Assembly: GCA_037833965.1 (NCBI GenBank)
Contig: AP031356.1
Location: 5,788,501 to 5,852,500 of the forward strand
DNA: 64,000 bases
Direction: 5' to 3'
Origin: Marchantia polymorpha subsp. ruderalis
Lineage: Eukaryota > Streptophyta > Marchantiopsida > Marchantiales > Marchantiaceae
Shown here: positions 1-64,000 of the stretch, piece after piece
How the letters are laid out: each line of letters begins with the position of its first letter
Position numbering within the stretch: the first letter of the stretch is position 1
Translations under genes and position numbers: made by a program
The notes under the pieces: generated by a model
Told to the model about the DNA's origin: nothing
The model's input: the letters and a program-made list of their open reading frames with translations, nothing else
Database searches by the model: none

Positions 1-19
1 TGACCAAGCTACATTCAGT

Positions 20-620
20 TTCATGTCTTTGATTGTGTAAACTAGGTCTAATATTGCTCTAGCAATGAGCAAGATGAACATGTACATGTCGAATCAAGAA
101 AAGTATCATTGGCAAGCAATGAAATGGGTTCTCATGTATTTTAACAGTATAAAAAATTATGCCTTATTTTTCATAGTTTATTAGACAATGTCAAATCTTT
201 TTTAAACTACATTGATAGTATTTATGTACAAGATCTAGACTAGAGAAAATCACTAGATATGTGTTTACACTTGGTAGTTGAAGCATAAATTGAATATCTA
301 CCTTGTAGAAGTGCATAGTTCAATCTACAACAGAAGCTGAATATGTAACGGAAGCAAAAGAAAAAAAATAAATTTTGATTGAATAGATTTATCATTGAGA
401 TGGTTTTGAAACATGGCGTTATTTATCTTTATTGTGATAGCTAGTGTGTTTTACATCTTATTGCAAATTATATGATAAATATTAGAGTGAAGTACATCAA
501 CATCAAGTTCATTTATCGGACATGCATTATCTGATAAAAAAAATTGAGCTAATCAAGATAGTTAATCAAAATTCAATCTAGTTAATGAGTTGATCAAAGT
601 TATTTCTTTGATGAAGTTTT
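20..620 (+). mobile_element. Ty1/Copia pol remnant (end of reverse transcriptase plus RNase H)
   Basis: Degenerate reading on the + strand gives, in the order usual for Copia, an RT-end stretch (MSNQEKYHWQAMKWVL, near 75-150), the RNase H motif STTEAEYVTEAKE (near 320-360), YCDS (near 430), VKYINIKFIYR (near 485-525) and IELIKIVNQ (near 542-570). Stops and frame shifts separate these blocks, so it is a dead copy. Its 5' part lies before the window. A TATA-like tataaata near 711 could belong to a following LTR, but I cannot define LTR ends. Confidence 0.75.
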
Positions 621-1515
621 GCATGAAGAACACACGTAGGGTTTTTTAGCATTTCAGTTACCTCTTTATTTTATTATTCTGTCTTGTTTTGGCTATGGCT
701 TAAATCTAGTTATAAATAAATACATTTTGTTATACTTTCTTCAAAAACTTCTCGCTAAATAATTATATAGATTACACTTTTTATTGTTCTTTCAACATGT
801 GTTAAAAAGTAAATGTTATGAGTCTAGTAGAATTCGGTTAAACTTTAATTAGTTGCTAGGCTTAAGTTGTCATTATATAATCTTGTTGACGTTTATGTTT
901 TTCACTTGAAAATTTCATCAACAAGTTGTAGTTTTTCCCATGGACACAATCTCTACTCTTATGAAACACGCATTCATACGTCTTTGTGAATTCATGTTTT
1001 TAACTATCTCATATATTTTTATTATCTACGGTTATAACTTCTTGATTAATCATGTGAAGAAAATACCAAGAAAAAATGGTTTCATTCTAAAAATCGAATA
1101 TTTTTAATTTGTTAATAAATTTTTTTTAAGTAAGAATAGTATTTTTGAAAAAAATACTTTATTGCACTAAAAAACTAAAAATTTGTCATTTGATTTAATC
1201 TATAATCATTTCATTCCGTTATTTTATTTTTTAGCTAAAAATATAAATATAAGATATTAGAGTCATTTTTTATTTCTTTGGTTTTCAAGAAAAATCTTCA
1301 TTCATGAATTTATCAATTGTGTTTTTTTATTTTTTGAAATAAGAAAATTTGACAAACAAAGCCTTGAAAATGTTTTATGATCATAAGTGAATGTCACCAA
1401 AGCAACATATAATTATAGTTCAACAAAGAAATCATATTCATTGCAAGATCAATAAACATACCAATTATTAACTTGAGTTTCAAAAAACAATATTGTAAAT
1501 GTGAACATGTAATGA
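621..1515. other. AT-rich stretch without a recognisable gene
   Basis: Long A and T runs in every frame with frequent stops. It may include the decayed 3' LTR of the preceding Copia remnant. Nothing else is recognised. Confidence 0.5.
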
Positions 1516-2055
1516 CAGATAAATAGCAAATGGAGCATAATGGTACAGATCCGATCCCACGAGGACAGAAACAACACTAAAAGTCATGATTTGTCACGCA
1601 TTAACATTCTATTGACAAGTTTTACTTCTCATGCCAATGTCATTCCCATAAGACACTGCTCAATTACGGCCGAAAAGCAGAGTATAATCACTTTTGCAAC
1701 CTGAAACTTGTCCAATCAACACCTGTGGGAATCGCCTACGACCCCACACTTAGATTTAAGGGGTAAAATTTCCCATAATTGCATACATCCAACTTACTGA
1801 TCCGAATATCCAGACCCAAATTTGCTTAAATTCTGAAGAACCCCAGGCTACTCGGAACATTAAGGCTGGACACTCACGACTCCCGATGTGGTAGCTTCGA
1901 CAAACAGAAGCGCACTATGTTCGATGGCAGGATCACACACTAGCACACATACACACAATGGATACAGATTCACAGTCAAAACAAGCCAATTGACAAAAAA
2001 GCCCCCCAAGAAAACAGCCTTGGGCCTCTTTATTCACAATGATGGCCTAGGAATC
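1516..2055 (-). repeat. Conserved 3' flank of coiled-coil family, copy 1
   Basis: This non-coding segment lies downstream of the copy 1 coding remnant (minus strand). It matches the 3' flank of copy 2 (5,240-5,790) and of copy 3 (about 61,230-61,785, + strand). Shared blocks include one around 1,530-1,580 ('ggagcataatggtac', 'cacgaggacagaaac') and one around 1,610-1,640. Conservation of more than 500 bp of non-coding sequence means the family was copied as a unit, like a transposable element, rather than as exons alone. Homology ends at about 1,515, just outside 'aatgacag'. Confidence 0.7.
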
Positions 2056-4373
2056 TCAACCGTCTGGTGAACTACTCTCAGATGCGGTGCCATCCGACGT
2101 AGCAGTTACATCATCGTCTAAGCTTACGTCTGCTCCTAACCTACGCAAAATGTTTAGAATCTCTATCTCTATGTTCTCTCGTGCCTCTTCTAATTCCGAA
2201 GAGAAAGAATTAACAAACTCTACTAACTCCTTGTGTCTTACGGATCCGCTGATCTTTGCATTCATTAAACGTCGCTTTAGTGAATCTAGCTTCGACCACT
2301 TAACCGATTGTAAATCCCACCATGTGAATCCCCGCAGACACTTCTCAACTCGCAATCTCAACTCATTAGTCGTCTCATCTCGCAAGTGACGGTATGTTGC
2401 CTCTCCCTTCTCAGTTCTCCGCTGTGACTCTTTCAATCTCATGATAGCCTTCCTCAACTGCTCCTGTAACGGTCGCCGTTTCGATTTGACCTTTAATCTA
2501 CTTCCAACCTCCGAAGATCTTGCTGACTCGCAATCCGTCAATTTCTTGACCCAAATCGTGAATTCTCCTTCGTGCTTCCGGAATTCCTCCGCCATACTCG
2601 CCGTAAGCTCCTCCGCGCCTTTGAATTCTTTCTCACGCTCATTTGCGAGCTCCGCAATCTTACTACAAAGTTCTTCTTATGCCGTCTTCGTCTCTGCAAT
2701 CTTCCCCTAAAGATCTTCGGCGATCCGTGCTTCTTCGGCTCTTTGTTCTTTTGCCTTAGCTAACTTGTCGGCATGCATCCGTTCTTGTTTGCTTGCAGTT
2801 GTAATAAGTCTCTCCACACGTTGCACTGCCGTCTCGTATGCTTCCTTGGACTTCTCCAATCTCCCGCACAAATCCACAATCACCTTCTATGCATTCTTAT
2901 TAGTGGTACAAAGACTGCTACAGGCCAGTTCTAATTCTGCACAACGATCGGACTCCTTCGCTAAGTTTAATTGCAGCACTTTGCACTTCATCTCCTTCAC
3001 ACGAAATTGGTCTTCTTGTTCGTGCAATGTCGACTTCACCGCTGCGCACTCGGCTGTCAAGCTTGTAGCTCGCTCCTTCACAATCGTAGTTGCAAAATCC
3101 CACTCCCTCTTCACTGCTTCCGCTCTCTTGAGCTTCGTCCTATTCTTGATCAGCTCAACATAAAATCCTGACTCCCTCCTCACAATATAATTTTCCCTCT
3201 TTGTGTCTAACTACTTCAGTAAAGGTACTACGCTATCCTGCAAAAATTCAGGGAAAGTAATCTCCAACGTCTTTGGCCCTTCCTCTGAAGTCTTCGTTGC
3301 AACTTTGGATCTCACTTCCTCCTCAAGTGGTGGCGGCTCTTGGATCTCCGTGACGTCCCCTACCGTCCCATCAACCTCTGCGACAATCTGCTCCAAAATT
3401 GCCTCACTCAACTTGAGCTCCTTCACTAACTCTCCGCTCGTCTTCAACTATGGTATGTTTTCATTCCCAACAGACCGCGTCTACTCTGAAGACAAAAAAC
3501 TTGGACTAGCTGTCTCCGTTCTCTCCTCTGAAGGTTCCACTGCTACATCTGTTGGAACTTAAACTAATATCGTAGAAGATACCCCTTCCGCCACTTGCTG
3601 CGCTGGTTCATTAATCGCGTCTTTGGCTGTCGGTATGGCTGCCGCAACTGTCTTCTCCACACTCCTGTCTGAAGATTCGGTCACCATCAACCCGCAACTC
3701 GCTTTCTTCTTCGACTTAGCTCAAGTACTCGATTGTCAAATTCCTACTATCTCCGCATTCGCCATTCGCGATTTTAACAGCAGATCCTCTTCGTCATCAA
3801 TCACTACGTTCCGTCTTTTCGCCGTTTCGGTCTCTCTCGCGTTGGCAGAACATCCACCTGCACAGGTCCGCGCACTGTCGTCTGAGGTAATATTCTCGGT
3901 CGACTATTGTCTTCTTCCTCGGATCCTTCATTGGACTCGACTGCTAGTACTTCTCGTTCCTCCAGGAATCGCTTTTCTTCCTCCTTCGTAAGTAGTCCTA
4001 TCCTTCGATAAAAGTTCACAATATAAGGAGTCAAATGATTCACCAACGGTCCTTTCCATCGGGCGCTCGCATTAACCTAGACTAGATCGTAAAAGATCCT
4101 TGCTTAATGCACCCGATTCCCTTTCATAACCCGCTCAAAAAACCCGACCTGCCAGGCCATGACATAAGTCGTTAATGCATAATGCCAAACGCAATCCCAC
4201 GCCTTTTCGGATCCTTATAGTCGGCGGTCTTCCATCCATTCGTCCCTGATCTTCCATTCTTGAAAAGTGGGCCAAAGGTGAATTCTTCCGCGCGAGTTAT
4301 CTTCACGCTACCTTTTCAAACATGAAATCTCCATCGCTGCCCGCACACGGCCCCATCACGCTTGTCCAATGAT

Positions 4374-4793
4374 TGTAACCATCTTTAGTTAGTTAGAACT
4401 AAAGTAGAGGTTACTCTAAATATTGATGTAAATACTTTAGTGTGCACTAGTCATAGTTGCCACGTCTGCAATCCGCGCACTTGGTAGGTACACCGTGGAT
4501 GTGTTAGTTGACAGTGCCACATCATCAATCCGTGTGCTTGTAGGTAAGGATTGAGTGTGTTAGTTAGTGTGTTAGTTGGGTTCGCCACGTTAGCGATCTG
4601 TGTGCTTGTTAGGGTTATCCGCCACGTCATCCATCCACTATGAGTGGGATGGATGATGGCGATTAGATCTTATCTCCTTGTACTTGTTGGTGAGAGCTAT
4701 ATAAGGGAGAGTAGAACCATTGTTGGTGTTTCTCATTTTCAGAGTTTACGTTTCTATCTTCGAGTGAGCTTCTCTCTAAAACCTAGTGTTACA
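4374..4793 (+). mobile_element. Solo LTR of an LTR retrotransposon
   Basis: A 420-bp insertion begins TGTAAC and ends GTTACA, and is flanked by perfect 5-bp direct repeats ATGAT (4,369-4,373 and 4,794-4,798). The paralogous copy 4 at 37.7-38.9 kb lacks it at the corresponding place. It has a TATA box (4,698-4,705) and imperfect repeats of a 'gccacgt...atccgtgtgcttg' module near 4,457, 4,509, 4,578 and 4,617 that could be promoter elements. There is no internal coding region, so it is probably the product of LTR-LTR recombination. The TATA direction suggests + orientation. Confidence 0.88.
4698..4705 (+). promoter_or_regulatory. TATA box inside the solo LTR
   Basis: The sequence is tatataag, about 95 bp before the LTR 3' end, where the U3/R boundary of a plant LTR is often found. 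It is opposite in direction to the interrupted pseudogene. Confidence 0.55.
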
Positions 4794-5089
4794 ATGATCA
4801 AAGGTGTACTAAAGAATGGCGGCCGATCCAGCGATGTCCACAACATCGGATTGCCTCGGAGGTCCTCACCATCGTTCCGATTCTTGTCCACGATCTCCCT
4901 GCAAATACTCGCCGATATGCAGTTCCAATTCCACAAGAGAAAATCGAGATGCAATTCGCTGAGTTCCCGCCTATAGGGCCACAACTCTTTGTATGGCACC
5001 TTCAACAAGATCAATATCCGCACCTTACAGTTTGGGCGGCGCCATGTCTACGATATGCGTCTTTGCTCCTAACATGTCGATCGATTTCG

Positions 5090-5110
5090 CTCTCTCTCTC
5101 TCTCTCTCTC
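5090..5110. repeat. (CT)n microsatellite
   Basis: A 21-bp pure CT tract lies just upstream of the copy 1 start codon (GA-rich on the coding strand). Copy 4 has a shorter imperfect CT-rich tract at the equivalent place (about 38,928-38,947), so the tract predates the duplication. Confidence 0.9.
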
Positions 5111-5239
5111 GTTTGTCTTCGCTTAGTATCGCAATGTCGGCGCAAATGCTTCTCTTACTACCCTTACCTTTGATGCCCTAGCGTTCTTCCCACGCGCGCG
5201 CATTGGTATCCTCGGCGCATGTGAATGTTGTCCGATGTA

Positions 5240-7905
5240 ATGACAGACAAATACCAAAATGGAGCATAATGGTACTGATCCGATCCCACGAGGACAGAAA
5301 CAACCACAAAAGTCACGATTTGTCATAGAATAGCATTTTGTTAAAGAGTTTCACTTCTTAGGCCAATGCCACTTCCAGAAGACACTACCCAGCTAGAGCC
5401 AAAGACCCGCAAAGTAGTGCATAACCACACTCATAGCCTAAAACTTTTCCAAACAACGCCTGTAGGAATCACTTGCAACTCCACACTTATATTTCACGGG
5501 GAAAACTTCCTAGCATTGCATACTTCTCAACTCACTGACCCGAATACTCAGACCCGAATTTGCTTAAATCCCAAGAAGCCTCGACTGCTCAGGACATTCG
5601 AGCCGAATACTCACAACCCCTGATGCGATAACTTCGACAAACATGAGCGCACTGTGCCGAAGACCTGGATCACACACCAGCGCACAGACACAGTGGATAC
5701 AGATTTACAATTAAGACAAGCCAATTGACAGAAAAGTCCGTCAAGGAAAGAGCCTTAGGCCTCTTTATTCACAATGACAACTCTGGGATATCAACTGCCT
5801 GAGGCGAATCGGTCTAAAGGGCTGTGCCGTCTGACGGTTAGGGCGTTGTCTGAACTACTCTCTACTCCTAATCTACGCAACACGTTTACAATCTCTACTT
5901 CTACATTCTGGCGCGCCTCATTCAATCCCTCTGAAAATGTATTAACTAACTCTACAATTTGTTTCTGTCCTGCGGATCCGCTAGTCTTCGCGCTCATCAG
6001 CCGTCGCTTGAGTAAATCTAACTTCATCCACTTCACCAAGTCCAATCCCCACATCGCCAACCCGTTCAGGCACTTCTCTAACCGCAATTTCAACTCGTCG
6101 ATTGACTCCTCCCGCAGCTGACGGTAGGCCTCCTCTGCCTTTTCCATTCTCCTTTGCGACTCTTCCGATCTCATTTCCGCCTTCCCTAACTGCTCTCGTA
6201 ACCGTCGACAGTCGGATTCAACCTTTAATTTACATTTGACCTCCGAAGACTTGGCCGACTCACCATCTGCCAATTTCTTGGCCCAATCCGCTAACTCCTC
6301 TTCATGCTTCTAGTTTCCCGCTGACAGACTTGCTGATAGATCCTCTGCACGTCGGAATTCCATTTCACACTTTGCCTCAATCTCCAAAATTTTGCTACGA
6401 AGATCTTCCTCCGCCGTCTTCGCCTCTGGGATTTTGCCCCAAAGTTCTTCGGCGATACGAACTTCTTCAGCTCTTCGGACTTCCAACTTAGCAAGTTCCT
6501 CGATATGCATCTTCTCTAGCTTCTCCGCTGTAGTGATCAACCGCTCCGATCTTTTGAATGCTGCATCGTAAGCTTCCCTAGATTTCTCCAATCTCGCCAT
6601 CAAATTCACTGTTACTTTCTGGGCATTCTCATTAGAGATAAGAAGTCCCCGACATGTCTCTTCCAGCTCTGCACATCGCCCGGATTCCTTCTCTAGATTC
6701 AGCTGCAGCACTTCACACTCAGTTTCGTTCTCCCGAAGCTGGGCTTCTTGCTCCCGTAATGTCGCCTTCACTGCCGCACACTTGTTTAACAAGGTTGCAG
6801 CTCGCTCTCGTGCCAATGTAGTCGCGGAATCCCACTCTCTCTTTACTCCAACTGCTATCTTGAGCTTTGTCATGTTCCTAATCATAGGTACATAGAATCC
6901 TGGCTCCTCCGATACAGCATACTTCCCTCTCTTCCCATCCAAATACTTCAACAATGGAACTACACTATACTGCAAGAATTCAGGAAATGTAATTTCCAAT
7001 GTCTTCACGTCTTCACCCGAAGCCTTCTTCCCTTCTTCGAGTCTCACCTCTTCCACCGGAGATGTCGGCAGTGTAATGCCCTCGGCTTCTACCACCGTCC
7101 CTCCTATTCGTGCGACAACCTGCTCCAGAATCTCCTCGCTCAAAGTGGACTTCTTCTCCAAGTCCTCGTTCATCTTCAGTTGTGGTGTCTCTCCGCCCCG
7201 CGCAGACCGTGTCTACTCCAAAGACAGAGAAATCAGACTTACCAACTCCGTACTCTCATTCAAAGGTTCTGCCGGTATGTTTGCTAGAATTTTGATTGAC
7301 ACCTCCGAAGGTACTCCTATCTCCACATGCTGCATTACCTCGCTAGCTGCGACTTTGGATGTGTTCACAATTGGTGTCACCGTCTTCTCCACGCTGCTGT
7401 CTAACACCTCAGCTGTCACCATCCTCCAATTAGCCCTCTTCTTTGATCTTGCACGTGCTCTGTGCAGCCTCGCTCCATCTACATCCATGTCCATCCTTCT
7501 TACCTCGTGGGCCAATTCTTCCTCGTCATCACTCACGACCTTTCTTCTCTTCACCAATCGTCTCTCCGGCTTCTCCCGTCTCTGAACCACGTTCACCTGA
7601 ACTGGTCCTTGAGCTGTCGTATGTGTTGGAATTGAGGGGGGTCGGTTCTCGTCTTCGGTCCCTTCACTGGACTCAGCTGTCAAGATTTCCCGCTCTCTCT
7701 GATTTCAGCTGTCAAGATTTCCCAAAAAAAAAGCTGCGCCAAAGACACGAAGATCCAAATATCTTCGGACATTGACGAATTCTTACTAATTCTATCATTT
7801 CTCCTAAGGAGCTGCTCCTTCTAACTCTAACAACTACTTTCTAGACAAATATCTTTTAGTTTTGTTGATTTTTAAAGAAAAACAAAAAAACTATGCACCA
7901 CATCC
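5240..7905 (-). pseudogene. Coiled-coil family, copy 2 (internal deletion, two in-frame TAGs)
   Basis: Coding remnants at 7,683-7,213, 7,173-6,310 and 6,273-5,791 lie in one frame and are separated only by TAG codons at 7,215-7,213 and 6,312-6,310. Reading through both gives about 630 residues. The order is an acidic or basic low-complexity N-terminus, a conserved LEITFPEFLQYSVVPLLKYL block (near 6,950-7,010), then about 300 residues of coiled coil and a WGLDLVKWMKLDLLKRRL block (near 6,000-6,060). The N-terminal domain seen in copies 1 and 4 is missing. The deletion lies between two copies of 'cagctgtcaagatttccc' (about 7,676 and 7,707), and the upstream sequence (7,740-7,905) matches that of copy 4 (39,150-39,310). 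The 3' flank is 5,240-5,790. It abuts copy 1 head to tail. Confidence 0.75.
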
Positions 7906-9810
7906 GGTCCATGCGAATTACAAATTGATCTTCGGGTCTTTTTGTAAAAAAGCTAAACTTCTTGTAATTATTACCAACAATTTTATAAATCATTTGCTCC
8001 ATTAATTTTACTAAAATAGTTAATACTACTAAAGTTGATCAAAATATAATATAATCTGTCACAAAAAACATTAATGACATAAAAAAAATCTAAATTTGTT
8101 ATCATTCTTTATTTTTTATGAAATAAAATCTAAAATATTTGATTAATTTGATTAGAGAAAATATTATTCAATTAAATTTGATAAAAATGGAACAAAATCA
8201 AAAAATTAAAATTAATTTTTTTCATTTCTTATTTTATTGAGTATAGAAATACAACCAGAAATAGATAATTTTAAAAAAATAATCAATATGTATTAAAAAA
8301 AACATAACAGTTGCAAGCGAGCTTTGTCGCCCGCAACTAACTGTCACTTCCAACTGTCGACTTTCTCAAGATCTATCTGAAAACAATCATACTCGGAAAT
8401 TTTGAAACCAAGAAACACTTGCAGCTTGAAATGGAAGTTCCATTCCAAACTGCAATGGAACTTTTCCAATTTGAAGAGGTAACTGCTTCTAATTCGGAAC
8501 TCAGCAAACTCAAAAAACTTCAAATTGTCAAATCACTGTTACAGATTGACACCATAATCATACACGTCACCGTTGAATTTCTCGTAGAGTGAACTCGTCC
8601 CGAACAAACTCATCTTGTTGTAGAAATCTGACGATTCGTGACTTTGAATTCTGTCTTCAAAAAAACTCAAAAGAAACTTTCAAATTTAGACTCAAAAAAC
8701 TGTCACAAATTTTGAGGGTCTCAAAATCTTTCAACAGTAGTTTGGTAGCAAAATTTATTTCATAAAACTTTCAAACTTTTGTCACATTCCTCGAACCAAA
8801 AATTGGTTAAACAACAAATCCTCCTTGAGGTATGATTCTCTTCTACAAATAGATTCCTACATGAACTTGATATGTATCTTAGCAATGTGCACAAAATAAG
8901 GCAAGCACACCGAGTTTCAATGTCTCTTGAAGTTTTCAACTTTGAGAGATGTATGTATGTGAACAACTTTCAATTTCAAAATCTTTTGAATAATTTTAGT
9001 GACTGATTTAATCTAAAGAATTTATCATCAGAAATCAATAGATCGATCTCAATGTAAACTCAACCAGTCTTAAAACACTGAACCAAAAACTATTGAAAAT
9101 CATCCAAAGATCTAAGTGCTCTATCATACAAAAAAACATTATCATAAAAAATCTCAAACTTAGAACTCCATGAGATTCTTCCTTCAGATTACCAATAAAA
9201 TTTGAACCACTCTCCTGTATAAAAAACATCAAACGCATAGGAAATTCTAAAAAACTTTCAAACCTTTCTCTTCAAGACTCGTAGTCTACTTTCAGTCAAT
9301 AGTTCACTAACACAAACTTGAGTCTAAACCACCAAAACCATAACTGTCACCTACAAAAACCATCACGCATCAAAATAATGTCACCAAAACCTTTCGGAAA
9401 AAAACACTTTTACACAGAATCCAAACCGAGACCGGCTCTAATATAATTTGTAAGTGTAGATTACGCAAGTAACAGTAAACACTTAAGATGTAACTAGGTT
9501 CACCTCTTCCAAGGAGCAAAGTCCACCAAAAACTCGATGCATTTTTCTTCAAGTTTCTTACAACAAGACTCACTTGATGTTCTGCAAAAGCCGGGTATTT
9601 AATCATAGTGTACAGGACTGTCATAGCTGAATATAGGACCTGAGGTTACCCGTAATAGGAATTAACCTCAACGGATTTCACATATTAAATAATAGTTATT
9701 AACAATAACACATAAAAAATAATGATTTCTACACAAAATTTGTGATGGTTTGAAATTAGAAATTGTCTATAAAAAAATTTATTTTAATTGAAAATTGAAC
9801 AACATTTTTT
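7906..9810. other. AT-rich region, unresolved; possible LTR-retrotransposon edge
   Basis: No convincing gene. Near 9,430-9,455 the minus strand reads something like TACAAATT then a degraded TTGGTATCAGAGCC, the usual initiator-tRNA primer-binding site next to a 5' LTR. A decayed minus-strand Copia element could therefore start here. The presumed internal region (8,300-9,430) shows no gag or pol motif that I can recognise. Confidence 0.3.
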
Positions 9811-9912
9811 GTGAACTTGGAGTGTTCATGTACGTTATATGTGTTGGGTGAGTACCTACTTATTTTTTGGTGTCATTCAACTCATTGTTTTAAAAAATAT
9901 TGCCCAATTAAA
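9811..9912 (+). pseudogene. RPN2 fragment: end of intron 8
   Basis: About 100 bp matches the end of RPN2 intron 8 (54,571-54,690), including 'ttggtgtcattca' and 'tattgccca' next to the exon 9 boundary. Exons 9 and 10 do not follow; an AT-rich repeat occupies the gap before the exon 11 fragment at 10,861. It belongs to the same ancient RPN2 copy as that fragment. Confidence 0.65.
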
Positions 9913-10189
9913 TTAATGATGATCTTATGAATCTATATGATATGAGCGAACATGAAGAGATTAAAAGATATTTAGAAATAGAATATATTAGAAGTTAGAA
10001 AAGACTTTTTTGCATCAAAATTCTTATATTCTGAAGGTTCTCAAGGATTTTGAATGAAAGACTTCACAATGTTAGCACTACCTATAGAGTTAGGATAATA
10101 TCAGATTGAAAGTGAGTAAGTGTGATTTCAAAACTGTCATTCATATCTTGAATTAATTATCTTATGTAGTGAAAGTAACTACCATTCCA

Positions 10190-10790
10190 AGGCACATCAA
10201 ATGTGTTGACCTAACTTACACACGTATGTTATATATATATATATATATATATATGTTAAAATATTAAAAAAATCTTCAAAAAAAAATGTATGTATTTTTC
10301 TGATGGTTTATATTGTGCTTTTATCTATTGTTAATTTTTTCACTGAACTTTAACGTTTGGCCAATGATATTTATTTTTTGAAACTAGTTATCTATTATGA
10401 TGTTTCACACATAAAAATATGCATATGTTGATTAATTAAACTATTCTTAAATTTGGATTTGATTTTAGTAGAAACTTAGTTTAAAATGTAATTATGTTTT
10501 AATAAGAAGAGAAATAATAATGCTATAACAGAAGAGTATTTTCATGATTTGTTGAATTTTTATGCAAATCAATCAAAAAACATAGAATTTTTTTTGAATA
10601 TCACAGTAGAATCATTGAAATTTTAGTTTTATGTTGGTTTTAAAAACTATATATTTAATTACTTTTGGTACAAATATATAAAATAATTTATATTTTATGA
10701 TAATCTTACTGATGAAAAAATTTATAAAAGCATATTTCATGTCTCATTAAGCTATCACATTTGTTCTATATATGTTTAATAATTTAATTA
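10190..10790 (-). repeat. AT-rich dispersed repeat, inverted copy
   Basis: The reverse complement matches 23,690-24,270 along its length, for example 'catatgcatattttcatgtg' and 'accaacataaaactaaaatt' in the other copy. A related direct copy is at about 40,970-41,460. It contains an (AT)n tract at 10,230-10,254. It has no coding potential. It sits between the two RPN2 fragments, so it inserted after or during their decay. Confidence 0.7.
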
Positions 10791-10860
10791 TACGTAACAA
10801 TATGTATGATGAAAGATGTAGTGCAATATGGGTTGTGATTGGAACATCTAGTCTAAAAAC

Positions 10861-11246
10861 TTGCACTTGAGTAGTTCATTTTACTTTCTCATCTTCACCT
10901 TTACATCATAATCATTCTCTTCATTTTTTGACCTCAAAATCACGGCGCGGATTTTTCTCATATCCCAATCATGACAGGCTTGTACATGTGTTACTTCATA
11001 TTATGTGCCAACTGTAGTGTGTATTTGTTTCAAGACAAATGGACTTTATGTCATTTTGTTACAAAATCTCATTGGATGAATGTTGAATTTTTATTAAAGG
11101 TTTGACATTAGGAATTGCGTTGGTTGTTTCTGGCCAAGAGGAAGAGGTCGATAAGATGATTGAGCTGATGAGCAGAGACCAAGATACTATTTTACATATG
11201 CAGGTATGTACGCGCTCGCGCTAGCGTATAGAGGCACTGCAAACAA
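10861..11246 (+). pseudogene. RPN2 fragment: intron 10 end and exon 11
   Basis: Matches 55,440-55,863 of the real gene: late intron 10, then exon 11 ('ggaattgcgttggttgt', 'ggccaagaggaagagg', 'atgtacgcgctcgc'). The exon starts with a 1-nt loss relative to the intact gene and carries several substitutions, so the frame is broken. It stops at the left target-site duplication of the MULE. The next bases of exon 11 (cagtgca) resume at 20,287 beyond the MULE. Confidence 0.85.
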
Positions 11247-11808
11247 GGACGGGTTTAGCTGCACAAACTTATACATAGCCCCTATATAGGGCCTTCATAG
11301 ACCCAGGCAGGTGTCATCCTACAGTGACCCGTGACGGAAGTTCTTCTTTTTGCTGCGACTTTCCTCTTTTGGACCAAAGATGGAAGAATGTGCGGGCAGG
11401 CTAACCGGGCAGGTTTTTCATTGGCACTCAATTTTCCGATGGAGCGTCAAAGTGATTTCCGGCAGACGGATCTAACGATGGACTATAAGAACACTTTGCG
11501 GGGAGGGTCGGCGGACCATACATTCCGGCAACCATGTAGATGCACTCAACCGGATGAAATTCCAACAACCATGTAGATGCACTCAACCGGATGAAATTCC
11601 AACAACCATGTAGAAGAGGGGCCGTCACTTTAGAGGCTGCAACATTGTATCTATTGCGTTGCAATGATCTACGCCGTAACAATGATTGCGGTCGTGTCTT
11701 GGAACGTTGCGGGAACTAAAAACTAAAACTGAATCGCAAGAGGGATAGCTCATATGAAATCCCTAGTGTTCAAACTGTAATTTTTGTAATCAAACGGTGA
11801 TAACATAT
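11247..11808 (+). repeat. MULE left terminal inverted repeat
   Basis: Inverted match to 19,852-20,277. Shared blocks include 'gcggggagggtcggcgga' and 'caacaaccatgtaga'. Relative to the right arm it has a tandem duplication of about 41 bp near 11,530-11,610 and a different segment at about 11,285-11,500. At 11,815-11,853 it is followed by an inverted copy of the terminal motif ('gtttgtgcaactaagcgagt'). Confidence 0.8.
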
Positions 11809-13207
11809 TGTATAGTACGGCCGTTTGTAAAAGTTTGTGCAACTAAGCGAGTCGTGTGAAGAATACACAGTAAATAGTTTTATCTCGAACCCTTTTCTAC
11901 CTGTATCTGTCAGATACCTGTATCTCAACACTAAAAGTTCAGAACAATTTGATTTGGAACTCTTCGATGTGCATTGAAACTTACAGTGTGAGACCTCTGA
12001 TAGGCACATCCAATCTCGAAGTAGATTCACTTAAAGTTTTGTGTGACTATCAGAATGTTGTCTTTGTCACCTATGCCGACGTCTAGTGCACCTATAAGCT
12101 CTCAGATGGCTGTGTGACTTGCATAATTGGTAACATAGTCACATATTAGAGCATATAATCGTTTAACATATTTACAGCTGCAGTTTCGAGATAGTTTGAG
12201 TTTTTGCTGGATGTAGATAGCTCAGGACCTGACTGATTATAATCGTCCATCTTGCATAGAAATGAGCATTTTGCAATGAGCAAAGTCAGATAACAGAAGC
12301 AAATATATGACATTTTGTGAGATGAATTATGAATCAATGTGACTGAAGGTCCAGACCAATGACGGCTTCAATAACTGGCAACTTCTGTCGGATGAGACAA
12401 GAATTGTCTTTGGAACTCGCCACCCTTTTGGCTATTACATACCTCTGTCGAATCAGTTCTCACTACTCTCCATACTTACTGTCCAAGGTCCAACTTAATT
12501 CACTTAAGCATGCAGTAAGTTCACAGAACACACCTATTACCAGAAATCTTACAGCAGATGCTTCTGCTGACTTTATTTATGTCGTCAGATATACACAAGA
12601 TTCTGTGATGTAGGGTTTAGTGTGATCCTACATTGAGTTCAAGAATAAATCTCCAAATTCAGACAAAAGTACTGTATACGTCTTCCTGTTTTTGTCATGA
12701 AAGTTCTATAGGAATATAAACACACAGAAGTAGGCGAGGGATATTGTTTGAACAAGAAATGACTTTTTATGGAGAAGGTAGTCCCGATTCCTTTTCTTTG
12801 TATCTCTTATCATTGAGCTAGATTTGTTGGGTATGTTTCTCTCCCTTTCATGTGACTCTATATTTTTGCTTTCGACCTGTGTGCCACCATGTAAATTGAC
12901 TATCTCCTAACTTACAGCTTTCATGAACCGAACTGGTACTAAAAACCACGCTGACATCTCACAATACAAAAAGATTCAAAATTAGCCTCCAAGGCTTCAA
13001 ATTCATAAGTCTGAGACTGTAGAAAAATCCGAGTGTACAGAAAAGTTAATTTGTAGTGCACGATGTAGCTCTATTCCAATTTTGTTCCGATACAAAAACT
13101 CTAAAGCTGCGCACTGTCAACTGAAAGCACAGTCAAAATTCCAGAAAGTGATGAGTGCGTCCTAAAGCCACTGCATACATGATTTGCAAAACTTTCGCTA
13201 CAGCTCA

Positions 13208-13231
13208 TCATCCTCAGTCGACTGAGGATGA
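13208..13231. repeat. Perfect 24-bp palindrome
   Basis: Two perfect 12-nt arms (tcatcctcagtc and its complement) meet without a spacer around a GTCGAC centre, inside the MULE downstream of its second gene. Confidence 0.9.
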
Positions 13232-13264
13232 CTTCGTGGAATATAAACAGCATAATTTAGAGGT

Positions 13265-13350
13265 GTTCTCTCTCATTTGCAATTGCAAGGGTTGCATGAG
13301 GACTTGTCATCGCACTTGCATCCTTCGTTGGCACCATAAAAGCTGTATCA
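13265..13350 (-). other. Possible terminal exon with a cysteine cluster
   Basis: After a plausible acceptor (tgatacag on the minus strand, about 13,350) the minus strand reads YGANEGCKCDDKSSCNPCNC followed closely by TGA. The spacing of six cysteines resembles CXC or metal-binding clusters seen in some plant nuclear and transposon proteins. No connected upstream exon was established, so it may be chance or a relic of a third MULE-borne exon set. Confidence 0.25.
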
Positions 13351-13742
13351 GAAAAAGCAAAATTATAATCAGATACTGATCTACCGTCCCAGAATCCAAG
13401 AACGGTGATTTTATGAATACGTTAAGTATCCAGTTCAGACTAACATCAGCAGATTTTGAGTTCCAGAATGAAGCAACTACATTACCATGGTTACTGAAGC
13501 AAAAGCATAGCGATCTGAAACACCGATTCAAAATACATATAATTATCCGCTTCCTCTTCGAAAGTAGGACAAGTACACCAACTACAAGGAAGAAATGAGG
13601 AGAAAAAACCCCATACCACTTCTTTCGAGCCACATTGGAGCCTATCTAGGTAGAGTGGGGAAAAATATAGGTATGAAAATTGCCATTTAAGACTTTTGTA
13701 AGTGAAACTAACCAGTATCGAAGTCCACGTACGACTTTCAAC

Positions 13743-15547
13743 TCATCGCCATATGTTAGCACGTCGTGTCCTCTCACCAGGTGGCTTTCTCTTGACGCCT
13801 ACATCCATGTTACCATCTGAAGAACGAGTTCTCCTATCTGTAATAACAGCAACCCAATCGCAGATATTATCATTTTGATACAACATATTTCAGTTAAAAT
13901 TAAAGCTCAAAGAAAATGCTTGGGAACGATCTTACTTGCACGTTTCCCGCCGCGATCACGTTCTGGTCCTTTGCTAAGATCCTTAACAAGAGACATCGCT
14001 GTTGCAAACAGTTCAACTTTATTCCACCACTTGTTGGCAACAACAGCCCATTTTACCGACCCTTTGTTTTCAAGTGTGCTGACACGGATCTTATATGAGG
14101 CGTCTGTCGTATTAAGTTCGTCTGCCGTATACTTCGCTCCCCACTACAAGAGAAGATTTTGTTTTTTTGCATCCATTCTCTTGATTTCAACCTTCGCTCC
14201 CCACTTTTCAACTTCCTGTGATATATGTACAGACATAAAAAATGGCTATATGGGCTCTACGGAACCATACATCTCTGATTCATCAAGAGCTGACTTTGAA
14301 ATCTCACCCTGAAAAAAATAACAAGCACAATACTCTTAGATCATATCCAAACTGCAATATCTGTAATTGTAACATAAACATTACAAATTGGAAAATCTTT
14401 ACGTCAGGAGTAAGAATGTCTGACCTTTGTCCGAGCTGTCTCTTCATCTTCGATGACACCCAGGTCTGCCATGCGCTTCATTCGACCTCTCAGAACGGTT
14501 TCTCCAAGATCAAGTTTAGCTTTCCTGCCCGTTGGACTATAGAGATAATCCAGAAATTTCAAGATTATTCGTTCATTACATTCCAAAGATGGATTCCAGT
14601 TGGATTGTTCAATCCAACTGTACTTACCACAGAATACTATCCATTCTTTTGCCTCAGCTTTCAAATCGCTGCAACTGTCATCTGCACTCAAGATCGCCAC
14701 AAGATCTTCCATGGCTTCAACTTCGTCAATGTCAATCTCTGACTTCTTCATACCTCGCCGTTGACTGCTCTTTTTGTTTTTGGCATGCTCTCTCTTCACC
14801 CACTCTTGAATAGAATCTACGAACTGTACCTTTCTCTTACAGGGATCAAGTAGTTCGTCAAGATGATCAAAGACAAAATTTGTAAACTCTGGAATTCTCA
14901 ACATGTTCCAACCTGGAAGAAAATTCTTGCATACGAGTCTCATGGCCCTCAAAATCACCGGAGGTTCCTCCAATTCTCCTATATCCTCTCCCGTCATTAG
15001 AGAATATATCTTTTGGTAAAAATACCCCTTAATAATCTAGACACACAACTCAAACTGTCAATTCTGCAACATATATACGGTTATTGCAATCTGAACATAA
15101 TAAATCTCAAATTATATGTGGAAGTCTACTTGAATTCAATTTGAAATAAACAATGCAAATAATAAAAAAAAAACTTGCCACTGAAGAATTGCATACCTCG
15201 CCTCGAAAGAAATCCAACTTATCTTGCTTGTGCTTGATCCAACGTTGACAGATATTACCAAAATGCTTGTCACAAGAGTCAATCAACTCTTTCTTGTCAG
15301 CCTTCCTGGAAACTCCAGTCGTCTTTGGTCCAAGTGGAAGCTTCTGGGTAATTTGGAGATGACAGTCCACATGGTCTTTACTCCAATGCTTTTCGATATA
15401 ATTTTTTTGGGAAAATGTTCCTGGGAAAGAACAACCTTGCAGTATGCATTTACAGTTATGCCTACCGCCCTTGGTGACGTGTGGCACCTTTGCATAGTGC
15501 CTATCCAATATCGCCTCTTCCAGTTCGCCCCCAAATACTCCCGCCAT
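13743..15547 (-). CDS. Unidentified zinc-finger-like protein carried in the MULE (five exons, 421 aa)
   Basis: My model joins exons 15,547-15,197, 15,009-14,425, 14,308-14,261, 14,143-13,936 and 13,816-13,743. Every junction is GT-AG and the total, 1,266 nt, is one open frame ending TGA. Exon 1 holds a C-x4-C-x15-H-x4-H pattern (CSFPGTF...KHWSKDH, about residues 34-60), like a degenerate C2H2 or BED finger. Exon 2 has a basic cluster (KNKKSSQRRGMKKSE) and a tryptophan-containing block (FCGKYSWIEQSNWNPSLE). The tail is basic (VKRKPPGERTRRANIWR), suggesting nuclear location. I do not recognise the family. It lies about 2.5 kb downstream of the transposase on the same strand, so it is either a second transposon protein or a captured host gene. 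The weakest point is the gtagag donor after exon 3. Confidence 0.6.
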
Positions 15548-15559
15548 GACCGCTCACTA

Positions 15560-18095
15560 CACGGCTGGCTCGCAACAAGAGTCTTCTGTCAAGGTTCAAT
15601 AAACCAATACGAATAAACATTGTATTCAGTCAACAAATTCCTGAAGATATTGAATGAAGTTCCACCCAAACTGTGCTCTTGGTGTTGTGCCGTAACTACT
15701 GTATAAAAATCTACATGTTCCTACTAAGGGCGGCCTTCCAATTATCTGATGTCAAAGAACATAGAGCAAATCACAAGAGATACCAATTGTATGTACCTTG
15801 CTACAAAAGATAATGTAAACTGTCACATTAGAATCCATTGTGCTGTACAGCAGCACAGGCAAAACTAACTGTGATGTCTAGTCTATGAATTGTCTGTAGT
15901 CCCAGCTTTTGAGAGGAAGTTGATCAATGCGTACCTGCAGCTTAGTCTCGTATAACTTTTTAACATTGGCGATGAGCTCCTAAGAAGGAGTGCTACCCTC
16001 AGTAAGACTGTGAAGAACCTGTGCAGAATTCATGAAGTTTTATAAGTCCTCCTATAGATGATCCCAGGATGATAACTCATCTGTAAACAAAGGAATGTCG
16101 TGATAGATCAAGAAACATATTGTACGCTGGAAACCAACATCCTAAGTCTAAGCAGTAGCGTGGCCGGCGGAAAGAAAGTCCTAAATGGGCAACAAGCATG
16201 CACGTTATATCATAAGAATGAAATCAAAACTCTACTTCACAATTCTCTATGTACAACTGTTGACTAACGGACAGTAAAACAGTCATCAAAGAGAAACCAC
16301 TACATTTAGTTAATGTGCAAAAACACAAGTTACTCTAATTCTAAAATGGTGTAATTAGCATCAATTTTAGAAGTAACTAGAATAATGATATGGGAAGTCT
16401 GGACAAAAGTATATGAACAGAAAGAAAACGTTTAGAACTCCGCCACACCTGTTTGACAGTTTTAGATACCTGACCGTACACAGAAAAGAGTTGGCGTAGT
16501 AGTGAGTGTTTCTGCAAAAAGATATGTTAAGAATTCGTCAAGATGGAGCTTGAGGATGATGAAGCTCAGCTAAAGATATGCATAAAACTCTATTGAACTT
16601 GCAGCAACCAACCTTTCTAGCATAAGCACACCCCATCCCAACTAGGAGTTAATGTTGATGTTCGTTACATAGATGCTCCGGAGGGCCAATGTCCTGGTGA
16701 GCTCATAGTTGTAAATGTTCGTTACAGAATTGCTCCGGAGGGCCAGGTCCCGGTTAGCTCTCTGATCGCTCGTACAATGAATGAGTGAGTGTTAGATACA
16801 CTACGGTGGTCAACACATGATTGACCGTAGCTTTGGACTTCTTTCATGGTGATGATTGAAGATTTACTGCGATGTTCAACTAGTTCGATTTTGGAGAAGT
16901 CTCCCGTCTCTCTGACGATCTAAGAAAAGTGCGCGGCAGCTGCAGTGGTCCACGATTGAGATACGCAGCATGCCATCCTAAAGCAACAAAAGCAAGATTT
17001 CAATCTTGAACGGCAAATTAATACGCACATTCGAGTATGAATCGTTCAGTGGAAAGTGAAGGAAAATTATTTCTGTAGACGCTGTACTGCGTCTAAAATG
17101 TGGGATACAAGTGGTGACACTTCCACTGCGGTTTGCATATTGCAGGAAATCTGGCCATATATTTCATTCGAATTGCAAATTAGTGACATATTATACAACT
17201 GCAACAGTCTGTAAACTATGTACAAGAGCAAAGGATTGGGCTTCGGAAGTCAGTGGAGAACTCCAATGACCCACGGACCTGGTTGATCTTGCAATCAAAG
17301 CAGACCTCGATCTGCTTTAGTGGGAATACGAGATTTGGTTTTCCGTGAGGCTCAAGCTCTTACGACCTTACGTGAATCCAAGTTTTCCGCTGTACTTCTG
17401 AATCCTTTGTCTGTGTAAATATAAATATATATAAGCAGTTTAGTTTTATAGTGTTTGGTCTCATATCTGTACAGACGAGCTCAAAGACTTCTTCGGGGGA
17501 CTCTAAAGTTGTACATTAGAGAAGAGCTCAGAGAACGTAGGCAAGGAAGACTTCACATCTCTCGATACAGGACAGTTGGCCTATAACTCTATAACTCTAT
17601 CCTACACTATGCAACCAATGCTCCCACTACTTTTGCACACTTTCGCAGTGTGGCACATATTACAACTGCAATGCTTTTTCTCTTGTTCCTGTGCTTCCTA
17701 GGTCTGTCTAGTTTTCTGAATTTATTTGTTACAGATGAACCGCCTCGCGTGTTCCATTCCACTCGAATCAATAGCTTTCCAGTCTAGCAGATAAAGTTGG
17801 CCATTTTCGTCGACTTGTCATATTTAAAGGACCAAAATGAGCACAGTTGTTAATACACTATTGAGTGAAAGAGTGACCAAAATACACTTTTTTTTATATA
17901 TAAATGTTTAATATTTACTGGATAATTTAAAAATTCAACAAGCAGTGACATTTCTTAGTAGAATAAAACACATTACAGGTAAGTATTTTTTTTCATCAAT
18001 AAATCAAAGATCATCAGACTACTAGCTTTCACTATCTTGCTCTGCCATTCCACATCATTTTAATAAGTTTCATCAAACTCATAGGCACACTAATA
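15560..18095. other. MULE interior without a recognised gene
   Basis: The region between the two MULE genes. It contains an imperfect direct duplication of about 45 bp near 16,658 and 16,717 (sharing 'tgctccggagggcca'). The missing C-terminal part of the transposase (second and third acidic catalytic residues, SWIM-type zinc finger) is expected here, but I could not find it in any frame. Confidence 0.4.
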
Positions 18096-19664
18096 TCATA
18101 GGATATAATGTTGGGCCATCTTCTTCGTTGCAGATTGTAAATCCACCAGATCTTCTGTTTCTTCTCTTTCGAGGAATCCAAAAACATTAGGATGTCCGTG
18201 TTCATATTCGTCAAACACCATCAGGGTGTACAGTGGATACTGCATTGCAAAAAATGAAATAAATGCATTGCATCAGTTTGCTGCTAGCAATCGTCTACAA
18301 AGTATTCATCTTCATTGATACTAAGCTAAACCTGATACAAATGAATGATTCGCTATTTTTATGTCTTGATAATTTAGACGTGATCAAGGTATATAAAACA
18401 ACATATACATCACACATTGAGACGTTCAATAATGTCTTACAGGACTGGTTAAAGCTCCAAACCGTCTTTTTTTCAAATATCTTGCAGAGATTGCAAATAG
18501 TAAGGTAGAATATACATAATCATGGAAGCCTGATGATAAAAACATCAAAATGGACAAGTAGAATATTACCTTATACTTCTGTGTGCCATGCGTTCCATCT
18601 ATAGCAACACAACCTCCATTTCCATGTTTTAGCAACCAATCTAGGAGCAAGGATCTTGTAACAGCAAGCCTCAATGGTTTAAATGTATCACTTTTTGGTG
18701 CCTGATACAAAACAACTTGAGATGAATTCGCTTTCATCCATAATTCTGTGCTAATTCTATCATTAGCATGCCTTCTCCAAGTTTCTTTGTCCAATTCCAA
18801 TTTGATATTATACACATCGGTAGATGTGATATAATGATCTCTAATAGGGGTCCCTTGCACATAGCCTAAGCGCTGATGATTTTAGAACAGTGCTTTTGCA
18901 GCACGCATGAGAATTTGTGGAGGAGTTAAACCTCTTCTTAACTCGCATTCAACCCACTCCCTGGCATAAGAACGTAGAAAATATTAGACAACGTGCTTGC
19001 TTAGTGTCAAAGTTTTACAAACTGTAATAACAACAAACTTATTGTAGATATTACAAATATGACGGGAGATTGACTGTGAACGATAAACAAATACATTGAA
19101 AATGTAACAAATATGCCGTTACCTGCATTCAGAGGATAAATTGCGCGCCATTTGAGATGGCAAGCCAACACTATCCAAACACGCTGTGCCATAACAAGCT
19201 ACACCTACAGCATTTACGTGTCTTCTATGCTTGTATATCAATTTTGTGATTCCTAGTGGAATGTGATCATTAGACAGCAGTTTGATGGCACTAAACCTGC
19301 ATTGACAGCCCTTGTGATGCAAATCATGATCTAGTCTATCCCTGCTGCCAGTACCAACTTTTGCCTTTGTTGATGGATCTTGAATAAAATTTGAGGAAAG
19401 CATACTCTTCTTGCCCCTTTCTGGAGTACCATACTTGCAATAATATATTGCATACGATTCCCAATTGTGCCTAGTACCTCCACCCTTGTATGAGCAACGT
19501 GTCACAAATTCTGTCTTCGCATCACTATGACAAGATCCCTCTCCCGAAACAAAATCGTTAAGCCTCGAGCTTTTGATGTAGGCCGTCCCATTTGACCAAT
19601 TCAACATTAACGAATTGAAAGGGCCATCATAAGGTGGGTCCTGCACAATCCATCCTGCCTCCAT
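18096..19664 (-). pseudogene. MULE transposase, N-terminal and first catalytic part (broken)
   Basis: Exons 19,664-19,123, 18,960-18,570 and 18,239-18,096 join with GT-AG borders and matching phases. The first encodes a Cys/His-rich DNA-binding-like part (HHKGCQCRF). The second encodes EWVECELRRGLTPPQI, then a TAA at 18,884-18,882, then WLLKHGNGGCVAIDGTHGTQ with the presumed first catalytic Asp. The third continues YPLYTLMVFDEYEHGHP, the block that follows this Asp in MULE transposases. Reading ends at a TGA (18,098-18,096) and no second or third catalytic acid is visible. The start at 19,664 is chosen because the frame upstream is not transposase-like; transcription probably begins in the right terminal repeat. 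Confidence 0.82.
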
Positions 19665-19851
19665 GCTGTCACCACATCTGCAAAAGCACCTGAAATGACA
19701 AGAAAAGTACAAGCACGAGCTCTGGCACGAGCTCCTCAAAGCACTGACACTGGCACCCAAAAGCGACGTCGAAACGACAAGCTGGAGAATATTGATGTGA
19801 TTCTATTTTCAAAAATCCTAATCTTTGCCGCTTAAAATTTCGTCGCCTCAA

Positions 19852-20277
19852 TTTGTTATCACCGTTTGATTACAATTTGAACATTAGGGATTCCATCTGA
19901 GCCATACCTCTTGCAGTTTAGTTTTAGTTTTTTGTTCCCGCAACGTTTCACGACACGACTGCGATCATTGTTACGGCGTAGATCATTGCAACGCACTAGA
20001 TACAACGTTGCGGCCTCTACAGTGACGACCTCTCTTCTACATGGTTGTTGGAATTTCATCCGGTTGATGGACTCTACATGGTTGCCGGAATGTAGGGTCC
20101 GCCGACCCTCCCCGCAAAGCGCCCCGCCTCCCCGTTCCCAAAACTAAGATAAAATCCGGCTGATCCGGGGCAGCCCGAAGGGAGGATGAAGAAAGAAAGA
20201 AAGAGGAGAAAGAAACTGGGATCCCTGACACCTGGCAGTACGGCTGTTTGTAAAAGTTTGTGCAACTAAGCGAGTCG
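19852..20277 (-). repeat. MULE right terminal inverted repeat
   Basis: Inverted counterpart of 11,247-11,808. It is more compact, contains a purine-rich tract (about 20,185-20,215), and lies immediately upstream of the transposase, so it likely holds that gene's promoter. Confidence 0.82.
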
Positions 20278-20286
20278 TGCAAACAA

Positions 20287-22130
20287 CAGTGCATGAACAA
20301 TTACATTTTTGAACCTAGATTTTTAAATAAATGTAACAAGATAAAAGTATGAGTGATTGGATTGTGCTTACTTACAAGTCATTTTAAAGCAAGAGAAAAT
20401 TATTCGATTTTAGAGAGTTGTTGCAAAACTATTGACTATTTTATCTGAGAATGGTAAAGCTTTTATTCGGATCAAGTGAGAGTAAGACAATTCTTGTACA
20501 AAACCTATATGTAAATAAAATCTTGCAACTTTGATAACCTATATTGACTACCATATCAATCAAAACTAAAACCCAATTCAAGTGCAAGTTTTACTGCAAA
20601 TCAATTTTGTTCTAATACTTATAGATGAATTAGTTTATTTCATCAGTACTTTACTAATCATGTATTGCTCATAAAAATAAATATAATAATATATAATACC
20701 TGGTACAGTGCAATCTCAATTGAAGGGTTTACAGTTTTTTTTTCATCTAAATGTGTTTTTCTTTAATCAATAAAAAGAACTTTTCATATTAGTTCCACAT
20801 GATACATAATTTGGACAATGTCAAATAACCTATTTAAATTCAATCAAACAAATTTAGTATTGTGTAGTAGTTTTAATTTTATGCTAAAAAATTACATTCA
20901 ATTGTTACTACTAAGATGTATGTCATACAATTAGATGTTATTCGTCAAGCTATGTTTGGATTTGATCCCTTTATAAATTAAATATGCTTGCATTCCCGCT
21001 ATGTCTAATAGCGAATGTGAGCGGAGGGCTTTCGATATTGATAACAAGCTGAACTGGTCTGAAAACCAAGATTATATATATATATATATATATATATATA
21101 ATCTACCTTAAAATAGAGAAAAATTGGTAACAATTGTTTTATTGATTAGTGAAGATACAGAAAAATGGGAAATTAATATTGTAAAACACTTTTAGGCTCA
21201 AAGATAAAAGCTGTGTAGAAGGAAACTTTTCAGGTGTTCAAGACTTCAACTGTATTTTAACAACAATTAAATTCTAAGAATGTAATGCAAATGAAGTAGA
21301 AGTATATAAGTAGTAGTATATATCATCAAAGTATTTTTAAATAAAATTAAGAAATTATATCTAGTGAAGAAAATAAAGGTTATATCGATGTAAAGAAAAA
21401 TTTGTTGTGATCAAAATGTTTTTAGAATAAAATCTTGCAAGTCTATCACATGAAAACAGTTTTTAAATGAATCTTATAATTCAAATTGTTTGATCTGAAT
21501 AAATATGATTTGAATCTTGCTAAACTTTTCATAATTAAATAATATATTGTAGATTTTTGAAATCCTTAGAAGCTGATTATAGTTATAAAAACATATCACA
21601 TCTAAGTATGTAATCATGTTTCTAGTGACAGATAAATCAGTTAATAATGAAAGTTTTATTTGTACTTACAATCACAATTCTGGCAATGAATGTATTTTTT
21701 TAATTTTAAGCTAAACCCTAAACCCTAAGATCTATATATTTTAAATATATCTATGAGCATATTTCAATGATTATGTGTCATATTTACATTCATGTAAGCA
21801 TGAATGTGAAGATCTCTAATGAAATTTTTCCGTATCTTTGCTAATTATGAAAATGGTTCCATCTTGATATTTTCAAATGATTTTTGATTCAAGTTGTCTT
21901 GTCAATATATGACAATTAACACTACATGTAATCATTCATGTAATTTTGTAAATGTTAAGCATGACATGATTTTTTTGTGATATAATCTCTAGATGATTAT
22001 CGATACTTCTCAATTTCAATTTAAAGTTAATGTTGTACAGTATAATGTGTTTACTGCTGTACTAAGGATTGAATAAATTAGATGATTTCTTTATCGTAAT
22101 TGGAAAGTGTGCAATTTAGTTTACACGTAG
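20287..22130. other. AT-rich region, no gene seen
   Basis: The first 7 bases (cagtgca) continue RPN2 exon 11 from the left side of the MULE; similarity then stops. There is an (AT)n tract at 21,073-21,101. Two adjacent telomere-like heptamers (aaaccct) occur near 21,714-21,728, too few to mean more. No coding signal. Confidence 0.5.
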
Positions 22131-22150
22131 AATTTCCTCCACAGTTGTAG

Positions 22151-22300
22151 ATGAAGTCACTCCAAGCAATTAACTACGTGTTGAATCATTGTGACACTCA
22201 TGAGCTCAACCTCACAAAATCTTTCAAGAAGCTGCATGAATTGACTCCTGATATATCTCGCCTTTGTGTTGTTTACGTGCATATTGCACAAGGCAAGCAG
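22151..22300 (+). CDS. Exon-like open segment, unidentified (50 codons)
   Basis: An open, protein-like stretch with normal amino-acid composition in otherwise AT-rich DNA. It is preceded by a pyrimidine-containing acceptor (cctccacagttgtag) and followed by a donor (CAG|gtaaag). It reads MKSLQAINYVLNHCDTHELN and so on, ending VVYVHIAQGKQ. No flanking exon was found. It may be a gene fragment carried by a repeat or an exon of an unrecognised gene. Family unknown. Confidence 0.35.
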
Positions 22301-22363
22301 GTAAAGTTGTAGCCTAAATCACACATGTGTGTGTTTGTAGGCTAGATCAATCATTCTCAATTG

Positions 22364-22510
22364 TATTGTTGCTATGACGGTACTCCGTCACATTAACTCT
22401 ACAAATTACGTAACGTTTCTGAGCACGTACTAATTAACTTCTATGTTGTTATGATACGATGATCTGTCCTATTACTTCTACAATTGATGTAATGTTTTTT
22501 GAGTATATAC
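22364..22510. repeat. Two degenerate 80-bp tandem units
   Basis: Two successive units share the pattern ttgttnntatgan..., 'cttctacaa/ctctacaaattg', 'gtaatgttt/gtaacgttt' and 'gagyayatac'. They are strongly diverged. Confidence 0.4.
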
Positions 22511-22544
22511 CAATATAGTTTTGAGATAAGAATTGTAACTTTGA

Positions 22545-22780
22545 TAAAAACTTGTCGCCCACCCGTTCGACCCCAGCTTACACCGGAGCCTCCTACCATT
22601 GAAAGATTCCGTATCCGGAACACGACCCGCGGGCTGCTCGGTACGCAACAGCCGCGATGGACCCGCGAGAAGTCCACCGTGACGGCCGCCCCTGAGTTGA
22701 CAAACCTCGCGGGGAGAGACGTCCTTTTAGAGATACTTGCAGATCTTGATTTATTTCAATGCTATATCTCATGGATTTGA
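22545..22780 (+). other. GC-rich open island, unidentified
   Basis: A locally GC-rich segment keeps a + strand frame open (PQLTPEPPTIERFRIRN, WTREKSTVTAAPELTNLAGR). It has Pro/Arg-rich composition with no motif that I know and no clear splice sites. It could be an exon relic or chance openness due to base composition. Confidence 0.25.
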
Positions 22781-24290
22781 TGTTTGTGTGTGAAAAAATA
22801 TGCTCATAACATTTGATCTATATATCAAAAAAAAGCTCAAACATTAGGTTTTTCCACAAATGTCATATAATTATGATATGAAGTCTAGTAAGCAATCATG
22901 GAGGAGTATGTCACTTGGAATGAATGATGATTTAGTTTTCAACCAGCAATTGACAAGTCACGGTTTCACCTTTGTAACTATGTCATTAACCTAAGCGCAA
23001 AGATATAATGTAATAAGAGAAGTCAATGGCCAAAATAAAACAAAAAAAAAGCTCAGTGAATTAGACTAAGCACACGAAGTATCATAAAGGGAAATTGCAA
23101 AACAGCCTAAGCAAAAGCTGAAAAGGAAGCTCTTATAGCTAGCTAATTAGTCCGTAGTTAGCTTGCCAATGTCACTCACTAGCAAGCGGAGTCCATCTCG
23201 ACCAGGGACGACTCCCAACGGAAAACTTTGATTGACATATTGAGAAAGAAATATGAAAGAGAAAAGCTATTGCAGTCGGAGAGAGCCAAGGAACGAATGT
23301 ACGACGGTGATCACGAAGCAAACCAACGTGCAAAAACGAAAAAAAGAAGGAAAAAAAAGCAACATGCGGAATAGGTGGATGAGATCTAGCGTTGATGATA
23401 GTAGCAGCAGAGAACATGGAGGAGTGCCAAGCGGCTCTACCATCGCTGCAAAGTAAGCAAAGAGCGAGAGTGAGTGAACTATGGCAGTCTAGTCTAGGAA
23501 TTGACTTGATTCCGAAGCCTACTATTGCGGGTTCGCTCTTGATACAAACCTAAAGGAGGGAAGTAACTCCAAGCCTACAATATATATTGCAAGCCTTTGA
23601 TGGGTAGTATATTGTGGATCTGCTACCGCTGACACACGCCATATTGCACTACATCTTTCATCATTCATAGAGCTATGTATAGTTAAGTTATTAAACATAT
23701 ATAAAACAAATGTGATACCTTATTGACACATGAAATATGCTTTTATAAATTTTTTCATCTGTAAACTTTTTATAGAATAAAAACTATTTTATTAATTTAT
23801 ATTTTTTAAAAAAATAATTATAATTATAATTTCTAAACCAACATAAAACTAAAATTTTAATGATTCTATTGTGATATTTAAACAAAATTTATATATTTTT
23901 TCATTGATTTAAATAAAAATTAAAAAAATCATGAAAATTCTCTTCTATTGTAGCATTATTATTTGTATTCTTGTTGAAACATAATTACATTTCAATAATT
24001 CACTTTTTAAACTAAGTTTCTACTAAAATCAAATCAAAATTTAAAACTATTTTAATTAATCAACATATGCATATTTTCATGTGTGAAACATCATAATATA
24101 TAACTAATTTAAAAAAAAAATTAAAGCTCAATGAAAAATTTAACAATATATAAAAGCATAGAATACATCATTAGAAAAATACATATAGTATTTTCTGAAG
24201 ATTTTTCAAATATTCTAAAATATTTATAACACACTGTGTACATTAAGTCAACACATTCAATGTGCCATGGATTGATAGTACATTTCACTA

Positions 24291-24913
24291 CAGTAGACCC
24301 TCTATAATCTTATCAAGTTGGGACCGACCCTTTTTGATAAGTTTATATAGGTTATAAGTTTCTAGAGTTTATTAAAATTGATTCATTAAATTTTGCTTGA
24401 TTGGTCTTAGAACCATCCGGAAGGTTGCAGAAAGGTATGGAATGTTAGAAAGGTTACGGCAAGGAATGCAAGACCTCGAAAAGACATAGAAGTTGTTTGA
24501 TACCCAGGTTCCGTGTGTATTGGCTGTGATATTGTAATGGGGTGTGTAGGGCACTGTATCCTGGCGTACTGTATACAGTTGGACTATGTAGAAGAAAAGT
24601 TCTCAAAATGTAAACAACTTAACCCAGGAAAATCCCTAACCCACGTCAGATACTTAAGCAGCCAACAAACAAATGTGAACAAAAGCTTAGGCAGACAACC
24701 ATTACAAGTTTCTTTAGTCGATCATAGTCGTACAAATGTAGCTCGGAAAGCACATCAATCTGAATATAAGTTTATAAAAAATTTGGGGCAGCCAAAAATT
24801 GATAAGTTATAAGATTATAAATTTTTGGCCTGGTCCCATGCCGGGATCGCACAATTTGATAAATTTTTTGAGGTTATAAATTTATGGAGTATAAATTTAT
24901 AGAGGTTTTACTG
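24291..24913. mobile_element. Emigrant/pogo-type (Tc1-mariner) non-autonomous element
   Basis: The ends are inverted matches: left CAGTAGACCCTCTATAAT, right (reverse complement) CAGTAAAACCTCTATAAA. This is very close to the terminal sequence that I remember for Arabidopsis Emigrant and its pogo-like relative Lemi1. Further inverted similarity ('ttataggttataa'/'ataacctcaaaa', 'gggacc'/'ggtccc') runs inward. The left end is preceded by TA; the right flank is not a clean TA. The interior (about 520 bp) has no transposase frame that I can recognise. Confidence 0.65.
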
Positions 24914-26372
24914 AATAATCAAGAATAATCAATTCAAAATAAATAGAAATGACAGTTTTGAAATCACACTCACTATCAATTAACTAACATCTTTGCATCA
25001 AATTGTGTACAAAATTTTGCAGTTAGATTTATATGATGTTTAACATAAAAATCAAGCATTGAAACATGTTTTTTTGAAATTATCATGTTAATAATATCTT
25101 CAATTATAACAGTAGTCAAGCACACACCATTTGAATACAGTTTATGTAAATATTACATCCAGCATAAATCAATCCTAACATGACACATGTCATATAAAAT
25201 TTGCATTATTATGAGTTGAACAAATAATTTGGGATGATAAACTACCAGATGAGTCATTTTGATCAAAGTTTATATTAGATGAGTATTTTGACTTTTGAGT
25301 CACGATCATAACCATGTCTCAATTCTTTTCATTACTTCTCTAATTTTATATGTAATAAAGATTTTTAAAATATCAACAAAATAATTTCGCAATTTTCAAA
25401 ATGTTAGTGAAATAAATGCTTTCATCTTAAAAACTTATACTTTTTTCATTATTTTAATTATTTTAAAAAAATACTACTCTTTTAGATTATCAAATTTTGA
25501 AATCTTTGTCATCTAATTCAACAAAAAAAATTATTTAATGTAATTATTATTCTTGTAAAAAATGTTTGATTTTGAACTGTGGAAATCTGTCATTATTATT
25601 TGTAGTTATCAAACATATAATTTCATTTAAAATTAACTGTTGAAATTATATGTTTGAAAATAAAACCTATTGTGTATTTCAATTATTTTAAATGTTTTTG
25701 TTGCAAAAAGCAATGAAAATATTTCACAAACATGCATGGCATAAACCATAACAACAATTTTTATAATTCAGCCAAAAAATATATTCATTGCAAAATTAAT
25801 AAACTTGTTAAAATCTATTTTATTTTTAAAAATAATACTATGTAGATCAACAACAAAAATGATGAAATTGTCACCTTATAAGTCAAAGATGTAATTTAAA
25901 AATTTCCAAAATTTATATTATGACACTACAAAACACGTTTTGAATAATAATCCTTTAAGAATTAATAATGATTATAACTAGCACATTAAACTTGTAATTT
26001 ATTTATAGTCAGCATTACTTTGTTTCACATACTCTCCTAATCTTGATAGAAGCATCACATCATTGCTCAATCTTCATCATGCAATACTCTCTATTGTTTT
26101 GCACATTGCGATTCTGCACTAATATTATTCAATCAAACTTTGATAGCATTTGTTATTGGAATAAATGATAATAAGCATTCAACTACAAATATTACATTCA
26201 CAGAAAGGAAAAAAAGTATATTTTATTAAATATTTGTTTATTTTGTTGAAAACTATTACCTTTGTTATTATAAATCAATTATTATACTAATCTCTATAAG
26301 TATAATCAAATTTACTATAATTAATTAATCAAAACATGCATTTACTTCTAACACAATTAGATTTATAACATG

Positions 26373-26432
26373 ATATGTATTTCCTTTATTTTCATACAAA
26401 AATGAATTTTTGTATGAAAAATAAATACATAT
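26373..26432. repeat. Hairpin-forming inverted repeat
   Basis: Arms of about 28 bp, nearly perfect in the inner half ('ttttcataca' and its complement) with a loop of a few bases, inside AT-rich copy A. Confidence 0.7.
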
Positions 26433-27060
26433 CAATATATATATTCAAATAAATAGTAAGAGATTTAAATTCATTTAATACAATACAAAATAATCTACAA
26501 GCAAAAATACTTGAAGAAATAAAATGATATCACAAGATTAAAGATTTTGATGAATAAATTGGATTGAAATTTCGAAATTTCAAAAAACGATAGTCTATCC
26601 AAAAAAACCTTTTATCCAAAAGAAATCTTATATAACAATGAAAATTCAAGTATTTAACATGTATTTGATTTAAAATTAGATCATGGTACATGGTTTTTTC
26701 TAGAATGAAAAGACACATGAAAAATGTCTTATTGTTTCAATTTTTTTTAAAATGTGTTGATATGTATTGAGATAAAATCTGTTCAATTGAAATTTTAAGT
26801 TCAAGAAACAAACAATTTTTTGAATACAATTCCAAGAGTTGAAATCTTACATAGACATTATTTAAGGTATAAAATTTCAATATCCTATTTTTTTAACATC
26901 TTCTTTTCACATTTTAACTCGTTAATTTGGGCATATAATTATCAAAATATTTAAGATTAGAGGTATTGTAATAAATTAAATAAAAATAAAAACAAAAATG
27001 GGGAAAACATTTAAATGTTTCAAGAGGATGGTGTGAGTACATTGGAATAATTCTGGGTTA

Positions 27061-27370
27061 GTTTGCATCGGACATTGTTCTGAGGCGGAAGATGTTTACA
27101 CTCAAGATGTTTTGATCTACATCACGATAAATTTGACTGAATGAGGGGTGCTTTATAGTGAGTGAATACCAAATCACTCACTACAATAAATAACATGGTA
27201 TATATACACCGTTTCTAAGGACTGGATAGAAAGATCACTCCGTCAAATGACTTGCTTGGAAAAACATAATATGAATGTCTCAGTTTTGAAGGTATATCTA
27301 AGATCATTCATCTTGTGCTACTGTACTTTGAAATATGGATTACTGAATAAGAAGGTTTAAAAGACGTAAG
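27061..27370 (+). repeat. 300-bp repeated segment ending in a conserved donor-like site, unit 1
   Basis: Homologous to 27,880-28,188 and 43,830-44,113. Best conserved in its second half ('gatagaaagatca', 'tatatctaagatcattca', 'cttgtgctactgtact', 'aaaagacgtaag'). Confidence 0.65.
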
Positions 27371-27879
27371 TGTATTCAAGCAAGTCTTTAAAGTCTTTCT
27401 ATCTGTCAAGAGTCTACTTGACACTGAAGAAATCTGGGCTCTGCTGAAATTAATAGGATCTACTAGTTGCTCTTATGATCAAATTTAAAGATTTCAAATT
27501 TTCAAACGTTATTGTGAACGATTGTCTTCATACAACCAATTACACATCTGTCTTGGGCAGAAAACTCTCCTATGGACAGGATTCTTGTGATTCTACCCGT
27601 TTCTTTGTTTGCGATGTGTCATATGTTACATGGAATTGGGCATCTTGACTTGACCACATTAACAAATAAGCCCAAGTTCATCTCAATAATAAATTGTAAG
27701 CACAAGTCCATCTCAATAAGATTGTTCTTCGTTTCTTGTTCGATTCACTGAAAATCACTGTCCAATATCTTTTAAAAAACCCGATCCACGGTTAATTCCG
27801 CCGGGAAGGAGGTAGAGGTAAAAAATATGGGTTTAGACTTTGTGTCATTTTCGTGCTTCACTATACTGTGATGTAATAT

Positions 27880-28188
27880 CGGTGTGATTCCATAAACATA
27901 AAAATGTGAAGTGTACACATCGTTAGTCAAGATCATTAGATCTACATCATGGTTAGACTCAAACGAATGGAATTGCTAAATAGCGAGTGAAAAGAAAATC
28001 ACTAGACACATGGCATGGTATCTATTTGAAAATTTCAGAAGACAAAAAAGATAAATCACTTTGTCAACTGGAATGCCTGGAAAAACAGAATATGATTGTC
28101 CTAGTTGTAGATATATCTAAGACCATTCACCTTGGGCTACTGTACTTCGAAGAATGGGTTACTGGGAGAGAAGTTGAAAAGACGTAAG
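27880..28188 (+). repeat. 300-bp repeated segment, unit 2, with a short open frame
   Basis: Homologous to units at 27,061 and 43,830. Here the conserved half is open as a 66-codon frame (27,987-28,187; reads VVDISKTIHLGLLYFEEWV near its end) and ends AAAAGAC|gtaagtg, a good splice donor. Other units contain stops. It abuts the RPN2 duplicate that starts at 28,216. It may derive from an exon of an unknown gene or transposon; the function is not recognisable. Confidence 0.5.
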
Positions 28189-28215
28189 TGTTTTTTTGCA
28201 ATACTTGCTTACTTT

Positions 28216-30411
28216 CAAGTTCTGGTCCACGTGCTGCGAACTCGGAAAGCAAGGGCCTCGGTGACAGGTCAGTTCCGGCTAGGTTCAGTAACGTGCAAGG
28301 AGAGTAGCCTGGCGAGAGTGTGCTGCCTGGTCTTGGCTCTCCTGCTGCCTCCTATCCTCCCCTCGTCTTCCTCTCTTCCGACAGAGGAAGACGAGATCGA
28401 GCGAGCGAGCGACGAGAAAGAGAGAGTTAGGTTATGGAGGCTGTCGAGGGAGAGTCCGATCCACCGCATCCCGGAGTGAAAGGCACATCGCATGATTTAG
28501 GGAGATTTGCAGTTCATCGGGGAAGACTTGAATCAGTCGGCGTCGAAGGCGACGAAAATCGTATAGAATGGTTTGGAGATCGAGGAACGGGCAGAGAAGC
28601 GCGCCTGAAGGCGCAGAGTTTTCCGTGCATGGCCATCGATGGTGGTAAGGGCTTTGTCACCCCGTGCTCACCACGAGGTCGCACTTGCGCCGAGAGAGAA
28701 GTTTGCAGCGGCTTCTCCTTCTGATAGGGGAGCCAGTGGTAGTACCAGGGCTGTTGCTGGTTTACCGCAGCACGGTCCCGACGGCGGCACCATGACGGTG
28801 GTGAGCACAGCGAGCGTGTTGCTGGCCATGCCTCGAGAGCAGCATCCTGTACTGAAGCTGCATGCTCTTAAAAATCTCAATGCCCTCGTGGATCATTTCT
28901 TGCCTGAAGTGTCGACAAACATCACTTGAGAACTGGCCGAATTGGTAGCATCGAAGGTTAGTGATCAAGTCGGGAGCAATAACTTATTATGCTTGATTAC
29001 TGAGCTGCGAGCAATTTGTTGAAGGTTTCATGAAATCTAGGTCAAATGGAGTGGATGCATTGCTAGGAATTTTCTTTGCTTTGGGTTCATAAACGGCACT
29101 AAGAGGCCTGGTTTGTGTGCTAGTGCAGGTTTGTTTATTACCGTGGTGAGTTGAATGACTCTCTTATTTCTGCGTTAGGCGCGGGACCGTTGTCTGACGT
29201 CACTGAGAGTCGGAATATGTGCAGATCTTGGTTGGTGAGTTTCTGTTATGTCGGTCCATCCTACATATCATTTACTTGTGGAATACGTTTCGGTATGATT
29301 CGAAACTTGAATGGTCTTCGTTATTGTGAACTGGCACACACAGATGTTAAAATGGTCTCACTTGTTGCAAGAAAAAGCGAACGAAGTCGAATTTTCGCGA
29401 GCATTTATGGGCTGTTATACTCGTAGTACTACTTTGCAAGGAATGGAAGAAGTCCATGGTTGTCACTTAGCAAAGCTCGGAGTAATCGTCGTGGTGGATT
29501 ACGCACGATCACGTTAATCGAACTGATGTCGCTACCGTCAGTGTGAAATTTTATCCTGTGCTCACGAGCCTGGGAAGAAAACATGGAACCGAGTTTGTTT
29601 TTTTTTCAATAATCTTACCTTTGATCTAGAGTATTTAAAGGTCTGAAGCAGAGTATGGGTAATTTGTGAACTAGAGTCCCGTTGTTCTTCAGAGGGTTTG
29701 ACTTGAAAGTTTGGGTTAGGAGGTAGTATCATTCTTACCCTCCTTGTCGGTCAAGAGTCAAGAGATCACCCTCCTCTAAGAAGGTAGAGGACCTGGCTAC
29801 TCTTTACGTTCAACATTATGCCATTCAAATTGGAGTTTGTCATCTCTTAGGAGCTTAGACCGGGACTTTTAGAGTTTAAGCAGACATGTCGAGCCGGTGA
29901 TATTTTTCGTTAGTGCGAGAGGTTTTTTGCGTAGGGTTGAGCTGTTATTTTTACTTTCTTCGACCAGTCGTGTGTAATATATCCGAACTTCGTTTGTAAT
30001 ATATCCGAATGATGTTGCAGTCTTGTTTCGTGGGAGGAAAGCCAAGTGCACCGACGAATACATCTCTTTGAGCGTGAAAGCTTCAGTGCCACCTTTGTGT
30101 TTGATTGGGTTTGGTATGTATCTACACACTTGCTTTATCACCTATGAAGACTTACCAATCTAATATTTTTACCTTCGCGGTGTTTGCAGATACTACGCCG
30201 TCTCGGAAGGATCTATCAAAGTCAGCCAAGTCCTGATTGTTTGAGTATCTGCTAGTGCCGGAACGACAGTCGATACTTATCTGCGTGATAATCTTGTGAG
30301 TTCTCACACCCATTCTATCCTAAATCGTTTAGTCAAGCGATATATGCCTGTAAGTTACACCTGGTTTACTGGCCTTTATTAGTGACTCTCTCGACTTCGA
30401 GCCTTTCGAGT
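28216..30411 (+). pseudogene. RPN2 duplicate, 5' half, with internal deletions
   Basis: Matches the real gene from its 5' flank (50,348) onwards, introns included, so it is a DNA-level duplicate and not a retrocopy. Present: the 5' flank; exon 1 (ATG 28,792) fused directly to the end of exon 2 with intron 1 lost, giving a TGA; exon 3 with a 1-nt insertion; intron 3; part of exon 4 joined to late intron 5; the first 70 nt of exon 6; then a jump into exon 8 and intron 8. The exon 6/exon 8 junction falls at a shared GCC (gtgcc/acgcc), suggesting microhomology-mediated joining. It cannot encode RPN2. Confidence 0.88.
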
Positions 30412-30423
30412 TTCACAAGCTCG

Positions 30424-30700
30424 TGAAATTTTACCCTGTGCTCAGGAGCTTGGGAAGAAAACATGGAACCGAGCTTGATGTTTCTTAATAATCTTACCTT
30501 TGATTTAGAGTGGTTAAAGAAATGATGCAATGTATAGTTGTTTTGTGAAATAGATTCCCGTTGTTCTTCAGAGGGTTTGATTAGAAAGTTTGTGTTAGGA
30601 GGTAGTACCATTCTTATTCAACCCTCCTTGACGGTCAGTAGTGAAAAGATCACCCTCCTCTGAGAAGGAAGATGACCTGGCTTCTGTTTACGTTCTACGT
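30424..30700 (+). repeat. Extra copy of an RPN2 intron 3 segment
   Basis: This segment ('gggaagaaaacatggaaccg', 'gttcttcagagggttt', 'taggaggtagtaccatt') also occurs at 29,546-29,810 in intron 3 of the pseudogene and at 51,929-52,200 in intron 3 of the real gene. Here it follows the intron 8 remnant, where it has no place in the real gene, so it marks a second rearrangement or an independently mobile piece. Confidence 0.75.
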
Positions 30701-30739
30701 ACCCTCGGTTAAGCTCTCTTATCGGAGTTTAGGGCCAGC

Positions 30740-31480
30740 TATTCCGGCGGCCACCACTTCCCCCACCCCGTCCTCCGGACGGTCCGGACGACTGTGCCCT
30801 CGCAGCGGAGTTGCGGGTTCATCGATTCCGGTGCGGGGGTCCGTCCGGTGCCAAGGCCCCGTCGTCCGTCCGATGCGAGCGCCACCGCTGATCGCATCCC
30901 GCCTCGCGCTGCCAATTTTTATGAGTATCCGTTATTCGTCTAGCATCCTCAGCCTAGGCCTAGCGAGGTGGTCGCCCATTATGGGATGTGTATGGGGGCC
31001 TGGGGCATCGTATCGCCGCGCCCCGCGGTTCTTGTACCGGACTGTGCCTGCAAGCTACCTCGTAGCGGGCGGGCGGACGGACGGTCTGGATCTGGATGTG
31101 ACTAGCGGTGGCCCTCGCATCGGACGGTGGTGGCGCCACCTCGTCCACAACCTCCGGACGGAGCCCGGAGTACAAACCTCCCCTCCCCCTCCAACCCACC
31201 GGACGGGCCGGGCCGGATGGACCGACTGCCACCACTTCGAATCCAGCGTACGGTCGGCGGATTCTGAGCGTTCTCACCGCCCGCGACACCGGCAGACACC
31301 ATCCCAAATCTACCGGGTTGTCTTGATGGACGGACGGCCGCCACATCAAACCCAGCGAACGGTCCGGATGGATGGGCGGACAACCAACGACGGAGTCCTC
31401 GCGGTGATAGTAACTCCCTTCGACTTCGGAGTCTTCGCGGCGGATAGCACTTGCAACCCAGCGTATGGTCTGGACGGCTC
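30740..31480. other. GC-rich left flank of the minisatellite island
   Basis: Strong base-composition change from the AT-rich surroundings. It contains scattered, diverged versions of the array motif (ggacggtccgga, ggacggacgg). A block near 31,220-31,290 ('tgccaccacttcgaa', 'gagcgttctcaccgcc', 'gacaccgg') has a counterpart at 34,092-34,165 on the other side. Open frames here are compositional; no protein family was recognised. Confidence 0.6.
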
Positions 31481-33810
31481 AGATAGATTGATGGATGCTC
31501 GCCACCTCGAACTCAGCCAACGGTCCGGATGGATGTATGGCCGCCACCTCGAACGTAGCTAACGGTCCGGATGGATGGATGGTCGCCACCTCAAACTCAG
31601 CGGACAGTCCGGATGGATGGATGAGCGCCAGCTCAAACTCAGCGGACGGTCGGGATGGATGAATAGTCGCCACCTCGAACTCAGCGGACGGTCCAGATGG
31701 ATGCATGAGCGCCACCTCAAACGCAGCGGACGGTCCGGATGGATGTATGAGCGCCACCTCAGACTCAGCGGACGGTCCGGATGGATGGATGGTCGCCAGC
31801 TCGAACTCAGCGGACGGTCCAGATGGATGCATGAGCGCCACGTCAAACGCAGCGGACGGTCCGGATGGATGGATGAGCGCCACCTCAAACTGAGCGGACG
31901 GTCCGGATGGATGGATGACCGCCAGCTCGAACGCAGCGGACGGTCCGGTAGATGGATGACTGCCAGCTCGAACGTAGCGGACGGTCCGGATGGATGGATG
32001 CGCGCCACCTCAGACTCAGCGGACGGTCCGGATGGATGAATAGTCGCCACCTCGAACTCAGCGGACGGTCCAGATGGATGCATGAGCGCCACCTCAAACG
32101 CAGCGGACGGTCCGGATGGATGCATGAGCGCCACCTCAAACTCAGCGGACGGTCCGGATGGATGGATGAGCGCCAGCTCAAATTCAGCGGACGGTCGGGA
32201 TGGATGAATAGTCGCCACCTCGAACTTAGCGGACGGTCCAGATGGATGTATGAGCGCCACCTCAAACGCAGCGGACGGTCCGGATGGATGCATGAGCACC
32301 ACCTCAGACTCAGCGGACGGTCCGGATGGATGGATGGTCGCCAGCTCGAACGCAGCGGACGGTCCGGATGGATGGATGAGCGCCACCTCAAACTCAGCGG
32401 ACGGTCTGGATGGATGGTCGCCAGCTCGAACGCAGCGGACGGTCCGGATGGATGGATGAGCGCCACCTCAGACACAGCAGACGGTCCGGATGGATGGTCG
32501 CCAGCTCGAACGCAGCGGACGGTCCGGATGGATGGATGAGCGCCTCCTCAGACTCAGCGGACGGTCGGATGGATGGATGATCGCCAGCTCGAACGCAGCG
32601 GACGGTCCGGATGGACGGATGGTCGCCACCTCAAACTGAGAGGACGGTCCAGATGGATGGTCGCCACCTCAAACTCAGAAGACGGTCCAGATGGATGGTC
32701 GCCAGCTCGAACGCAGCGGATGGTCGGATGGATGGATGATCGCCAGCTCGAACGCAGCGGACGGTCCGGATGGACGGATGGTCGCCACCTCAAACTCAGA
32801 GGACGGTCCAGATGGATGGTCGCCACCTCAAACTCAGAGGACGGTCCAGATGGATGGTCGCCAGCTCGAACGGAGCGGACGGTCCGGATGGATGGATGGT
32901 CGCCAGCTCGAACGCAGCGGACGGTCCGGATGGATGGATGGTCGCCAGCTCGAACGCAGCGGACGGTCCGGATGGATGGATGGTCGCCAGCTCGAACGTA
33001 GCGGACGGTCCGGATGGACGGATGGTCGCCACCTCAAACTCAGAGGACGGTCCAGATGGATGGTCGCCAGCTCGAACGGAGCGGACGGTCCGGATGGATG
33101 GATGGTCGCCAGCTCGAACGCAGCGGACGGTCCGGATGGATGGATGGTCGCCAGCTCGAACGTAGCGGACGGTCCGGATGGACGGATGGTCGCCACCTCA
33201 AACTCAGAGGACGGTCCAGATGGATGGTCGCCAACTCGAACGAAGCGGACGGTCCGGATGGATGGATGGTCGCCAGCTCGAACGAAGCGGACGGTCCGGA
33301 TGGATGGATTAGCGCCACCTCAAACTCAGCGGACGGTCCGGATGGATGGATGGTCGCCAGCTCGAACGCCGCGGACGGTCCAGATGGATGGATTAGCGCC
33401 ACCTCAAACTCAGCGGACGGTCCGGATGGATGGATGGTCGCCAGCTCGAACGCAGCAGACGGTCCAGATGGATGGATGAGCGCCACCTCAGACCCAGCGG
33501 ACGGTCCGGATGGTTGGATGGTCGCCACCTCCAACTCAGAGGACGGTCCAGATGGTTGGATGAGCGCCACCTGAGACTCAGCGGACGGTCCGGATGGATG
33601 GATGGTCCCCACCTCAAACTGAGAGGACGGTCCAGACGGTTAGGTGAGCGCCACCTCAAACTCAGCGGACGGTCCGGATGGATGGATGAGCGCCACCTCA
33701 GACTCAGCGGACGGTCCGGATGGATGGTCGCCAGCTCGAACGCAGCGGACGGTCCGGATGGATGGATGGTTGCCAGATTGAACGCAGCGAACGGTCCGGA
33801 TGTTACGGAC
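31480..33810. repeat. GC-rich minisatellite, 42-bp unit, roughly 50 copies
   Basis: Core unit: gcggacggtccggatgg, then one to three GATG steps, then cgccanctcnaacnca. The usual length is 42 bp, with shorter forms near 38 bp that lack one GATG. Two main variants alternate: cgccagctcgaacgca and cgccacctcaaactca. Groups of units are themselves repeated (for example 32,573-32,700 against 32,710-32,840, and parts of 32,900-33,060 against 33,090-33,240). Because 42 is a multiple of three, both strands show long artefactual frames. The TCCGGA core is palindromic and each unit is rich in CpG. Confidence 0.95.
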
Positions 33811-34480
33811 GACGGAAGCGTCGCAGCGCAGCCGACTCCCTCCGTAAACTACGGAAAATAAAACAATAAGTCTAAGGCTTAACGGAATGGAGGGTATAAA
33901 TACCTCGTTAGCAGAGCCTCTAATGGAATTGTGACAGTAAGGGCAGTGCATCGAGCTCTGCCTATGCTGTCACCATTCCATCCTTTTGGCCTTTCTGGCC
34001 GTAAGTTGATACTTCCGGTAAATTTCCGTAAACGGACAAATCGGACGAGCCGGATGGACGGATTGCCATGACGGACGGGCCGGATGGGCGGATCGCCACC
34101 ACTTCGAACGCAGCGGACGGTAAGGACGGACGTCGGAGCGTTCCCACCGCCATCGACACCGGGGGTCACCACCTCAAACCAACTGGACGGTCCTGATGGA
34201 CGGGTGGCCACCACCTCTCACCTACCGGATGGTGTGGACGGTCTGGACGGACAGACTGTCACCGCCTCAGACTCACCAACAGCCCGGATCGACGGATGGT
34301 TACCATCTCAAGCCCAGCGGACGGTGCGGATGGACGGACGGTTCGTTCCGTCATCCGTTGAACGGTGTTGTGTGGGTGGCCCGAGTGGGAAGGATGAGCA
34401 GCAGGAGGAGAGTAAGAGGAGGGAGGGAGCGGAAAGAAGATTTTAGGCAGGACGGGGAGAGGCATTATCTGTGCAACAAA
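33811..34480. other. GC-rich right flank of the minisatellite island
   Basis: After a unique stretch (33,800-34,010), diverged array motifs return (34,040-34,350), including the counterpart of the left-flank block. Base composition drops sharply after about 34,470. No gene was recognised. Confidence 0.55.
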
Positions 34481-34969
34481 TCTTTTTATCCCACATAACT
34501 TATTTTTGGATTAACGCAAAATTTAAAACAAATTATATTCTAAACATACAAAAGTATACATTACATGTCTAATCTAAGACATTGTTTACATATTATAAAT
34601 TCTAATAATAAGTACAATCACTCAACGTAACGTGACAATATTTGCACAGAAAAAGACCTAAAAAAAAAATGTAACTTAAATCTAAACCAAAATCTACATT
34701 TGAATTGTAAATAAATTGCATTTACCTTCAAAACACCATTGCAACACGTAAAACCACTCGTTGAAATGTGAAATATGAAAATGTAGACGAAAAATTAATA
34801 ACTGTTGCAGAACGTGAAAATCTAATGAGAGATCGTTTAAAACACAAAATAATTGACAATGAAGGAAACCAGGATAAACCACAATTGACGTGTGAAGTCT
34901 TCAGGAAAAGATATACAGCATATGTGTAAATTGAAATGATCTCAGCTCAGGGAAATGAAATGCATATAC

Positions 34970-37500
34970 TTATATCCACTACAAGATTAAATCAACTTTA
35001 AAATTATATAAGTAATTAATTCGTATCACATTCACTAGATTAAAAAATCAATATATGTGCATGCGGTAATGAAAATATTTTAGCACTTGATGATGTTATA
35101 AATAAAGTTTGACATATGATACTAAATCAAACACTGAAATTTGCATTTGTGGGCATGTCATGTTTCTATGAATCTTCAACATTGAAAGCAATCAAGTATT
35201 CACCCTTTAATCTATGTTTGGACTGAACTGCTCATCCAATACAATTTAATCTAAGCAGAGCAGAAGTAGTATAAAATTTACAATAGTATGATTTGAATAC
35301 TAATATTATGACATCAATCTAGTCAAGAAATCTCGTAGGTGAAGATAGAATACCCATGAGATGCAGGTTTGCATCAGAGAAAAATATGAACTCTGAATTA
35401 CTCTCACAGTCATGTCTTACTCATTCATATACAATATGTTTCTAAAATCTCAAACTTTTGTAATCAATCTACTTTTTTAAAATTCAAAATGTACATACCT
35501 GAAATACTTTGACATATTGTGAGAAAAAACCTTCAACTTTCAGGAGATAAAATAACTTTATTTTGAAAAAAATTTCTACTCTTAATATCTGTAGTTGCAA
35601 TATAAATGGAATTTTGCTTTAAAACTTTCTTTACATTAAGTTATTATTTTCAAATATTTTTGACTTAATAATTTTTTCTGATTGCTTCATTATTTTACTC
35701 CTAAGCAAACTGGTGTAATATGAAGTCCTTGAGATATTTTTTGATCATTTGAGCTTTTACACCAAAAAAAATTTGAGGTTATATCTTATGTGCTTCTTAC
35801 TTTAGATTAGAAAATTTGACAAACAAACTCCTGAAAATATTTTATGAGTATGAGCAAAATCAAGCAAAGCAATATAGAAATCAAAATCATATTCATTGCA
35901 GATTTATAACAATTCTTATTTTGGAGTTGAAAACACATTCTGTTAATGAAGAGTACAAATTTCAAATATTATATTTATGTTGAATATTAAATCTTGAATA
36001 TTCAAAATTATATATCGCCATCAGATTTGCTTTATTCATTTTTTAGTAAGACCATAAAAATGTATGCTTCGTATTGTTAATATAGCATCAAAGATGCTAC
36101 ATCAGACACTACATCTCAACATTTGTTTCAGTCAAGAAATTACATGCTTCCTTCACGTTACTCATGCATTATTGTACACATTGTAATCAAAGACTCGACG
36201 AAAATTGTTGAATGCTTATGATTATTTTTCCAAAGAATATAATATTTAAACAAGAAAAATAAATAAATAAATATCTGACAATGAAAATTAATATAAACAT
36301 TTTTTTACATAAGATAAACTGTAAGTAATTTTCATGTTTAAATTTAATAAAATAAAACTAAAAATACTTGATAATAATTTAAAACAACATATAAAAATTA
36401 TCATGAATTTTTTATTTTATTAATAATATATATAAAATCACAGTATAAAATCGAATGTTTAAAATATAATCAGAATATATATATACGAAAAATCATTGCA
36501 AGCATTAAAGAGAGTAAACCATAATTAAAAAAAACAATGACTTTGTAAAAAATTTGTGTAAGATTTCAAAACCTAAATAGTCCATTTTTTTCTTATAAAA
36601 TTAAAAGAAATTTTGAATTTAATATATATATTGAATTTTTTATTAAATTTTGTGAAGTTATTTTTTTTTCAGATTATAATTTAAAATAGTGACACAAGAA
36701 AATAAATAATTTTCATGTTAAAAATATCCAATCAACTCTAGAAATGAAAAAATACATGGATTTTTATCATATGTAAATGTTCAATAATTCAACTCTTTGA
36801 ACATCACACTTATTTAGCCATTAATTGAGACATAACTTTGTTTAAAAATTAACTTTATTATTTCATGATAAAATTTGGGGATTTATACTAAAATAAAATA
36901 TATTCATCTATATCAAAAAGTACAAATTGTTAATTATTCTAACTTAAATTGTCCATGATCTATTATTAAGGATACTAATTAAAATAACATTGATTATTTT
37001 GTGAATTGTTTTAGTAGTGTAATATATTTTTGCAATCATGACACATGAAATATGTGATTTTCATATGTGATGAAATTTCTAACTTGTATGATATTTTTAT
37101 CAACACGTTTTAATATCACAAAAATACAAATGAATCAAGGGTTAAACTTTTGTGTTATAAAAAGAGACAAATTTGTTTTAAGTTGATTAACCTTTATCAT
37201 TAATTTGCTTTACTTTCTTTGTCGATTTCGACCTATCAACAAAACTTTTTTGCTCGATTTAGTATTATGTGAATATATTTCATAAACTGTTGATCATGGC
37301 TACTTTGATTGAGAACTAATTTTCTTTCAAAAATTTCATCAGACTTTATGCAATAATGACATGAATATTGTACATAACGTAAACTGAAAACACAATACTT
37401 GTTACATTTACAAAATTGTAGTATGAACATTCCACAAAGATCAAAAAAGAGTAACATACATTTTGTTATATTCCACAATTCTATTAGATTTTTTATTTCA
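34970..37500 (+). repeat. Probable third diverged copy of the long AT-rich repeat
   Basis: Weak collinear similarity to 24,940-26,600 and 41,540-43,000, for instance around 35,090-35,260 and 36,110-36,240 ('catgcattattgtacacatt', 'aatgcttatgatta'). Strongly decayed. 34,480-34,970 before it is AT-rich with nothing recognised. Confidence 0.35.
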
Positions 37501-37704
37501 TTATTATTTTGAAAATATAAGCTGCTAGTATTGATAATTTTGTTTTTATAAAACTAAATAAGACTTTCTAAAATAAACTTGTAAAATGATTGACTATGTT
37601 AGTAATAAAGACTTCGTTCAATTCGTGATTTACAAACACGACATCGAAGTACAATTGAGTAAGTTGTGGACCCGTCATTGTTTTAGTGAGTGGTTTGATG
37701 TGGA

Positions 37705-38882
37705 TCATATTGCTTGCAACTCGTTCATTCGTCATTGCAGTTGCGGACTCCCACTACCTTTTTACTAGTACTGCTCTTTTGATCTTATTTATATTACTCA
37801 CTAACTCTACATAGAACCCTGCTTCCTTCTCCACAACATACTTCTCTCTCTTCCTATCTAGATGTTACATTATAATGCATGAAGTCGGGGAAGGAAACAA
37901 TTGACTTCCTCAATTACTCCTCCGATGACTTCTTCTCTGCTTCGGGTCGTACCTCTTCCACATGTGGTGGGGGCGATGGAATCTCGGGGGCGTCTGACAC
38001 TGTCCCACCAACTTGTGCAACTACCTGTTTGAGTATCTACTCACTCACTTTGAGTTCCTTTACTAGCTCTTCACTTGTCTTCGCCTGAGACACTTTCTCA
38101 TTCTCCATCGTTCTCATCTACTCCGAAGATGGAAAACTTGGACTAACTGTCGCCGTCCGCTCCTCCGAGGTGGCTCTTCGGGTTGGACATTGTACTCCTC
38201 GTCTGTGTCCTCGCTCGACTCAATTGCCAACACTTCCTACTACTTCAAAAATAGCTTCTTCTCATCCTTCGTCAATAACCTCATACCTCGATAGAAATTT
38301 ACTAAGTATGAGGTTATGTGATTAATCAAACCTCCTTTCCATCGGGTGCTGACGTTGATCCAAATTAGGTCTTTGAAGATCTTCGCTAAATGAAATTGCT
38401 TTCTCTTCAATGGGCGTTCGAAGAAGCCGACTTGTTATGCGGAGATGTAGGTCGTGTGTTGCGGTCGCAGAATATGCATGATTTTCAACGCAATCGCACG
38501 CCTCTTTAGGTCCTTGTAATCTGCCGTCTTCCACCCATTTGTCTTCAACCTCGCGTTCTTGAAGAGAGTAGCAAATGTAAATTCTTCCGCGCGCTTAATG
38601 TTAACACTGTCCTTCTTGAACTTGTAATCTCCGTTTGTCCGTGCACACAGTAATAGCACCTTCCTCTAGTGATCGATTGTCCACAGCATTGGATTGCCCT
38701 AGAGATCATCCCCCCTTGTTATCAATCATCTCCTTGTAGATGGTCGCTGAGACGCAATTTTAATCCCATAGCAAGAAATCCATATGTAGCTCGACGAGCT
38801 CTCGCCGATAGGATCGCAACTCCTTGTAGAGCACTTTCAGCGGAACCAATTTCCGCACCTTAGCTGTAGTGGGTGGCGTCAT
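37705..38882 (-). pseudogene. Coiled-coil family, copy 4 (N-terminal half only)
   Basis: Aligned with copy 1, this copy keeps the true-looking start (ATG 38,882-38,880, MTPPTTAKVRKLVPLKVLYK), the N-terminal domain (NIKRAEEFTFATLFKNARLK near 38,560-38,620; KRRAIALKIMHILRP near 38,460-38,510) and the middle region as far as the LEITFPEF-like block. The C-terminal coiled coil and 3' flank are missing. It has many stops (TAA near 38,760; tandem TAG near 38,240) and frame shifts. It lacks the solo LTR of copy 1, which confirms that the LTR is an insertion. Its upstream flank (38,883-39,310) matches that of copy 2. Confidence 0.75.
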
Positions 38883-39479
38883 ATCTCCAGTGGCGTTTTC
38901 GCTGCTATCAAAGTCGATGGATTGCAATTTCTCTCTCTTTCTCTCGATGTCGCAATGTCGGCGCGAATGTGTTTGTTTCGTGCCCTTACCGTCAACACCC
39001 TAACGTTTCCCACATGCGCACAAATTGCTACTCTCAACGGGTGCAGAACTTGACCATCCCTTCGCAAATTCAAATTGGAATTCATCGTCTTTGCCAAAGG
39101 TCCGATTATTGCATCATCAAAAATGGCTGCGCCGATGGTCTGAAGGTCTTCGGCCCAAGGCAGATTTCATTTTACTTCTACTAACTTACTAAATCTCCAG
39201 TAATTCTCCAAACTTCTATAACTAAGTACTCATATGTGTACGCCCTACCGCAAATATGTTTAAGTTTTTGTCATTCATGCAAAAATAAAAAAAACTAAGC
39301 ACCACAATACCCCGCCAATCGTTGGTATCTTTTGAATGTGATTGTCCTTGGATCACAATATGTGCAATTACATAAATGGATTGACGTGATGATCTAAGAA
39401 CATTTCATATTCCACTTTGTTAGTCAAGTGTACACTTATAATCTTTTTGTAAGTGATAGATTTGTTATCACAATCAAGA

Positions 39480-39907
39480 TAAATTATCGATAGTATCTAG
39501 TAGGAAGGAGTCAATGAGTTCAGAAGATGCATAGCCTTCTTCATGTCATAAAGCTACTCCCTTTTACTCTAGAGATTTAACAACAGATCATTGAAGGAAT
39601 GAATGTGATCATGGATTCTAAAATTGGAGCAAAGGTTGAACTTCAACATCCTCATATATATGTTCGTCATGTGTGACATAATCTTTTGATGAAATTGTCG
39701 TTGAAGAGCATCAAAAATTTGCGTGAGCTCGACATACTCCTCAATCTATTTCATAATCAAAGTATTTAGATACTCCATAATCATATAGACCGCATGTTCT
39801 CATGAATCATTCCATTTGATGTTGCTGATGTTGACAAGTTTATCTTTCAGCAACATAGCGAAATCCATACAGTTCAACTTACCTTTTACTTGCTCTTTAG
39901 AAACCAT
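39480..39907 (-). pseudogene. Copia gag remnant
   Basis: From ATG 39,907-39,905 the minus strand reads MVSKEQVKGKLNCMDFAMLL, then IEEYVELTQIFDALQRQFHQ, then HDHIHSFNDLLLNL, and MKKAMHLLNSLTPSY. These fall in the order of Copia gag (retrotran_gag-type) with the 'hIxxFNDLLxxL...kAxxLLxSLPxSY' signature, broken by at least four stops. No pol was recognised downstream (below 39,480). Confidence 0.7.
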
Positions 39908-40319
39908 GTAATCACCTCGTTCATCAAAGGATATAATGTTGTACCCTAATACTCCTAACTGCTTTAATGTCATATTTGTTTGTCAAAAAATAGAGATATG
40001 GCAATTTTCACAAAACTTGTTTCCTTATGAATTATCTTTCATCTTTCAACAAAAATATCCATATGCACTTGTCGTGTATAGTGCTATCCAATGATAGCCA
40101 ATTTGCTTATATTTTGATAAAATTTATGTCGCACAAAATATGGTGTACAAAACATTCTTCCCGATAAATTATTCCTTATGAACAAAATATGCCCAACAAA
40201 TGAAATATTTGAATGTAATATTTCAGAAGCTATCCACACTTTTTTTATTCTTCCCACAACTACACAACCTACCCGTCAAGCCTTACTAAAACTGCTCAAA
40301 TGTGTACTAATTTTTGCTA

Positions 40320-40760
40320 CCAGAGAAAATCAATTAAAATGACAGTTTTGAAATCATATTTACTATATCAAGTGACCAACATCTTTTCATCAAACTATGG
40401 AAATATTTTTTCAGCAAGACTTGTATGATCTTTGACATCAACATCAACCATTTGAACATGTTTCTTTCAAAGTATCATGTTTATAAATTCCTGAATAAAA
40501 GAATAATTAAGCACACATTATTTGAATATAATTTTATGTCAATGATTCCTATAATGTAATTCAATCCAAACATAGCACATGTCATATACAATTAGCATTG
40601 TTATGATTTGGAAACTTTTTTAGATAAGACACTATTCAACTAATCAATTAATTAAAATTTATGAAAGATCAAAATTATGGGTTTTTTAAACATTGCCATA
40701 CCCATGTCTTAATTATTCTTTGCAAATATCTAACTTTCAAGTTTACTCATTCTTTGAAAA
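40320..40760 (+). repeat. Partial copy of the AT-rich dispersed repeat
   Basis: Matches the part of the repeat beginning 'gacagttttgaaatca' (24,949; 41,544), for about 400 bp, directly upstream of the longer copy B. 39,908-40,320 before it holds nothing recognised. Confidence 0.55.
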
Positions 40761-40969
40761 TAATAAAAATATTAACTTAAAAAAATTTAAATAAAAAAAA
40801 CTATATAAATCAACAATTGAGATAAAAGAAAAAAGAAAAAGACAAGAAAGATGAAAGAAGTAAGATACATAAATTATTTATAATCATCTAAAATTTAATT
40901 ATTTGAAAATTTCTGTAAAGGAAACAATAGAATTGAAATTTTTTTCAAAATAAAAATAAAAATTTGAAT

Positions 40970-43900
40970 ATATGTTTGTGCCAAATGAAAATAAAAAAAA
41001 ATATCTTTTTACTAAATTTCAAAGGTTAATACAAATTAAAATTTAAATCTATAGTTTCAATGATTTCTATTGAGAAATCAACATAAATTTTTTATTTTTT
41101 TAATTTTTTTATAAAAATCATACAAAGCATATGAAAATTTTTTTGGTATGAATTCCTTTTTGCAAAAAAATTTAAATTTCAAAAATTAAAATTTGAAATT
41201 ACGTTTTTACTGAAATTAAATCCAATATTCAGTACAATATAATTAAAAAGCATATACTCCTTTTTCATATGTGAAACATCACATTAAGAATAAAGAAAAA
41301 GTAAACTATGCTAAAAAGTAAATAGCATAGGTCAAACTTCAAAGTTCAATGTAAAAATCTACAATCCATAAAAGCAAGAAGAATAGATCCGTTGAAAAAT
41401 AGAAATATAAGTCTCTGAATATTTTATTATCAAAATATTTTGTAAATATCTTTAAAGATATGTGTAAGAATGATAATGATATTGCACTAGAATGATAGTA
41501 ATTTTCAAGAACAAAGATAATCTATTCAATTATAAATTAAATGACAGTTTTAGAGTCACATTTACTCTATCAAATGACCAAAATCTTTGCATCAAATTGT
41601 GAAATTTTTTTGCAGTTAGATGTATCTGATGTTTCACATCAAATTCAACCATTAAAACATGTTTTTTTTTCAAACTATCATGTTTATAAAATCTTAAATA
41701 GTAATAATAATCAAGCACACACCATTTGAGTAAAATTCTATATATTCAGTATATTTCAATCCAAACATAACACAAGTCATATAGCTTTTGCATTTTTATG
41801 ATTTTATGATGAATTTGAACAAATTACTTTAAATAACATACTATTACATGAGTCATTTCACTCGAGTTTGCCTAAGATTTAATTTTCAAATCTAGAAGCA
41901 TGGTCTTAACAAAGTTTTAATTCTTCTCTATAAGTATCTAACTTTTATATTTAATCAATTTTTACAAAATATCAACAAAATAGAATTCAACAACTTTATA
42001 CTTAAAAATGTCAAATTTTGATGATGAAATGCTTTTATCTTAAAAACTTATAAATATCTATAAAACACATAAATATTAAGATACATTTTGGGTCAGAAAA
42101 TTTTTTATAAAACAGGAATACTTTATATGTTAAAATTTTGCAAGAATTTTCATTAAATTAAATTTAAAAATATTTATTTCATTTTTTGATTCTTGAGCTA
42201 AAATTTTGATTTAACCTCTTTTGAATAAATTATTGATTGCTTTACTTTTCAAACATATATTTTCATTCAATTAATCATTTATTGTGTTTTTTAATTACTC
42301 TAAATAAATAAATTAACAAATAAAGTTTTGAAAATATATTACAAACATGCATGAGTTTATACATAGCAACAAATATTCATAATTCAATAATAAAATTATA
42401 TTAATTTATAAATTTATAAAAATTAATTTGTTAAAGTCTTGTAAATAATATTGTATATGTTAATGAATATAAATTTAAACTTATCATCGTGAAAGATGGA
42501 ATCTTAAAATTTTCAAAATTGATATCATCACAAATTGACTCGTATATGAAACAACGACAAATAATTAATTACTTTGGAAAAATCGGCAAACTTTATAGGC
42601 ACCACATTAATCTTTATATTAAGCATCACATTTTTTTCACATTACTCCTTATCTTGATTCAAGATTCACATATTTTCTATACCTTATTCATGCAATGTTG
42701 TGCATTATTTTGCCATTGCAGTTTTGCATCAATATTCTTTTTTCCAAATTTTCAATCATAGGTACCAAACTTTGATAGCATTTTTTGTTTAATTAAATGT
42801 ATTTAAGCATTCATCAAAGAATATTACATCTACAAAACCACAATTAACGATAGATTTCTTAGAGTTTGTTGAAAAATATTACCCATATTATTCAATATCA
42901 ATTATATTACTAAATTTCTGAATATGATGAAATTTACCTGAATTAATCAAGACATATATTTACTCAAAAAATATATATTTTATGATGTGAAATTACTTTA
43001 TTCCTTATTCATTATTTATTTAATTATTTATGTTTAAAAATTAAAAATTAAAAATAGTATTATATTATATATATATGAATATATTTTTAAACAGATGAAA
43101 TAATATTTTTTTTAATTTTATAAAAAAAATATCTTTGCTAGGAAGCCTTATTATTTTGGTATCCCGAATTCAAGAGTACGTCTGATACGAGGTATTTATA
43201 ATCATATGTGAAAAATGCATAAAATAATATATCATCTTTGAAAATAATAGAAAATAAAAAAAATGTTTATTTATAAATACACTGAACAAAAAAATGATAA
43301 TCACAAAAATAAAAAATTTGGAAAATAAATTGGAATATAAAATACAAAATTGTATCATAAAAAAAGAAAAGAAAAAGAGAATGTTAATACACAATGAACA
43401 TTTAATTATTTGGGATTTATTTGATTTATATTTATGTATGGTATATGATTGTTGCTGAAATGAAACATCACATGAAAAATAACATATTACTTCAAATTAA
43501 CAAAAAATCATTGTGATGGCATTGAATGTGATTAAAAATTTTCAGTTGAAAATTTTTGTGCAAAAATCAACAAATTTTTCAAAATCATTTCCAAGATTTG
43601 AAAATTTACAAATTTTTTGTGTAGTTTTAAATTGTCAATATTTCATCTATTTAAGAAGCAAAAATCTTCCTTCCAAATCAAAAAATTAAAATATTTAAGT
43701 TTTACTCTTCCGGATTCTTGAAATAAAATAAAAGAACATGCAAAAAAAAAATTGGAAATTATTTTAATATTCAAAGAAGTGGATGTAAAAAGAATTGGAA
43801 AAAATCTAGTTTAATTTGAGTTGGAGATTGTTTTAAGGCAGAAGTAGTTATACACTCAAAATTTTCAGGTATACATCATGGATAGATTCGATTGAATTAG

Positions 43901-44462
43901 GTGCTTTATGACTGAAAAGAAAAGCACTAGATACATCGCATGTTCTCTGTTCAAATTTCAAAATACTAGATAGAAAGATCAATCCATCAACTGGCTTGTC
44001 TAGAAAGACATCGTATGAATGTCTCAGTTTTAAGAAATATATCTAAAATCATTCATCTTGTGCTATTGTACTTAAAAGAATGGAAATTTTAAAGAGAACG
44101 TTGAAAAGACGTAAGACTTTTCAAACAACACTTGCTGAAAGTCTATCTCTTTGTCCTGAATCTACTTGCCACTGAAAATCTATGTTCTATTAAAGTTAGT
44201 AGGATTTACTAATTCCTCTCTGGATCAAATTGATAAATTTCAAGTTTTCAAAAGTTATACTGAAGGATTGTCTTGAGAAAACCAATGAGACAGTTGTCTT
44301 GGGCAGAACACTTTCATATTTACAGGTCTCTTTTGATTCTGCCAATTTCCTTGTTTGCGATGTGTCAAATGTTATGTAGACTTGGGCGTCTTGACTTTAA
44401 AAAGTAAAAAAACTGGCCCGAGTCCATCTCAATAAAATTGTTCTTTGTTTGTTTCTTCTGTT
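40970..44462 (+). repeat. Long AT-rich dispersed repeat, copy B
   Basis: Collinear with copy A (23,690-27,750), without the Emigrant-like insertion. It ends with the 300-bp unit (43,830-44,113) and a further shared 350 bp ('acagttgtcttgggcagaa', 'ccttgtttgcgatgtgtca', 'agtccatctcaata'). No coding region was recognised. Confidence 0.6.
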
Positions 44463-46680
44463 CGTTATAGATGTAAAATATGTATTTCATGTAAGAGAAT
44501 AAATATCTATGCGTATATTGTGTGTGTGTGTATATATATATATATATTGTATAGTTTGAAAAAATCTAAATCAACAGTAATGTTTTGTGTAATCAGAAAT
44601 TTTTATGATTAAAATTTATCAATAACTTTCATTTTCATCTATTTAAAATATAAATGATTGGTATTAGGTTGAAATGTGTTTTATATAGTATTTTCAATCT
44701 TCGAAATATTTTAATTAAGTAGAAGGAAGAAATAAAAATTTATATAAATAATATAGTTACAAATAATTGTTCTATACAATTTTTGTAAATTAATATTTGT
44801 ACATTTTTGTTTTCAGGAATAAATCCAATGAGAATTTATGTTTGAATTGTATACAAAATATTAAATAAATTTTTTATTGATCATATAGAATGAATCATAA
44901 AATATTTTTGTTCTGACTCAAGTCTTAATAATTATATGTATTCTGATGTAATATCACTTTTATTTCATAATTACTTTTTTGCATGGTCATTACATGTTGC
45001 CTTTTTTTTCCAAACGTCATATTTTTAGCTAAGCCTTTACTGCACTTGATATGATACAATATATAAATCAAACCAAAATTATAAAATTTGTGACAAACAA
45101 AAAACTGCATCCATTATATTTATCTAATAATGATTAAAAATATCCACATATTGCAAAAAAGTATTGATTTGTAAATGATCTGAAACAAAAATTTGATGCA
45201 TGCTCATTCTAGCAAAAGAACCAATTTACTTATACTTTTGGAATATTTCAATTTTTTTTGTCAGCAACAAGTATATAGATTAAAAAATTTCATTATTAAC
45301 ATAGATGAAATGATAATCATAACTATGAGATTTTTAAAGATATAAATGGAACAAAAATATCAAAACCAAAAAAACTAACACAATTACATTTCATTGAATT
45401 TGAAAAAAATAACACTGTTAATAAATGTTTGTTTCCTTTTTTCGTAATAAAAATTTATTCTAAATCCAAAAAGATACATGAATATAAACATTCCGAAGTA
45501 TTTTGTTAAAAATAACTGAAAATGGTCATATATCCAAATGAAAAAATTTTAAATATATTTGAACTTAGTTCAAGTATAGAAAACATGTAGTTAAAGTTTT
45601 CTATAAAAATAGTTAATGATATATGCCAAAATCATTTTGTTGCTCAAAAAACAATTCTCCAAGTTCTATAAGATATACTATATTTTAGGTTTTATTTTCT
45701 GGAATTTTTAAAAAATAATATTTATGTTTTAAACTTTTTTTAATTGCAGAAATAATATATACATTATTGTACATCTTATGTAGTTTTTTATAACTATTGT
45801 TTCTTTCAATCATAATAATTGTCAAGAAAAATATTGTTGATACATTTATTGTCGTTAAATTATATTGAACAAATATTTTGCAACATTTGAACTAGTGTTC
45901 TACATCAAAATAATGTACCTATTTTGATCAAAAATTCGATTTTTTTCCTTAAATCCTAAATATGATTTTCTCAACAAACTAACTTTAAATAAAAAATTTT
46001 AATTGTTCTTATTAAAATAATTAAATTTGAAAGAAAATTTGTAAATTTTGATGACTCTATCAAACACATCTCATTGAAGACTACATATTTCAGAATAAAT
46101 GAATATCTTTGTTTCTAATTATTTTTTATTGTTAAAGAAAATAATAAGAAGCAAAATTTTGTTTAGTTGTCAAAAAATTATTTTAATGATTTTTAAAAAA
46201 TAAATAAACATTTGTATTGGTGTTTTATTATTTAATTATCTTATTGAATAGTGAGACTTAAGTGATCAAATATGAATATTTGAAATTTTCATTTTTTTTT
46301 CAAAGACGCGTTTATATTGAATTTTTTAATACAAAATTATCATGAATTAAATTTTATACAAACATTTATTTTGATTATAATTTCATTTATCAATATATGA
46401 ATAATGCATCGATGTAATATTCATAAAATTAATACAATGTGTGTAAACATGAAATATAAGAAATAAAAGAAATAATTTGGTAAATTTTTGTTTAATTGAA
46501 ATTTTAAAATATTAGTACTTTATTACTGAATTTTCTTAAATATTTTTATGAAGATAAAATTGTTGTATGACTTTTTGAGATATTTTATTAATTTTACTTT
46601 TTAAAAAAAAATCATTATATTCATTTTGGTGATTGGAAGCTACAAATGATCAATTTGTTGTATGCCATATAACTAAAGTA
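44463..46680. other. AT-rich region, no gene seen
   Basis: Very AT-rich with a (TG)n(TA)n tract at 44,520-44,548. No motif or frame of interest. Confidence 0.5.
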
Positions 46681-46684
46681 TGCA

Positions 46685-48100
46685 ATGTTAAAGATCAAAT
46701 CCAAAACCATGGAAGATAAGATGTGGAAGAAATTAGATACTCATGCACTTCGTCTTCTTTGTGTTACAATTTCAATGGATGTGGCTTCACATGTTGCCAA
46801 TGATATCACAACCTTTGTATTTATCAAGAGACCTTCTGATTTATTTGAAAAGCCTTCAATATCCAACAAGATTTAATTTTTTTGACGGCTATTTCAACTT
46901 TAAATGGCGGAAGTCGTGTCCGTGACGGAGCATATAGTCAAGTTTAACCATATTGAATGAATTGAAAGAGATTGCATATACCTTGGTTGATGAATTGTTT
47001 GCACGTTGCTTGTTGATTTCTATGTCAAAGAGTTTATCAACTATTGTAAAGATGATTTTTGGTCAAAAGAAAATAACATTTTGACTATGTTTGTGAACTC
47101 ATCATTAGCAAATATATTTGAAAATTTGAGCGAGATGAAATAAGTGTATCGATCAAAGGGATCAAGAGAGTCAAAGAAATAAGAACCAGAGTAGATTCAA
47201 GTTGAGAGGATGAAATGAACCTTGAACCAAATGTGAGATGAAGTGTTGGAATTGTGTCAAAAATAGTTATTTGAAGCGTGACTGTAATGCATCTAAAAAG
47301 TCAAAGAAGTTAGGAGACTAGTCCAATTTGATGTATGCAACAACCAAGTAAGATTTATATGATGCTATAGTTTTATGTGTAGACATATCAATTTTAGAGT
47401 CATGTGTTTCTTTCCATTATAGTTATGGTAAATAATTAATGAAAATTTGTTGCAATTGAATAATATGAAAAGTATTCATAATTGATGGTACTACTTAGAG
47501 ATTATCCTACAATTGCTTGCAATCTTTTAGACATTACATGCAAATCAAAGCTGATGTTCATATTGAGTTGAGCAATGCTCAACTCAATGTATATTTGTGA
47601 GCAATGCTCACAAATGAACATTGCATGATGTTTGATACTGACTATGATTAAAAAAGAATTTAATCTATGTGGGCTAATGGGATAGAGAGTGATAAAGTAA
47701 TATCTTTGGAAAATGTTATTTGAAAATAGTAAAAAGAGCTATAGTTGTAGCACAAGTCACTAAGACAAATACTCTTTATCTAAATCACAAAAAAATAGAC
47801 TTGGTAGTAGTTGCGGAAATTAAGATCAATCCAATCTTGTGACATAAGACATTGGGACAGATGAGTGATAGAGGTATGAAGGTTATAGCATCAAAATGTT
47901 TGTTGTAGCATATGTAAATGATTGAAACTGACTTTTTTTTATATTGGTTGCTTCGCAAATAGAAGCATCTTAATTTTTCAAAAGTAGGACTTGAATTTAA
48001 GGAAGTTGAGCTAAAACTTGTGCATGTCATCGGACTAATGTCATGAAATGCGTGAATGAACGTGCAAGTGTTTGAGTTTGGAGCTTGTGTCATCATATTT
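46685..48100 (+). mobile_element. Ty1/Copia gag to pre-integrase remnant
   Basis: The + strand gives, in Copia order, gag (MEDKMWKKLDTHALRLL at about 46,709; MAEVVSVTEHIVKFNHI at about 46,900), a zinc knuckle CWNCVKNSYLKRDC (47,244-47,285) in which the usual His is Tyr, and a GAG-pre-integrase block HKTLGQMSDRGMKVIASKCL (about 47,840-47,905), where the expected preceding Trp codon is TGA. Protease is only faintly visible, and most of the integrase and all of the reverse transcriptase are absent. Stops and frame shifts show it is dead. Confidence 0.78.
47562..47615. repeat. Two adjacent perfect odd palindromes sharing one core
   Basis: A 27-bp palindrome (47,562-47,588) and a 23-bp palindrome (47,593-47,615), each perfect except for the unpaired central base, share the core gagcaatgctc. 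Both would form tight hairpins. Confidence 0.9.
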
Positions 48101-48210
48101 GTGTGGAGGTTTTATTTATACAAGCCATCTTTGTGAAACTCAATTCTTGTAATTCATGTACAATCAATTTCAACTATTCAGAAGCTACAAGAATCAAGTT
48201 ACACATAGAC

Positions 48211-48430
48211 AAGAAGACTCTCGATTCTTGTTATTGTTAATCTTCTATGTAGCCTTAAGACAGTGAAAGTAAGAAGATCAAAACAACAAGAGTGATCTTT
48301 TGTGCAATTTCTATGATGATTCACAACCGTGAGACTAAGAAGATCAATATAGTGAATGTGATTCTCTGTGCTGCATATATGCAACCTCAAGACAATGAGA
48401 GTAAGAAGATTAAGATATTGAGAATACTAT
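48211..48430. repeat. Four degenerate units of about 60-66 bp
   Basis: The motif aagaagat/c recurs at 48,211, 48,271, 48,337 and 48,403 with partly conserved surroundings ('gacagtgaaagt', 'gacaatgagagt', 'gtgagact'). Spacing 60, 66, 66. It may belong to the Copia LTR or be an independent tandem repeat. Confidence 0.65.
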
Positions 48431-50345
48431 CTTCTATGAGGTCTATGTGTTATTACAATTAGAATCAATTTTCATCACCAAACAAGAGTTTAACTAGTAG
48501 TGACGAGCAAATTGGGATAAGTTCAGTCTGAAAATCACGTCGCTTCTCGACACAAATTGAAGTTTGGAGTATCGTACTATGTTGCAAACTTGGTCTAAGC
48601 ACTTTGAAAAGAGATATTAGAGAGGATGAGACTGCCGTTAGTCCAACATCATACAGCTCCACGAGGCGTTGTACACGTTTTGTCATATTTGTGAAGAATA
48701 TGAAATATAAAATGTATGATATTTTAAGAAAATAAATTGAATTTAATACTCATAAATGTAATAAAAAAATTCATAATTTTAAATCTAAAATAGAAAATTA
48801 GACATAGATGTTGATTACAACCTATGTCATACTTTTGTTTGTTATTCAACATCAATCATTATATTGCATAATATTCAAACATAACTTGTAAGTTTAGAAT
48901 TTCAAATTTGAGCAAAGAATGCTATAAAAAATCATACAAATGCATAGAACTTTTATATATAAAGTTCAAAAATTCAAATCAAATACTTAACTTTTACATT
49001 CATCTATATTTCATACATATATAAATTATATACAAATAATATAACTTGAAATTTGTAGTAAAAAAATCATTATACATAAAAAAACTCAAATAAATGAAAA
49101 TATAGCAAACCCATATGATCTTTGGAATAAAAAAAAAGTGAGAAATATACAAGTCTAAATATGATATGATTTTGAAGGAAGTTTTTCAAATGAAATTGAT
49201 TTTCATCACATATAAAGATATATATATATATATATATACATATATATACATAAACTATAATTTTCTTAAACTAATTCCATAATTGATTGAGCAACTTGGC
49301 TAAGTAACAGATTTGAAATTTCTTAATTGGATAACTAGAACAAAAACGAACCAATAACATGTTTTTTAGATATTTGTATAAACAATACTTTTGAATAAAA
49401 TGGAACAGTAATTAAGTCTGTTAGAATTTTTTGTATGAATATATATATGAATGAGATACATAGTTACCTTTCCTTGGATTTGTTTCTTGTATCTCCATCA
49501 ACACTTCAACAAGATTTTTCATAATCTTTTGTTGTCTGATTATGAATCCAAGAAATCAAATATGAAAAACATCTAATAGAGTTGAAATTGCGAATATGTT
49601 TTATATAATGATATTATCACACTAGAAAACATGATTTAACTTTTGTAGCATATTGTAAATTCTGTTATGACCATCATGTTTCAAAATCTATTATCTATGA
49701 CATACGTTACATTGTTTTCATCTTGCATTCGAGCATGTAATACTTCTAAGTCTTGATGTATACTCACATACTAATTTGTTAGTACTCGGTTGCACTTTTT
49801 ATTTTTTACTAGTCAATTACAACATCTTCTATGGTATTCCCACTACCTCTGATCTCAATCAATCGTCATTATCTTTCTCATTGCAACTAGCACATGAAAC
49901 TAATCCGCTCTGATCTCAATCGCCATTTTCTCCTCGTTGCAACTTAGCGCAAGATATAACTCGCTAGTATAAAAACATGGAAAATAAATTGCAAGTATGA
50001 ATGAATGCACAAAACATATTTCTTGTGAAGCCTAAAGTATGAAGATTTTATAAATATTTTTTCAGAGTTTTGAGCAGAGAGCAAAATATTACCGGTGTAT
50101 AAGATAACCGTATCAATGCATGAGACGAAGTAGGCCCAAGCTTTGATTCCCGATGCTCAACCACGACAATGGTGAACTACATGTTCATGAAATGTAATCT
50201 GCCAATTTTCTCACCGCCCCTGAATCGTGGCCTTCATAAATCAGCTCGACGCGGTAGTAGCCCAGATTTGGACCAGAATTGCGCTCCGTAGTCAACGAAC
50301 GGGAGAGTGTTGAGAGGAACTCGCTAGCAATCGAAGAAATTCCAA
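48431..50345. other. AT-rich region upstream of RPN2
   Basis: No gene was recognised. It contains an (AT)n tract (49,219-49,250) and an imperfect tandem duplication with 61-bp spacing (units start near 49,847 and 49,908, sharing 'ctctgatctcaat'). Confidence 0.5.
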
Positions 50346-50979
50346 GTTCTGGTTTACGTGCTGCGAACTCGGAAAGCAAGGGTCTCGGTGACAGGTCAGT
50401 TCCGGTTAGGTTCAGTGACGTGCAAGGAGAGCAGCCTGTCGACAGTGTGCTGCCTGGTCTTGGCTCTCCTTCTGCCTCCCACCCTCCCCTCGTCTTCCTC
50501 CCTCCTCGACGAAAGAGAGTGCAACCCTTGGGGCAGACGCGGATACACAGACCGACAGAGGAAGACGAGACCCACCCACCGACCGACCGGGCGAGCGACG
50601 AGAAAGAGAGATAGTTGGGTTGTAGTGGCCGTCGAGGGAGAGTCCGATCGACTGCATCCGGGACTTAAAAGAACATCGCACGATTAAGGGAGATTTGCAA
50701 TTCATCGGGGAAAACTTGAATCAGTCGGCGTCGAAAGTGACGAAGATCGTATAGAAGGGTGTGGAGATCGAGGAAAGGGCAGAAAAGCGCGCCTGAAGGC
50801 GCAGAGTTTTCCACGCCCGGCCATCGATGGTGGTAAGGGCTTTGTCACCCCGTGTTCACCACGAGGTAGGACTCGCGCCGAGAGAGAAGTTTGCACCGGC
50901 TTCTCCTTCTGATAGGGGAGCCAGTGGTAGTACCAGCGCTGTTGCTGGTTTACCGCAGCACGGTCCCGAAGGCGGCACC
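50346..50979 (+). promoter_or_regulatory. RPN2 5' flank and probable 5' UTR
   Basis: A GC-richer stretch just before the RPN2 start, duplicated with few changes upstream of the pseudogene at 28,216-28,791. I see no clear TATA box. An ATG at 50,827 is in frame with the chosen start and has no stop between, which would add 51 residues (MVVRALSPRVHHEVGLAPRE...). The downstream ATG at 50,980 (gcaccATGa) is preferred because known RPN2 proteins begin about there. The sequence at 50,827 also contains ggtggtaagg, which could be a 5' UTR intron donor. Confidence 0.55.
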
Positions 50980-53900
50980 ATGACGGTGGTGAGCACAGCG
51001 AGCGGGCTGCTGGCCATGCTCCGAGAGCAGCATCCTGTATTGAAGCTGCATGCCCTCAACAATCTCAATGCCTTCGTGGATCATTTCTGGCCCGAAGTCT
51101 CGACAAACATATCTGCCATGTATGTGGATCCGCTTAGTGCTTATTGTGTCATTGAACCTTTTCAGCTTCTTGGTTTGCAGGGCTCTTTTCTTCTCACCTT
51201 CTGTACGAGTAATACGTGTCACGGTTTATGTTTTTGAGGAAGTTTGTCATAACAATTGTATTATTGGGCCTTTGCGAGGTCGGCAGTGAAAGTCTGTACG
51301 AGGATGAGACTTTCGATCAAAGACAATTGGCCGCATTGGTAGCATCGAAGGTCAGTGATCATGCTGGGAGGAATAACTTATTATGCTTGATTATTTAGCT
51401 GCAATCAATTTGTTGATGATAACATGAACTTTAGGTCAAATGGAGTGGATGCCTTGCTAGGGTTTTTGGTTGCTTTGGGTTCATAGACGGCACTAATTGG
51501 GCTGGGTTTTGTGCAAGTGCAGGTTTTTTATTACCTTGGGGAGTTGAATGACTCTCTCATTTATGCGTTAGGGGCGGGACCGTTGTTTGATGTCACTGAG
51601 GAGTCGGAATATGTGCAGACCTTGGTTGGTGAGTTTCTGTTTTGCCGGTGCATCCTACATTTTATATACTTGTAGAATACGTTTCGGTATGCTTCAAAAC
51701 TTGAATGGTCTTCGCTATTGTCAACTGGCACACACAGAAATTAAAATGGTCTCACTTGTTGCAAGAAAAAGCGAACGAAGTTGAATCTTCGCGAGGATGT
51801 ATCGGCTGTTACATATGTAGTACTGTTTTGCAAGGAATGGAAGAAGTCCATGCGTGTCACTTAGCAAAGCACGGAGTAATCGTCGTGGTGGATTACGTTG
51901 AATCGAACTGATGTCACCAAAGTCAGCGTGAAAATTTACCCTGTGCCCACGAGCCTGGGAAGAAAACATGGAACCGAGTTTGATGTTTCTTCTTAATAAT
52001 CTTTCCTTTGATCTAGAGTATTTTAAGGAATGAAGCAAAGTATGGGTATTTCATGAAACAGAGTCCGGTTGTTCTTCAGAGGGTTTGACTAGAAATTTTG
52101 GGTTAGGAGGTAGTACCATTCCTATTCAACCCTCCTTGACAGTCAATAGTCAAGAGATCACCGTCCTCTAAGGAGGAGAATGACCTGACTACTCTTTACG
52201 TTGAAGATTATTCAACGTAAAAACGATTAGAGTTTGAACAGACATTTCGGGCCGATGATAATTTTCGTCAGTACAAGAGGTGATGTGCCTAGGGTTGTTT
52301 TACTTTCTTCGCTCATTTGTGTGTAATATATCTGAATGATGTTGTTGTCTTGTTTCGTGGGAGGAAAGCCAAGTGCATCGACGAATACATCTCTTTGAGC
52401 GTGAAAGCTTCCGAGACCATTGAAGAGTCTCCACCATTAGATCCAAGGCTCTTGGCCATTGTGGAAAAAATGCTTGACAAGTAAGTTCTACTCAAGTGTA
52501 CCTGCATAATGCTTCCTTGTTGTGCAATTCTACCGCTGCTTCTTTCACTCGTGTTTCAGCCGTGAAAGTACGAGCATAATATTCAGAAGTTTCTTGCTTG
52601 TTTTGACTACTCTAGATGCATGGCGGATGGAAAGTTTCAGCAGGCAGTGGGGATAGCTCTTGAATGTCGAAGGCTTGATAAGCTGGAAGAGGCCATCACG
52701 AAGAGTGAAAATATTCCGTCTTTGTTGGCTTACACTCTACGTCTTTCACAAACCTTTGTCACGAAGCGGGAGTTTCGTCACGCGGTAATCTCTCCGTAGT
52801 TTGTATTGGCAAAATGCTCATTTGTTACCACCGAACACTTGTGGCACCTATAAGTATGATTTGGTTTGGTATGAATCTTCCCACTTGCTTTAACACCTAT
52901 CAAGACTAATCAATCTAGTATTTCACCTTTGCGGTGCTTGCAGGTACTACGCCTTCTCGTCAGGATCTATCAAAGTCAGCCAAGTCCTGATTATTTGAGT
53001 ATCTGCCAGTGCCTCATGTTCTTGGACGATCCAAGCACTGTTGCCACAACTCTCGATGATCTTATTAAAGGAGACAAAGTAAGTTTCCAAATTGTCTACT
53101 GGCTGTGAGGTTGGTTGGGGAATCTGTATGGTTAGTCTAGGATATTATCAAGAAGCATTCCCTGACATTTTGCCATGGTCTTTCCAGGTCGATGCTCTTT
53201 CTGCCTACCAAGTGGCTTTCGATCTTTTTGAAAACGAGTATCAACTGTTTCTTCTAAATGTAAGAGATCGTCTCCCCGAAGTCAGAGCTTCGAGTTCTCT
53301 TGATGTTGCCGGTAGTGGTGCTCCTGCTGCCGTCCCCGTAGCGATGCCCGCACAACCAGTTACTGCTGATGCGGACAATGGGGCCACTGCAGACAGCGGT
53401 CCGACTGCCATGGATACCTCTGATGGAGAGCCTTCCGAAAGGACTCCTCTGTTAGCTCGTGAACCTTCACCAGCCCCACAAGTGCAACCAGTTCATGTTG
53501 TTCAACCCGTTAGAGAATCTCCAGAGCCGACTGCAGCAGCGGAAGATGCAGCAGAGTCGTCGGAAATGTCAACGTATGCTCAAAGACTCACGAGGTTGAA
53601 GGGAATTTTGTCTGGTGAAACACCTATCAATTTGACACTTCAGTTTCTGTACAGCAACAATAGGTGAGCAGCGATACTTGTGTTTTGGCCTAGTTATTGG
53701 ATTTTTTTGGGGTATAGATTGTGCTTTTTGTCTGCTGTGCGTTAGGTAGGCATTGAACACGTAGATGGGGAAGTCAACGAAGAACCTTCGATCTCTTTGA
53801 TCTGATTATGTGGAATGTAGGTCTGGTTGGCTCGGGTTTCTAACCTCCTCTCGAAATGTGTAGATCGGACCTTTTAATACTTAAAACTATAAAACAGACA

Positions 53901-56900
53901 GTTGAGCTCAGAAACAGTGTTTGCCATAGTGCTACTATTTATTCGAATGCGCTCATGCACGCCGGAACGACAGTGGATACTTTTCTGCGTGATAATCTTG
54001 TGAGTTCTCACACTCAATCTATATTAAATCGTTTAGTCATTTGATAAATGCCTGTAAGTTACTCCTTGTTTACTGGCCTTTATTAGCGACATTCTCGACT
54101 CCGAGCGTTTCATTGGTTTTGTCTGGGTACGTCTCATGCAAAATCATGCATGTACATGAAGTGGGTTGCGTGAGGCTTCCTCACTTCTCTGGCGAGGGAC
54201 CCAATATGTCTTGGAATAGTACGTTGTCTCAGAAAGCATACCGTTGTGTCCTGGGTACGTCTCATGCAAAATAATGCATGTACATGAAGTGGGTTGCGTG
54301 AGGTTTCCTCACTTCTCTGGCGAGGGACCCAATATGTCTTGGAATAGTACGTTGTCTCAGAAAGCATACCGTTGTGTCCTAGCCCCTGTCCTACACAAAT
54401 CACACAAAACGCCAGCAGAGGGAATGGAACCCTCGACCTTGCAATTAGGAATTGCATGCTGTATCCACTGACCTATGCCAGCTTTTTTGGCTCAAAGTGG
54501 ATCAGATTTCAAATTTCAATATTCACGAAGTTGGAGGTCTCGAAAATTGTGTAATTCTCTGAAATATTATAGGCGAACTTGGAGATCTGCATGTACGTTA
54601 AGTGTGTTGCTTGAGGCCTCCTCACTTCACTTTATTCTTCGGTGTCATTCATCTCATAGTATTAATAAATATCGCCCACTTGATATTCAGGATTGGCTTA
54701 GCCGAGCTACAAACTGGGCTAAGTTCAGTGCGACAGCAGGTCTTGGTGTCATACATCGTGGTCACCTCCAACAAGGCCGCTCCTTGATGGCTCCTTATCT
54801 GCCTCAAAACGGAACAGGTGGTGCGAGTCCTTATTCAGAGGGAGGGGCTCTTTATGCACTTGGTCTTATCCATGCCAACCATGGAGAGGGCATCAAGCAG
54901 TTCTTGCTCGAAAGTTTGAAAAACACCAATAACGAGGTTGGTAATTTCTCACGTCCCTCAAAAACCGCTGTCATATCTTTTCGACTATATTTAGGCTACA
55001 AAAAGAGGAACATCTATGCTCCTATTTTACATTGTGGCGTGTGTCAACTGAGGACTAAGTTGTTGGTGTACGCAGGTTATTCAACACGGTGCATGTCTGG
55101 GTTTGGGTTTGGCAGCTCTTGGTACGGCCGACGAGGAGATTTACGAGGATGTCAAGAATGTTCTCTATACCGACAGTGCAGTTGCTGGAGAGGCTGCAGG
55201 AATAGCTATGGGACTACTCATGGTTGGAACTGCTAGTGAGAAAGCTGGAGAGATGCTTGCATATGCTCACGAAACCCAGCATGAAAAGATCATCAGGTCT
55301 GATTTGTGGTCACAGCGGTGTTGTCTTGTTAAGTTGTAGTTACGAGGTCTTATTCGAGGTATGATGTAGATGGGTTAGTCGACGGTTTCTTGATTATTTC
55401 TCGAAAGAACAGAGTTATCTCTCATTTCCGGAGAAGAAATTGCACTTGAGATAAACGTTGATTCTGAAGTAGTCCATTTTCCTTTCCCATCTTCACCTTT
55501 CCCTTGTTTTCATGGTAATAAGCCGCGATTTTTGGACCTCGCAGTCATGGCGCGGGTTTTCTGGTCTCCAGACTATGAGAGGCTTGTACTTGTGAGCACA
55601 GATGTGTGTTACCTCATATTATTTGCCAACTTTAGTGTGTATTAGTTTCAAGATTAATGAACTTTATGTCATTTTGTCACAAAATCTCATGAGTTGGATG
55701 TTGATTTTCTATCAGGGGTTTGGCATTAGGAATTGCGTTGGTTGTTTACGGCCAAGAGGAAGAGGCCGATACGTTGATTGAGCAGATGACCAGAGACCAA
55801 GACCCTATTTTACGTTATGGGGGTATGTACGCGCTCGCCCTAGCGTACAGAGGCACTGCCAACAACAGTGCAATTCGTCGCTTGCTGCACTTTGCCGTCT
55901 CCGATGTTAGCGATGACGTTCGGAGGACTGCCGTTTTGGCTTTGGGTTTTGTGCTTTGTTCTGAACCCGAACAGGTTAGTCTCTGCACCCAAATTGTGGC
56001 GGATCTCTTTGAAGTGGGTGCTAGTGGAGACTCTAAATTGAAGAATAAGGTCATGCCGTTTCAAATTGTGTGTAGTAGAGGTTGATGGCCTTAAATGCGA
56101 GGAAACGTTTATTATATTGCAGAATGCATGAGATATACAGTTTGCTGTTTGTATGTTCTCCTCGAATGAACGACCATGATGAATTTATCATTCCTTTGCA
56201 GACGCCTCGGATCGTATCATTGCTGTCGGAGTCTTACAATGCACACGTGAGATATGGCGCAGCTATGGCTGTGGGAATCTCATGCGCTGGGACTGCTTCT
56301 AGTGAAGCTATTTCCCTGTTGGAGCCTTTGACATCGGACGCAGTAGACTTTGTGCGTCAGGGAGCCCTGATTGCCATGGCCATGGTGTTGATGCAGACAA
56401 CAGAAGCACGAGATCCTCATGTTGGCGCCTTCAGGTATGTACTTGTTGTCTGCTCCTGTGTTCACTTTTGCAGTCGGATATTTAAATAGGTAGTGACGTT
56501 GCGACGTTGTGTTAGCATGTCAGCATGCGTTGCAAGTATTTTTGTTTGACTGAACATACCTTCTCCTGTCACACAGGCGGCAACTGGAGAAAATCATATT
56601 GGATAAACATGAGGATACAATGAGCAAGATGGGTGCAATTTTGGCACAAGGAATTTTAGATGCGGGTGGTCGTAATGTCACCATCATGCTTCAGTCAAGA
56701 TCTGGTCACGATCGCATGACTGCTGTTGTAGGGATGGCCGTATTTAGCCAGTTCTGGTATTGGTATCCCCTTCTATATTTCATAAGCTTGTCTTTCGCGC
56801 CGACAGCTTTTATTGGTCTCAATCATGAATTGAGAATGCCCAGATTCGACTTCATTTCAGATATTAGGCCTTCAGTGTTTGGCTATCCACCTTCTATAGC

Positions 56901-57774
56901 ACCACCGACTACAACTTCGGCTGTGAAGTTTCCAACAGCTGTCCTGTCCACATCAGCACGGGCGAAGGCTAGGCAAAAGAAGGATGCAGCTGGAAAGGGT
57001 CATGTTCTCGGAGGGAGTTCTCCGGGGCACGCCGACGTAGGATCCAGCGCAGAAGTTAGTGGTGACTTCAATGAGACAACTTCGTCTGGGAAAGATGGAA
57101 CTGCGATGGAGGTGAGCTTCCCTTGACATTTGCTGAATTGTTTTTACTCAAGTTTGGACATCAGATAGTGTGGTTGGCTTGACTCTTCTGGAATACTGCG
57201 GCTCTGTACATCGCGAGTGTGGTGGTCCTCGATAGTATGTAACGTCTTGGCACCATTTTGTGATTGGAATATGTTGCCATTTGGGCCCGCTAATGTTGTT
57301 AGCACATGGCTCGAGTTCGTCGCTTCAGTAAAGAGAGAGCGGACAAGAAGATAGCATTTTGTTTGAGGTTTGGTTTTGTAATTGCTGAGTGGAAGCCTCG
57401 CTTTATCTGAAAGCCCTAAACTTCTATGGATGAATTTACAGGTTGAAGCTGGCCCAGAAAAGAAGCCGGCTGAAGCCAACACAGAAGTCTTGAGTAACCC
57501 AGCCCGGGTTGTTCCCGCACAAGAGAAGTACATCAAGTTCCGAGAAGATAGTCGGTACATGCCAGTGAAGAGGTCTCGACCTTCAGGTTTTGTCATGTTA
57601 AAAGATCTAGAACCCTCAGAGCCTGAGGAGCTGGTGTCAACCGACACCCCCATCTCTGCTGGGGCTCCTGGCACTGCACCTAGTGCTGCAGCAGCTGCTA
57701 ATGCACCTCCTTCTGGATTGGGAGCTGATGACTGGGATCCTCCACCACCCGAGTCTTTCGAGTACATTCCCTAG
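50980..57774 (+). CDS. RPN2: 26S proteasome regulatory subunit RPN2 (PSMD1), 14 exons, 1,054 aa
   Basis: Largest non-ATPase subunit of the 19S base, a scaffold that holds RPN13 and contacts the ATPase ring. Exons: 50,980-51,119; 51,287-51,350; 51,523-51,628; 52,369-52,480; 52,616-52,784; 52,944-53,078; 53,188-53,663; 53,864-53,999; 54,691-54,936; 55,076-55,296; 55,716-55,974; 56,202-56,434; 56,577-57,111; 57,442-57,774. All borders are GT-AG, phases agree, and 3,165 nt stay open, so it looks functional. The N-terminal helical part is followed by an Ala/Pro-rich acidic linker (about residues 275-375), then PC repeats from about 447 to 830 ([52 protein letters not shown]). The C-terminus ends FEYIP, like the RPN13-binding tail of PSMD1. 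It is slightly longer than the roughly 1,000 residues of Arabidopsis RPN2, mainly through the linker. Confidence 0.96.
51929..52200 (+). repeat. Intron 3 segment present three times in the window
   Basis: This part of RPN2 intron 3 also occurs at 29,546-29,810 and 30,424-30,700. In the real gene it is spliced out between exons 3 and 4. A short open frame just before it (51,705-51,911) is intronic and not part of RPN2. Confidence 0.7.
54123..54378. repeat. 128-bp tandem duplication in RPN2 intron 8
   Basis: Two nearly identical 128-bp units (54,123-54,250 and 54,251-54,378), each beginning ctgggtacgtctcatgcaaa. Only a few substitutions separate them, so the duplication is recent. It ends about 30 bp before the tRNA-like sequence. 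Confidence 0.92.
54410..54482 (-). tRNA. tRNA-Arg(CCU)-like sequence in RPN2 intron 8, antisense
   Basis: 73 nt fold as a tRNA on the minus strand. The acceptor stem GCTGGCA/TGCTGGC has 7 pairs (two G-U). The D-loop is AGTGGATA, the anticodon stem TGCAA/TTGCA is perfect, and the loop TTCCTAA carries anticodon CCT. The T-stem GAGGG/CCCTC is perfect around loop TTCCATT, with discriminator G. A TTTT follows the 3' end at once, as expected for an RNA polymerase III terminator. Weak points: the D-stem GGTC/CAGC has two mismatches, and the T-loop has C where G is expected. It is therefore either a decaying tRNA-Arg gene or a tRNA-derived (SINE-like) sequence. Confidence 0.6.
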
Positions 57775-58970
57775 AAGACTGTACGAGGGTTAACAGTGAG
57801 GCCAAGAAGTCTTCTAAATGCCACACAGGGAAGTCCATTACAGCTTGAATGGGCTGCGTATGAGTAGAGAGCTTCGAGGACCATGAACTGACCTGATTCA
57901 CAGTGATAAGGCCTACTGCTAATCTCCAGCGCTGGCTTAATGACTCAGTATGGTCTTTTATTACTGTCTTTGTGTATCATTCATTTTCTGATTCAAGAAC
58001 AGAGTCCAATAGTTCTAGTTCACGCGAAAGGCTAAGCATTGAAGGAATGATCCAGGGGAAGTACTTTGCATCCAATTGTTTATGGTCTGTTTATGGTGGT
58101 TTTTCTGTTGATCGGCTATCTCTATTCTCGAGGTCAAGGTCCTTGGAAGAATTTATCGTACTTCCGGATCTGCCTTGAGAGCAGAAAACGAGCCCCTTAT
58201 AGGTCACGTGATGTGCGCCACATGTGGGTTCTTGGGTACTTAGTCTCCAGGAAGCCACATACGCATCTACTGGTTCTTGAGCCGTATCCCACCCTCCTTG
58301 CTGAGGTGCCTTTATAGGTGCAAGGTCATTTGGAGGTCGCCTTCCGCTTCTTCCCCATTGGGATCATCTCTTCTGGATAGAGATGCAGGTGAGACCTGCA
58401 CTTTCCTCTAGCCTTTAGTCTCATCCCTTGTTTCAAAGTGGACAACGTGTATAGTTTGGCCACAGTGGCTAGGTTGGATCCAACTTTTTGATGACAAGGG
58501 AAAATGATATTTATCGAAAGATTTGAAGGTCGGCTACATCTGAAGCCATTACGGTGAAGTGAGTTTGCAGTCTTTGGGGAGAATTCCATCAATTCCGTGC
58601 ACTTTGGATATCTTCTCATCCAGCAATAAATCAATTTTGCGGCCTAATCTGTACGGTGCTGTGTGATTGGTGAATGAATTAGTGACAGGAAGTAGGAGCT
58701 ACCTGTGTTGAAGTGTCTCCCTTTTGTGAGAATTGTAAGTGATGGACTTGATTCTTCTTATGGTTGAGGACTACTCATCAATAGCGTTTGTCTTTCATCT
58801 TGAAGCTGCGTTTTGTGTAGTGCAACTTGGGTTTTGGTTTTCTTTTTATGGGCCGGGGGCCATGGTTAATCTTCTATCACTTACTTTTGCTTCGATGATC
58901 TGAATAAGTGTTTTCCAGTTCATATCTCTTATCATTGAGTTGTGATGATATATATGGATGTAGACAAATA
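57775..58970 (+). other. RPN2 3' UTR and downstream flank
   Basis: Mixed-composition sequence after the RPN2 stop. Open stretches here (57,903-58,178; 58,066-58,317) show no protein features and probably lie in the 3' UTR or beyond. A possible polyadenylation element (aataag near 58,911, or aataaa near 58,968) cannot be assigned with certainty. Confidence 0.45.
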
Positions 58971-60440
58971 AAAAAATTAAAAATCACAAAACTTATTTGC
59001 CGTGCATGCGGTTTTGCTTACCCTCGACAGTCTATGGGCTATCCAAGATCAAAAAAATAACTCACTGTACTTAGATGACTTCAAGATAGGTAAGAAGAAT
59101 ATCAAACCTTGTAATCTAATCAGAATTGACATGTTTTGTATGTTATTACAGCCCCGGAAGGTTTGAACCTCGACTAGTGCCTCATAGATTTTCAATTTGA
59201 AGTTCCGAGTCCCATCAGTTAATTGTGGTCGAAATAAGACCAATTCAAAAGAATACTTTCACGTGCATTCGTGTAACTTTCAACTAACTCCGAACTGGTC
59301 CAGGTCTGTCTTAACAATAATTTTATAGAATTACGTTGCGTGCTTGCTTCAAGTGAAATCGAATCAAAGTTCCTTGAATTCTCCGAGTGATTTGATCTAC
59401 GAAATGATTTCACGACACATAGCCTCTTCTTACGGTACTTCTCACTTTACGACTCGAGATCCATCGCTATTGCAAGACCTACTCCTTGTGGATACAAAGA
59501 ATAGATATTGCACTGAATAAAAACACGTTTCAATAGACCATTTCATCTTTGACAAGTAGATGAGTGATAAGTCATAGACTCGTTAATACGAATGACATAT
59601 GGTGATCAAGAGCTGACATGGTGAATTAATCACATGCAACTCAATATTCTTTCATAGATATCATTACGGCATAATGTCTTAAGTTTGGTTACTTGAATGA
59701 GTTTTAATTTGACTAGCTATCAGTATGTCAAGATGTGTTAACCTCAAAAATCAGTTCACACATGGATCTTAATGCTAACATTTTTGACTCTCCTAATGTA
59801 CATGCTACAATAGAACGAGGAGTAGTGATTTGTACAAACAAAATTAAATGTATAGAAAAAGAACCTAACATTTTTCCATATCTAAACTAGAGCTACCTAA
59901 AACTAAGTTCTAAAAATATGATAGAGTAAAGATAAACAGTGAATTTTCTTTAGTTCCTCTCTTTGTGTTCTTGATGCAAGACATGCAGAACAACACAATG
60001 TTTACTACAACTCTTTCAAGTAATAATTTTGGTCAACTTATCATATGCATTGATTTTTATCAAAGATTATATTTTTGATAATATGATAGATGATGTTATA
60101 TTTTTTTTAATCATTTGATTTTCAACAAGATATAATTATTTTTCTATTTGCTATTTTTCATTTGATTTGATGTTGATATTTTTCTATCTAATGTTCATCA
60201 CTTGATTTGCAACAAGATGTAACATATTTTGATTCTGAAAATAAAAATCATAAACTTCATATTTTCATTACATCTCAGTGATAATTCTATTCAACCCAAT
60301 AAAACCTTTTGCTACTACAGTTTCCGCTACATATTTAGCTTTTGTTGTGGATTTAGCTACACAATTTTGAAAAGTTGATATTTAATTAATGCATCTATCA
60401 TCAAGTATAAACACTTATCCAGCTGTAGATCTTTTCTTGT
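58971..60440. other. Region without a recognised gene
   Basis: Moderately AT-rich to 59,750, then more so. Two adjoining minus-strand open stretches (59,413-59,049) have no family resemblance. Nothing else is supported. Confidence 0.45.
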
Positions 60441-60474
60441 CAAGATCTTGTTCCTGTTGATCTTGTTGTTGTCG

Positions 60475-61785
60475 ACTTCGGGCAAAGGAGTTGGAGTGCA
60501 AAGATCTTCGGCGAGAGTTAATGGCCGAAAGGAGCTTCGTACACAGAAGGAACAAGAATGCAAAGATCTTCGGGTTGAAGTCTGTGTAGTTCAGAAAGCG
60601 AAGTACGAACTTCGGTACGGATTAGAGGAGTCTCAGGGTATGTTTCAAAAGGAATTTCAGCGCCCAACGGAGCAGACAAAGCGTCTGGCGACACATGAGC
60701 GGTTGATGACTGCCGAAGTAGCCCTTTGGAAGTAACGATTAGCATCCTGCGATGCTGCTAAATCTTTGGAGTTGGACAATAGGAGAGAGCTGGATGCATA
60801 TTGCAGAAGTTTGCGATCTCAACTGTTGGCAGTTGAGAGTCAGTTGGCTGTTGCTCATCCAAATTGATGAAGACAGAGGTAACCATTGGACGTCTGGAGC
60901 AGGAGATAGTTGTCGGCTTGAGAGCTAGAGTAGAACGATATCTTCGCGGTTATGTGGATTACGAGATCCTGACCACAAACTGGTTGAAGTTAGACTCGTT
61001 GGAGCGTAAGTTGAGAGAGTTGGAGGCCAGCAAGATAGGAGTACACAGACAATTAGTATAATAGTTAGTTCTTTCATATATGACTTGGAAGAGACTAGTG
61101 AGAGCTTAGAGCTAGAGCTCACTGCAGTTCTGAGTAGAATACGAGTTTGTAGGTGCTCTGAGGATGTGGCAACTGCTGCGCCCGTGGATGTCACGCTTGA
61201 CGAGGGCTCAAAACTAGTGGGTGGTGCCTCTGGGTGTTCGTTGTGAATAAATTGGTCAAAGGTTCTACCTTGAACCAGCTTTTCCATGAAACCGTTTTCC
61301 GCCTTTAGTGTGCATACCTCTGCACATTTGTGAGTTATGCGTTTTGTCACAGTGCAAGAGTTGCTTCCGTTTGTCAAAGATAGCGCATCTGAAGTAGAGT
61401 AGCCATTTTGGGTGTTTGGAATGGTGCATAGTGTAGCTCAATATTTAAGCAAACCCGTAGATTGGGTGCTCGGTGCAACATGCTGAGCGTGTATTCTTGG
61501 GAAGTTTTCCCCCTGAATTTCAAGTGCAGATTCGCTTGCTATTTCTATGGTATTTATTGGATGTATTTCAAGATTTTCATGTGTTTACACCTTGCATTTG
61601 TATAGTCTTCGGATCAACACTTGTAGATGCTTCTGGAAGTGACATGTGCATGAGAAGTAAAACTCTTCAATAGAATGTTAATCGTGACAGTATTTGAATC
61701 TCTGGTGTTGTTTCTGTCCTTGTGGGATTGGAAATATATCATTATGCTTCATTTTGATATTTATTTGTTGTTAAAATTTTTCATC
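60475..61785 (+). pseudogene. Coiled-coil family, copy 3 (C-terminal half and 3' flank)
   Basis: The + strand gives a Lys/Glu/Arg-rich heptad region (KELRTQKEQECKDLRVEV, about 60,520-60,580), a TAA at about 60,733, further coiled coil, then LRARVERYLRGYVDYEILTT and LKLDSLERKLRELEASK (60,918-61,040). This matches the LRLRVEKCLRGFTWWDLQ...LKLDSLKRRL block of copies 1 and 2. Later frames are shifted. The 3' flank to about 61,785 matches the flanks of copies 1 and 2 ('gcatgagaagtaaaact', 'caatagaatgttaat'). The N-terminal half is missing and the orientation is opposite to the other copies. Confidence 0.7.
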
Positions 61786-64000
61786 TTGATATATGCCAAT
61801 ACATCAACAAAAATACATGATCCATGACTTGAATAATATTCAACTCCAATGGCTTTTTGATAACTCATTATTATTTGGATTGTTGGAATATATCTACATG
61901 TTTGTGAACAAATATTCTTTCACATAATCTCATTAGTCATCTTTCAAGACCAACACTCAAAGATGATTTGCAAAATCTAACTTTTATTGAAGAAACAAGT
62001 AATTTTACAAAAAATTCTTCAAAACTTGGTTGAGATTTTCTTTTCCATCTAATTTTCATTTATGAAACAAAATATCACACAAAGAACTCTCTAAATCTTG
62101 CTTAAGTGTTTTTTTTATCTATCCATTGTACTACTTCAAATATTACAATCATGTTAATGACTATCTAAGTTACATTCAATAAGATTGATCTTGATAGATT
62201 TGACAATTTTTTATTTCTTGTCAACATGACATTGACTTATTTAAAATTTCTTAAAGTTTCTTTATTCTTAGACTGAGGTAACAACATGTCATGAGGATCC
62301 AGAACTTTAAAATATTTGCCATAAAAAAATAATTTAAATTTAATTAAACCAATAAAAATTCTACTAATTAGTCAAACCAATCAAATTGAACATGTAATCA
62401 AAGCATTTTTTCAATATAAGTAGACTTTGCTATTAAACAAAATAAAATTGCTCATTCATGTTTCTAAATATATCATATTTCTTTGCCAAATATAATGTGA
62501 TACTTAACTTATTCATAATTAAGCTAGCCATGATAAACTTTTTGCTTAATATTACAATCAATTTCGCACATAAAACCATAGATTTTACAAATTGATGATA
62601 ATTTTCTCATAAGTTGAAAGACTAACAACAGAAACAGTTTCAAAAATTGGGAAAAATAAAATAATTTGTATGAAGAGTAAGTTAAATAGATTTGACATTA
62701 TGAAATATTGAATATGTCAACTTCCTGCTTATGTAAAGATAAATCAAAGACAATCAGTTTATAAGTTTTATCAATATGTTGGCACCAAAACTTTTCACTA
62801 TGATTGATAATTTGAACAATCTTAAGGAGTAATTTGTAGATATTTTATTATATATTTAAATTAGAAATATAAGTATGATGATTAATTTTTTTTACTAGAA
62901 TATTTTAAATGGCAATTTTATCAAAAAAAATGTTCAACATGTTGTATAACTTCTTCAACTTACTCACACAAAAAATCTGAAGTCTTAAAAGGTATTTTAA
63001 AAATGTGAAGTAAAAGTTGAAATTTATATTGACAGGAAGTTTTTATTTCTACATAAACATTGTAGCAAAAGTTTATTTTCAAGAAATTTTGAAATTATTG
63101 CAAAAAGGAAAGATCAGTTGAAATCTTGCAATTAAACGTTTGAACCAAACCGTATTAGATTAAAAGATGCATAGCATGCTGAACTAGTTTGATCTACAAT
63201 GAGCATTGTAAATCAAACTAGCTTGTTTTCAGCTGAAATTTTTTACCTAAGTGTGTTATGTATACTTTTTCTTTTATTTTTTCACTTAATTGTAGACACT
63301 ATTTGAATAGTTTTACAAAAAATCATTTGACTACTATCTAATTGTATGATCATAGTCCGAATCAAGTCGGATACTATATCCAAGACAATATTCTTTTCTT
63401 CGATAAGTGAGTGATGTGAAGTGTTCTAAGGTAACCTTTCTAACCTGTAGGGTCATTGTTAATAGAGATGTTTCTTTCGATAAACCCACATCATGCAATC
63501 ACTTAGGGAAGTATATATTTTTCTAATGCAAGAGCGGTTGTTCGTTTTATTATGGAGTAATGGGTCGTGGATGTAAACTAATGTTTTCGCAAGCTTTTGT
63601 CACTATTCATCCGATGTTACTCATTGGAGTTGTATCTACCGGTAAGTGAAGCTCACATTGTGGAAAAATTTTGTTGTAGAGTTTAGTATGGACGAATATA
63701 ATATTGGTTTGCGAGCTAAACGATTATAAGTTCGGCATACTTACTTTCATCTTGATTCTGACAAGGGAAAGTGTTTTGAAGCGGCCTAGTCTATTCTTTG
63801 AACTGACCATCTTCACCATCAAAAACTTTCCTATCCCGATGGAAAGCTACAGAAGTAGAGGTGCGATGCGCACATGTCATGCTGCGGTGGAAAAACTCAT
63901 TAGGTATTGTCGATGCTCATGAGCCCCGTAAGTGGCACAAAAGGCGGTCACACACTTGGACTTATTCTCTCAGCGAACATTATCATATAGATCTAGGGTA
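61786..64000. other. AT-rich right end, no supported gene
   Basis: No recognised coding region. A hairpin with 18-bp arms and one mismatch lies at 63,184-63,221 (ctagtttgat... arms). After 63,400 the composition becomes less AT-rich and a 72-codon frame is open (63,704-63,922), but it has no family features; a gene could start beyond the window. Confidence 0.45.

Follow-up and report, generated by a model that had tools for sequence, protein, structure and literature searches.

The window, by which we mean the whole 64,000-nucleotide stretch of Marchantia polymorpha subsp. ruderalis DNA that was analysed, contains on its minus strand a transposase-truncated MULE (11247..20277) that carries the remains of a transposase gene (18102..19802) followed by a second gene, referred to here as gene 2. 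The limits of the element were set from its termini, CGACTCGCTTAG.../...CTAAACCCGTCC, and by alignment with other copies. It is bordered by a perfect 9-bp target-site duplication (TSD), TTGTTTGCA on the minus strand, found at 20278..20286 on the 5′ side and at 11238..11246 on the 3′ side, a length within the 8-11 bp range of MULEs. The 5′ inverted-repeat arm (19869..20119) is the partner of a 3′ arm (11494..11781) made up of two overlapping pairs, I1 and I2, which are 88% and 94% complementary to 19869-20119, so the element has inverted arms (223 nt and 84 nt) of the kind expected of MULE terminal inverted repeats (TIRs), which are often long. These arms and the perfect TSD bear out the proposal of an earlier sequence-only reading that the gene is carried by a MULE. 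Among the seven copies of the family with both ends visible, a perfect 9-bp TSD was present in five (the window copy, L009, L012, L014 and L043), the other two being L013 and L017. The 5′ terminal sequence (CGACTCGCTTAG...) at window 20237-20286 also reappears at 11814-11863, about 0.57 kb inside the 3′ end of copies of type A, the group to which the window copy belongs (e.g., L009:8908), where it looks like a nested second end.

The adjoining transposase had been described as broken, and in the window copy it lacks its 3′ exons. Comparison by tblastn located T1 (19802-19122), T2 (18983-18468) and a fragment of T3 (18269-18102), all on the minus strand; since only residues 4-59 of the 238-residue T3 frame are left and T4-T6 are absent, the transposase ends inside the catalytic MULE domain, as it does in type A generally. 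The MULE transposase domain PF10551 had no match in the window (150 scored of 181 candidates), and was found in the related copy L043 at 51.0 bits versus a cut-off of 27.6; in L043 the frame after this segment has a C-x-C...C-x-H motif that, read by eye, is SWIM-like.

Other parts of the window hold a 42-bp GC-rich minisatellite of ~56 copies that is open in several frames on both strands (31486-33802), exons of the host gene for the 26S proteasome subunit RPN2 (53083-55236; PF21505 and PF01851), and two minus-strand frames ~3.6 kb apart (2056-2676 and 5791-6309) that appear related by eye, the first of which has a sub-cut-off Pfam match only.

Exon structure, selection and protein features of gene 2

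By aligning the window copy with 33 others (the 20 best-matching ones at 9.6 kb, plus 13 chosen, mostly diverged, copies at ~2 kb), it was found that gene 2 comprises five exons and 461 codons, from an ATG at 15547 to a stop that ends at 13743 on the minus strand, with splicing inferred from this alignment and not from RNA. Exon 1 (15197..15547, 117 codons), which encodes a C2H2-like finger, and exon 2 (14425..15036, 204 codons) are defined by the copy alignment, codon bias and selection. Exon 3 (14261..14308, 16 codons) has retained splice sites and an undetectable coding signal, exon 4 (13936..14215) has a weaker coding signal, and exon 5 (13743..13837), which encodes a basic tail, has no detectable coding signal in its 95 nt. 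The GT-AG ends of all four introns are retained in the 26 less-diverged copies, barring four exceptions (changes at donor 1 in L016, donor 3 in L022 and acceptor 1 in L041, and a deletion in L011).

The sequence-only reading had placed an intact five-exon gene of 421 residues here. A multi-exon, minus-strand gene from 15547 to 13743 is indeed present, but it has 461 codons and, in the window copy, it is not open throughout: exons 1-3 lack stops, and exon 4 contains an in-frame TAG (14144..14146), which is codon 361 of 461 in the frame set by the other copies. This stop is private to the window copy in the 34-copy alignment; the 33 others, one of them (L035) poorly aligned, have GAG, AAG, GAA, GAC, AAA or AAC instead. 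A 421-residue model must step over this TAG, and our guess is that it did so by using the TAG as a splice acceptor, because exon 1 (351 nt), exon 2 (612 nt), a shortened exon 4 starting at 14143 (208 nt) and exon 5 (95 nt) would give 1,266 nt, or 421 codons plus a stop. With a transposase that stops within its catalytic domain and a gene 2 that is interrupted in exon 4, the window copy is a derivative. Gene 2 is fully open in five of the 34 copies (L018, L019, L020, L026 and L028), with L019 encoding 455 codons through an in-frame deletion.

The pattern of changes among copies shows how this gene has been maintained. Across 25 young copies, the exon 1-2 changes that are private to one copy number 38 synonymous to 113 non-synonymous or nonsense, and those diagnostic of subfamilies number 24 to 16 (Fisher p = 5.5e-5), a contrast which indicates that the gene was selected in the source lineage and decays after insertion. 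Thus, 70% of the protein (exons 1-2) has been under purifying selection in the lineage that produces copies, and individual copies decay. In the same test on exons 3-5 (9:41 versus 3:13, p = 1) purifying selection was undetected, so the last 30% of the protein could be fast-evolving or wrongly modelled. Divergence from eight old copies (L029-L034, L036 and L037; L035 was dropped), calculated from pooled counts of events that are not independent, follows codon position in exon 1 (0.126, 0.138 and 0.278 for the three positions) and exon 2 (0.184, 0.144 and 0.283), shows a weak bias in exon 4 (0.217, 0.191 and 0.277), and has no such bias in exon 3 (0.219, 0.203 and 0.213) or exon 5 (0.262, 0.275 and 0.216). 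Values of dN/dS across homologous MULE copies, which the earlier reading had proposed as a check, agree in part: in the called frame of exons 1-2 they were 0.08-0.53 in 12 of 12 type-A-consensus pairs, but exon 2 of the old, decayed copies L029 and L033 gave 0.76, no lower than in wrong frames.

The undetectable purifying selection in exons 3-5, together with a TGA just past exon 2 (14406-14404) that is found in all 26 less-diverged copies and in seven of eight old ones (L035 being the exception), is what would be expected if gene 2 ended there, at ~327 residues, and exons 3-5 were an artefact of chance splice sites. We consider this shorter form improbable, given that GT-AG ends are retained at introns 2-4 in nearly all of the 26 less-diverged copies, that the exon-4 frame lacks stops over 92 codons in four subfamily consensuses and has a codon-position bias, and that both the 18-nt gap in L019 and a 9-nt one seen in several old copies preserve the frame.

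The encoded protein contains the finger C34-x4-C39-x14-H54-x4-H59 (15371..15448, minus strand), whose four residues are the same in all 14 rows of alignment A2; a C2H2-like finger had been noted before, with a final spacing of x15 that is corrected here to x14, and the basic C-terminal tail noted with it is confirmed. Beside the finger, a W32C change occurs in the window row only. Neither Pfam at cut-off, for the 461-residue protein, nor the PDB up to E = 10, by sequence and by profile, provided a match; viral and prokaryote collections gave 2, 13 and 177 pattern matches, of which none was confirmed. Within these collections, the earlier remark that its family was not recognised holds. The gene-2 exon proteins also had no match below E = 0.1 to the transposase pieces, and AlphaFold predictions for exons 1 and 2 were unusable (mean pLDDT 46.5 and 47.1). 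A DNA-binding role like that described for mutB may be predicted from the invariant finger motif.

Copies of gene 2 and their pairing with the transposase

Searches of the genome (241 Mb in nine contigs) identified 81 stretches that match exon 2 and 62 that match exon 1, with some loci counted more than once. Contig C7, on which the window lies, has plant-type TTTAGGG repeats at its end. Long copies have at least three arrangements, which have gene 2 in common and differ in the spacer and 3′ part, and there are mosaics such as L027. In its full arrangement the element consists of an inverted repeat, the MULE transposase, a spacer, gene 2 in the same direction and an inverted repeat, flanked by 9-bp TSDs; one element, read as L020 with L045, combines an open gene 2 with six transposase frames that lack stops.

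The two genes are paired in most close copies. Among the tabulated transposase copies with at least 90% identity, 44 of 57 are followed on the same strand by gene 2 at a distance of up to 25 kb, as are two of the 49 with less than 90% identity. From the other side, a transposase lies upstream of gene 2 in 43 of 49 gene-2 copies at 90% identity or more, in 4 of 9 at 80-90% and in 0 of 13 below 80%; two transposase/gene-2 pairs have other arrangements. A cluster of old gene-2 copies with ~64-73% identity occurs at G000:C5:30.47-30.71 Mb, and the 7 kb examined upstream of one member (L046) contained no transposase of this MULE family.

The small number of diverged transposase copies with gene 2 (2/49) hinted that this gene was a recent acquisition, a proposal that was not supported: L048, the one diverged copy read, and the closer L043 lack gene 2 and look like internal-deletion derivatives, so the absence of gene 2 is not primitive there. 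In L043, which has a perfect TSD, an internal deletion joins a late transposase exon to the last gene-2 codons (...SWLEKVRTPGERTRRANIWR; L043:3470-3826).

Damaged forms of gene 2 have also spread. The type-A copies L009, L011 and L012 have a common exon-3 stop at codon 331 (counted from 0), and L013 has a stop in exon 3 too, indicating that copies with a broken gene 2 multiplied and, therefore, that gene 2 is not needed in cis.

The sequence-only reading had offered three explanations for this gene: a second transposition protein, a captured host gene or a domesticated transposon gene under selection. The fixed order and direction of gene 2 relative to the transposase, and the existence of an element with both genes open, make the first of these the best fit, with the role in transposition itself assigned by analogy, and lead us to propose that gene 2 is an accessory second gene of a two-gene MULE family (probability about 0.8). 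Domestication, in which the window gene would be selected for a host function, could account for the stop-free exons 1-3 of the window copy; it is contradicted by the high number of decaying copies, by a TAG that is found in 0 of 33 other copies and a W32C change confined to the window row among 14, and by the location of this gene within an insertion flanked by a perfect TSD, one copy among dozens. A domesticated gene would be intact, immobile and low in copy number, whereas this one has a private stop and many mobile relatives, and we regard domestication as extremely improbable.

Sequence blocks shared by introns of both genes

A related 44-bp block, in the same orientation as the genes, was found in seven of the nine inferred introns, namely transposase introns 1, 2, 3 and 5 and gene-2 introns 1, 2 and, in a weaker form, 4. 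Reading frames served to infer the introns, and a 41-bp match between two of them led to the initial selection of blocks by eye. Within the window, matrix searches place them on the minus strand at 19014..19057 (transposase intron 1, where conservation is added evidence), 18454..18497 (transposase intron 2), 15047..15090 (gene-2 intron 1), 14344..14387 (gene-2 intron 2) and 13830..13873 (gene-2 intron 4, where the weaker block overruns the acceptor). Held-out blocks score 22-41, and the highest scores among 109,137 other positions of the window are 11-17. A matrix built from the four transposase introns ranks gene-2 introns 1, 2 and 4 as the top three sites in the gene-2 half (26.8, 22.4 and 18.5; next 6.9), with a maximum of 14.7 in the rest of the window, and with one built from two gene-2 introns the four transposase introns come out on top (scores from 35.3 down to 17.6, followed by 8.1), with a maximum of 13.6 elsewhere in the window. 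A degenerate block pattern has 287 genome matches at up to one mismatch, compared with 15 for a control, and among the matches listed (100 of the 287, all exact) every one has a family locus no more than 3 kb away.

The block is unevenly conserved. In transposase intron 1 no neighbouring segment is more conserved than the block in any of the seven old copies, with one tie, although two of these copies, L049 and L054, had been picked up through the pattern; transposase intron 2 has no clear excess, and in gene-2 introns extra conservation was seen in 7 of 16 comparisons, including 0 of 8 for intron 2. The proposal that the block is under extra constraint everywhere was thus not supported, and nor were an RNA hairpin (seven blocks were folded, with z from -2.84 to +1.35 and no common structure) and a splice branch-point signal, because the distance from block to acceptor ranges from overlapping to ~200 nt. 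It is possible that the blocks reflect a common origin of the introns or that they are shared binding sites.

Since gene-2 introns 1, 2 and 4 carry the kind of block found in transposase introns, gene 2 seems to have long belonged to the element. The same observation argues against the view that the element captured gene 2 from the host and carries it along as a passenger, in the manner of Pack-MULEs, as does purifying selection in the amplifying lineage. Such an origin could be entertained because MULEs frequently capture host genes, and because spliceosomal introns interrupt gene 2, for which the libraries searched contained no known relative among transposons. A Pack-MULE has an identifiable host donor gene, and none was found at the sensitivity used in the source genome, where donors were sought: exon-2 and exon-1 queries to E = 0.001 and a diverged exon-2 query to E = 1 identified no intact host homologue, the last of these giving one 27% match at E = 0.11 (C2:9865826). 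The capture proposed in the sequence-only reading is therefore considered very unlikely.

The blocks also bear on what an accessory gene 2 might do, since its product could be an anti-silencing or expression regulator, a VANC-like role, acting on sites in the element's own non-coding DNA. VANC anti-silencing proteins carry a DUF1985 domain, whereas the 461-residue protein has no Pfam family at cut-off. In favour of a regulator are the C2H2-like finger, the presence of the block in most introns of both genes and close to family loci in the matches listed, and the description of VANC21 sites in introns and upstream regions of their own element (PMC5735166). Against it, in the five segments compared, all from spacers or 3′ parts, no 7-10-mer rose above the highest value of 30 shuffles, so arrays of short VANC-like motifs are unsupported in the spacers and 3′ parts; tandem repeats in the element amount to seven rows, of which the strongest, a 37-bp unit repeated 2.5 times, lies in the 3′ inverted arm; and conservation of the block is uneven, as described above. 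Taken together, a regulatory role is possible but unlikely. Less likely still, and doubtful at present, is the specific proposal that the finger protein recognises the partly palindromic 44-bp block, placed once in most introns of both genes, and in this way governs how the whole element is expressed, silenced or spliced.

Proposed role and comparison with known two-gene MULEs

Returning to the accessory-gene reading, gene-2 protein would be made by copies in which both genes are open, would bind DNA through its finger and basic tail, as the motif and analogy suggest, and would act in trans as a transposition helper or a regulator, in a role like that of maize MURB or yeast mutB. A helper in transposition is a tentative assignment made by analogy, at somewhat less than an even chance, and the weight that is not taken by a helper or a regulator goes to other roles useful to the element.

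Few MULEs are known to have a second gene of the kind of mudrB, mutB or VANB, and most of these genes lack an assigned function; no description of gene 2 appeared among the open-licence papers listed on Marchantia, MULE accessory genes or transposase intron motifs. Material with which such functions can be tested is provided by the present plant family, which has many copies, a two-gene form that is open, common intron blocks and a second gene that has been under selection and encodes an unclassified protein family. If the blocks are sites for the gene-2 protein, the element would show a form of transposon self-regulation that is new.

Compared by description, MuDR of maize is likewise a MULE with a 9-bp TSD and a second gene (mudrB, encoding MURB), but mudrA and mudrB are convergent, whereas here both genes have the same direction (43/49 close copies). 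Accessory MULE genes described in the sources consulted include mudrB, mutB, vanB, vanC and a C2H2 ORF in Spectre (PMC6446971; PMC2725143; PMC5735166; PMC5014426). The function of mudrB is given there as undetermined, yet the gene is apparently required for activity or integration (PMC2725143; PMC6446971), and it is described as seemingly restricted to Zea (PMC2725143).

The second protein of Mutyl, from Yarrowia lipolytica, has 459 residues and, according to its description, no homology to described proteins (PMC2725143). Its length is close to the 461 codons of gene 2, a match by description that may be due to chance, and Mutyl differs in having a yeast host and 22-bp TIRs, whereas the window element is in a plant. 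In the text of one account mutB is given a role in DNA binding and is oriented like the transposase, whereas its table gives mutB as antisense and lists C2H2 for the sub-group with the ORF unspecified (PMC6446971). The Spectre MULEs of arthropods have two ORFs, a C2H2 finger and a transposase, in the text of that account and one ORF in its table (PMC6446971); by description they are alike in combining a C2H2 finger with a transposase, and differ in their 8-bp TSD, 74-bp TIRs and animal hosts.

The VANDAL/Hiun elements of Arabidopsis are also MULEs with extra genes (VANB and VANC), and VANC sites lie in introns of their own genes. The VANC21 motif is described as 9 bp long, present at high density and often in tandem repeats (PMC5735166); the dense arrays that it forms in VANDAL/Hiun have no counterpart in the spacers and 3′ parts of the Marchantia element, the introns of which hold single 44-bp blocks. 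If gene-2 protein does recognise these blocks, the family would have arrived independently at an equivalent of the VANC system, with its sites in introns.
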